A stretch of 35,923 nucleotides of DNA from a virus. A program made the translations under genes and the position numbers. The DNA lies in the IMG/VR virus record IMGVR_UViG_3300032235_000059, positions 1 to 35,923 of that record. One strand, 5' to 3'. The notes below the pieces were generated by a model. The model worked only from the letters and a program-made list of their open reading frames with translations, did no database searches and was not told the origin of the DNA. The stretch's first letter is position 1, and each line of letters starts with the position of its first letter. Positions 1 through 35,923 of the stretch are shown here, piece after piece.

Positions 1-123
1 AACCACAATAGCTACTGCTGTAGACGAGTTTTTTAACCGTGTTACGTTACTTCTACCCGGAAACGGTACTAACGGCGCACAGAACAACACGTTCCTAGAC
101 TCGTCTACCAACAACTTCACGAT
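1..123. repeat. Terminal direct repeat, left copy
   Basis: These bases are identical to 35801-35923. The repeat lies inside the LamG fibre gene, whose reading frame is continuous from 35766 through the join into this end. This is what an assembler leaves when it goes round a circular or circularly permuted genome. A true short terminal repeat of T7 type is less likely because it would cut a structural gene. Confidence 0.95.
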
Positions 124-1954
124 CACCCGTAACGGCGGCAATCCCGGAATGACGCAGGGTACGTTCTCGCCGTTTAGTCAGACGGGGTGGAGTAATTATT
201 TTGGCGCAACTTCAGCATTTTTAACTCCAGCTATCGGTGCTGGTCAGGCGTTTGGTACTGGTGATTTCACGGTTGAGTTGTGGCTTTATGCTAGCAATTC
301 AGCCTGCAATATTTTGTTGCCAAGTTCAGGAACAAGTAGTTGGGGGCTTCTTACATTTAATAACCAACTTTACTGGCAAGAAAACGGGGCAAATTTAGCA
401 AATGCTGGAACTGTTACACAAAACAGTTGGGTGCATCTTGCGGTTTCAAGAACTGGAGGCACGCTAAACGGCTATGTCAATGGTACTCGCGTTTTTAACC
501 CTGCAAACACTTTTAACTATTCTGCCACACCAACTAGGAATTTAGGCCCTGCTAATGGTGGCGGTGTTCCGTTTTATCTATCAAATGTTCGGATCATTAA
601 AGGCACAGGTCTGTACAGCGGCGAAACTATAACAGTTCCAATGTTACCACTGACTTCTGTAACCAATACGGAACTACTCACCTGTAATTCAAACAGGTTT
701 GTTGATACAAACACACAGGTAGCGGAAAAAACAATTACTGTCAACGGCAGCCCATCCGTCCAACCCTTCAGCCCGTTCGCACCTACTACTGCATATAGCG
801 CGGCTACAGTAGGTGGTAGTGGGTACTTTGACGGTACTGGTGATTATTTAACAACGCCATCTACAAATCAATTTGCTCCTGCTGGAGATTTTACAGTTGC
901 TTGGTGGTACTACCCTGTAACATTACAAACAAGTGTTATGTTGGCAAACTATACAGGGAACAATACGACAGACTGGTCTTTTGAAACTACTTCATTAGGT
1001 GCGCTTAATATATATCTAAATGGGGCGACAGTTAGGATCACTGGAGGTTCTAACACCTTAAGATTAAATCAATGGCATTACATAGTTGTTAGCCGTAGTG
1101 GAACAACAGTTACGGCGTATGTAAACGGATCAACTATAGGCACTTACACACTCTCCGGCACATTTGGTTCTGCTTCGAAATCAATTCGAATAGGCGCAGG
1201 TAGTGCTGGCACAAACAATATGTTTGGGTATTGTTCTGGGGTGAATTTAATAGATGGCACTGCGCTATCTGGAACTATTCCAACTGCGCCGCCTTCCTCT
1301 GCTGGAACTTCTTTGTGCCTCAACTTCACCAACGCTGGTATCACAGACGCTACAGCCAAGAACGACCTTGAGACTGTAGGCAACGCGCAAATCAGCACGA
1401 CTCAGAGTAGATTCGGCGGATCGAGTATCTATTTTGATGGTACAGGTGACTATTTAACGATTGCTGGAAATGCTAACTTATGGCTTGGAGCAGGAGATTT
1501 TACAGTTGAGTTTTGGGTTTACTCGCCAACGCCACCATCTACATCAGCAGCGCAATATGAACTCGTTTCATTTGGCACTTCTGGCTCTACGTTTAGATGC
1601 TTTATTTTTTACGCCAGCGGGTCTTCAACAGCCTCAGCTCAGATCGGGATATATTCCGGTGCGACTAACATCATAACTGTTAATAGCGTTATTCCACAAA
1701 ACACTTGGACTCACGTTGCTGTTACTAGGTCTGGGTCTGGTACTGGGAATGTAAGGTTTTATATTAACGGAACACAAAACGCAACAACCGGGACAAGCAC
1801 AACTGATTTCAATACAGGCAATTTAGGCATTGGTGCGGCTCCGGCAGGCACTAATCCAGCTTTTGTGTATATCGACGACTTGCGCATCACCAAAGGCTTC
1901 GCCCGTTACACATCCAGCTTCACAGCACCAACTGCGGCATTCCCTCTGCAATAA
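2..1954 (+). CDS. Three-domain LamG-like fibre protein (C-terminal 650 residues; N-terminus at 35766)
   Basis: The window opens inside this gene. The frame is open from base 2, and the missing 12 codons lie at 35766-35801 at the other end, giving 662 residues when circularised. Three successive concanavalin/LamG-like beta-sandwich units are visible at roughly residues 73-216, 280-440 and 487-656. Each contains the hallmark strand 'DFTVE(L/F)W' (DFTVAWW in unit 2) and a 'W.H.(A/V)V(S/T)R' strand; units 1 and 3 end with a '(R)I.KG..Y(S/T)' turn. Such modules bind carbohydrate and are common in phage fibres and capsid decorations. It sits in the block of fibre genes between the head-tail adaptor and the tail nozzle, so host-surface glycan binding is the likely role. 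An ATG at 149 would give 601 residues but drops conserved sequence upstream. The domain call is firm; the location on the virion is inferred. Confidence 0.85.
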   Translation, partial: TTIATAVDEFFNRVTLLLPGNGTNGAQNNTFLDSSTNNFTITRNGGNPGMTQGTFSPFSQTGWSNYFGATSAFLTPAIGAGQAFGTGDFTVELWLYASNSACNILLPSSGTSSWGLLTFNNQLYWQENGANLANAGTVTQNSWVHLAVSRTGGTLNGYVNGTRVFNPANTFNYSATPTRNLGPANGGGVPFYLSNVRIIKGTGLYSGETITVPMLPLTSVTNTELLTCNSNRFVDTNTQVAEKTITVNGSPSVQPFSPFAPTTAYSAATVGGSGYFDGTGDYLTTPSTNQFAPAGDFTVAWWYYPVTLQTSVMLANYTGNNTTDWSFETTSLGALNIYLNGATVRITGGSNTLRLNQWHYIVVSRSGTTVTAYVNGSTIGTYTLSGTFGSASKSIRIGAGSAGTNNMFGYCSGVNLIDGTALSGTIPTAPPSSAGTSLCLNFTNAGITDATAKNDLETVGNAQISTTQSRFGGSSIYFDGTGDYLTIAGNANLWLGAGDFTVEFWVYSPTPPSTSAAQYELVSFGTSGSTFRCFIFYASGSSTASAQIGIYSGATNIITVNSVIPQNTWTHVAVTRSGSGTGNVRFYINGTQNATTGTSTTDFNTGNLGIGAAPAGTNPAFVYIDDLRITKGFARYTSSFTAPTAAFPLQ

Positions 1955-1963
1955 GGACTGACC

Positions 1964-2281
1964 ATGCTCTACTCTAAAAACGGTTCAATCCCAAAGCCAG
2001 AGACAGATGGCACAGATGGATGGATTGAAGTGCCTGACGAACCTATTGCGCCTGAAGGCAAAGAGGTTGTCTGGTGGTATCCACCGGGATGGGTAATTCG
2101 TGATCCTAAACCTGCTGATGAAGAAGGCTACAAGTGGTCTTGGTCGCAGTCTGGCGAGGAGTGGGTAAAGTACCAATTACCTGAGACTGTGGTTGAGCCT
2201 GTACTAGAATCATCTCAGATTGAAGTATTAACGAGTAGCCAGATTGAAGGTCTAACAACGTCACAGATTAGTGCGCTATAG
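1964..2281 (+). CDS. Small fibre-associated protein with SSQI repeats
   Basis: A 105-residue acidic, tryptophan- and proline-rich protein that begins 9 bases after the LamG gene. Its last 23 residues are three near copies of an eight-residue unit: SSQIEVLT, SSQIEGLT, TSQISAL. Short 'SQI..L' repeats of this sort occur at the ends of phage fibre and adhesin proteins, where they are thought to form a helical or beta-helical tip. Position between two fibre genes suggests an accessory fibre or fibre-assembly protein. I do not recognise a named family for the N-terminal part. Confidence 0.75.
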   Translation: MLYSKNGSIPKPETDGTDGWIEVPDEPIAPEGKEVVWWYPPGWVIRDPKPADEEGYKWSWSQSGEEWVKYQLPETVVEPVLESSQIEVLTSSQIEGLTTSQISAL

Positions 2282-2290
2282 GGGTAAGAG

Positions 2291-3136
2291 ATGCCAAGTA
2301 TTATCAACAGTGATGACGGAGTAATTTCAGGTTCGTCTGGCTTAGAGACCACAGGCGGCAATGACGGCATTACTGTTTTTCAGCAGAATGGCGTTGAAAG
2401 TATGCGTATTAGTTCGGCGGGGGCCATCAACATGGCTGCAACCTCGTCATTGCAGAAGAACAGCGTAAACGCCTACGCACTAAAAAATATCGTATATCTG
2501 ACTTCTGGCACAGCGGCGACTTACACAACTCCTACCGGTGTTCGTGCTTTGAAAGTAGTCTGCCTTGGTGGCGGTGGCGGTGGTGGTGGGTCTGATGGTC
2601 AAGGGGCAAGTACTTACACAACATCTGGCCCCGGACGTGGAGGAAACGCAGTATCCATTTTTATCACAAGCGTAGCAGCCTCATACACATATACTATTGG
2701 CGGCGGCGGTGCAGGCGGTGCTGCGGGGGCGAATGACGGCGCTACTGGCGGAAGTACTACTTTTGGTGACGGCACCTTATTGATAACGGCTGGTGGTGGC
2801 GGTGGTGGGGCGGGCGTTACAGGGTCAACTAGTTCGTCGGGGCTAAATAATTCTTCCACAGCTAGTAGTGTTGCTAACGGAAACGCTACCGTCCAATACA
2901 TAAACGGAACGCCGGGGGTGTGGGGTAGGGCCACTGCTGTGGCACTTACTTCTTGGGCGATTAGCGGAATATCCCCTTTGTTTGGTGGAGGTAAACCACC
3001 AGTAGGTGGTGGAACGGGGGAAAACGCTAATACTTATGGGGAGGGGGGAGGTGCTACCTACGCAGGTTCAGTAACAACAAATTACGCTGGCGGCAATGGA
3101 TTCCAAGGCATCATTATTATTGAAGAATACTACTGA
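2291..3136 (+). CDS. Glycine-rich tail fibre/adhesin
   Basis: A 281-residue protein. The N-terminal 50 residues resemble phage fibre attachment segments ('GI.VFQ.NGVESMRIS.AG'). From about residue 95 the sequence is dominated by glycine runs (GGGGGGGG near 95, then GGGGAGGAAG, GGGGGGAG and GGGKPPVGGG) separated by short polar or aromatic loops. This pattern is like T-even gp38 adhesins such as that of S16, whose polyglycine-II strands form a sandwich with variable receptor-contacting loops. It probably recognises the host receptor. A ribosome-binding site (GGGGTAAGAG) lies just upstream. The glycine pattern is seen directly; receptor binding is inference. Confidence 0.8.
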   Translation: MPSIINSDDGVISGSSGLETTGGNDGITVFQQNGVESMRISSAGAINMAATSSLQKNSVNAYALKNIVYLTSGTAATYTTPTGVRALKVVCLGGGGGGGGSDGQGASTYTTSGPGRGGNAVSIFITSVAASYTYTIGGGGAGGAAGANDGATGGSTTFGDGTLLITAGGGGGGAGVTGSTSSSGLNNSSTASSVANGNATVQYINGTPGVWGRATAVALTSWAISGISPLFGGGKPPVGGGTGENANTYGEGGGATYAGSVTTNYAGGNGFQGIIIIEEYY

Positions 3137-3324
3137 TGAAGACATTAATTATTCAAAACGGAGTTGTTGTAAACACGGGAGTTGGCGAGCCAGAAGGTTC
3201 TGCGCCTGAAGGGTTTAGCTATGTGGTTGTAGAAGACAACGCATATGTTGGCATAGGGTTTACGGTGAACGAAGACGGCACTTTTACTGCCCCACCTCAA
3301 CCGCCACGTTTGGAGATTGAATAA
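3136..3324 (+). CDS. Small protein downstream of the adhesin, possible fibre-assembly factor
   Basis: A 62-residue acidic beta-rich protein whose ATG shares one base with the preceding stop codon. It ends 'PPQPPRLEIE', and the next gene starts on the last base of its stop. Short proteins with a 'D..Y..G..V..DGTF..P' core often follow fibre genes in phages, and some serve as fibre-assembly chaperones. No catalytic motif is visible. Translational coupling with the adhesin supports a shared job; the function is inferred only. Confidence 0.65.
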   Translation: MKTLIIQNGVVVNTGVGEPEGSAPEGFSYVVVEDNAYVGIGFTVNEDGTFTAPPQPPRLEIE

Positions 3325-4742
3325 TGCCAAATATTGCTTTTGGTGAATGGCTACCAGATCAGCCCGGAGTAACAGGGGCGATTACTGACGCTAAGAACTG
3401 TTATCCAGTTGCTAACGGATATGCGCCACTAAGGTCTGAGGCTGATTATTCTGATGCTGCTGCGCAGAATTTGCTTATTACGTTTGGCGGTAAGTTTGGC
3501 GGTGAGGTAGCGTTATTTGCTGCTGGAGCGACACAGATTTACAAGTTTGATCCGACTGATGCTAGTTTAGATGCCTTAACGACTACTGGTTATTCTACGG
3601 TTGAAAGTTGGGATGTAACCCAGTACGGGGCAAAGATGATTCTGGCTAACGGTCAGGATAAGCTACAGGCTTATGAGATTGGCCTATCTACTTACGTTAC
3701 TGACCTAGCTGCTGCTGCACCTACGGCTAAGTTTGTCACGGTTGTTCGGGATTTCGTTGTTGCTGCTAATGATGGTACTGATACGAACAAGGTCTATTGG
3801 TCTGACATTAACGATGAGACAGACTGGACTCCGGGGGCGGCTTCTCAGTCGGATACCCAGATCATCCCTGACGGCGGGGACATTACAGGTTTAGCGGGTG
3901 GCGAGTATGGTCTGGTCTTCCTAGAACGTGCCATATATCGGATGAGCTACACAGGCTCCCCGTTTTTCTTTCAGTTTGACGCTATATCAAGGTCGTTAGG
4001 ATGTATCTCTAACGGCTCTATTGCTCAGTACGGTGGACTAACGTATTTCCTAGCTGATGACGGGTTTTACTCTTGCGATGGTCAATCAGTAAAGCCTATC
4101 GGTGCTGAAAAGGTTAATCGATGGTTTTTTGATAATGCCATTCCGAGTGAAATCCCAACAGCGATGTCAGCAACAATTGATCCTATCCGAAAGTTAGTCA
4201 TTTGGAAATTTAATAACTCTTTCGGTGGTAACAATATGTTGGTTTACTCGATCAACCTAGATCGTTGGTCGTATGCAGACACTACAGCTAACGCTATTTC
4301 CTTTGTGCTAACTCCTTCAGCGACTTTGGAGCAGGTAGATAACTACAATTCAGATATTGATGCGCTAGAGATTCCGCTGGATTCACGGGTATTTGCTGGT
4401 GGACAGCTACTTTTTGCGGGTGTTTCAGGGGCTAAGATCATTGCTTTCTCTGGTCAGCCTAAGACTGCGAACATTACGACTGGCGATATAACGATTGGTC
4501 GGTCTACGGTGACGTTAGCAAGGCCAATTGTTGATAGTGGAAGTGCATCCGTAGCGATTTCTAGCCGGGATTTGCTCAATGAGCAGGTGGAATTTGGCTC
4601 TAATGTAGCCGCTGACTCAGAAAACCGTGTTTCTATTCGTTCTAACGGTGAATATCATCGTCTGAGACTGACTCCGACAGGGGATAACTGGGAAACAGCG
4701 GTAGGAATTGACGTAGAAGTAGTCAAGCAGGGTACTCGATGA
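3324..4742 (+). CDS. Tail-tube nozzle / packaged-DNA stabilisation protein (P22 gp10-like)
   Basis: A 472-residue beta-rich protein starting 'MPNIAFGEWLPDQPG'. It contains segments typical of propeller-fold nozzles of podovirus tails: 'AKNCYPVANGYAPL' near residue 25, 'FVTVVRDFVVAAND' near 137, and 'VYWSDINDETDWTP' near 157. These proteins cap the portal-adaptor channel and hold DNA in the head until ejection. P22 gp10 happens to have the same length. It is encoded between the fibre block and the ejection proteins, the usual place. The start (TAATG overlap with the previous stop) is well defined. I judge the family from pattern and context, without an alignment. Confidence 0.7.
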   Translation: MPNIAFGEWLPDQPGVTGAITDAKNCYPVANGYAPLRSEADYSDAAAQNLLITFGGKFGGEVALFAAGATQIYKFDPTDASLDALTTTGYSTVESWDVTQYGAKMILANGQDKLQAYEIGLSTYVTDLAAAAPTAKFVTVVRDFVVAANDGTDTNKVYWSDINDETDWTPGAASQSDTQIIPDGGDITGLAGGEYGLVFLERAIYRMSYTGSPFFFQFDAISRSLGCISNGSIAQYGGLTYFLADDGFYSCDGQSVKPIGAEKVNRWFFDNAIPSEIPTAMSATIDPIRKLVIWKFNNSFGGNNMLVYSINLDRWSYADTTANAISFVLTPSATLEQVDNYNSDIDALEIPLDSRVFAGGQLLFAGVSGAKIIAFSGQPKTANITTGDITIGRSTVTLARPIVDSGSASVAISSRDLLNEQVEFGSNVAADSENRVSIRSNGEYHRLRLTPTGDNWETAVGIDVEVVKQGTR

Positions 4743-5527
4743 GGCAATTTCGTACATTACCGCCATTTGGAGGGGATCAGAGGGCTGTTGCTGAGGTCGT
4801 GCGTGGCATTATGGACGGAAAGACCAATAACTCAGGCCTGATTACCCTAGCGACTGGTAATGCGGTCACAACGACCCTCTACGACGAGCGTATAGGCTTT
4901 GAGAGCCTGATTTTCTTCGTTCCGGTATCTGCGGCTGCTGAGGCTGATTCTGCTCCCTATGGGGCGTTTCAGGACTCTACAGACCAGACAGCGGCTAATA
5001 CGACTACAGCGTATGCGGTTACGTTTAATACGACAGATTATTCCAATGGAGTTTACGTTTCTAATAGTTCTAGGCTAAACGTCAGGAATTATGGAATTTA
5101 CAACATCCAGTTTTCGTTTCAATTTAAGAATACGTCAAACGATGGTCAGGACGTAGATATTTGGTTCAGGAAGAACGGCACTAACATAGATAACTCTAAT
5201 AGCCGATTCCATTTGCCTCAAAGGAAAAGCTCTGGCGATCCTAGTCATCTAATTGCCGCGATGAATTTCTTTGTCGAAATGAACGCAGGTGATTATGCTG
5301 AGATTATGTGGAGAACGACTAGCACTAGCGTTTCGTTAGAGCATTTTGATACAAGTACGTCTCCTACTCGTCCATCGGTTCCTAGTGCTATTGTTACGAT
5401 GTCTTACGTTGCACCATCGGCTACAACGAACTTATACGTTTCTACACAACAACAAGGATCAGCAACGATTAGTCATTGGGCTAACGCTACTGCTGACAAA
5501 ACTTACGGATACATAATCGTCGGATGA
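4739..5527 (+). CDS. C1q/TNF-like jelly-roll virion protein
   Basis: A 262-residue protein whose ATG overlaps the nozzle stop by four bases. Residues about 85-225 read as a C1q/TNF-type jelly roll: 'FNTTDYSNGVYVSNSSRLNV', then 'YGIYNIQFSFQFKNTS', 'VDIWFRKNGTNIDNSNSR' and a long 'FFVEMNAGDYAEIMWRT' strand. This is the usual layout in phage structural and fibre proteins that carry such trimeric beta domains. A trimeric head or tail fibre, or a tail plug, is plausible. No enzymatic motif is visible. Confidence 0.7.
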   Translation: MRQFRTLPPFGGDQRAVAEVVRGIMDGKTNNSGLITLATGNAVTTTLYDERIGFESLIFFVPVSAAAEADSAPYGAFQDSTDQTAANTTTAYAVTFNTTDYSNGVYVSNSSRLNVRNYGIYNIQFSFQFKNTSNDGQDVDIWFRKNGTNIDNSNSRFHLPQRKSSGDPSHLIAAMNFFVEMNAGDYAEIMWRTTSTSVSLEHFDTSTSPTRPSVPSAIVTMSYVAPSATTNLYVSTQQQGSATISHWANATADKTYGYIIVG

Positions 5528-5925
5528 CAGAGTGGAAATATATCGAGCCTGACAAACTCAGAAATTGGTGGATGAGCGTCAAGCCCGGATTAGAGAGAAT
5601 CAAGATTGCCAGTTCTGAAAGCTGGATCGTGGAGGATGTGTACACGGACTGCTGGAATCAGAAGTCAGGCTTATGGGTTGGACTAGAGGATAGTCATTTC
5701 AAAGCGTTTTTTATAGTGCAGCCATTGGGGGAAGAACTCCATATCTGGTGCGCTTGGACGTTAGAAAATGATTATCATATGGTGCAAAAAGGTTTACAAT
5801 TCATCAAAAATATGGCAAGGGAAAGCGGTAACAAATACCTAACTTTCACGAGTCATAGACCGGGGTGGGAACGTAGAGCCAAGGCCTTCGGATTCCGTCC
5901 TAGAAAGTGGATAAGCGAGGTTTGA
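5524..5925 (+). CDS. GNAT-like small protein (T7 gp13-like position)
   Basis: A 133-residue protein whose ATG overlaps the preceding stop (ATGA). It has the secondary-structure feel of a GNAT acyltransferase fold: an N-terminal helix pair, 'LWVGLEDSHFKAFFIVQPLGEELHI' strands, a helix 'MVQKGLQFIKNMARESG' and a terminal 'WERRAKAFGFRPRKW'. In T7-like and many other podoviruses a GNAT-like protein (gp13) sits just before the internal virion proteins and assists their assembly. Here too it immediately precedes four such genes. No clear acetyl-CoA P-loop (Q/RxxGxG/A) is seen, so catalysis is doubtful. Confidence 0.65.
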   Translation: MTEWKYIEPDKLRNWWMSVKPGLERIKIASSESWIVEDVYTDCWNQKSGLWVGLEDSHFKAFFIVQPLGEELHIWCAWTLENDYHMVQKGLQFIKNMARESGNKYLTFTSHRPGWERRAKAFGFRPRKWISEV

Positions 5926-5926
5926 T

Positions 5927-6622
5927 ATGGGAACGCCAGCTAGTACGCAAACAAGCAAGACGGAAATTGATAAAGAGTTTAAGCCCTTTATAAAATTCGG
6001 TCTAACTGAGGGTAAGCGACTTTATCAAGCGATGCCTGAAGCCCCTGAGACCTTAGCTGTCCCACAGTCAGAGGCTACGATTGAGGCTCTAAGAAGGGCT
6101 GAAGAGCGGGCTATGGCTGGTTCTCCGCTACTCAAGGCTGGTCAGGAAGAACAACTAGCTACGATTCAAGGTCGTGGCGTTAATCCGTTCCTAAGTGGTG
6201 CTTTGGCACAGGCTAACCGTCTAGCGGGTGAGAGTTATACCCAGAACATTCAAAACCTACAGTCTCAGGCTTCATCGGCTGGTCGTTATGGATCGGCTGC
6301 AATGGGTCAGCAGGCTGGTAAGGCTCAGGACATCTTTGCTCGTGCCTTAGCGGAACAGGGCGGTCAACTAGCGTACTCCTCGTCTGAGGCTGAGAGAAAT
6401 AGACAGGTGGAAGCAGCGAGAAATGCTCCGACAATGTCTGCTGCTGATTATGCTGATATTCAGCGACTCCTACAGGTTGGTCAGGGTAGAGAGGCTTACG
6501 ATCTCAATGAAATTATGGGTAAGTTGAAGGCTGCAAACATACCGTTAGAAAGATTGCAACAGTATGCCAATATCATAAATAGTGCGCCTTTGGAAACAAC
6601 CTCCACTACTACACAGGGATAA
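5927..6622 (+). CDS. Internal virion / DNA ejection protein 1
   Basis: A 231-residue Ala/Gln/Gly-rich helical protein, the first of four consecutive low-complexity genes between the nozzle and the collar fibre. Features include 'GRGVNPFLSGALAQANRLAGES' around residue 85 and 'QASSAGRYGSAAMGQQAGKAQD' around 115, both typical of proteins carried inside podovirus heads and ejected with the DNA (T7 gp14/15/16 or P22 gp7/16/20 roles). No signal peptide or enzymatic motif is visible. The role rests on composition and position. Confidence 0.65.
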   Translation: MGTPASTQTSKTEIDKEFKPFIKFGLTEGKRLYQAMPEAPETLAVPQSEATIEALRRAEERAMAGSPLLKAGQEEQLATIQGRGVNPFLSGALAQANRLAGESYTQNIQNLQSQASSAGRYGSAAMGQQAGKAQDIFARALAEQGGQLAYSSSEAERNRQVEAARNAPTMSAADYADIQRLLQVGQGREAYDLNEIMGKLKAANIPLERLQQYANIINSAPLETTSTTTQG

Positions 6623-6625
6623 ATC

Positions 6626-7219
6626 ATGGGTGCTGCTGCTGCTCCGATTCTTATTGGCTCTGCCCTTGGGGCTGTTACGAACCGTAAAAACCCACTACAG
6701 GGTGCGCTACTAGGTGGTGTTCTAGGTGGCGTAGGTGGTTCGTTTATGGGCGGTGCGATGAACGCTGGTAATGCTGCGTCTACTGCTACGATGACTGGGG
6801 CTAATCCTGCTGTGATGGGTACTGCTGGTATGGGGAGTACTGTAGTACCTGCTGCTGCTACACCATTAAACGCATTGACTCAGGGCGTTAATCCTATTTT
6901 TGCTAATCCTTCAATGCCTACTTATGCGGCTACAGGTGGCACTACAGGGCTTATTGGCTCATCGACTGCACCTTTAACGATGGCAGAGCGTTTTTCAGGT
7001 GGTGTGAACGCATTAAAGAGCGACATTGGTTCATTAAATACATTTGCGAACCAGAATCCAGTAGCTACTCAAGTTGGTCTTAGTACTGCTAGAGACATCA
7101 TGGCTCCTAAGCCTCCTCCTCCTGTTCAGCCTCCGGGTTTGATGAGAGGTAATCCAATTCAACAACAACAAAATTCAGAATTGGCGATGGGTATGCCACA
7201 AATTAACCTGCTAGGGTGA
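6626..7219 (+). CDS. Glycine-rich ejection / DNA-transfer protein 2
   Basis: A 197-residue protein starting with a hydrophobic Ala/Gly segment ('AAPILIGSALGAVT') followed by 'GALLGGVLGGVGGSFMGGAM', a glycine-zipper-like pattern able to enter a membrane. The middle is Ala/Thr/Met-rich and the C-terminus is Pro/Gln-rich. It lies 3 bases after the previous gene. Glycine-zipper proteins encoded here in podoviruses (T7 gp14-like) form the outer-membrane part of the DNA-ejection channel; I infer the same role. Confidence 0.65.
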   Translation: MGAAAAPILIGSALGAVTNRKNPLQGALLGGVLGGVGGSFMGGAMNAGNAASTATMTGANPAVMGTAGMGSTVVPAAATPLNALTQGVNPIFANPSMPTYAATGGTTGLIGSSTAPLTMAERFSGGVNALKSDIGSLNTFANQNPVATQVGLSTARDIMAPKPPPPVQPPGLMRGNPIQQQQNSELAMGMPQINLLG

Positions 7220-7222
7220 CGT

Positions 7223-8803
7223 ATGGCGATTGAAGACTACATCCCGAATATCTTTGGTGGTACGCCTACTATGTATCAGGGGTTGCTAACAGACCCTGAG
7301 CAAGCTGCATTACAAAAACGAGCAAATTTAGGCGGGTTACTAGGATTTGGTGCTGCTCTGGCTCAGGGAATGACTCCACAAGGTGCGCCTCGATCTGCGT
7401 TACAGAACGTCCTATCGGCTCTAGGTGCTGGCTATGGTGGGGCTGCTCAGACGTATGAAGCTGGCCTAAATCAGATGGCTAACGCGCAGAAGTTGCAGCA
7501 GTCTCGGGGTCAGATACAAGCGATTAACCAGTTGCTGCAAGATCCAAGAGTAGCTAACGATCCGATGATGGTGGCTTACATCCGGGCTAATCCTGCTGAG
7601 GCTATCAAATACTTCGCTGAGATGGCTCCGTTGCAACAGGCATTGACTGGTGCGCCTAGTGCCGCTCCTGCTGCTCCAGCTATAACGACAGAGGGTGCTG
7701 TTCCAGTTGCAGAAGGACAACGACTTGATTTAGTTGAAGTCCAAGGCAAGGAAAGGCCTGATCCGTTTCTTGCTCGTAAACAGCAACTTATGGCTCAAAA
7801 TGATCGTTTGTCTACGCTTACATCCAAGTCTGCTAGAGACATCATTGCTAATAATTTGCAGCAGATTGAAACTCTTGATAAGCAAATCTCGAAACGCGCT
7901 GTTGAAACATTTGATTTCGCTAAGATTAAGGCAGGAGTCCCAGACCAGTTCAAGCTAGAAGTTGATGATTTGCAACAACTTGCGGCATCTGGTGGTATTA
8001 CTGGCAATGATTTGAGACAAGGCTTACAGGAGATTAACAAACGAGCAACCGAGTTTGTCTCTAAAGAAAAAGATTACACGAATGAAGATCGTCGTGTAGC
8101 TGCTAAGTTGTTCCCAAATAAGAGTATCAGAGAACTTTCTGGTGAAGAAATTGCTCGGTTGGATGATGTTTTATACAACAGAGACATTCAGAAAAAAATG
8201 GCTGGTCGTACCGTTATTGATATGGGTACGAGAGAGATGGAAAAGGAGTTTGCTAAAGGTGTCGTTGAGGACACTAGAGCATCTTTCCAGCAAGCAAAAG
8301 CCGCAATGGGTACTATCAAAACAATTAACACTTTAAAGCCGATTATTAGTGCTGGTGTTTATGAAGGTGTATTAGCTGGTGCACCTAGAGCTATTGACCA
8401 GTTTGCAACAGCATTGGGTATTAGTGGTAAGAATACTCAAGAAAAATTACAGCGTACTTCTGTTGCTATGCAAAGACTTGCATCATTAGAACTTCAGGCA
8501 GCAGAAGCTATGAAGGGTCAAGGCGCAATTACTGAAAATGAACGTGCTTTGATTGCTAGGGCTGCTGGCGGTAATTTGCGAGACTTTACTGCTACTGAAG
8601 TTCAGGCATTGTTAAGCTCACTTGATACAGTTGCAAGGTTTAAGGTTGATTCTCACCAGTCAAATTGGCAAGTAATGAACGAAGACCCGATTGGAAGAAA
8701 ATACTCAAAATACTACAAGATTGGAGATATGCCTCCTCCTATTTCTGACACTCCTGTTCAACAATCTGCCCCTAGTGGCGTAACTGTCAGGAAGATACGG
8801 TAA
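7223..8803 (+). CDS. Large internal virion / ejection protein 3
   Basis: A 526-residue largely helical protein. The first 100 residues are Gly/Ala-rich ('LGGLLGFGAALAQG', 'LSALGAGYGGAAQTYEAGL'). Charged coiled-coil-like stretches follow from about 185 to 330, then a conserved-looking domain at about 340-480 ('AAEAMKGQGAITENERALIARAAGG'). The phrase 'GQGAITE.E..LI..A' is familiar from phage structural proteins that travel in the virion. No transglycosylase motif is visible. Its stop shares one base with the next start (TAATG). Confidence 0.65.
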   Translation: MAIEDYIPNIFGGTPTMYQGLLTDPEQAALQKRANLGGLLGFGAALAQGMTPQGAPRSALQNVLSALGAGYGGAAQTYEAGLNQMANAQKLQQSRGQIQAINQLLQDPRVANDPMMVAYIRANPAEAIKYFAEMAPLQQALTGAPSAAPAAPAITTEGAVPVAEGQRLDLVEVQGKERPDPFLARKQQLMAQNDRLSTLTSKSARDIIANNLQQIETLDKQISKRAVETFDFAKIKAGVPDQFKLEVDDLQQLAASGGITGNDLRQGLQEINKRATEFVSKEKDYTNEDRRVAAKLFPNKSIRELSGEEIARLDDVLYNRDIQKKMAGRTVIDMGTREMEKEFAKGVVEDTRASFQQAKAAMGTIKTINTLKPIISAGVYEGVLAGAPRAIDQFATALGISGKNTQEKLQRTSVAMQRLASLELQAAEAMKGQGAITENERALIARAAGGNLRDFTATEVQALLSSLDTVARFKVDSHQSNWQVMNEDPIGRKYSKYYKIGDMPPPISDTPVQQSAPSGVTVRKIR

Positions 8804-10353
8804 TGTCTAAAGGCAAAAATACCTATTCTGTAACTATTCCCGGTTCAGGAACGTATCAGGTTGAATCTGATCGTCCATTAACGGATGCTGAGGCTTATCA
8901 GGCTGCTTTAGGGTCTGCACAGCCTAGAGGCGTAACTGAAGAAATAGGTCGTAAGTTTGGTATTGCTGCTAGAGGTGCTGCTCCTGTAGCGGCTGGTACT
9001 GCTGGTGGTTTTATGGTTGGCGGTGCGCCGGGAGCTTTGGCAGGTGGTCTAGCATTGCCTCTTGCTGAAGTTGGTACTCAGGCTGCTAACGTCCTATTAC
9101 CTGAGAAATACCAGATTCCATCTCCTACTGGTGCTGTAGAAAACCTGCTAACTCGTCTTGGTTTTCCTGCCCCTGAAACTATGGGAGAACGTGCTTTACA
9201 GGCTGGTAGTAGTGCCTTAACGAGCGTAGGTGGTCAGTTACAGGCTTTGCCACAGATCGCTAGAACGGCTCAGACAGAGTTAGGCCGTGGTTTGGCTACA
9301 GAGTTTGCTAAGGCTCCTACTCGTCAATTAGCGGCTGCTGCTCCTGCTGCTGCTGTTGGTCAGGGTGTAGCAGAATATACGGGTAGTCCTGCTGCTGGCA
9401 TGGTTGCGGGTATGGGTACTGGTGCTGCGTTTGGTGTTGGTGCTAGACAAACTACAGGCCCGACTAGAGGTGAGTTAGCTGCTCAAGCTAGCAAGTCATT
9501 TGATGCTGCTCGTCAGGCTGGTATCGCATTTGATCCACAGAAATTCTCTGGCAATATGCTGAAGATTGCTGGTGATCTGCGTCAGGAAGGCTATACGCCA
9601 ACTGGATACCCGAAGATTGAAGCTGCTATTAAGGAATTGACTGCACCTGCTCCTAAAGATTTTACAGAACTTCAGGCATTACGGAAGATCATCCAAAACT
9701 CTCAGGCTAGTGCTGATGCTGCTGAAAGACGTTTAGCGACAATCCTGAAGGATAAGTTTGATGACTATATCCTCAATGCGCCACAATCTGATTTATTAGG
9801 TACAAATACTAAGACTGGTGTAGCCGTTTGGAAACAGGCTAGAGACCAGTACAACCGTCAGATGAAGGGTGAGATTTTTGAGCGTATGCTTGAAAATGCT
9901 CAGTTGGACGTTAGCAAGTTTACTCAGTCTGGTACTGAAAATTCCTTAGCTCAACAGTTACGTCAGTTGGCTAAGAATGATAAGAAAATGCGTCTTTTTA
10001 CAAAAGAAGAACAAGCCGCTATTCGTTCTGCTTCTAAAGGCTCAACGACGCAGAATATGCTCAAGTTCTACGGAAGATTCGCTCCTACGAGTCCTATCCC
10101 TGCTAGTTTTGCTGGCGGTGCTGCTGTTTATGAGCCTACGATTGGCCTACCATTTACGGCTGGTGCTATAGCTTCTCGTTATGGTGCTACTAAGATGCGT
10201 GAGGGTTCCGTACAGAACTTAGCTGACATTATGAGAGCTGGTCGTGGGGCTAATATTCCACCTAACCTAGTTCCTGCTGTAACTGGGGCTAGAGGTCTAT
10301 TAGCGCCACTTAACGTAACTGAGGAAGAACTCAGAAACATTACTGGGATGTAA
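8803..10353 (+). CDS. Large internal virion / ejection protein 4
   Basis: A 516-residue protein starting with a small beta module ('YSVTIPGSGTYQVESDRPLTDAEAY'), followed by Ala/Gly hydrophobic stretches at about residues 57-90 and 175-215 that could insert in membranes. A helical part ends 'ARGLLAPLNVTEEELRNITGM'. It is the last and one of the largest members of the ejection block. Hydrophobic glycine-rich stretches separated by charged helices suit a periplasm-spanning channel component. No catalytic motif is recognised. Confidence 0.65.
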   Translation: MSKGKNTYSVTIPGSGTYQVESDRPLTDAEAYQAALGSAQPRGVTEEIGRKFGIAARGAAPVAAGTAGGFMVGGAPGALAGGLALPLAEVGTQAANVLLPEKYQIPSPTGAVENLLTRLGFPAPETMGERALQAGSSALTSVGGQLQALPQIARTAQTELGRGLATEFAKAPTRQLAAAAPAAAVGQGVAEYTGSPAAGMVAGMGTGAAFGVGARQTTGPTRGELAAQASKSFDAARQAGIAFDPQKFSGNMLKIAGDLRQEGYTPTGYPKIEAAIKELTAPAPKDFTELQALRKIIQNSQASADAAERRLATILKDKFDDYILNAPQSDLLGTNTKTGVAVWKQARDQYNRQMKGEIFERMLENAQLDVSKFTQSGTENSLAQQLRQLAKNDKKMRLFTKEEQAAIRSASKGSTTQNMLKFYGRFAPTSPIPASFAGGAAVYEPTIGLPFTAGAIASRYGATKMREGSVQNLADIMRAGRGANIPPNLVPAVTGARGLLAPLNVTEEELRNITGM

Positions 10354-10355
10354 TC

Positions 10356-11081
10356 ATGCCAAAGAACAAAGTTAGCGAATGGAGTGCGACAGCGTCTAAT
10401 AACACCGACATCGGTGGTATTAACATTGCTGAAGGATGTGCGCCTAGTGGTATCAATAACGCTATCCGTGAGCTTATGGCTCAGGTTAAGGATATGCAAG
10501 CAGGGTCAGATGCAGATACCTTTACCGTAGGTGGTAATTTAACTGTTTCTAGTACATTAACTGCTAACTCGTCTGTTGGTACTGCTGGTCAAGCATTGGT
10601 CTCTAGAGGTTCTGGGGAATCTCCTCAGTGGAGTACAGTATTTGTTACCGGCATGATTATGATGTGGTCTGGAACCATTGCCACAATCCCTAGCGGTTGG
10701 GTGCTTTGTAATGGTTCTAATGGAACCCCAGACTTGCGTAATCGCTTTATTATTGGTGCTAACGCTGACGATGGTGGTGCAGCTAAGACTAACGTAACAG
10801 GGGCAGCTACTCAGACTGGCGGTACTAAAGATGCGATTGTTGTAAGCCATACACACACAGCAACTGTTACTGATCCGGGTCACGTTCACTCTGTAGAAGC
10901 TGATTTAGTGTTTGTTAATGGCGCGAGTATTACTGGTGTTAGAACAACAGGAACAACATCTTCAGCATATATAAATTCAGCAGTTACTGGCATTTCGGTA
11001 TCTAATAGCACAGAAGGCTCATCCGGCACTAACCAGAACCTTCCTCCGTACTACGCACTCGCGTTTATCATGAAGTCATAA
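10356..11081 (+). CDS. Tail-collar-domain fibre protein
   Basis: A 241-residue protein. Residues about 100-150 match the phage tail collar domain: 'GMIMMWSGTIATIPSGWVLC' then 'NGTPDLRNRFIIGA'. A histidine pair 'SHTHTATVTDPGHVHSV' and the terminal 'NLPPYYALAFIMKS' are also hallmarks of collar-type fibres, where His-x-His motifs can bind metal ions along a trimeric needle. The N-terminal 50 residues ('KVSEWSATASNNTDIGGINI') resemble phage fibre attachment segments. It probably forms a tail fibre or spike, although it is encoded next to the lysis genes. Confidence 0.85.
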   Translation: MPKNKVSEWSATASNNTDIGGINIAEGCAPSGINNAIRELMAQVKDMQAGSDADTFTVGGNLTVSSTLTANSSVGTAGQALVSRGSGESPQWSTVFVTGMIMMWSGTIATIPSGWVLCNGSNGTPDLRNRFIIGANADDGGAAKTNVTGAATQTGGTKDAIVVSHTHTATVTDPGHVHSVEADLVFVNGASITGVRTTGTTSSAYINSAVTGISVSNSTEGSSGTNQNLPPYYALAFIMKS

Positions 11082-11082
11082 C

Positions 11083-11361
11083 ATGGAAAACTTATTCTCT
11101 CAAATCGTTGTAGGTATTGGTGGTCTAGGTGCAGGAGCTTGGGCTATGTATCAGAAGATTCAGGCCGATAACCGGAACAATAAATCTGCTGAGATAACTG
11201 ATGCCGCTTGGCAACAGGTTATCGCTACCTTGCGTGAAGAAGTCGAACGTATGTCTATTCGTCTAGCGGCTGTTGAAGAACAAAACCGTAAATGCGAGGA
11301 GCATAACGAGGAATTGCGTCGTGAGTTGTCCGATATAAAGATGCGTCTCCATGTAGAGTGA
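11083..11361 (+). CDS. Small membrane-anchored coiled-coil protein
   Basis: A 92-residue protein with one N-terminal hydrophobic segment (residues 5-24, 'FSQIVVGIGGLGAGAWAMY') and a charged coiled coil from about 48 to 90. A single inner-membrane anchor plus periplasmic coiled coil fits a lysis-cassette accessory, an i-spanin-like protein or a pinholin. Because a clear Rz/Rz1 pair exists at 13606, a holin or accessory role is more likely here. Its TGA overlaps the next GTG start. Confidence 0.7.
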   Translation: MENLFSQIVVGIGGLGAGAWAMYQKIQADNRNNKSAEITDAAWQQVIATLREEVERMSIRLAAVEEQNRKCEEHNEELRRELSDIKMRLHVE

Positions 11362-12059
11362 TTGACCCTGTAACAATTGCTGCGGCTTACAAGGCCTGTA
11401 CGACTTGTATCGACTTAGCAAAGAAGGGCGTAGAACTCTATAAGCAGATTAAGAGTACTAGCGGAGATGTTAGCGACGTACTAAAAGACCTAAAAGAACA
11501 GTATCACAAGATAGTCGATCCTAGTCCTGAGCAGAAAAAGCAATATAACGAAGAAGTTAAGCGGGTTCAGGAAGTAGCTAAAGCAACGCCAGATGATGTG
11601 CTTAACGATATATGGTCGAATCTAGGTACGTTTATCGACCAGTACGAGGCTCTAGTAAAGATATACGTCCAGAGTGAAGCAGTATCTAAAGAGGTCTATA
11701 AAGGTGACTTATCGCTAGGTCGCAGGGCATTAGAGAGGATCAGGCTGGAATCCAAACTTGACGATATGCTGGCTCAGGTCAGGGAGCAGATGGTCTATAA
11801 CACTCCACCGGAGTTAGGATCAGTTTGGAGCCGTTTTGAGAAGGCATGGACTGATATTCAGAACGAGCAAGCAGATGCTCTGGCGATAGAGACTAGAAAG
11901 ATTCAAGCGGCTCGATGGCAACGAAGGCAACAGATAAATCGGGTAAAAAGTCAGCTGGCATGGATTGGGGCGGTCGTTCTTACAATTCTATGGGCAATAA
12001 TGCTAATGGTGCTGATAGTAAAAAGCGAGACGATGAGAACATCCCTTGGACATTATTGA
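11358..12059 (+). CDS. Helical protein with C-terminal membrane anchor
   Basis: A 233-residue protein starting at GTG, within a GTGA overlap with the previous stop. It is charged and helical through residue 195, then has one strong transmembrane segment (about 200-222, 'LAWIGAVVLTILWAIMLMVLIV') and a short tail. The last 145 bases overlap the next gene in a different frame. I do not recognise the family. The position between a membrane coiled-coil protein and the endolysin suggests a lysis-timing or envelope role. Confidence 0.75.
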   Translation: MIDPVTIAAAYKACTTCIDLAKKGVELYKQIKSTSGDVSDVLKDLKEQYHKIVDPSPEQKKQYNEEVKRVQEVAKATPDDVLNDIWSNLGTFIDQYEALVKIYVQSEAVSKEVYKGDLSLGRRALERIRLESKLDDMLAQVREQMVYNTPPELGSVWSRFEKAWTDIQNEQADALAIETRKIQAARWQRRQQINRVKSQLAWIGAVVLTILWAIMLMVLIVKSETMRTSLGHY

Positions 12060-12220
12060 TTACTGTCATGGCGGTGTTATTAACCTTCTTTATCGTAATG
12101 CCTATTATTGGTTTTATGCTGTGGGATTTACATATAGCGACTCAGGCTGCTGTCCATGAAGTTAGAAAGATGAAAGAGTTACGGCGAGACATACTGATAG
12201 AGAGGATGTATCGTGATTGA
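11915..12220 (+). CDS. Small membrane protein overlapping the previous gene out of frame
   Basis: A 101-residue frame with a Gly/Asn/Lys-rich N-terminus, one strong membrane segment (about residues 45-72, 'TLLITVMAVLLTFFIVMPII') and a basic C-terminal helix. It overlaps the upstream gene by 145 bases and the endolysin start by 8. The downstream 160 bases have no other rightward reading, which supports it being real. Starts at 11915, 11960 or 11990 are possible, none with a strong ribosome-binding site. It could be a holin or antiholin. Confidence 0.65.
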   Translation: MATKATDKSGKKSAGMDWGGRSYNSMGNNANGADSKKRDDENIPWTLLITVMAVLLTFFIVMPIIGFMLWDLHIATQAAVHEVRKMKELRRDILIERMYRD

Positions 12221-12851
12221 TCGTAAGGCATTTAAGAAGTTTATCCCTAACTCAAAGTACCCGGATCAATGGTACGACGCACTATTCAGTTCTCAGACTG
12301 AGCTAGGTGGGAAGTCTCTCCTAGAAGAATACGAGATTACGACTCCTAACCGTATAGCGTCATTCCTAGCCCAATGCCACCATGAATCAGGTGGATTCGT
12401 GTGGCTAACGGAGAACCTGAACTACTCTGCTGCTGGTCTCCTTAAAGTCTTCCCTAAGTATTTCCAGACAGACTCACAGGCTAAGGCTTACGCTAAACAG
12501 CCGGATAAGATCGCTAATTACGTCTACGCTAACCGTATGGGTAACGGTGATGAGGCTAGTGGTGAGGGAAGTCTGTACAAGGGAAGGGGTCTGATTCAAC
12601 TCACGGGCAAGGATAATTACTTCTGGTTCGCTGCTAGCCTAGAGATGACTCCAGAACAAGCCTCAGAGTACACACAGACGTTTGAAGGTGCTGCTCAGAG
12701 TGCCTGTTGGTTCTGGGAGACTAACAAGCTAAATAGATTCGCAGACGCTGGTGATCTCAGAGGCATGACTAAGGTCATTAACGGTGGTTACAAGGGTATG
12801 GAAGATAGAGAGGCTCAGTATGCGCGCGCTTTGGCTGTTGTTCATTCTTAG
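12213..12851 (+). CDS. Endolysin, glycoside hydrolase family 19 (chitinase-like)
   Basis: A 212-residue lysozyme-like enzyme that cleaves the glycan strands of peptidoglycan. GH19 marks are 'FLAQCHHESGGF' (residues 51-62; Glu58 is the expected catalytic acid), 'TENLNYSAAGL', 'YKGRGLIQLTGKDNY' (122-136) and 'SACWFWETNKLN'. There is no signal peptide, so it needs a holin to reach the wall. It starts at GTG, overlapping the previous stop; the aligned protein start 'MIDRKAFKKF' looks natural. Length is normal for phage GH19 endolysins. Confidence 0.9.
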   Translation: MIDRKAFKKFIPNSKYPDQWYDALFSSQTELGGKSLLEEYEITTPNRIASFLAQCHHESGGFVWLTENLNYSAAGLLKVFPKYFQTDSQAKAYAKQPDKIANYVYANRMGNGDEASGEGSLYKGRGLIQLTGKDNYFWFAASLEMTPEQASEYTQTFEGAAQSACWFWETNKLNRFADAGDLRGMTKVINGGYKGMEDREAQYARALAVVHS

Positions 12852-13002
12852 TCTCGTAGGCTGTGAGGATAGGTTCCGTTATCCCTGTCAAGATAACAAG
12901 AACTGGAATAAACCTGAGTGTCAGCGTCCTACCTGTGCTGTAACTGGGACTTGTCCTGACCAGCTAGTACCTGCTGCTGACTTTAAGCCGGAGGAAAAAT
13001 GA
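12820..13002 (+). CDS. Small Cys-rich lipoprotein
   Basis: A 60-residue protein starting at ATG 12820 after an AGAGAGG ribosome-binding site. The signal peptide 'MRALWLLFILSLVGC' ends in an LVGC lipobox (Cys15), so export and lipidation at Cys15 are expected. The mature part has five more cysteines. Its first 32 bases overlap the endolysin 3' end. An upstream in-frame start at 12784 would spoil the signal peptide. It could be an outer-membrane lysis helper or a superinfection-exclusion lipoprotein; a dedicated o-spanin exists at 13823. Confidence 0.75.
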   Translation: MRALWLLFILSLVGCEDRFRYPCQDNKNWNKPECQRPTCAVTGTCPDQLVPAADFKPEEK

Positions 13003-13430
13003 AGTGGAATTCTGACCAAATTGATAGCATCATTAAGCTGATTATTGGCACGACGTTCTGCTTAGTCATTTTGATGATGTCTGGTGTAGCTACATACTCT
13101 ATCGTTTTCGTGACCCAACCGATGACAGGGATTGCGCCGGTTGATAAAGCACTGTTTGCACTACTTAGCGACATCTCGAAATACTGCCTCGGAGCATTGG
13201 CTACGTTACTTGCTCTGCGTGGTAAGGACGGGGTTGCTAAGTTGATCGATCCACCACCCGGAGTCTCTAAGGCTAGTGACTGGACTGATCCACCTAAAGC
13301 ACCACCACCGTCACCTGTACAACAACCTGTACGCATGGAACCGACGATAGCTCCTATTAGTTCTGCACCAACGGCAGGTTATAACGGTAAAGCAGCCCCT
13401 GAACAACCACCTCACCCGGAGATAACATGA
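12999..13430 (+). CDS. Two-helix membrane protein, candidate holin
   Basis: A 143-residue protein with two hydrophobic segments (about residues 11-38 and 46-70) and a Pro/Ala-rich hydrophilic tail of about 70 residues. It starts at an ATGA overlap with the lipoprotein stop. Two transmembrane helices next to endolysin and spanin genes fit a class II holin, but its cytoplasmic tail is longer than usual. It is the best holin candidate of four small membrane proteins here. Confidence 0.7.
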   Translation: MKWNSDQIDSIIKLIIGTTFCLVILMMSGVATYSIVFVTQPMTGIAPVDKALFALLSDISKYCLGALATLLALRGKDGVAKLIDPPPGVSKASDWTDPPKAPPPSPVQQPVRMEPTIAPISSAPTAGYNGKAAPEQPPHPEIT

Positions 13431-13609
13431 TTGCATTACGCATGGTTGGAACTGTGTTTCTTAGTCTATTTCTTGTGTTTAACATTCACGCAGGAGAGAC
13501 TAAAAAAGTCTGCAATGCCCAAAAAGATAAAAAGGGTAAAGAGGTTCAGGTCTGTCGTGAGGTCAAGGTACACAAGAAACTTGATGGAACGAAAGTACCG
13601 CCGAAATGA
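13427..13609 (+). CDS. Small secreted basic protein
   Basis: A 60-residue protein linked by ATGA overlaps on both sides. Residues 1-22 form a signal peptide ('MVGTVFLSLFLVFNIHAG' core, likely cut after Ala). The mature 38 residues are lysine-rich with two cysteines that could form a disulfide. It is encoded between the holin candidate and Rz. I do not recognise the family; a periplasmic accessory in lysis is a guess. Confidence 0.65.
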   Translation: MIALRMVGTVFLSLFLVFNIHAGETKKVCNAQKDKKGKEVQVCREVKVHKKLDGTKVPPK

Positions 13610-14064
13610 ATCCGTATCTCATCCTCGGCGTTGTATTCGCAGTCGGTGTAGCCGGAGCAGGTGGCCTATACAAGGGTCACAAGCTAGGTAAGGCTGAGGT
13701 TCAGCAACAATGGGATAAGGAGAAAGCCGAGCAATATGCTGCTTATGCTAAGGCTCAGGAAGAAGCCCGTAAGAAGGAGCAAGAGCTACAGGCTAATGCG
13801 GATCAACTAAGGAGGGAGAAGGATGAAGAAATCAGGGATATTGCTGCTAAGTCTGCTGCCCTTGCTAGTAAGCTGCGCGACAGGAAAGACCGCCCCACCC
13901 AAACAAGTTCCTTGTCCAGTACCTCCCAATCTTGCGGTGGAGCGTCTGGAAAGGAATTGGCTCGGGGAGATGGAGAGTTTCTTGCAGGGTACGCTGCCGA
14001 CGCAGCAAGGCTCCAAGTCTCCCTCGAAACCTGTATCAAACAGTACGAAGCCCTAAGAAAGTGA
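13606..14064 (+). CDS. Rz: Rz-like inner-membrane spanin
   Basis: A 152-residue type II membrane protein: N-terminal anchor at residues 4-24 ('YLILGVVFAVGVAGAGGLY'), then a long charged helix rich in Glu/Lys/Gln/Ala to about residue 95. This is the architecture of i-spanins, which link to a lipoprotein partner and fuse inner and outer membranes at the end of lysis. The partner Rz1 is encoded inside it in the +1 frame at 13823. The start overlaps the previous stop by four bases. Confidence 0.85.
   Translation: MNPYLILGVVFAVGVAGAGGLYKGHKLGKAEVQQQWDKEKAEQYAAYAKAQEEARKKEQELQANADQLRREKDEEIRDIAAKSAALASKLRDRKDRPTQTSSLSSTSQSCGGASGKELARGDGEFLAGYAADAARLQVSLETCIKQYEALRK
13823..14056 (+). CDS. Rz1: Rz1-like outer-membrane spanin lipoprotein, nested in Rz
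   Basis: A 77-residue frame entirely within Rz. The signal peptide 'MKKSGILLLSLLPLLVSC' ends in a lipobox with Cys18. The mature part is proline-rich ('APPKQVPCPVPPNLAV'), as in lambda Rz1, and lacks a membrane helix. A strong AAGGAGGGAGAAGG ribosome-binding stretch precedes the ATG. Nested Rz1 in a shifted frame is the classic arrangement, so both genes support each other. Confidence 0.85.
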   Translation: MKKSGILLLSLLPLLVSCATGKTAPPKQVPCPVPPNLAVERLERNWLGEMESFLQGTLPTQQGSKSPSKPVSNSTKP

Positions 14065-14256
14065 CTCTGAGGCTTGCGTAGCGATCTCTGAAGCCGTTTT
14101 TATCATCTGGTCATAGGTCTGACCACTACCCCTAGCAATTAAGCCTCCTAGAGCCGCTGCGAAGAACAGTCTCCAGTCGTAGTTCTGGGGGGTAAATTGT
14201 ACTGTTTCAGGTGGGTTCCATTTAGGATCATCAGGATTCTTACGAGGTCTGCCCAT
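14053..14256 (-). CDS. Small protein of unknown function, end of leftward operon
   Basis: A 67-residue protein on the minus strand, overlapping Rz tail to tail by 12 bases. The N-terminus is Pro/Lys/Asn-rich ('MGRPRKNPDDPKWNPPE'), followed by an aromatic segment and a short hydrophobic helix ('RLFFAAALGGLIARG'). AAGGGAACG upstream serves as ribosome-binding site. The beginning 'GRPRKNPDDPKW' recalls AT-hook-like basic termini. No function is recognised. Confidence 0.6.
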   Translation of the reverse strand: MGRPRKNPDDPKWNPPETVQFTPQNYDWRLFFAAALGGLIARGSGQTYDQMIKTASEIATQASESLS

Positions 14257-14449
14257 TACGTTCCCTTAATTGTTTGATAATTTTATTGATGTGGTTTACT
14301 GGACTAGGCTTGCCAGATAGATTCCTGTAAATACTTGGGGATTTCTTATCAAGGCAAGACTTGCAAATCCAGCGGTTAGTGCGTTTACCGCGCCTAAATA
14401 TCCCACCGTCCTCGTCTCTCATGGCTTGGCAACTTGTGCAGAATTTCAT
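14240..14449 (-). CDS. Zinc-ribbon protein
   Basis: A 69-residue protein with two CxxC knuckles: 'CTSC' at residues 4-7 and 'CKSC' at 29-32, separated by a basic arginine-rich loop. This is a treble-clef or ribbon-like zinc-binding layout. The rest is basic. Its ATG overlaps the stop of the next upstream gene. Binding to DNA, RNA or host protein is possible but unspecified. Confidence 0.7.
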   Translation of the reverse strand: MKFCTSCQAMRDEDGGIFRRGKRTNRWICKSCLDKKSPSIYRNLSGKPSPVNHINKIIKQLRERNGQTS

Positions 14450-14640
14450 AGTCTACGTTGGCAGGTAAATGCTTGGATGTCTACGCGAAATGCCCCTGCA
14501 AACTTGCAATCAGAGGCTATCCGAGATTCTGTCTGAATCCCACCGACGTACCAGCCGATAACGCAGAGGATGATGGCAACGATAGACTTAGCCCACCATT
14601 TATTGACCATTTCGATTGCTTTAGTAATGTCATTTGTCAT
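14446..14640 (-). CDS. Small single-pass membrane protein
   Basis: A 64-residue protein with an amphipathic N-terminal helix ('TKAIEMVNKWWAK'), one membrane segment at about residues 19-35 ('SIVAIILCVIGWYVGG') and a C-terminal segment with two cysteines ('DCKFAG', 'FTCQRR'). It overlaps both neighbours in the leftward operon, so it is likely translated. A membrane-exclusion role is possible; nothing in the sequence settles it. Confidence 0.65.
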   Translation of the reverse strand: MTNDITKAIEMVNKWWAKSIVAIILCVIGWYVGGIQTESRIASDCKFAGAFRVDIQAFTCQRRL

Positions 14641-14938
14641 CTTTAACGAATACCCCTTCTTTGTTTAAGTAGCCTTTACGATCCTTAATCTGCTCGTAGG
14701 CTGACTGGAAGCATTGTTTTAGATCGACATCTTCAATAGCAGCGACCATAGTAAGACAAACAAGAACGTCCCCAAGTCCATCGATAATTCCGTCACGGTC
14801 TCGCTTGGTAATCGCATCGGCTAACTCTCCCATCTCAGAAAAAGCCTTCAATAGCTGCGTTTTAGCGTCAGAGTTCTGAATAATCCCTCTAGCCTCACCC
14901 CAACGAACTACTACTAATTCTGTAGCCTCGTAGCTCAT
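14630..14938 (-). CDS. MazG-like nucleotide pyrophosphohydrolase
   Basis: A 102-residue all-helical protein. The metal-binding pattern is visible: 'KAFSEMGELADAI' (ExxE in helix 2) followed about 20 residues later by 'DGLGDVLVCL' (a variant of ExxD). These enzymes convert NTPs or dNTPs, including (p)ppGpp-related or damaged nucleotides, to monophosphates and pyrophosphate. Phage copies are thought to adjust host nucleotide pools. The third position reads D.L.D rather than E..D, a conservative change. The start overlaps the neighbouring gene. Confidence 0.8.
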   Translation of the reverse strand: MSYEATELVVVRWGEARGIIQNSDAKTQLLKAFSEMGELADAITKRDRDGIIDGLGDVLVCLTMVAAIEDVDLKQCFQSAYEQIKDRKGYLNKEGVFVKDDK

Positions 14939-15126
14939 AGGAAACTCTCAATCTCAACGATAGGCATATTGAAAGCCTTGTGGATGGCAATCTTTGTCTC
15001 AGCCGATACCCCGTTATGACCGTTACGAATCTTGCTAATAGTAGGCATAGATACGCCTATTTTTAGGGCTAGTTGACGGTCGTTCTTGATCTTGTGTGTT
15101 TCTTTCAAATAGTCCAACAGTTTCAT
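14935..15126 (-). CDS. XRE-family helix-turn-helix regulator
   Basis: A 63-residue protein almost wholly a Cro/CI-type DNA-binding domain: 'NDRQLALKIGVSMPTISKIR' at about residues 15-34 contains the helix-turn-helix, followed by 'VSAETKIAIHKAFN'. There is no peptidase or dimerisation domain, so it is Cro-like rather than a CI repressor. AGGAGAG lies 5 bases upstream of the ATG. It may act on the divergent control region at 17382-17509, where inverted repeats are found. Confidence 0.85.
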   Translation of the reverse strand: MKLLDYLKETHKIKNDRQLALKIGVSMPTISKIRNGHNGVSAETKIAIHKAFNMPIVEIESFL

Positions 15127-15139
15127 TTTCTCTCCTGAG

Positions 15140-15322
15140 TTAATGCTCGTCTTTCCGGGCTGTCATCATGCGTGTTTGGGCTACCCATGCAGACGGAAGG
15201 TAGCTATTCCGTGTGGCTCGGCCTATTACGACCCAAGATGCTGCACTCATCACCAACACGACTGAGGACTGAATCCAGAGATGTGGCTCAACGCCGTCCG
15301 GACGGCAATCATCAATCCTCAT
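15140..15322 (-). CDS. Possible 60-residue protein upstream of the XRE gene
   Basis: An open frame that ends 13 bases before the XRE start, with the XRE ribosome-binding site in the gap, as in true operon spacing here. The chosen ATG follows 'GACGGGGATC', a weak ribosome-binding site. A GTG at 15421 would give 93 residues. The middle has one hydrophobic stretch ('SSVVLVMSAASWVVIG'). The DNA also contains a palindrome and a direct repeat, so it could instead be a structured non-coding region. No family recognised. Confidence 0.35.
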   Translation of the reverse strand: MRIDDCRPDGVEPHLWIQSSVVLVMSAASWVVIGRATRNSYLPSAWVAQTRMMTARKDEH

Positions 15323-15347
15323 GCGTCTTGATCCCCGTCTTTCCGGG
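15148..15347. repeat. Direct repeat CGTCTTTCCGGG (two copies) with a palindrome between
   Basis: The 12-mer occurs at 15148-15159 and 15336-15347. The second copy sits in a hairpin CCCCG-TCTTTC-CGGGG (15333-15348). Between them is a perfect 14-base palindrome, GCCGTCCGGACGGC (15293-15306). On the minus strand CCTA-GCGA-TAGG (about 15422-15433) would form a GNRA tetraloop hairpin. The density of small inverted repeats suggests a regulatory or structured RNA region. Confidence 0.5.
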
Positions 15348-15514
15348 GTGTCTGCATACTCACATAGAAGGGGAGACAAACGTAAAGGAGCTATGCGTAT
15401 GCTGCGTAGGTTACGCGCCACCTATCGCTAGGCTTAAGGGTGAGGTACTCGCTTCACCAGTTCTATCCTTGACGATTTGTTAATCGAAAAGCTGGCATCC
15501 GCTTTCCCTCGTAG
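15323..15514. other. Stretch with no confident gene
   Basis: Between the doubtful frame ending at 15322 and the Cys-rich peptide gene at 15515 I find no convincing coding frame. On the plus strand a well-placed AAAGGAG precedes an ATG at 15393 that opens only 12 codons. Small GC-rich hairpins are present (see the repeat entry). It may carry the leader of the downstream leftward genes. Confidence 0.5.
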
Positions 15515-15661
15515 TTAATTGCAATTCGTATTACACACGCCACCGAAGCAGCAAGTTGTACAAGTAACGTACTGACCGTTATAGCTGTAGCTATGTGTAG
15601 TGCAGCTAGCCCATACTAGAGGTGCTGTAACTGCTAACCAAAATGCGACTAGGTATTTCAT
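15515..15661 (-). CDS. 48-residue secreted Cys-rich peptide
   Basis: A strong GGAGGAACT ribosome-binding site directly precedes the ATG. Residues 1-18 are a signal peptide ('MKYLVAFWLAVTAPLVWA'). The mature 30 residues contain six cysteines (20, 34, 37, 38, 43, 47) in the pattern C-x13-C-x2-CC-x4-C-x3-C, with a 'YNGQYVTCTTCC' core. An even number of cysteines suggests three disulfides in the periplasm. I recall similar tiny peptides in phages of beta-proteobacteria but cannot name a family. The target is unknown. Confidence 0.75.
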   Translation of the reverse strand: MKYLVAFWLAVTAPLVWASCTTHSYSYNGQYVTCTTCCFGGVCNTNCN

Positions 15662-15670
15662 AGTTCCTCC

Positions 15671-15910
15671 TTAAAATGGTGCGTCACTAAGATCATCGTC
15701 CTGAAACTCGGCCTTCTTTGCTGGCTTCTTAGTGTCTTTCTCCTTGACCGCTAGAGAAAAAAACTTACCGTTCTTGCCCTCCTTAAGCCAGCCAGAGAGC
15801 CAGTAATCCTTGCCATCGATGTTGATCGTGCCGCTATAGTCTGGGTGCTTGTCAGACTGTTTGTTAGTGTTGCGACCCAACATACCGCGATTAGTGTTGT
15901 CGTATTCCAT
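15671..15910 (-). CDS. Small protein with SSB-like acidic tail
   Basis: A 79-residue protein: an N-terminal polar stretch ('NTNRGMLGRNTNKQSDKHPD'), a compact beta-rich core ('YSGTINIDGKDYWLSGWLKE', 'GKFFSLAVKEKD'), a lysine linker and the tail 'EFQDDDLSDAPF'. A C-terminal acidic run ending in Pro-Phe is the hallmark of single-stranded DNA-binding proteins, which use it to recruit partners. It is encoded directly after the ERF annealing protein, which would use coated single strands. The core recalls DUF736-type proteins rather than a full OB fold. SSB-like function is inference. Confidence 0.75.
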   Translation of the reverse strand: MEYDNTNRGMLGRNTNKQSDKHPDYSGTINIDGKDYWLSGWLKEGKNGKFFSLAVKEKDTKKPAKKAEFQDDDLSDAPF

Positions 15911-15912
15911 GT

Positions 15913-16584
15913 TTATCCTTTAGTAAATTTCTTGATTGCTGATCGTTGCTTGCTATCCAACAGAGACCAGAGTGCAGTCTTCCAATCTGCATCTAGTCCT
16001 AGAGAATTGATGTACTCCACAGCGTCTGCTACCTGATCCTTGTGAATCATTAGGATGATGTCTGCTGCGTAGCTACGAATCTCGTCTTGAGATTCTGAGT
16101 CAAGATCGTCGAATACGGACTTAGTAATCGGCTTTGCTGACTTAGGTTCGTCTTTGCCAATGCTTGCGTCTACTGCATCGTGTTCTGTAATCTCAAGGGC
16201 ATTAAGAAAAAGGTAACGACGTAAGTAAGTATGCTGGCTACCAAGTGCCTGAATAGGTGGTGATTTACCAGCATCAATCGTAACGCGAGATACAGCATCA
16301 GCTACAGGGCTACGGAAGAAGATTGTTCCACCAAACTCTGTATCAATAATCCGCATAACGGCTTCACCATGCTCAATGCTAAATACTGAGCAAAGACCTA
16401 ATTCATAAAAGATGTTGTTTACGGTAGGTAAGAAGTCAGCTAGTTCAAAATATTTGAACCCTGCAAAATTATTGTGTCCTGACTTCTTGAGTTCTACGTT
16501 CTGGAGCTTGACTCTGGCTTGCTGTAGCTTTTGATAAACGAGCCATTGCTGCTGTTCTTCTTGTTCCTGTTGACGGTTATCCAT
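15913..16584 (-). CDS. erf: ERF-family single-strand annealing recombinase
   Basis: A 223-residue protein. Family marks: 'HNNFAGFKYFELADFLPTVN' (about residues 37-56), 'LGLCSVFSIEHGEAVMRI', and 'PIQALGSQHTYLRRYLFLNA' (about 109-128), the conserved ERF core. ERF proteins, as in P22, anneal complementary strands and can circularise terminally redundant DNA, which fits a circularly permuted genome. The C-terminal third is a helical accessory part. The ribosome-binding site AAAGGA overlaps the preceding gene's stop. Confidence 0.9.
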   Translation of the reverse strand: MDNRQQEQEEQQQWLVYQKLQQARVKLQNVELKKSGHNNFAGFKYFELADFLPTVNNIFYELGLCSVFSIEHGEAVMRIIDTEFGGTIFFRSPVADAVSRVTIDAGKSPPIQALGSQHTYLRRYLFLNALEITEHDAVDASIGKDEPKSAKPITKSVFDDLDSESQDEIRSYAADIILMIHKDQVADAVEYINSLGLDADWKTALWSLLDSKQRSAIKKFTKG

Positions 16585-16589
16585 ATTAT

Positions 16590-16760
16590 TTATCCTTTAG
16601 CGAATTTCTTATTGAAGATGATATTGTTAGATTGTGCTTTCTCATTAGTTTGTACCTTTGCAGCCTCCTTTTGCTCTTTGCGAATACGGTCAAAAGTTTT
16701 ACGAATGTTTGTTTTGCCAGACGGGACATATTTGAATGAAGGGTCTAGGATTGATGTCAT
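16590..16760 (-). CDS. 56-residue basic protein
   Basis: Begins at an ATGA overlap with the upstream 36-residue gene. The sequence opens 'MTSILDPSFKYVPSGKTNIR' and continues as a basic helix ('KTFDRIRKEQKEAAK'), ending 'NKKFAKG'. Its stop is 5 bases before the ERF start, and its last codons supply the ERF ribosome-binding site. I have seen similar openings in other phages but do not know a function. Position suggests a recombination or replication accessory. Confidence 0.7.
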   Translation of the reverse strand: MTSILDPSFKYVPSGKTNIRKTFDRIRKEQKEAAKVQTNEKAQSNNIIFNKKFAKG

Positions 16761-16867
16761 AGGCTGTCCAAGAGTAACGATAGTAGGAGCAACAGAAAGA
16801 TGACTTTACCAGAATGGCGGTCAATGAAGTCAGCTAGCTTATCGTCTGCTCTGAATAGTTTGTTCAT
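16757..16867 (-). CDS. 36-residue membrane peptide
   Basis: The frame is joined by ATGA overlaps at both ends, which is how genes in this operon are arranged. After a charged N-terminal half ('MNKLFRADDKLADFIDRH') comes one membrane segment, 'VIFLLLLLSLLLDSL'. It is a single-pass micro-protein. It may be a coupler for translation of the next gene or act on the inner membrane. Confidence 0.6.
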   Translation of the reverse strand: MNKLFRADDKLADFIDRHSGKVIFLLLLLSLLLDSL

Positions 16868-17067
16868 TGTTCTCTCGCTTTCATCATAAAATCAGCAATC
16901 TCGTATGAAATCTCTGCGGCATCACTCATATTCCAGAGCAGTTCACCATCACTTTTTTTCTCAGCCAAAAAAACTTGCATAGCTAGGCCAGCAAACCAAT
17001 CACGCAAGTCCATGCCGTCTTGTGTTGCAGAATGTCCGTTATCCGCTAAAGTCGGAAATGCTTTCAT
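16864..17067 (-). CDS. Conserved small phage protein of unknown function
   Basis: A 67-residue acidic helical protein. The core 'GMDLRDWFAGLAMQ' followed by 'DAAEISYEIADFMMKARE' matches a pattern common in phage and prophage early regions ('..LRD.FA..AMQ...A..AY..AD.M..ARE'). No enzymatic residues stand out. It overlaps both neighbours by 4 bases. Function unknown. Confidence 0.75.
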   Translation of the reverse strand: MKAFPTLADNGHSATQDGMDLRDWFAGLAMQVFLAEKKSDGELLWNMSDAAEISYEIADFMMKAREQ

Positions 17068-17381
17068 ACGTCGCCCCCTTTGTATTCACGGTCTTTACGT
17101 TCCTGATAAAGTCGATCCTCACGCTCGAAGTAACGATCTTCCTCAGTTTCCTCGTACCCCGGTAAGTTTTTTTCCTTAACGGTGCGGTTAATCATGCCGA
17201 TAATGAACCGTTGCAGATTGTCACGGAGTTGGATAGGATTTTGATGATGCTGCGACCAAACCCATAACATCTGTGAAAACTCCTCGCCAATATCTGCGGC
17301 TGTCATGTGGCAAAGTACATCGTCAGGATGTCCATCCAGTAGCTCATAAAGTAGGAACTGCTCGAATTCTTGTGCGTTCAT
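17064..17381 (-). CDS. First gene of the leftward operon, unknown function
   Basis: A 105-residue protein, acidic and helical, with many aromatic residues ('SQMLWVWSQHHQNPIQLRDN') and a highly charged C-terminus ('RYFEREDRLYQERKDREYKG'). AAGGGATAA lies just upstream of the ATG. It is the first gene read leftward from the divergent control region, so it is probably expressed early. I do not recognise the family. Confidence 0.7.
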   Translation of the reverse strand: MNAQEFEQFLLYELLDGHPDDVLCHMTAADIGEEFSQMLWVWSQHHQNPIQLRDNLQRFIIGMINRTVKEKNLPGYEETEEDRYFEREDRLYQERKDREYKGGDV

Positions 17382-17509
17382 ATTTATCCCTTAATCAGTT
17401 ACCGCCCCGAAATAGTGCCACAGATTAACAGGTAATTGTGAAATATTTTCTATAAAGAAATAGAAATCCATAGCGAAGTTCTATTACCAACCATCAACAT
17501 TATGAGACA
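17382..17509. promoter_or_regulatory. Divergent early control region
   Basis: An A+T-rich gap between leftward and rightward early genes. An inverted repeat TTTCTAT-6-ATAGAAA lies at 17447-17466 and TTACC/GGTAA arms near 17399-17434. TTAACA (about 17426) and TATAAA (17451) could form a weak rightward promoter with an overlong spacer. The half-site ATAGAAAT (17460-17467) recurs twice at 21624-21649. The XRE protein is the obvious candidate to bind here. Confidence 0.5.
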
Positions 17510-17668
17510 ATGAAATACGAGAAAACATTGCAAAAACTGAAAGAAACTCAGCCTAAGCTCGACAAGTATCCAGAGCCTAGAAAGACAACACCTAGAGGAC
17601 AGCCAGTTGAAAGAAGAACCTTCAAAATCCTTAGCTCCAACGTCAAGCGACAAAACTGGAACGACTAA
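17510..17668 (+). CDS. Possible 52-residue basic protein
   Basis: The first rightward frame after the divergent region: 'MKYEKTLQKLKETQPKLDKY' followed by a Lys/Arg/Pro-rich part ending 'NVKRQNWND'. The ribosome-binding site is weak (ATGAGAC). It overlaps the next small gene for 62 bases in another frame, so at least one of the two starts is uncertain. No family recognised. Confidence 0.45.
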   Translation: MKYEKTLQKLKETQPKLDKYPEPRKTTPRGQPVERRTFKILSSNVKRQNWND

Positions 17669-17783
17669 GCAATACCAATTTGGCCTACGTTATTGCGCTG
17701 GCTGTAAGAAGTCTAGGTCATCAATCCAATTCGGAGACCTAGAGGTTTGCAAGATTTGTCAGTTGAGAGAGGTTAAGGTATAG
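17607..17783 (+). CDS. Zinc-ribbon micro-protein
   Basis: A 58-residue frame starting at TTG 17607, preceded by AGAGGA at good spacing. The C-terminal half has two CxxC knuckles, 'CAGC' (30-33) and 'CKIC' (48-51), separated by 14 residues, a compact zinc ribbon. The N-terminal 25 residues are Ser/Thr/Lys-rich and probably disordered. The promoter of the structured RNA at 17791 lies within its last codons. Confidence 0.6.
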   Translation: MKEEPSKSLAPTSSDKTGTTKQYQFGLRYCAGCKKSRSSIQFGDLEVCKICQLREVKV

Positions 17784-17784
17784 T
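17756..17784 (+). promoter_or_regulatory. Sigma70-like promoter of structured RNA 1
   Basis: TTGTCA (17756-17761; five of six consensus bases) and TATAGT (17779-17784; five of six) are separated by exactly 17 bases. Predicted transcription start about 17790-17792, where the first hairpin begins. The promoter overlaps the end of the zinc-ribbon gene. Confidence 0.7.
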
Positions 17785-17790
17785 TTTACT

Positions 17791-17893
17791 CACGCTTGGC
17801 GGCGTGTTTAGGCAAGCCCTAGAAGGGACTCTGCTGGTAGCCTACCAGTCCGCCAACACCTTTATCGGTGAGAGTCTCTCCTAGGGCTTTTTT
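17791..17893 (+). ncRNA. Structured RNA 1: hairpin plus long terminator with three-way junction
   Basis: P1 is CACGC (17791-17795)/GCGTG (17802-17806) with six-base loop TTGGCG. P2 pairs 17814-17832 with 17871-17889: 17 Watson-Crick pairs, one G-U and one mismatch. P2 is capped by P3 (CTGGT 17834-17838/ACCAG 17844-17848) and P4 (CACC 17857-17860/GGTG 17867-17870). The single strand between P3 and P4 contains CGCCAA (17851-17856), fully complementary to the P1 loop. Six T residues follow P2 (17888-17893), as in an intrinsic terminator. It ends 13 bases before the replication gene, so it may be an attenuating leader or a free RNA. Folded by eye only. Confidence 0.65.
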
Positions 17894-17906
17894 ATTGGAA
17901 AAAGCT

Positions 17907-18545
17907 ATGTTTTTGAAGCCTAAGAACTGGGAGAAATTCCAGCACTATCGAGATCGTTGTCCACCTTGGATAAAGCTGCATCGGGATTTGCTGAACGATA
18001 GGGCATACATGAACCTACCGCTTGCTAGCAAGGCGATAGCACCCTTACTTTGGTTGTTAGCAAGTGAGTCAAAAGACGGTAGTTTTAATGCTGCTAGCGA
18101 TGAACTAGCATTTCGCTTGCGTATTGCTAGCAAGGACATAGAGTCAGGACTTAAGCCATTGATAGATAATGGCTTTTTTGTTGACGCTAGCACTATGCTA
18201 GCACCTTGCTTGCAACTTGCTATCCCAGAGAGAGAGACAGAGAGAGAGACAGAGAAAGAGACAAAGAAGAAATCTAAAAAGTTTGTTGTTGAAATTTCTA
18301 AACCTGATGACGTTAGTGATGATGTTTGGTCAGACTGGTTAAAACATAGGGAATCAAAAGAAGCTAGCGTAACTGGAACTGTTATCAAAAAAATACGAAA
18401 TGAATCAGCAAAAATTAGTATGACTTTGGAATCTGCTATGGAAATGATGTGTCTTAGAAACTGGCAAGGATTTCAAGCAGATTGGGTTAAACCAAAAGAA
18501 ACTAAGCAGACAGACTGGTGGATGAACGACAGGAGGATCAAATGA
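17907..18545 (+). CDS. Replication initiator-like protein (O/DnaT-like)
   Basis: A 212-residue protein. The N-terminal domain ('PPWIKLHRDLLNDRAYMNLP', 'ASKAIAPLLWLLASESKDG', then 'ASDELAFRLRIASKDIESGL') looks like the winged-helix region of phage replication initiators. A Glu/Arg/Thr/Lys repeat linker ('RETERETEKETKKKSKK') leads to a C-terminal domain ('VSDDVWSDWLKHRESKEASV ... WQGFQADWV') of the type that contacts helicase in DnaT-like proteins. The ATG at 17907 is chosen because the alternative GTG at 17868 lies in the terminator arm of the RNA above. A likely origin is embedded in the gene. The helicase is encoded 1.2 kb downstream. Confidence 0.75.
   Translation: MFLKPKNWEKFQHYRDRCPPWIKLHRDLLNDRAYMNLPLASKAIAPLLWLLASESKDGSFNAASDELAFRLRIASKDIESGLKPLIDNGFFVDASTMLAPCLQLAIPERETERETEKETKKKSKKFVVEISKPDDVSDDVWSDWLKHRESKEASVTGTVIKKIRNESAKISMTLESAMEMMCLRNWQGFQADWVKPKETKQTDWWMNDRRIK
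18021..18290. other. Candidate replication origin inside the initiator gene
   Basis: Within 345 bases the hexamer GCTAGC occurs six times (18024, 18093, 18126, 18186, 18197, 18363), the first within the 12-base palindrome CTTGCTAGCAAG and the third within TTGCTAGCAA. Degenerate partners lie at about 18057 and 18105. Right after the cluster comes an A/G-only-like purine tract with GAGAGACA units (about 18226-18274) and an A+T-rich stretch. Lambda's origin has this order: iterons then an asymmetric A+T-rich purine tract, inside gene O. Five copies fall in the same Ala-Ser codon phase, so codon bias could explain part of it. Confidence 0.45.
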
Positions 18546-18970
18546 TTGGAGACTTACTAAACAAGCTGGAAAAGGTTAAAGGCTCAAAAGGCCGTTGGGT
18601 AGCTTGCTGTCCTGCTCACGTTGACAGATCGCCAAGCCTTGCCATAACGGAAACTGATGACGGTCGAATCCTGCTCAAGTGCTTTGCCGGATGTAGTGCC
18701 TACGAAATTGTAAATGCCGTAGGAATGGACTTGACAGACCTATTTCCTAACGACAACAATCTAAGTTCCCTCAAGGAAAAACATTTTAATAAAGCAGTAC
18801 GCAGACCGTTTTACGCATCAGACCTGCTGAAAATAATCCAATTTGAGGCACTTTTAACGTCCGTAGCGGCGTTTGATTTGAGTCAGGGTAGGCAGGTATC
18901 GGAAGTAGACAGAAAACGGCTTAAAACGGCTGTGTCCAGAATCAACGAAGCGGTTAGTTACATTAACTAG
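18542..18970 (+). CDS. CHC2-type zinc-finger primase fragment
   Basis: A 142-residue protein starting at an ATGA overlap with an AGGAGG ribosome-binding site. Residues 20-65 are the zinc-binding domain of DnaG/P4-type primases: 'CCPAHVDRSPSLAI' (Cys23, His26) and 'LLKCFAGCSAYEIVNAVG' (Cys47, Cys51). This domain recognises the priming triplet in single-stranded DNA. No TOPRIM catalytic domain follows, so it cannot make primers alone. It may serve as a specificity factor for the host primase or the phage helicase. The C-terminal half is helical and unrecognised. Confidence 0.8.
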   Translation: MIGDLLNKLEKVKGSKGRWVACCPAHVDRSPSLAITETDDGRILLKCFAGCSAYEIVNAVGMDLTDLFPNDNNLSSLKEKHFNKAVRRPFYASDLLKIIQFEALLTSVAAFDLSQGRQVSEVDRKRLKTAVSRINEAVSYIN

Positions 18971-18978
18971 GGGAAACT

Positions 18979-19314
18979 ATGACAATCACACTAACCCGCG
19001 AGGAAGCGCAGCAGGTGCTGGATCATTTGCAAGACTACGTTGGACTTGTTGGCGACCCAATCGACTTTATCGAGATTCTCCGCACCCGACTCGCGCAGCC
19101 TGAACCGGAGCCGGTAGCTGACAAGTACCTGATGGAAGTTGAATGCACAAAGTGTGGAGCAAAGCAGGAAGGCATCTTGACCGTCAACACCACACAACAA
19201 CGCAACTGGAATGGGCTGACGGAGCAAGACTTCTCGGCTATCAATCAGTCTTGTTCAACCAAACTTCAGGCTGCGACAAGCGCAGAGTCAATACTAAAGG
19301 AGAAGAACCGTTGA
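18979..19314 (+). CDS. Small phage protein with CxxC motif
   Basis: A 111-residue protein with ribosome-binding site AGGGGAAA. The N-terminal helix ('LTREEAQQVLDHLQDYVG', 'IEILRTRLAQPEPEPVAD') is shared in style with the next gene. The middle carries one knuckle, 'CTKCGAKQEG' (residues 56-65). The C-terminal segment 'GLTEQDFSAINQSCSTKLQA' is a modular tail I have seen at the ends of other phage early proteins. Function unknown. Confidence 0.7.
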   Translation: MTITLTREEAQQVLDHLQDYVGLVGDPIDFIEILRTRLAQPEPEPVADKYLMEVECTKCGAKQEGILTVNTTQQRNWNGLTEQDFSAINQSCSTKLQAATSAESILKEKNR

Positions 19315-19583
19315 CGATTGAACTAGCGAGAGGAGAGGCTGAAGAACTACTGAATATTTTACGGATGGTGTACTCAAATCACGAGCTAACGAAGATCATC
19401 AGTAATCGGCTAGCTGGAGATGTGCTGATTGAGTTCCCACCTGAGCCTGTAGAGGAAAAGCCTGTTGCAGAGTGGAAAGAACTGTCTACGGCAGAGATTA
19501 AAGCACTCTGGAACGTAACGAAGAAACCTAGTGAATTTGCCAGTTTGCTGCTGGCTAAAGTAAAGGAGAAGAACTATGACTGA
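19311..19583 (+). CDS. Small acidic protein related in layout to the preceding gene
   Basis: A 90-residue protein. TTG 19311 overlaps the previous TGA and has AAAGGAGAAG upstream; a long upstream extension to 19143 is a frame shadow. Its start 'LTIELARGEAEELLNILRMV' echoes the 'MTITLTREEAQQVLDHLQD' of the preceding gene, followed by a Pro/Glu linker ('EFPPEPVEEKPVAEWKEL') and a small helical tail. A tandem duplication that diverged is plausible. Function unknown. Confidence 0.65.
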   Translation: MTIELARGEAEELLNILRMVYSNHELTKIISNRLAGDVLIEFPPEPVEEKPVAEWKELSTAEIKALWNVTKKPSEFASLLLAKVKEKNYD

Positions 19584-19791
19584 CATGGTGAATCATCCAC
19601 CGCATTACAACACAGGCGGGATCGAGGCGATTGACTACATTGAAGCGAAGCAGTTGGATTTCCATCTTGGGAACGCAGTCAAGTACATCAGCAGAGCCGA
19701 ACACAAGGGAACGTATACGCAAGATTTAAAAAAGGCGATATGGTATTTGAATCGTGCCATTGAAGCTAAGGAGAAGAATAATGAGTCTTGA
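19576..19791 (+). CDS. DUF3310 (SaV-like) protein
   Basis: A 71-residue protein matching the DUF3310 pattern: 'VNHPPHYNTGGIEAIDYIEA', then 'DFHLGNAVKYISRAEHKG' and 'QDLKKAIWYLNRAIE'. The family is common in phage early regions and often lies near nucleotide-metabolism or replication genes. Its biochemical role is not established. It overlaps the previous gene by 8 bases and the helicase start by 11. Confidence 0.85.
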   Translation: MTDMVNHPPHYNTGGIEAIDYIEAKQLDFHLGNAVKYISRAEHKGTYTQDLKKAIWYLNRAIEAKEKNNES

Positions 19792-20779
19792 ATCAAGAGC
19801 GATAGAACTAGACGAGGCTAGGAAGGCTCGAATCCTAAAGTCAGAAAGTATTGACGTTGAGAAGTACTTACATTCAAACGACGTAACGATACGGGTTAAG
19901 AAGGCTAGGGACTGGCTGGATTCGGTCAAGGAGTCTTACCTATCAGAAACGGTAGAGAAGAAAGTCGTTATGCCTTGGGTCAGAACCCATGATTCTTTTG
20001 CTTATCGTGAGGGTGAAGTAACCGTTTACGCTGGTTCTAACGGTGGTGGTAAGTCGCTCATCACGGGTCAGATAGCGTTGAGTCTGGTCAAGCAGGGTCA
20101 GTCGGTCTGCATAGCATCGTTTGAGATGAAGCCTGAGAGGACGCTACAGAGGATGCTTAGACAGTTTTCCGGGGAATCGTTGGATGATCCCTTGACTCAC
20201 GACAGGGCAGGATTTATCACGAAGATGGTTGATCGGATGGACAAGTTTCTATCCGACAAACTGTACCTTTACGACCAGCAGGGAACTACTTCACCGGAGA
20301 AGGTGATTGCTATGTCGAGGTATTGCGCTGTAGAGCTAAAGGTCAAGCACATCGTTATCGACAGCCTGATGAAGTGCGTCAAGAACGAGGATGATTTTAA
20401 CGGCCAGAAGTCGTTTATCGACGAGCTAACGGCATTGGCTAGGGATCACAACGTACATATTCACCTAGTCCACCATATCAGGAAGCAGCAGACGGATGAG
20501 ACGCAGCCGAACAAGAACGACCTGAAAGGGTCAGGAAGTATCTCGGATCAGGTGGATAACGTCTTTTTGGTTTGGAGAAACAAGAAAAAAGAAAACCAGA
20601 AGAACCGGGGTGAGCAGATAGACGAGACTCAGCCGGATACTTTCCTAATGTGCGAGAAACAGAGGAACGGTGACGGTCAGGAATGGTACGGACTTTGGTA
20701 CGACAGTCTAAGTCAGCAGTTTGTGGAGAGGATAGGGGCGAGAATTGACTTTGATAACCGAGGAAGTTTTAAGGCATAG
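19781..20779 (+). CDS. DnaB-type replicative helicase (RecA-like domain)
   Basis: A 332-residue P-loop ATPase. Walker A is 'AGSNGGGKS' (residues 84-92), Walker B 'HIVIDSL' (190-196); 'HLVHHIRK' and 'KGSGSISDQVDNVFLVWRNK' are the DNA-loop and arginine-region motifs of DnaB/T7 gp4 helicases. The fold would form a hexamer unwinding the fork 5' to 3'. Compared with T7 gp4 the primase half is absent; a separate zinc-finger protein at 18542 may substitute. The ATG with AAGGAGAAG is preferred over the upstream frame start at 19754. Confidence 0.9.
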   Translation: MSLESRAIELDEARKARILKSESIDVEKYLHSNDVTIRVKKARDWLDSVKESYLSETVEKKVVMPWVRTHDSFAYREGEVTVYAGSNGGGKSLITGQIALSLVKQGQSVCIASFEMKPERTLQRMLRQFSGESLDDPLTHDRAGFITKMVDRMDKFLSDKLYLYDQQGTTSPEKVIAMSRYCAVELKVKHIVIDSLMKCVKNEDDFNGQKSFIDELTALARDHNVHIHLVHHIRKQQTDETQPNKNDLKGSGSISDQVDNVFLVWRNKKKENQKNRGEQIDETQPDTFLMCEKQRNGDGQEWYGLWYDSLSQQFVERIGARIDFDNRGSFKA

Positions 20780-20945
20780 GGCTGAAGTCCGTCAGGTTCT
20801 GGCTTGGCGTACTGAGGACAGGGGCAAGGCGATGGACTATCTGGCTAGGGTCAAGGGTGACAGGCGGGAGAAGCTAGAGAAGGATTGCCGAGACCAATGG
20901 GAACGTGGGAACCGAGGTAAATGGGGGGATTGGCGTGGTCTATAA
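20745..20945 (+). CDS. Small basic protein of unknown function
   Basis: A 66-residue helical protein starting at TTG 20745 inside the helicase end (35-base overlap), with AGGGGCGAG upstream. 'RHRAEVRQVLAWRTEDRGKA' and 'EKLEKDCRDQWERGNRGKWG' form two Arg/Glu-rich helices. A similar pattern ('VL.WR.EDR..A..YL') occurs near replication genes in other phages. It may bind DNA; nothing more can be said. Confidence 0.65.
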   Translation: MTLITEEVLRHRAEVRQVLAWRTEDRGKAMDYLARVKGDRREKLEKDCRDQWERGNRGKWGDWRGL

Positions 20946-21216
20946 ACGGGTGGATTCAAATCAAGTCCAGATTGTTAAAGAACTAAGACGCTTGGGGATG
21001 GAAGTCGAGCATCTTCACGGGGTAGGCAAAGGATGCCCGGATATTCTGGTGGGATACAAGGGCAAAAACGTCCTGCTAGAGATAAAGAAGGACGATAAGG
21101 CCAAGCTGACCCCGGATCAGGTCTTGTGGCATCACTCGTGGAAAGGTCAGGTAGCGGTGGTCACTAACGTAATTGACGCAATAAAGGCGGTGAAAGAGGT
21201 TTGTAGGGTTGACTGA
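20935..21216 (+). CDS. VRR-NUC-like nuclease
   Basis: A 93-residue protein. The PD-(D/E)xK nuclease core is visible: 'RVDSNQVQIVKELRRLG' helix, 'VGKGCPDILVGYKGKNVLLE' (Asp of GCPDILV and Glu of LEIK), then 'LEIKKDDKAKLTPDQVLWH'. VRR-NUC proteins in phages act as Holliday-junction or flap nucleases in replication and recombination. GTG 20935 follows GGGGGG at fair spacing; GTG 20905 would add 10 residues. The promoter of RNA 2 overlaps its last codons. Confidence 0.85.
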   Translation: MVYKRVDSNQVQIVKELRRLGMEVEHLHGVGKGCPDILVGYKGKNVLLEIKKDDKAKLTPDQVLWHHSWKGQVAVVTNVIDAIKAVKEVCRVD

Positions 21217-21237
21217 TACCGTCCGAATAGGTACTAT
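21209..21237 (+). promoter_or_regulatory. Sigma70-like promoter of structured RNA 2
   Basis: TTGACT (21209-21214; five of six consensus bases) and TACTAT (21232-21237; four of six) with a 17-base spacer. Predicted start about 21244, two bases before the first hairpin. The -35 box overlaps the stop codon of the nuclease gene. Confidence 0.65.
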
Positions 21238-21243
21238 GGCCTT

Positions 21244-21353
21244 GTCTATGTGCGGGCATGGATAAAGATCAAAGCCCTTAAAGCTTTGGTTCTCACCAGA
21301 AATGGAAAAACGTGCCCGCACACGTAGAGAGCCAAGACTTTAGGGGCTTTTTT
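21244..21353 (+). ncRNA. Structured RNA 2: hairpin plus long terminator with kissing loops
   Basis: P1 is CTATG (21246-21250)/CATGG (21257-21261) with loop TGCGGG. P2 pairs 21271-21294 with 21327-21350: 20 Watson-Crick pairs, three G-U and one mismatch. Its cap is a three-way junction: P3 CCA-GAAA-TGG (21296-21305) and P4 ACGTG (21310-21314)/CACGT (21321-21325) with loop CCCGCA. The loops of P1 and P4 are perfectly complementary; the wider match is ten bases (21249-21258 with 21313-21322). A T run (21348-21353) closes P2 as an intrinsic terminator. The layout parallels RNA 1. Folded by eye only. Confidence 0.7.
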
Positions 21354-21483
21354 GCGTTTAGACCGTACTGGTCGCGTTAGAAATGAACCCATGTTCGGGG
21401 TTGCTGCCAAGGAAACCGAGTGCGCTTATGAGGCCAGCGCGAGAGCTTTCTACAGGTATCTCAGGAACAGAGCAAATAGGTGA
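21352..21483 (+). CDS. Possible 43-residue protein after RNA 2
   Basis: A frame from TTG 21352, with AGGGG in the terminator arm as a potential ribosome-binding site, or from ATG 21391. The reading 'GVAAKETECAYEASARAFYR' looks protein-like, with a helical, Ala/Arg-rich content. If the TTG start is used, folding of the RNA 2 terminator would hide the ribosome-binding site. Evidence is thin. Confidence 0.3.
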   Translation: MRLDRTGRVRNEPMFGVAAKETECAYEASARAFYRYLRNRANR

Positions 21484-21719
21484 TGTCGGATAGGCCACGA
21501 TACGGTCGCTCTGGAAATTGAATGTAGACCTTCTGGGAGTAGCAGTCCTAACGGATGGCTAGAGAAGTGTGTGGTATCACCTTCTTGGCCTCTCCTATTG
21601 CCTAATGTAAATAGTATTAAGCTATAGAAATACATTTACCTATAGAAATTATTTAGTTTACCGATGGAAACCTTTTATGAGAGTATCTGTCCATCGACAA
21701 CGCAACACAGGGGAACGAA
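21484..21719. other. Gene-poor stretch with hairpin and tandem repeat
   Basis: I see no solid gene. Very short frames open at 21483 (12 codons) and 21572 (16 codons). A hairpin AGAAG-T-GTG/CAC-CTTCT with loop TGGTAT lies at about 21577-21597. Beyond it the sequence turns A+T-rich and holds two copies of CTATAGAAAT at 21622 and 21640. This may be the promoter and operator for the genes from 21720. Confidence 0.5.
21622..21649. repeat. Tandem CTATAGAAAT repeat
   Basis: Two perfect copies of the ten-base unit (21622-21631 and 21640-21649), 18 bases apart, within an A+T-rich region flanked by GTAAAT/ATTTAC arms. The core ATAGAAAT is shared with the inverted repeat at 17447-17466. An operator for one regulator, perhaps the XRE protein, is plausible. 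Confidence 0.5.
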
Positions 21720-21887
21720 ATGGACATCAAAGTAGGTGACAAAGTCTGGATCAAGATGAGCAGTTTCGGTGTGGATACAAAAGTAGCTGGTGAAGTCCTA
21801 GCCCTGACAAGCAAGAGAGTTAAGTGCTTTAACGAGGTTCGCGGCACAGTCGGTTACTACGATCCAAAAATGATTTCGGCGCAGTAA
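21720..21887 (+). CDS. 55-residue beta-rich protein
   Basis: A frame with the ribosome-binding site AGGGGAACGAA. The sequence 'MDIKVGDKVWIKMSSFGVDT' continues 'KVAGEVLALTSKRVKCFNEV' and 'GTVGYYDPKMI'. The alternating pattern with 'GDKVW' resembles a small SH3-like barrel of the KOW or Tudor kind that binds nucleic acids or proteins. This is shape recognition only. Confidence 0.7.
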   Translation: MDIKVGDKVWIKMSSFGVDTKVAGEVLALTSKRVKCFNEVRGTVGYYDPKMISAQ

Positions 21888-21931
21888 ACATTAACCAGCC
21901 GGGGATTCCTGGCATTTTCCTGGGGAACAAC

Positions 21932-22120
21932 ATGGAATCAATCAAAATCGAAGGTGTAGAGCAGCATCAAGGCATTTACGTTGACACCATAGGCGAGGAT
22001 GTCTGGGTCAACATCATCGTCAGAAACGGTAGTGCCAATCTCTGTATAACGCCAGAGAACGCAGAGAAACTAATCGAGGCAATCCGAGTCGCTATCGTAG
22101 AGGCTTCAAATGAAGGTTGA
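21932..22120 (+). CDS. Small phage protein, unknown function
   Basis: A 62-residue acidic protein with a strand-rich first half ('IYVDTIGEDVWVNIIVRNGS') and a C-terminal helix ('NAEKLIEAIRVAIVEA'). TGGGGAAC precedes the ATG. The layout, a small sheet packed by one helix, resembles many phage early micro-proteins. It overlaps the next gene by 11 bases. Confidence 0.65.
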   Translation: MESIKIEGVEQHQGIYVDTIGEDVWVNIIVRNGSANLCITPENAEKLIEAIRVAIVEASNEG

Positions 22121-22436
22121 CCCTCACGAGGCAATCGACTTTATTTACCGAAACTCTACGGCTTACGCTAAGGCTAAGGCTGAGGTAACGTACCTAGAGG
22201 AGTTCAGGAAATCCAAGAAGGCAATCCTATATGCTCAGTCAATGGGAAAAACCGTAACTGACAGGGAGAATCAGGCTTACGCTCATCCAGAGTATCAGGA
22301 GCTTCTAAAGGGGCTTCAGGCGGCTGTAGAGGCTGCGGAAGAACTTAGATGGCAGTTGATAGCGGCACAGGCTCGTATCGACGTATGGCGGTCTCAGGAG
22401 GCTAGTAATCGGACTATGGATCGGGTAACTCAATAA
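22110..22436 (+). CDS. Coiled-coil early phage protein
   Basis: A 108-residue almost entirely helical protein: 'AIDFIYRNSTAYAKAKAEVT', 'LEEFRKSKKAILYAQSMG', 'LLKGLQAAVEAAEELRWQLI', 'AAQARIDVWRSQEAS'. The pattern 'YAKAKAE..YLEE.RKS..A.L' is recurrent in phage genomes next to HNH/DUF1364-type genes. The function is unknown. Confidence 0.75.
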   Translation: MKVDPHEAIDFIYRNSTAYAKAKAEVTYLEEFRKSKKAILYAQSMGKTVTDRENQAYAHPEYQELLKGLQAAVEAAEELRWQLIAAQARIDVWRSQEASNRTMDRVTQ

Positions 22437-22445
22437 GGGATAGAC

Positions 22446-22643
22446 ATGGAATACACAATACCAGACGATAGCAATTTGGCACAATGTGAGTGGTGTGGAT
22501 GGGTAGTAGACTGGGACGAGGTTCCGAGGGCTAGGGACTTATCTGGCGAGATCGTGACCTGCTGTGAGGAATGTAACGAGGGCGAGTCGTTTGTAAATTA
22601 TCCGTCTAAGAGGTTCAATGTACAGAAGCAAGAAGCTACTTGA
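22446..22643 (+). CDS. Double CxxC zinc-binding protein
   Basis: A 65-residue acidic protein with 'CEWCGWVVDWDEVP' at about residues 14-27 and 'TCCEECNEGESFVNYP' at about 38-53, a zinc-ribbon arrangement of four or five cysteines. Strong negative charge argues against simple DNA binding. Its last 26 bases overlap the next gene in another frame. Confidence 0.7.
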   Translation: MEYTIPDDSNLAQCEWCGWVVDWDEVPRARDLSGEIVTCCEECNEGESFVNYPSKRFNVQKQEAT

Positions 22644-22905
22644 GAGAGCCAGACACCTACCCTGCCAGCATTGCGGCAAGGAGGACGGAACGGTAGTCGC
22701 AGCCCACTCGAATCAGTTGCGAGATGGGAAAGGAAAGGGTATAAAGGCTAGTGATTTTAGGATTGCTAGCCTTTGTTTTTTATGCCATTTCGAGCTAGAT
22801 CAGGGCAAGAATCTTTCCAAGCAGGAACGTGTAGAGATGTGGGAAGAAGCTCATCGAAAGACCATAGGCTTACTTTTTGAACGTGGTTATCTGGAGGTCG
22901 TATGA
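22618..22905 (+). CDS. HNH-like nuclease (DUF1364/YbcO-like)
   Basis: A 95-residue protein. 'LPCQHCGKEDGTVVAAHSNQ' (CxxC then AAH) and 'GKGIKASDFRIASLCFLCHF' (CxxCH) give the zinc ligands and histidines of the HNH/beta-beta-alpha-metal fold found in DUF1364 (YbcO, a recombination nuclease of lambdoid prophages). It may process recombination intermediates with ERF and the VRR-NUC protein. AGAGG precedes the ATG; the stop overlaps the next start. Confidence 0.75.
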   Translation: MYRSKKLLERARHLPCQHCGKEDGTVVAAHSNQLRDGKGKGIKASDFRIASLCFLCHFELDQGKNLSKQERVEMWEEAHRKTIGLLFERGYLEVV

Positions 22906-23063
22906 AGAAAACGAAATCTGAAAAGAAGATGAGCAAGGTCTACAACGAATTTAAGGAAGGAACCTTACATTCAGGTAAGGGTGGCCCTGTCGTTAAGTCT
23001 AAGAAACAAGCAGTTGCAATTATGCTATCCGAAGGTGGGAAAGCTAAGAAAGGCAAGAAATGA
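22902..23063 (+). CDS. DUF6496-like lysine-rich micro-protein
   Basis: A 53-residue frame joined to both neighbours by ATGA overlaps. It reads 'KKMSKVYNEFKEGTLHSGKG' then 'VVKSKKQAVAIMLSEGGKAK', the known pattern of DUF6496 ('M..V..EFK.GTLHSG......KQA.AIALSE.'). It is strongly basic. It opens a run of four basic micro-proteins. DNA compaction or virion-inside packing is one possibility; no experiment is known to me. Confidence 0.8.
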   Translation: MKKTKSEKKMSKVYNEFKEGTLHSGKGGPVVKSKKQAVAIMLSEGGKAKKGKK

Positions 23064-23212
23064 AGACCGGTCTTTACAGTAATATTAATGCTAAACGGAA
23101 ACGTATCGCTGAAGGTTCAGGCGAGAAGATGCGTAAGGTCGGTTCAAAAGGTGCGCCAACTGCTGCGGCGTTTAAAGAATCAGCTAAGACAGCCAAGCCG
23201 AGGAAAAAATGA
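23060..23212 (+). CDS. 50-residue basic micro-protein
   Basis: A frame linked by ATGA overlaps. It begins 'MKTGLYSNINAKRKRIAEGS' and contains 'GEKMRKVGSKGAPTAAAFKE', ending in a lysine-rich tail. This pattern frequently accompanies the DUF6496-like gene in other phages. Basic and likely unstructured until bound to nucleic acid. Function unknown. Confidence 0.75.
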   Translation: MKTGLYSNINAKRKRIAEGSGEKMRKVGSKGAPTAAAFKESAKTAKPRKK

Positions 23213-23361
23213 AGAACGGTCAAAAGAAATCTGACAAAGAGTTGCTAAAAGAGTATCTCGACGAAGAAAAAGAGAAGAAAAAGAACGGTGTTAATGAGAT
23301 AGAAATCGAGATCAAGATTCCTATGGGTAAGAAAAAACGAGGGAAAGGCAATGGCGATTAA
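23209..23361 (+). CDS. 50-residue charged micro-protein
   Basis: A frame linked by an ATGA overlap upstream and overlapping the next gene by 11 bases. It has a Lys/Glu-rich helix ('SDKELLKEYLDEEKEKKK'), a short strand ('VNEIEIEIKIPMG') and a basic end. The family is not recognised. The regular overlap chain makes it likely to be translated. Confidence 0.6.
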   Translation: MKNGQKKSDKELLKEYLDEEKEKKKNGVNEIEIEIKIPMGKKKRGKGNGD

Positions 23362-23626
23362 GCGAGGCAAAGAGGAGTTTGCTGGTTACAACAAGCCGAA
23401 GCGGACTCCTAGTCATCCTACAAAAAGCCATGCAGTCTTAGCCAAGTCTGGTGACGAGGTAAAGCTCATCAGATTCGGTCAACAGGGCGTTTCAGGGTCT
23501 CCGGCTAAGGAAGGTGAGTCGGCGGCAGATAAAGCCCGTAGAGCCTCATTTAAGGCTCGTCATGCGTCCAATATCTCTAAAGGCAAGATGTCAGCCGCTT
23601 ATTGGGCAGATAAGGTTAAGTGGTGA
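23351..23626 (+). CDS. Conserved basic phage protein ('SAAYWADKVKW' end)
   Basis: A 91-residue basic protein. Marks: 'YNKPKRTPSHPTKSHAVLAK', 'KLIRFGQQGVSGSP', and a C-terminal helix 'ARRASFKARHASNISKGKMS' followed by 'AAYWADKVKW'. This ending is widely shared among tailed phages. Its role is not established; association with DNA or virion assembly is guessed from charge. It ends in a GTGA overlap with the methyltransferase. Confidence 0.8.
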   Translation: MAIKRGKEEFAGYNKPKRTPSHPTKSHAVLAKSGDEVKLIRFGQQGVSGSPAKEGESAADKARRASFKARHASNISKGKMSAAYWADKVKW

Positions 23627-24144
23627 GCCACCAGAGCCAGCTAGACTTTGTTGCTAGCGTCAAAAAACAATTCCCACAGTATTTCTTTGAGTCCAAGGTC
23701 TTAGAGGTAGGAAGTCTGGACATTAACGGTTCCATCCGTCAATTCTTTGTAGGCTGCGATTATGTTGGGGTTGATCTTGGCGAGGGACGAGGGGTTGATG
23801 TGGTGGCTAGGGGTGAGGAACTGGACTACCCTAACGATAGTTTTGACGTTGTTGCTAGCTGCGAGTGCTTTGAGCATAACCCTGAGTGGGTAAAGACCTT
23901 CAATAATATGGTCAGGATGGCTTCAGGGCTGGTTTTCTTTAGCTGTGCTACTACGGGTAGGGCTGAACATGGAACGAGGCGTACAAGCCCGGATGATGCG
24001 CCATTTTGCGGAGATTACTACCGGAACCTAACGGAGCAGGACTTCAGGGAAAACTGCGATCTGAGTAAGTTTGAAATATATGAATTTATAACTAGTTATA
24101 ACCCCGCAGACTTATACTTTTGGGCGATATGCAAGCAATCGTAA
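23623..24144 (+). CDS. Class I SAM-dependent methyltransferase
   Basis: A 173-residue protein with Rossmann-type methyltransferase motifs: 'VLEVGSLDINGSI' (motif I, a variant glycine loop), 'YVGVDLGEGRGVDVV' (acidic residue for SAM ribose), 'LDYPNDSFDVVASCECFEHN' (motif IV). It resembles type-11 small-molecule methyltransferases rather than DNA methylases, since no DPPY or PC motif is present. With glycosyltransferases at 24129 and 32215, it may modify a sugar or surface polymer. GTG start shares GTGA with the previous stop. Confidence 0.8.
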   Translation: MSHQSQLDFVASVKKQFPQYFFESKVLEVGSLDINGSIRQFFVGCDYVGVDLGEGRGVDVVARGEELDYPNDSFDVVASCECFEHNPEWVKTFNNMVRMASGLVFFSCATTGRAEHGTRRTSPDDAPFCGDYYRNLTEQDFRENCDLSKFEIYEFITSYNPADLYFWAICKQS

Positions 24145-24836
24145 TCTGTACGGTGAACAATCCCGGCATAACGGTGCTGCTGGAGTCTATTCGTTGCTAT
24201 GGTGACAAGTTACCCGTGTACTTATGTAGTAATAATCTTGGACTCTGGGCAAGAGCAAGAGAGATTACAGAAAACCTTATCTACCGACCCAATCCTGCTA
24301 CCAATTTCGGAGATGCTTATAACGCAGCCTGTGACTATGCCTTTGAGCATGGCAAGTTTGACTCATTGATTTTAGCTAACGACGATGTGGTTCTTAATCC
24401 AGATACGCTATCGTTAATGCGGGAAGATGCGGGGATTCTGGAATCTCGTGGCGTGAAATACGGATTCTTAGGTGCAAGGTCAGACTATGTATTGCCGGAT
24501 CAGAACATCAGGTTCCCGGTAGACGGGGACAGACGGGCAGGATTGAAGTGGGAAAGTGAGCATCAGATCAAGCTGACTCCGGTAATTGCGCCTATCTGGG
24601 CAAGTATCAGCCGGGAAGCATGGGAAGTAGCTAAGTTCCCGTCAACTAATTGGTATTCAGATAATATAATATGCCATGACTTGAACGTGGCGGGTTATCA
24701 ACATTTCGTGAGTAGGGCTTATGTGCATCATGCAGGAAGCCAGACCGTAGGTGTTGATTTCAAGAAAAGCCATGAAGAACCGAGGGCGTGGATATTAGAG
24801 AATCGCGCCGATATGTACGAGGCTATCTATGGCTGA
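24129..24836 (+). CDS. Glycosyltransferase, GT-A/family 2-like
   Basis: A 235-residue protein. 'QAIVICTVNNPGITVLLESI' is the first strand-helix of a nucleotide-sugar transferase; 'FDSLILANDDVVLNPDTLSL' holds an NDD in the DxD position that binds the metal and UDP or GDP sugar. The C-terminal part has 'WYSDNIICHDLNVAGYQHFV' and 'VHHAGSQTV', typical of GT2-like enzymes. It overlaps the methyltransferase by 16 bases. It may glycosylate host surface or virion components. The ATG at 24129 is chosen over TTG 24120. Confidence 0.8.
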   Translation: MQAIVICTVNNPGITVLLESIRCYGDKLPVYLCSNNLGLWARAREITENLIYRPNPATNFGDAYNAACDYAFEHGKFDSLILANDDVVLNPDTLSLMREDAGILESRGVKYGFLGARSDYVLPDQNIRFPVDGDRRAGLKWESEHQIKLTPVIAPIWASISREAWEVAKFPSTNWYSDNIICHDLNVAGYQHFVSRAYVHHAGSQTVGVDFKKSHEEPRAWILENRADMYEAIYG

Positions 24837-25848
24837 CATGACGGAAACTCTCAGGAAACTCGGTTTAGCGGCTGCTAGGGGAGTTCCGCAGTTGGCTACA
24901 GGTTTCGTAGATTTGGCTGCTTTGCCATTTACGATGACCGGGGTAATGAAGCCAGAGCAAGCAGTAGGCTCAACGGCATACCTAACGTCAAAGGGTTTGT
25001 TGCCTCCTCCACAAGAGGGATTACTAAGCGAGACAACGGAACTGGTATCTAGTGCTGTGAATCCAGCTACAGCGGCTAAGGCTGCATTAGCTAAAGGTGG
25101 CTTACTCGCTGTTCCTATGGCTGCAAGCGGAATAATCAGTCCTAAAGTGGCAAAAGAATTGACCACCCCAGTAAACTTACCAAAAACAGAAGAATTTGTA
25201 TCGGCGGTTCAAAATACTCCAACTGCACAAATTACAGATGAAGGACTGTTATTAAGGATTCAGCGAGGACAGCAGCCAACTCAAGCGGGGAAAGAATCTG
25301 TAAGAACTGGAGTATTTTATTTGCCAGAAGGTTCATCTAACGCAAAGTGGTATAGCAAGACGAAACCGGGTGTTTACTATGGTGGTGAAGAAAAAATAGC
25401 TGGTGAAACACTATTGAGAAACCCTCTATTTGTCAAAGGCGCAACAGGCGGCAAGGCTCCAGAGATGGCTTTTGATGCAGTACAAGGTAAAGGAGCCATA
25501 AAAGAGCTAGACAATGAAGTTAGTAGAATATTAAGCATGGACTTTATTAAACGTAAAGACCCAGAGCTTTACTATGAAGAAGTTGGAAAGTTCTTATCTA
25601 AATATGGTTCAGACCCATCAAAGGCGCGATATATAGTTGAAAATAGTCAAAAAGGAAATCAACTAAAGTACGCGCTAAGGGAAAATGCTATAGCAAATAC
25701 AGTAAGAAACGCTGGTTACGATTCAGTATTAGGGTATAGCAAAGGTAAGCAAGGCAATTTCTTATCAGAAATTTTTGATGTAAGAGAAGCTACCTATCCA
25801 ACAAAAGAAGGCGGGTTTACAGTAAATCCAATGTTTCAAAATAAGTAA
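24829..25848 (+). CDS. ADP-ribosyltransferase-like effector candidate
   Basis: A 339-residue two-part protein. Residues 1-115 are Ala/Gly/Leu-rich with short hydrophobic stretches, like the ejection proteins of this phage. Residues about 150-335 resemble the ART domains attached to phage polyvalent and MuF-type proteins: 'TGVFYLPEGSSNAKWYSKTK', 'GETLLRNPLFVKGATGG', and near the end 'AGYDSVLGYSKGKQGNFLSE' before the '..EIFD' acidic strand. The ART part is A+T-richer than its neighbours (25180-25848, many AGA and ATA codons), which suggests acquisition. Catalytic residues cannot be assigned securely. Confidence 0.55.
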   Translation: MADMTETLRKLGLAAARGVPQLATGFVDLAALPFTMTGVMKPEQAVGSTAYLTSKGLLPPPQEGLLSETTELVSSAVNPATAAKAALAKGGLLAVPMAASGIISPKVAKELTTPVNLPKTEEFVSAVQNTPTAQITDEGLLLRIQRGQQPTQAGKESVRTGVFYLPEGSSNAKWYSKTKPGVYYGGEEKIAGETLLRNPLFVKGATGGKAPEMAFDAVQGKGAIKELDNEVSRILSMDFIKRKDPELYYEEVGKFLSKYGSDPSKARYIVENSQKGNQLKYALRENAIANTVRNAGYDSVLGYSKGKQGNFLSEIFDVREATYPTKEGGFTVNPMFQNK

Positions 25849-25875
25849 GCATGACATCCAGAGGATAATGCAAAA

Positions 25876-26193
25876 ATGGAAACAAACGAAACCAGTAAAG
25901 TAGAGGCAAATGCAGGACTAGCTAACCTTACTAACATGGGTAAGGGCAGACCTAAAGGAGTGCCGAATAAGTCTACTGCTATCGTTAGGGAGGCTATTGC
26001 TAACCTACTAGAGCGTAATGCGCCTAACATGGACAGGTGGCTTAACGAGGTGGCGGCAGAAGACCCTTACAAAGCCTTAGACCTGATGAATAAGCTGAGT
26101 GAGTACCATATACCCAAGCTGGCTAGGACTGAGGTAACAGGTAAGGATGGGGAAGCCCAAGAACACATAGTGAGATGGGGAGGACGGAAATGA
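25876..26193 (+). CDS. terS: Small terminase subunit-like DNA-binding protein
   Basis: A 105-residue protein with a basic 'GKGRPKGVPNKSTAIVREAI' motif at about residues 23-42, then 'NMDRWLNEVAAEDPYKALDL' and 'HIPKLARTEVTGKDG'. Proteins of this pattern are encoded immediately before the large terminase in many podoviruses and are taken as the small subunit that recognises phage DNA. It is short for a TerS (often 140 or more residues). A 27-residue gene separates it from the large subunit. Confidence 0.7.
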   Translation: METNETSKVEANAGLANLTNMGKGRPKGVPNKSTAIVREAIANLLERNAPNMDRWLNEVAAEDPYKALDLMNKLSEYHIPKLARTEVTGKDGEAQEHIVRWGGRK

Positions 26194-26273
26194 GCTATAA
26201 GCCAGTAAATTGCCCACAATGCAGCGCGTTCCTAGTGAACAACAAGTGCCTGAACTGCGGATACGTTAAGTGA
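26190..26273 (+). CDS. 27-residue zinc-ribbon micro-protein
   Basis: A frame coupled by ATGA to the small terminase and overlapping the large terminase GTG. The sequence begins 'MSYKPVNCPQCSAFLVNN' and ends 'KCLNCGYVK': CPQC at residues 8-11 and CLNC at 20-23 form a minimal zinc knuckle. It is placed exactly between the two terminase genes. It may be a packaging accessory or only a coupling element. Confidence 0.65.
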   Translation: MSYKPVNCPQCSAFLVNNKCLNCGYVK

Positions 26274-27526
26274 CAGAGATAGTCATTCCTTACGAGCCAA
26301 GGGAGCAGCAGGAGGAAATCCACCATGCCATTGAGCAGCATCGTTTTACTGTGGTGGTTGCCCATCGTCGTATGGGAAAGACTGTTAGCGCAATCAATCA
26401 CCTTATCAAAGCCGCGATAGAGTGCGACAAGCCTAACCCACGGTTTGCATATATTGCACCTACCTACAGCCAAGCTAAACGAGTCGCTTGGGATTACCTA
26501 CTAGAGTACACAAGGCCGCTTAATGCAACTGCCAACATTGCTGAGTTACGGGTTGATTTTTGGGGGCGTAGGGTTAGTCTTTATGGGTCTGATAATCCTG
26601 ACAGTCTGCGCGGTCAGTATTTCGATGGCGTGGTTATCGACGAAGTTGGCGATCAGAATCCGAGAATTTGGAACGAGATCATCCGACCTGCTCTTTCCGA
26701 CCGTGGTGGGTGGTGTTCTTTCATTGGCACTCCTAAAGGTGCTAACCATTTCGCTGAACTAGCCGACAGAGCCAAGTCTGAAGACGGCTGGAAGTACCTA
26801 GAGTTCAAGGCTAGTAAGACAGGTGTTCTGCCTGAGTCCGAGCTTAAAGCCGCCTATCGAGAGATGGGTGAGGACAAGTACAACCAAGAGTTCGAGTGTT
26901 CCTTTAACGCAGCGGTCGAAGGGTCTTACTATGGCAAACTTATTAACGACCTTGAGAGGGATCATCATATTACTGATTTTCCTCGTGACGATCTCTGCCG
27001 TAGCTTTACTGCATGGGATTTGGGCATGGGTGACTCTACAGCTATATGGGTTGCTCAAGTGGTTGGTAAGGAAATCAGACTCCTTGATTGCGTCGAAAAC
27101 CATGGGCAGGCGTTAGACTGGTACGTCAACTGGCTCAGAGACAACAAGTACGAGGGATTCACCCATATCCTGCCCCATGACGTACAGGTGAGGGAACTAG
27201 GCACAGGCAAGAGCCGTAAGGAAGTGCTAGAGGAAGCAGGGCTAACGATTACGGTTGCGCCTAGATTGTCTGTGGCTGACGGGATTCAGGCTGTCAGGAG
27301 ACTGTTGCCTCGGTGCTGGTTCCACCCAAGGACTAAGCCGGGACTAGATGCCTTACGGAATTACCGCAGGGAACATGACGAAAAGCGGCAGATATTCTAT
27401 GAAAAGCCACTCCACGACTGGTCATCACATTTTGCAGACGGGTTCAGATACCTAGCGATAGGTCTTGACGAGGGCGATAGTTCATGGCAGACATCGTTGC
27501 CAATTTCAACGAAATGGATTGTATAA
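26270..27526 (+). CDS. terL: Terminase large subunit
   Basis: A 418-residue DNA-packaging motor with ATPase and nuclease domains. Walker A 'AHRRMGKT' (31-38), Walker B 'FDGVVIDE' (118-125), coupling motif 'SFIGTPKG' (150-157). The RNase H-like nuclease starts with 'AWDLGMGDSTAIW' (248-260, Asp250) and ends with 'DWSSHFADGFRYL' (383-395), supplying further metal-binding Asp. It packages DNA through the portal; headful cutting would agree with the permuted ends. Starts at GTG, overlapping the zinc knuckle gene. Confidence 0.95.
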   Translation: MTEIVIPYEPREQQEEIHHAIEQHRFTVVVAHRRMGKTVSAINHLIKAAIECDKPNPRFAYIAPTYSQAKRVAWDYLLEYTRPLNATANIAELRVDFWGRRVSLYGSDNPDSLRGQYFDGVVIDEVGDQNPRIWNEIIRPALSDRGGWCSFIGTPKGANHFAELADRAKSEDGWKYLEFKASKTGVLPESELKAAYREMGEDKYNQEFECSFNAAVEGSYYGKLINDLERDHHITDFPRDDLCRSFTAWDLGMGDSTAIWVAQVVGKEIRLLDCVENHGQALDWYVNWLRDNKYEGFTHILPHDVQVRELGTGKSRKEVLEEAGLTITVAPRLSVADGIQAVRRLLPRCWFHPRTKPGLDALRNYRREHDEKRQIFYEKPLHDWSSHFADGFRYLAIGLDEGDSSWQTSLPISTKWIV

Positions 27527-27527
27527 T
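27497..27527 (+). promoter_or_regulatory. Possible promoter before the portal gene
   Basis: TATAAT (27522-27527) is a perfect -10 box just after the terminase stop; TTGCCA (27497-27502) is the nearest -35-like box but at 19 bases. The portal ATG is 25 bases downstream with AAGGA. Late promoter is possible. Confidence 0.35.
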
Positions 27528-27551
27528 AAGCAAAACCCATAAGGATTTGCT

Positions 27552-29678
27552 ATGAAGATGGATGAGGGTCAAATCAAGGGCATTATCGAGAATGAAATCG
27601 ACAATGCTATCGGGTACATTGATACCGAAACTACGGATCAGCGATCCAAAGCACTAGAGTATTACCTGCGTTATCCGTATGGTAACGAGGTAGAAGGCCG
27701 TAGCCAGATCGTGACTGGTGAGGTAGCCGAGGCTATCGACGGTGCATTACCCCAACTTATCCGGGTCTTTACGACCACCGAGGATATTGTTTCCTTTGAG
27801 CCTCAGACTCCAGAAGATGAGGAGTCCGCGAAACAGGCTACAGACTACTGTAACTGGGTGTTCTACCGTGAGAACGACGGTCTAATCATCCTGCACAACT
27901 GGTTCAAAGACGCGCTAATGATGAAGGTCGGCGTAGTCAAGGCGTACTGGGAAGCCCAAGAGGACGTTAATAAAGAGTCCTACAAGAACCTGACAGAAGA
28001 CGAGCTAGCCATGCTGCTGTCTGATCCTGCCATTGAGGTAGTGAGCCAGAAGGTCGAGATGGTTGACGGTGGTGTGGATATGATGGGTATGCCTATCCAG
28101 ATTCCTTACTACTCGGTCAAGGTCAAGAAGGTTAAGAAATACGGATGCGTCAAGATTGAGAACGTACCGCCAGAAGAATTCCTAATTAGCAAATCGGCAA
28201 GAACTATTGAGGATAGCCCGTTCGTAGCTCATCGTCGTTTGATGACTCGTTCGGAACTCATAGCGATGGGTTTTGACAAGGACATCGTTGAGGGATTGCC
28301 TAGCTACGACGATCTTCAGTTCACGACTGAGCGTATTGCTCGATTCAGTCAGGGTGAGCAGCCGGATGAGAACATCAGCCTCGACCCAACGATGCAGGTC
28401 TGTGAGGTCTACGAGTGCTACATCAAGATCGACGTTAATGGTGATGGAATCGCTGAACTGCGTAAGATTGTCTACGCTGGTAACGAAATCCTAGATGACG
28501 AGGAATGTGATCTAGTACCGTTCCATAGCCTGTGTCCTATCCCGATCCCGCATAAGTTCTTTGGTCAGTCGCTGGCTGATCGGACGATGGACATCCAGCT
28601 AATCAAGTCTACGGTTACTCGTCAGATGCTGGATAACCTGTACCTAACGAACAATGCTCGTCTGGGTGTGGTTGATGGTCAGGTCAATCTGGATGATGCT
28701 CTTAATGCAACTCCGGGCGGTATTGTCAGGATGAAACAGGCTGGTGCGATTGTGCCTATCGAGGTTCCTGCTGTAACGGCTCAGGCTTTCCCATTGCTTG
28801 AGTACATGGATAGCGTTCAGGCCAAGCGTACAGGCGTTAGCGACCAGCAGCAGGGTCTTGATCCTGACGTAATGAACAACGTCTCGGCTACGGCTATTGC
28901 AGCCATGATGAAGTCGAACTCTGGGAAGCTGGAGTTGATTGCTCGAATCTTTGCTGAGACAGGCGTTAAGTCGCTGTTTAGAGGGATTCTGCACCTATTG
29001 GGCAAGTATCAGGATCAGGCCAAGATTGTTCGTATGCGTGGCAAGTTTGTGACGTTTGATCCTCGCTCATGGACGAATCAGTACGATGTGGCAATTAACG
29101 TCGGTTTGGGTTCAGGGGATCGTGAGCAGAAGCTAGCCATGTTGCAGATGATCCTCGGCAAGCAAGAACAGATTCTGACTCAGTTCGGGCCATCGAATCC
29201 GCTGGTATCTGTGTCTCAGTACCGGGATACCCTAGCGAGACTGATTGAATCGGCTGGTTTCAAGGATGCTAACGCCTTCATTAACGAGATCAGTCCTGAA
29301 CAGAACGAGGCATTGTCTCAGCCACAGCCACCGGAGCCAGATGCTCAGGCTGAAGTCGCACAGATGTTGGCTCAGGTAGAGAGAGAAAAGACCGAGGCTA
29401 AGGCTCAGATTGAGGCTGCAAAACTAGGCTTGCAGAGAGAGCAACTAGAGGCTGAGTTCACCCGTAAGGGTATTGAATTGTCGATGCAGCAGGAGCGTAG
29501 TGCTTCTGAGATGCGGATCAAAGAGGCTGAGTTAGCTGTTAAACAACTACAGGCTATCTTGGCGATGGACATTGCTGACGAGGACAGCCGTAACAAACAG
29601 GCTGACATTGTCCTGAAGGCGATTAAAGAACTAGGCAATCTAACGGGTAGAACGAATGGACAAATCCCAATGGGCTGA
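27552..29678 (+). CDS. Portal protein (P22/SU10-like)
   Basis: A 708-residue protein forming the dodecameric ring through which DNA enters and leaves the head. Residues 340-400 carry 'PHKFFGQSLADRTMDIQLIK' and 'RQMLDNLYLTNNARLGVVDG', the conserved crown/clip stretch of P22-type portals; a charged coiled-coil C-terminus (about 590-700) would build the barrel, which is long in P22. The length is normal. It overlaps the following 76-residue gene by 23 bases. Confidence 0.9.
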   Translation: MKMDEGQIKGIIENEIDNAIGYIDTETTDQRSKALEYYLRYPYGNEVEGRSQIVTGEVAEAIDGALPQLIRVFTTTEDIVSFEPQTPEDEESAKQATDYCNWVFYRENDGLIILHNWFKDALMMKVGVVKAYWEAQEDVNKESYKNLTEDELAMLLSDPAIEVVSQKVEMVDGGVDMMGMPIQIPYYSVKVKKVKKYGCVKIENVPPEEFLISKSARTIEDSPFVAHRRLMTRSELIAMGFDKDIVEGLPSYDDLQFTTERIARFSQGEQPDENISLDPTMQVCEVYECYIKIDVNGDGIAELRKIVYAGNEILDDEECDLVPFHSLCPIPIPHKFFGQSLADRTMDIQLIKSTVTRQMLDNLYLTNNARLGVVDGQVNLDDALNATPGGIVRMKQAGAIVPIEVPAVTAQAFPLLEYMDSVQAKRTGVSDQQQGLDPDVMNNVSATAIAAMMKSNSGKLELIARIFAETGVKSLFRGILHLLGKYQDQAKIVRMRGKFVTFDPRSWTNQYDVAINVGLGSGDREQKLAMLQMILGKQEQILTQFGPSNPLVSVSQYRDTLARLIESAGFKDANAFINEISPEQNEALSQPQPPEPDAQAEVAQMLAQVEREKTEAKAQIEAAKLGLQREQLEAEFTRKGIELSMQQERSASEMRIKEAELAVKQLQAILAMDIADEDSRNKQADIVLKAIKELGNLTGRTNGQIPMG

Positions 29679-29886
29679 ACACTTACTGAGGGATGAGGGC
29701 TTCCAGATGATGATGGAAGAACTCCGGTCAGTAGAGGTCAGTAAGTTTGCGATGAGTGCTGCTAGCGAGGCTAACGTAAGAGAAGATGCTTACCACCAGC
29801 TAAGGGCATTAGAGAAGATTGAGGCCTACCTTGAAGGGCTATCGGCACAGAAGCTGATAGACGAAAAGCGGCTGAAAATTTTGTAA
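29656..29886 (+). CDS. Small helical protein after the portal
   Basis: A 76-residue protein: 'WAEHLLRDEGFQMMMEELRS' and 'HQLRALEKIEAYLEGLSAQK' form two helices. It is acidic. Proteins of this size and shape frequently sit between portal and scaffold in podoviruses and are hypothetical. It may be a head-assembly factor. Confidence 0.7.
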   Translation: MDKSQWAEHLLRDEGFQMMMEELRSVEVSKFAMSAASEANVREDAYHQLRALEKIEAYLEGLSAQKLIDEKRLKIL

Positions 29887-29891
29887 CTGAG

Positions 29892-29912
29892 TCGGGCAGT
29901 TCCCGATATAAT
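29892..29912 (+). promoter_or_regulatory. Hairpin and TATAAT before the scaffold gene
   Basis: TCGGG-CAGTT-CCCGA (29892-29906) is a 5-bp hairpin directly followed by TATAAT (29907-29912). No convincing -35 lies 17 bases upstream. It may be a promoter for scaffold and capsid, or only spacer. AGGAAAC gives the ribosome-binding site of the next gene. Confidence 0.35.
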
Positions 29913-29926
29913 TTAGGAAACAATAT

Positions 29927-30907
29927 ATGAGCGATACTGGAAGTATGACCCCGGAAGGGAATACTCAGTTAGACGTAGGTGGTGCAGCTAACGCTATCTT
30001 GGGATTGATGGGCAATGAGGAAGGCTCCGAACAGGAACAACCTGAATCACAGTCCGAGTCCAACGATAGCGAGGCCGAATCCGAACACATTGAGGCGCAA
30101 GCTGAAGATGAGTCGGAGGTAGAACAAGATGAAGGTGAGGATGAGCAAGAGGAACCCGCTAAATACCGCGTTAAAGCCGCTGGTGAAGAACGTGAGGTAA
30201 CCCTTGACGAGCTTATCAAATCTTATCAACTTGGCACAGACTATACGAAGAAATCGCAAGCTGTAGCTGAAGAACGCAAGGCCGTAGAAGCAGAGAAGGC
30301 GCGTATCGAAGAAGCTAGGTATCTCCGCGACCAATATGCGGAACGGTTGCAGGTCATTGAGCAGATGCTTAACCAGCAGCCGGAAACTGAGAATCTGGAT
30401 TATCTGAAGGAAACCGATCCTATCGGTTACGCAGTTAAGGTCGCAGAACTGTCTCAGCGGGAGAAGCAGCTAGCCCAAGTTCGAGCAGAGCAGGCTAGGA
30501 TTGCCGAGCAGCAGCAGAGGGAGCAGCAGGAGCAACTTGGTCAGGTAGTACAGGCTGAGTCTCGTAAGCTGGCAGAGGTTATCCCTGAGTATGCTGACCC
30601 GCAGAAGGGCGAGACATTACGTCGTGAACTCCGTGAATTCGGACTCAAGGCGGGATTCTCAGATCAGGAATTAGCGAATGTTTATGATTCGCGGGCAGTA
30701 TTAACGCTGTACAAGGCGATGCAGTACGACAAGTTACAGTCTGCAAAGCCGGGAATCACTAAGAAGGTTAATGAGGCTCCGAAGGTGATTAAGTCAGGAG
30801 TTTCACAGCCTCGTGATAGCAGCGACGAGATGAAGAAACTAAAGGCTAGGGCAAAGCAGACCGGAAGGGTCGCTGATGCCGCTAAAGCATTTGAACGATT
30901 TTTATGA
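29927..30907 (+). CDS. Scaffolding protein
   Basis: A 326-residue protein encoded directly before the capsid. The first 85 residues are extremely acidic ('EQEQPESQSESNDSEAES' style), then 'YRVKAAGEEREVTLDELIKS' and a long Glu/Gln/Arg coiled coil to about 220. It ends in a basic helix ('RAKQTGRVADAAKAFERFL'), the usual scaffold segment that touches the capsid. It guides procapsid assembly and leaves or is removed before packaging. Confidence 0.85.
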   Translation: MSDTGSMTPEGNTQLDVGGAANAILGLMGNEEGSEQEQPESQSESNDSEAESEHIEAQAEDESEVEQDEGEDEQEEPAKYRVKAAGEEREVTLDELIKSYQLGTDYTKKSQAVAEERKAVEAEKARIEEARYLRDQYAERLQVIEQMLNQQPETENLDYLKETDPIGYAVKVAELSQREKQLAQVRAEQARIAEQQQREQQEQLGQVVQAESRKLAEVIPEYADPQKGETLRRELREFGLKAGFSDQELANVYDSRAVLTLYKAMQYDKLQSAKPGITKKVNEAPKVIKSGVSQPRDSSDEMKKLKARAKQTGRVADAAKAFERFL

Positions 30908-30918
30908 GGAATTAAATC

Positions 30919-31863
30919 ATGCCTACATTTACAGCACATACCGCTATTGGTCAGCGGGAAGATTTGACCGACATCATCTATGACATCTCGCCAACTGAGA
31001 CACCATTCATGTCCTCGATTGGCAAGACCAAAGCTACTGCCGTGTATCACGAGTGGCAGACTGACTCGCTGGCTGCTGCTACTACTGCTAACGCTGCGAT
31101 TGAAGGTGCTGACGCTACATCGGCAACCCTGTCACCTACCGTTCGTCTTGGTAACTACACCCAGATCATCCAGAAGACCGTTCAGGTTTCGGGTACTTTG
31201 GACACAGTAAACAAGGCTGGTCGTAAGTCGGAAAAGGCTTATCAGTTGGCTAAGGCTTCTGCTGAACTGAAGCGCGATCTGGAAACTATCCTGCTGGCTA
31301 ACCAAGGTCGTTCGGCTGGTTCGTCCACTATCGCTCGTACTATGGGTTCGATCCTGTCGTGGATCAAGACTAACTCGGACAAGGCTTCTGACGGTTCCGA
31401 TCCAGCAACTATCGGTGTATCGACCCGTACTGACGGTACTGTTCGTACCTTCACCGAGGCTCTGCTGAAGACTGTTGTTTCTGAGGTGTTCGTGTCTGGT
31501 GGTTCGCCTAAGATTCTGATGGTTGGCGCACTTGGTAAGCAGAAGGTATCGTCGTTTGCTGGTATCGCTGCACAGCGTTACATGGCTCCGGGCAATACTC
31601 CGACCACCATTATCGGTGCGGCTGACGTTTATATGTCGGACTTTGGCACGATGTCGGTTGTTCCTAACCGCTTCATGCGTGCACGCGATGCTCTGATCCT
31701 TGATCCTGAGTACGCAGCACTCGCTTATCTGCGTCCGTTCCAGACTAATGATCTGGCTAAGACTGGTGACAGCGAGAACACTCAACTCTTGGCTGAAGTT
31801 ACGCTCGAAGTTAAGAACGAGGCTGCTCATGGCATCGTTGCTGACTTGAACATGGCTCTGTAA
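30919..31863 (+). CDS. Major capsid protein (SU10-like, HK97 fold)
   Basis: A 314-residue protein. The start 'FTAHTAIGQREDLTDIIYDI', 'SPTETPFMSSIGKTKATAVY', 'VRLGNYTQIIQKTVQVSGT' and the later 'SDFGTMSVVPNRFMRARDAL' are typical of SU10-type coat proteins (DUF5309) in the HK97 fold. Codons in this gene look like those of a highly expressed gene. A strong hairpin follows it at 31875-31900. It builds the icosahedral or prolate head. Confidence 0.9.
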   Translation: MPTFTAHTAIGQREDLTDIIYDISPTETPFMSSIGKTKATAVYHEWQTDSLAAATTANAAIEGADATSATLSPTVRLGNYTQIIQKTVQVSGTLDTVNKAGRKSEKAYQLAKASAELKRDLETILLANQGRSAGSSTIARTMGSILSWIKTNSDKASDGSDPATIGVSTRTDGTVRTFTEALLKTVVSEVFVSGGSPKILMVGALGKQKVSSFAGIAAQRYMAPGNTPTTIIGAADVYMSDFGTMSVVPNRFMRARDALILDPEYAALAYLRPFQTNDLAKTGDSENTQLLAEVTLEVKNEAAHGIVADLNMAL

Positions 31864-31874
31864 TAAGTAGCAAC

Positions 31875-31900
31875 TCTCCCCTGCCTAACGGTGGGGGAGA
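31875..31900 (+). terminator. Hairpin after the capsid gene
   Basis: TCTCCCC (31875-31881) pairs with GGGGAGA (31894-31900) around a 12-base loop. No U-run follows, so it is probably a weak terminator or an mRNA-stabilising end that boosts capsid message. Confidence 0.6.
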
Positions 31901-31915
31901 ACTACGAAAGGATTT

Positions 31916-32218
31916 ATGAGTACTCCGATACGGACTCAAACAGCATTTGAAGACGGTGATGGCGGGATTGTCATCGAGACTAAGCAGGACGTTACCGAGA
32001 TCATTGAGGCTAACAAGGCTCAACTTGAATTCGATAAAGAACGCAGAGGCCACCTAAACGAGCTTCATCACGTAGCCAGAATACCCTTTACGGTGATTGA
32101 CGTACTGAATCAGCAAGGGATCATGAAGGGCTTTAACGTGGTGGATGAGGTCGGTTTTGCTAGGTGGCTGAACGATCCTGATAATGCTGTGTGGAAAACG
32201 TACCGGGGAACTATATGA
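31916..32218 (+). CDS. Conserved small protein between capsid and adaptor
   Basis: A 100-residue protein with 'ARIPFTVIDVLNQQGIMKGF' and 'DEVGFARWLNDPDNAVWKTY', a pattern I know from other podovirus head regions ('..ID..N..GI..GF.V.D...F..WLN.PDN'). It may be a head-completion or minor virion protein. Its TGA overlaps the glycosyltransferase ATG. Confidence 0.7.
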   Translation: MSTPIRTQTAFEDGDGGIVIETKQDVTEIIEANKAQLEFDKERRGHLNELHHVARIPFTVIDVLNQQGIMKGFNVVDEVGFARWLNDPDNAVWKTYRGTI

Positions 32219-32868
32219 GAGTAGGAGTTTGCGTACCGTGTAGGGATGAGGTTCATACTGGTTTTGCTTTCGACTTTGCGAGGATGGCTGCACACGATGC
32301 GTCTGTCCGTTGCAAGGACGGTAAGGGTGGACTAAGCCTTTACACAATGCCGGGAACGCTGATTTTCGATCAACGGGAAAAGCTAGCGCAGGTTGCTTTG
32401 AGTGAAAAGTGTGACGCATTGCTGTTTATCGATAGCGATATGCGGTTCCCACCAGACATTATTGACATCTTGTTAAGCCGCGATGTGCCTATTGTTGGGG
32501 TTAATGCTACGACCAGAAGGAAGCCTGTCACACCTACGGCAAAGATTTTGACTAGGTACATGGAAGGCGAGACTGAGGTTCGTAAGTGGTCGAATGTAGA
32601 TTCTCGCGGTAAAGAGGGAATCGAGGAAGTTACAGCGGTCGGGTTTGGTGCTGTAATGATCCGCAAGGAAGTATTTGAGAAGACTGGTAGACCTTGGTTC
32701 GATGCTGGATGGGGTTCTAACGGTGTCTGTGGTGAGGATGTATATTTCTGCGTCAAGGCTGGTTCTGAGGGCTTTCAGACGTATGTAGACCATGAGCTAT
32801 CGATGCACATTAGGCACATAGGCACATACGAATATGGCTGGAAGGACTTTGAGCAGTTAGAGGAATAA
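32215..32868 (+). CDS. Glycosyltransferase (GT-A) in the head gene block
   Basis: A 217-residue protein. 'RVGVCVPCRDEVHTGFAFD' opens the Rossmann-like half; 'CDALLFIDSDMRFPPDIIDI' contains the DSD metal-binding motif; 'VTAVGFGAVMIRKEVFEKTG' and 'WGSNGVCGEDVYFCVKAGS' (GED) are acceptor-side motifs of this class. Its position between capsid and adaptor suggests it decorates virion proteins or host glycans. ATG 32215 (ATGA overlap, GGGGAA site) is preferred over 32191. Confidence 0.85.
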   Translation: MRVGVCVPCRDEVHTGFAFDFARMAAHDASVRCKDGKGGLSLYTMPGTLIFDQREKLAQVALSEKCDALLFIDSDMRFPPDIIDILLSRDVPIVGVNATTRRKPVTPTAKILTRYMEGETEVRKWSNVDSRGKEGIEEVTAVGFGAVMIRKEVFEKTGRPWFDAGWGSNGVCGEDVYFCVKAGSEGFQTYVDHELSMHIRHIGTYEYGWKDFEQLEE

Positions 32869-32870
32869 AT

Positions 32871-33491
32871 ATGCCATTTGCAAGCTATTCGGAACTAAAG
32901 ACTACGGTAGCGAATTATCTAGCCCGTAGTGATCTAACATCGGTGATACCCGACTTTATCCGACTAGCTGAGGAAAGGCTACGTCGAGACATTCGGACTC
33001 GGCAGATGTTGATTGTCGCAACGGCATCGACTACAGGTGGTGATTCTACTGTTGGATTACCTACAGACTTCTTAGAGATGCGCGATATTCACCTGAACAC
33101 GAATCCGGTGACTACATTGCGCTATAAGGCTCCTAATAGCTTCTACGCTGAGTCTAGGGTTACAGAAGGTGGTAAGCCTATCGATTACACAATTCTAGGC
33201 TCTGAGATACAGCTAGCCCCATCTCCTGACGGTACTTATGTGCTTCAGATGCTGTACTACGGCAAGCCTGCGCTATTGTCGGATACGAACTCAAGCAACA
33301 TCTTCCTAGCAAACTATCCTGATGCTTTGCTGTATGCGTCGTTAGCGGAAGCAGAGCCGTACCTAATGAATGATGCCCGTATTCAGACATGGGCAACCTT
33401 ATACGATCGTGCTGTAACGGCGATTACGAACTCTGACCAGTCGAGTGAATACAGCGGTCAGCCTATGTCTATGTCTTATAACGTGAGGTGA
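32871..33491 (+). CDS. Head-tail adaptor (SU10 adaptor-like)
   Basis: A 206-residue protein starting 'PFASYSELKTTVANYLARSD' and 'LTSVIPDFIRLAEERLRRDI', the helical start of podovirus adaptors that bind beneath the portal. 'TVGLPTDFLEMRDIHL' and 'LLYASLAEAEPYLMNDARIQ' are also family-like. It connects the portal to the tail nozzle (3324). Encoded right after the glycosyltransferase. Confidence 0.85.
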   Translation: MPFASYSELKTTVANYLARSDLTSVIPDFIRLAEERLRRDIRTRQMLIVATASTTGGDSTVGLPTDFLEMRDIHLNTNPVTTLRYKAPNSFYAESRVTEGGKPIDYTILGSEIQLAPSPDGTYVLQMLYYGKPALLSDTNSSNIFLANYPDALLYASLAEAEPYLMNDARIQTWATLYDRAVTAITNSDQSSEYSGQPMSMSYNVR

Positions 33492-33495
33492 AATC

Positions 33496-33882
33496 ATGGC
33501 AGAAATGTCGAATTATCTTGAGAATGCGCTGATTAACGCTACTCTGCGAAACACGAGCTACACAAGCCCTGCAACGGTCTATCTTGGCTTGTATACGTCT
33601 GACCCTACAGATGCGGATACAGGGACTGAGGTTTCTGGTGGCTCGTATGCTCGTCAGGCTATTACGTTTGGTGCGCCTAGTAACGGCGTGACATCAAATA
33701 CGGCCGCGATTGAGTTCCCACAGGCTACGGCTAACTGGGGTACGGTTGGCTGGATTGGTATTGAGGATGCACTAACTGGTGGTAACTTGCTGTATCACTC
33801 ACCTCTGGATGCGTCTAAGACTATCCAAAGCGGTGACATTTTCAAGATTGCTATCGGTTCGCTGTCTGTGACGCTTGCCTAA
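33496..33882 (+). CDS. Beta-rich virion protein (Gp80-like family)
   Basis: A 128-residue protein. 'NYLENALINATLRNTSYTS' leads to 'ATVYLGLYTSDPTDADTGTE', 'SYARQAITFGAPSNG' and 'ATANWGTVGWIGIEDALTGG', which match a common family of tail-fibre or head-decoration proteins. A small beta sandwich is expected. It is the first of the fibre block after the adaptor. Exact virion location unknown. Confidence 0.75.
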   Translation: MAEMSNYLENALINATLRNTSYTSPATVYLGLYTSDPTDADTGTEVSGGSYARQAITFGAPSNGVTSNTAAIEFPQATANWGTVGWIGIEDALTGGNLLYHSPLDASKTIQSGDIFKIAIGSLSVTLA

Positions 33883-33885
33883 ATT

Positions 33886-34845
33886 ATGTTCGGCATAACA
33901 GCATACTCTGAAGTTCCATTTTCATCCCTAGCGGCATCAGGGGGTGCTGTTTTATTTGGTTCCGCGAGTGTAAATGCTTCTGCCACTGTTACCGCTGATG
34001 CAACAAAAATAACATTTGGCGCAGGTTCTGTAGATTGTTCGGCTACTGTCACTGCTAACGGTGGCATAGTTTATACCGGCGATGCGTCTGTTAATGCTTT
34101 AGCTACTGTATCTGCTAGTGCTTTTGCTATTTATGCAGGTGTAGGAGTAATAAGCTGTTCTGCTGACGTAAGTGCTGCGGGAATCGCAATACGATCTGGA
34201 ACTGCTGCAATTACTTCTGATGCGACAGTAACGGCTGACGGCATTAGGATTAGGACTGCGGCTGCTGAGATAACGGCAAGTGCCTCAGTTTCTGCGCTTG
34301 GTGGAGTAATAAGGCTTGCTGATGCCTCCGTAAATGCTACTGCGACGGTATTGGCAGATGCTACTGCTATATATGCAGGTGCAGCAGCGATTAATGCGAC
34401 AGCAACTGTCTCAGCATTAGGCACTAGAGTTCAGTTTGGTAATGCTTCTGTTACATCAGATGCAACTGTTACCGCTGATGGCATACGGTTCAGAATGGCA
34501 ACTGCTGCGATTACGGCAGATGCGACTGTAACTGCTAACGGCGGGGTAATTTATACCGGCGATGCTTCAGTTGAAGCTCTAGCAACTGTTATATGCGATG
34601 GCTTTGGTATTTTTTCTGGATCAGGCAGTGTTAATGTATTAGCAACGATTAGTGCCAATGGCGGGATTATTGGTGAGGAATGGTCTGATGTCGTTCCTGA
34701 ATCTAATACATGGACTGAACAGATTGCTGTTGATAACGAATGGACTGAAATAGCTGCTGGCTCTAATGATTGGAGTGTTATTTCTGCAAATAACAACAAT
34801 TGGACTCAGGTAAGTGGGGGTTCTGATAACTGGGCGAGGATGTAA
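33886..34845 (+). CDS. Repeat fibre: twelve 20-residue beta repeats and a Trp-repeat tail
   Basis: A 319-residue protein. After a 26-residue head ('MFGITAYSEVPFSSLAASGG'), twelve copies of a 20-residue unit follow (27-266), consensus 'ASVNATATVTADGIxIxxGx'. The last 54 residues hold Trp every ten residues (266, 276, 286, 296, 306, 316), as in 'WTEIAAGSND' and 'WSVISANNNN'. Strict 20-residue periodicity with alternating small residues suggests a beta-solenoid shaft; the Trp part may form the cap or binding tip. Four cysteines and a near absence of charged residues set it apart. It is in the fibre block. Confidence 0.8.
   Translation: MFGITAYSEVPFSSLAASGGAVLFGSASVNASATVTADATKITFGAGSVDCSATVTANGGIVYTGDASVNALATVSASAFAIYAGVGVISCSADVSAAGIAIRSGTAAITSDATVTADGIRIRTAAAEITASASVSALGGVIRLADASVNATATVLADATAIYAGAAAINATATVSALGTRVQFGNASVTSDATVTADGIRFRMATAAITADATVTANGGVIYTGDASVEALATVICDGFGIFSGSGSVNVLATISANGGIIGEEWSDVVPESNTWTEQIAVDNEWTEIAAGSNDWSVISANNNNWTQVSGGSDNWARM
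33964..34683 (+). repeat. Twelve tandem 60-bp coding repeats
   Basis: The 60-base unit encodes 20 residues. Units 9 and 10, and units 2 and 10, share long DNA stretches (for example GATGCGACTGTAACTGC-like blocks and TTTATACCGGCGATGC in both 2 and 10), so the array grew by recent duplication and may vary in copy number. Confidence 0.8.
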
Positions 34846-35318
34846 TGCCACTTGTTTTAGCTGATAGAGTAAGAGAAACAACAACTACATCAGGCACAGG
34901 CACAGTTACGCTTGCTGGTGCACAGTCAGGTTTCCAATCCTTTGCGGTCATTGGTAACGGGAACCAGACGTTTTACACCATTGTGGATAGCGTTGCTAAT
35001 ACTTGGGAGGTAGGTGTTGGAACCTATACTTCATCTGGTACGACGTTATCAAGAGATGAAGTTCTTTCAAATTCTTCAGGCACAACGAATAAAATAAACT
35101 TTGCATCAAACAGTAAGGATGTATTTGTTACTTATCCTGCTGGCAGAATTGCAACACATCTCGGTGGTGGTATAGGTGCTTTAGTAGTTAATTCAGATAC
35201 CGTTACTGAGAGTTGTACTGTTGAGTCTGGGACAAATGCCTTTTCTGTAGGGCCGATAACCACTATAAGCGGTAAATCAGTAACAGTGGCTTCGGGGCAA
35301 AGATGGCTGATCGTTTAG
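34845..35318 (+). CDS. Virion fibre protein with 'DRVRETTTTSGTGT' start
   Basis: A 157-residue beta-rich protein. 'LADRVRETTTTSGTGTVTLA', 'GFQSFAVIGNGNQTFYTIVD' and 'KDVFVTYPAGRIATH' are characteristic of a widespread phage structural protein, often annotated as head fibre or tail fibre N-terminal module. The start shares ATG with the stop of the repeat gene (GTAATG). Part of the shaft-tip set. Confidence 0.75.
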   Translation: MPLVLADRVRETTTTSGTGTVTLAGAQSGFQSFAVIGNGNQTFYTIVDSVANTWEVGVGTYTSSGTTLSRDEVLSNSSGTTNKINFASNSKDVFVTYPAGRIATHLGGGIGALVVNSDTVTESCTVESGTNAFSVGPITTISGKSVTVASGQRWLIV

Positions 35319-35337
35319 TTTTGGTTAAGGAAAGAAC

Positions 35338-35769
35338 ATGAGCAGCTTAAAAGTTCAAGGCAACGCAAGCGGTACAGCTACACATATTTTGCAGTCTGCC
35401 AATACGAACACCAACTTAACGCAGACATTGCCTGATGTAGACGGTATTACGCTAGGTTTTAGGAATGTTCCTCAATCTGGCTCAGATAAAACTACGTCAT
35501 ACACATTGGCACTTACCGACATTGGTGAGTTTGTAGGTGTCGGCACTAGCGGATCAATTACGATCCCGAACTCGACATTCGCTGCTGGTGACATTGTGTC
35601 GATCTTCAACAACACGACCGGCAACATCACGATTACTTGCTCGATTACAACGGCTTATATCGCTGGTACGAATACGGACAAGGATACGATGACGTTAGCG
35701 ACGCGAGGTGTAGCAACGATCCTATTCATTAGCGGTACGGTTTGTGTCGTTACTGGAAACGTGTCATGA
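35338..35769 (+). CDS. Fibre protein with beta-sandwich head
   Basis: A 143-residue protein. 'SSLKVQGNASGTATHILQSA' and 'TLPDVDGITLGFRNVPQSGS' lead to a beta domain ('GEFVGVGTSGSITIPNSTFA', 'GDIVSIFNNTTGNITITCS') common in phage fibres. AAGGAAAG precedes the ATG. Its stop overlaps the start of the LamG fibre (ATGA), which suggests co-assembly. Confidence 0.75.
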   Translation: MSSLKVQGNASGTATHILQSANTNTNLTQTLPDVDGITLGFRNVPQSGSDKTTSYTLALTDIGEFVGVGTSGSITIPNSTFAAGDIVSIFNNTTGNITITCSITTAYIAGTNTDKDTMTLATRGVATILFISGTVCVVTGNVS

Positions 35770-35923
35770 GTGGCATTATGTCTATGCTGTTGGGGGCTAG
35801 AACCACAATAGCTACTGCTGTAGACGAGTTTTTTAACCGTGTTACGTTACTTCTACCCGGAAACGGTACTAACGGCGCACAGAACAACACGTTCCTAGAC
35901 TCGTCTACCAACAACTTCACGAT
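35766..35923 (+). CDS. N-terminus of the LamG fibre gene (continues at base 2)
   Basis: The ATG at 35766 overlaps the previous stop by four bases and has GGAAAC upstream. 52 full codons are read before the window ends; the first 12 ('MSGIMSMLLGAR') are absent from the left end. The frame then continues at base 2 of the left end as 'TTIATAVDEFFNRVTLLLPG', giving a 662-residue protein. Confidence 0.9.
   Translation, partial: MSGIMSMLLGARTTIATAVDEFFNRVTLLLPGNGTNGAQNNTFLDSSTNNFT
35801..35923. repeat. Terminal direct repeat, right copy
   Basis: Identical to 1-123 base for base. Removing one copy gives a circle of 35,800 bases. Confidence 0.95.

Follow-up and report, generated by a model that had tools for sequence, protein, structure and literature searches.

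Complementary segments of the c4 RNA decide on premature termination before replication or lytic genes in the immunity systems of phages P1 and P7. In the plasmid antisense attenuators of the pT181 type, a terminator is controlled by loop pairing, the partner is a separate antisense RNA made from the other strand, and orthogonal types arise through the loop letters. Two mutually complementary loops are also found within the packaging RNA of phage phi29, which is part of the packaging motor. Another phage RNA, P4 CI, offers a functional parallel to the RNA described here (PMC4825925). The IsrK RNA of prophage Gifsy-1 has its own promoter and ends at a terminator, and read-through gives a longer message (PMC4825925). 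GOLLD and ROOL are phage-linked RNAs with covarying kissing loops (PMC12286853).

We analysed 35,923 nucleotides of viral DNA, the entire IMG/VR record IMGVR_UViG_3300032235_000059 (referred to as the window), which contain a predicted RNA of ~110 nt, termed RNA A, with two complementary hairpin loops. Like P4 CI and c4, RNA A is a phage RNA with complementary segments and possible termination before genes. However, P4 CI and c4 act mainly in trans, as processed RNAs with outside targets, whereas both partners of RNA A lie in the loops of one putatively terminated RNA. The cargo of RNA A includes endonuclease ORFs and another RNA, unlike that of P4 CI and c4, and no prophage copy of it was found in 84,980 bacterial and archaeal genomes, whereas P4/P1-type systems belong to lysogens. 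RNA A differs from the pT181-type attenuators in having its partner in cis, and from the phi29 packaging RNA in its fold and in its location among early and replication genes; no packaging-gene linkage was seen near it. GOLLD and ROOL are several times larger, form homo-oligomeric cages and are included in Rfam, whereas RNA A ends in a predicted terminator and matches no Rfam family; the GOLLD and ROOL models of Rfam gave no match to it. IsrK is similar to RNA A in being a small RNA that starts at its own promoter and ends at a terminator, but hypervariable matched loops, present in RNA A, are not reported for IsrK in the available part of PMC4825925.

Architecture of RNA A

RNA A is encoded on the plus strand, just downstream of an endonuclease gene (20905–21216, plus strand; phrog_93 and phrog_5702, Holliday junction resolvase). 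A sigma70-like promoter, TTGACT-17-TACTAT (21209–21237), predicts a transcription start at ~21244. In many relatives with unrelated upstream DNA, the predicted start lies likewise ~7 nt past a −10-like box. The RNA would begin with hairpin H1 (21244–21263), in which the arms GTCTATG and CATGGAT (21244–21250 and 21257–21263) enclose loop L, TGCGGG (21251–21256). A linker (21264–21270) leads to the 5′ arm of a long terminator stem (21271–21294), which carries a small apical hairpin a, CCA-gaaa-TGG (21296–21305), the most variable part of RNA A, and an apical hairpin b (21311–21324), in which CGTG and CACG (21311–21314 and 21321–21324) enclose loop L′, CCCGCA (21315–21320). The 3′ arm of the stem (21327–21350) and a U-run (21348–21353) complete the unit. 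Compared with shuffled sequences RNA A is strongly folded (z = −5.3), and RNAfold closes one extra U-G pair in the first loop.

The original prediction that loops L and L′ are exact complements, and that the match extends to ten bases, was correct in both coordinates and letters: TGTGCGGGCA (21249–21258) is the exact reverse complement of TGCCCGCACA (21313–21322). With G-U pairs allowed, the match comprises 12 pairs (21249–21260 with 21311–21322). In this one sequence a match of 10 bases is only moderately unusual: dinucleotide shuffling of the 110 nt gave one in 15 of 3000 cases, and a 10-base inverted complement within 110 nt occurs at about four other places in the window. Since the match is only moderately rare in a single sequence, we searched for relatives.

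Relatives of RNA A and covariation of the loops

Scans of sequence collections yielded ~65 distinct relatives of RNA A in freshwater viral contigs. The pattern used, which matched 73 contigs, combined terminator-stem letters with the CGTG that is constant in hairpin b and was blind to the loop letters. With the upstream endonuclease gene as a query, 76 loci were obtained, in about ten of which RNA A directly follows the gene. The pattern gave two chance matches without the loops in the bacterial and archaeal genomes mentioned above, hence no sign of lysogens. No Rfam 15 family scored above the gathering threshold and nothing meaningful appeared at E-values up to 10, while blastn against phage and plasmid records returned only chance 20-mers in mycobacteriophages. 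Text searches confined to open papers found no published description of RNA A. The possibility of a tRNA or tmRNA was rejected, as none was detected.

Alignment of 58 relatives showed near-invariant stems and loops that change together. H1 (88% paired, two pairs with double changes), hairpin b (100% paired) and the terminator stem (99.3% paired, five pairs with double changes) are all conserved, and the linker measures 5–10 nt. RNA A is predicted to end in an intrinsic terminator, with a G+C-rich stem followed by a U-run of 5–8, in 56 of the 58 relatives. The two relatives that carry complementary loops without a U-run (L100:10368-10484 and L105:607-724) suggest that loop pairing may serve a purpose beyond termination.

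The loops are exact reverse complements in 57 of the 58 relatives (47 read by an automatic parser and ten more by eye from the same output), and make up ~20 different loop pairs, among them TGACGG/CCGTCA, TGTGGG/CCCACA, TGCGGT/ACCGCA, TAACGG/CCGTTA, TGTCAGG/CCTGACA and GGCAG/CTGCC. Watson-Crick pairs occupy 347 of the 348 loop-loop cells (long-range pairing within 21249–21322 in the window); there are 76 double changes, distributed over all seven loop-loop column pairs, and no one-sided (G-U) changes. The covariation score of the loop-loop pairing was 0.545, compared with 0.123 in shuffles and at most 0.037 when the pairing was slid. The terminator stem, unlike the loops, has many G-U intermediates. 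When sequences that differ at six or fewer positions outside the loops are compared in pairs, divergence per position is four times as high within the loops. Judged by the comparison of relatives, which is decisive here, the loop complementarity is not due to chance, and the covariation indicates that L–L′ base pairing is real and selected. At the level of sequence, L and L′ are a kissing-loop pair: compensatory changes maintain the complementarity of the two hairpin loops. RNA A would represent an undescribed, widespread family of phage RNAs, in which covariation is unusually clean and the loops are matched without wobble intermediates. The sole relative with imperfect loops, L082:9073-9189, has one bulged base; its apical loop equals that of L110, which suggests that it is a recombinant.

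Elements downstream of RNA A

In most loci, RNA A directly precedes a non-coding segment of ~250–300 nt, termed element B (21354–21612 in the window, plus strand). Element B occurs in several subtypes, which nearly always start with GACCG/GGTCG, and has no Rfam match. Its stability when folded alone does not exceed that of shuffled sequences; despite this we regard it as a structured RNA, because its helices covary, with strong covariation in the 5′ domain (97.8% paired, 43 cells with double changes).

In seven loci (L040, L045, L047, L061, L090, L125 and L215), the U-run is immediately followed by the ATG of an ORF of 167 or 175 aa. The ORFs of L090 and L125 match HNH_3 and NUMOD4, and the other five look alike by eye. 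The only candidate ribosome site of these ORFs, GAGGG (AGGAGG in L125), falls within the terminator stem, on its 3′ arm, seven to eight bases upstream of the ATG. RNA A, a possible riboregulator, is linked both to ORFs of HNH endonuclease type and to a large structured RNA. Units of RNA A and a NUMOD4-HNH-type ORF were delimited at L047:3892-4525 and L088:9980-10395; the former lies directly upstream of the gene that directly follows A and B in L082, L084 and others. A 108-aa gene (22110–22436, plus strand) is found in several relatives directly after the unit of A and B or of A and HNH. The contig that includes both L045 and L088 carries RNA A twice, and the loops of the two copies differ.

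L035:3447-3635, L092, L110, L117 and L130 have an extra module between A and B, which is ~125–190 nt long where complete and is closed by a long, variable terminal stem. In one phage lineage (L098, L121, L127, L138 and L144), a Cro/YdaS-like gene with its terminator precedes A and B, and a replication-type gene follows them.

Predicted folding path and possible functions of RNA A

The folding path was approximated by minimum-energy nested folds of the growing chain, with kinetics and polymerase pausing left out. The loop-loop helix was part of the minimum-energy fold once the second loop had emerged in 57–58 of the 58 relatives, and shortly before the end of RNA A in 44–55. The terminator was predicted in 56–58 relatives once its lower stem was complete, and the fold composed of H1 and the terminator was reached by the U-run in 54–58. 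In terms of alignment columns, the loop-loop helix prevails from 85 to ~106, and the terminator from 112; this order of predicted folds is conserved throughout the 58 relatives. The original prediction also held that folding can switch between two local hairpins with complementary loops and one long-range helix. Both alternatives are conserved and the predicted path agrees with this proposal; a switch is plausible, because the loop-loop helix is predicted as the minimum-energy fold until the last strand of the terminator is made. Since RNAfold ignores kissing and pseudoknots, these folds do not tell whether L–L′ pairing is incompatible with the terminator stem; given a linker of 5–10 nt and a stem of ~23 bp, the two might coexist.

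Our tentative interpretation, in which our confidence falls just short of balanced, is that RNA A constitutes a new family of leader/terminator RNAs of phages and works as a cis-acting attenuator. The 5′ base of H1, the hairpin that presents loop L, would be the transcription start, and ~60 nt later the complementary L′ would emerge as the loop of hairpin b, which tops the terminator stem. If the nascent L–L′ helix forms first, folding of the terminator stem would be delayed, and some polymerases would read into the downstream cargo, either RNA B or the HNH endonuclease ORF. If the terminator stem wins, transcription would stop and the stem, whose 3′ arm includes the ribosome site, would bury that site. 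The terminated RNA of ~110 nt, with the same two loops, could in turn act on nascent copies of its own type. The position of RNA A fits a cis-acting attenuator, with a putative promoter, a predicted terminator and a fixed place directly before the cargo. The conserved alternative helix and the upstream position are consistent with a terminator/antiterminator leader, which the nested-fold prediction also supports.

An explanation that we regard as unlikely, but serious, is static intramolecular kissing, in which H1, docked along the terminator stem, would form a kissing contact with hairpin b through its loop, producing a compact, stable small RNA or a stronger terminator without any switch. 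Two loops of 6–7 nt with closing G-C pairs are typical of kissing interactions, the lack of G-U pairs among the 347 paired loop-loop cells would be expected if wobble is costly, and the confined linker length and the retention of the loops in the two relatives without a U-run are consistent with such docking. As complementarity alone would matter, the loop letters would be free to drift; that loops and stems change at different rates needs no selection, and therefore does not decide on this explanation. By itself, static kissing leaves unexplained the position before ORFs whose ribosome site lies in the stem.

It is rather improbable that RNA A acts self-specifically in trans, with the terminated RNA kissing those nascent leaders that share its loop type and setting their termination by analogy with P4 CI and P1/P7 c4 RNA. 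Diversification of the loops would then keep co-resident copies or co-infecting phages from regulating one another, which agrees with ~20 loop types on near-invariant stems and with the different loops of the two copies on one contig. No other site in the contigs appears to be targeted, as 118 own 7-mers of the loops were counted where 109.6 were expected, which is no excess. A related RNA of the window, RNA1, stands before a replication gene, as is the case in P4 (PMC4825925). On the other hand, the 84,980 genomes gave no sign of lysogens, many phages share identical loop types, and a pure cis role would yield the same covariation. We are similarly doubtful about an extended version, in which RNA A is an address tag of mobile phage units (A with the HNH endonuclease, A with RNA B), each copy is marked by a loop code, and recognition by the short terminated RNA is restricted to nascent RNA that shares this code. 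If so, many copies could self-regulate without cross-talk. The natural loop pairs represent a ready set of candidate orthogonal regulators.

Homo-oligomerization, with L of one molecule paired to L′ of the next in dimers or rings, as in phi29 pRNA or GOLLD/ROOL, appears quite improbable: complementary, covarying loops on one molecule do occur in GOLLD/ROOL assemblies (PMC12286853), but RNA A has the position of a leader and a terminator hairpin as its last element, its linker probably permits intramolecular pairing, and no association with structural or packaging genes was found. A DNA-level inverted repeat with protein half-sites, or an artefact of templated correction between the arms, without RNA function, is highly improbable. 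Identical half-sites or such correction would also leave no G-U intermediates, but the arms coincide with the loops of a pair of conserved hairpins, which are part of a promoter-terminator unit, and the terminator stem covaries with many G-U intermediates.

RNA1 and other leaders of the replication gene

RNA1 (17786–17893, plus strand) has the same architecture as RNA A and ends in a predicted terminator. It is located between its own promoter, TTGTCA-17-TATAGT (17756–17784, plus strand), and a replication initiator gene (O/DnaD-like; 17907–18545, plus strand; phrog_26426 and phrog_678), of which it would be the leader. The H1 loop TTGGCG (17796–17801) pairs with CGCCAA (17851–17856), and the linker AGGC (17810–17813) pairs with the loop GCCT (17840–17843). 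In 17 relatives of RNA1, both the H1 loop-junction pairing and the pairing of the linker with the loop of hairpin a are kept, with double changes in both, and the predicted folding path is like that of RNA A. In the window, RNA1 ranks third among the matches to the RNA A model (E = 0.044; E = 0.0066 in L088), so that it is likely kin to RNA A, with E-values that are borderline. The same design is present twice in one genome, before a replication gene and before a second structured RNA.

A third type of leader was observed at the place of RNA1 in L014, L026, L044 and L159. It has a hairpin GACG-loop-CGTC, the loops of which (TCATCAC, TCTCAC and CGTTAC) pair with downstream GTGATGA, GTGAGA and GTAACG, respectively, and covary with them.
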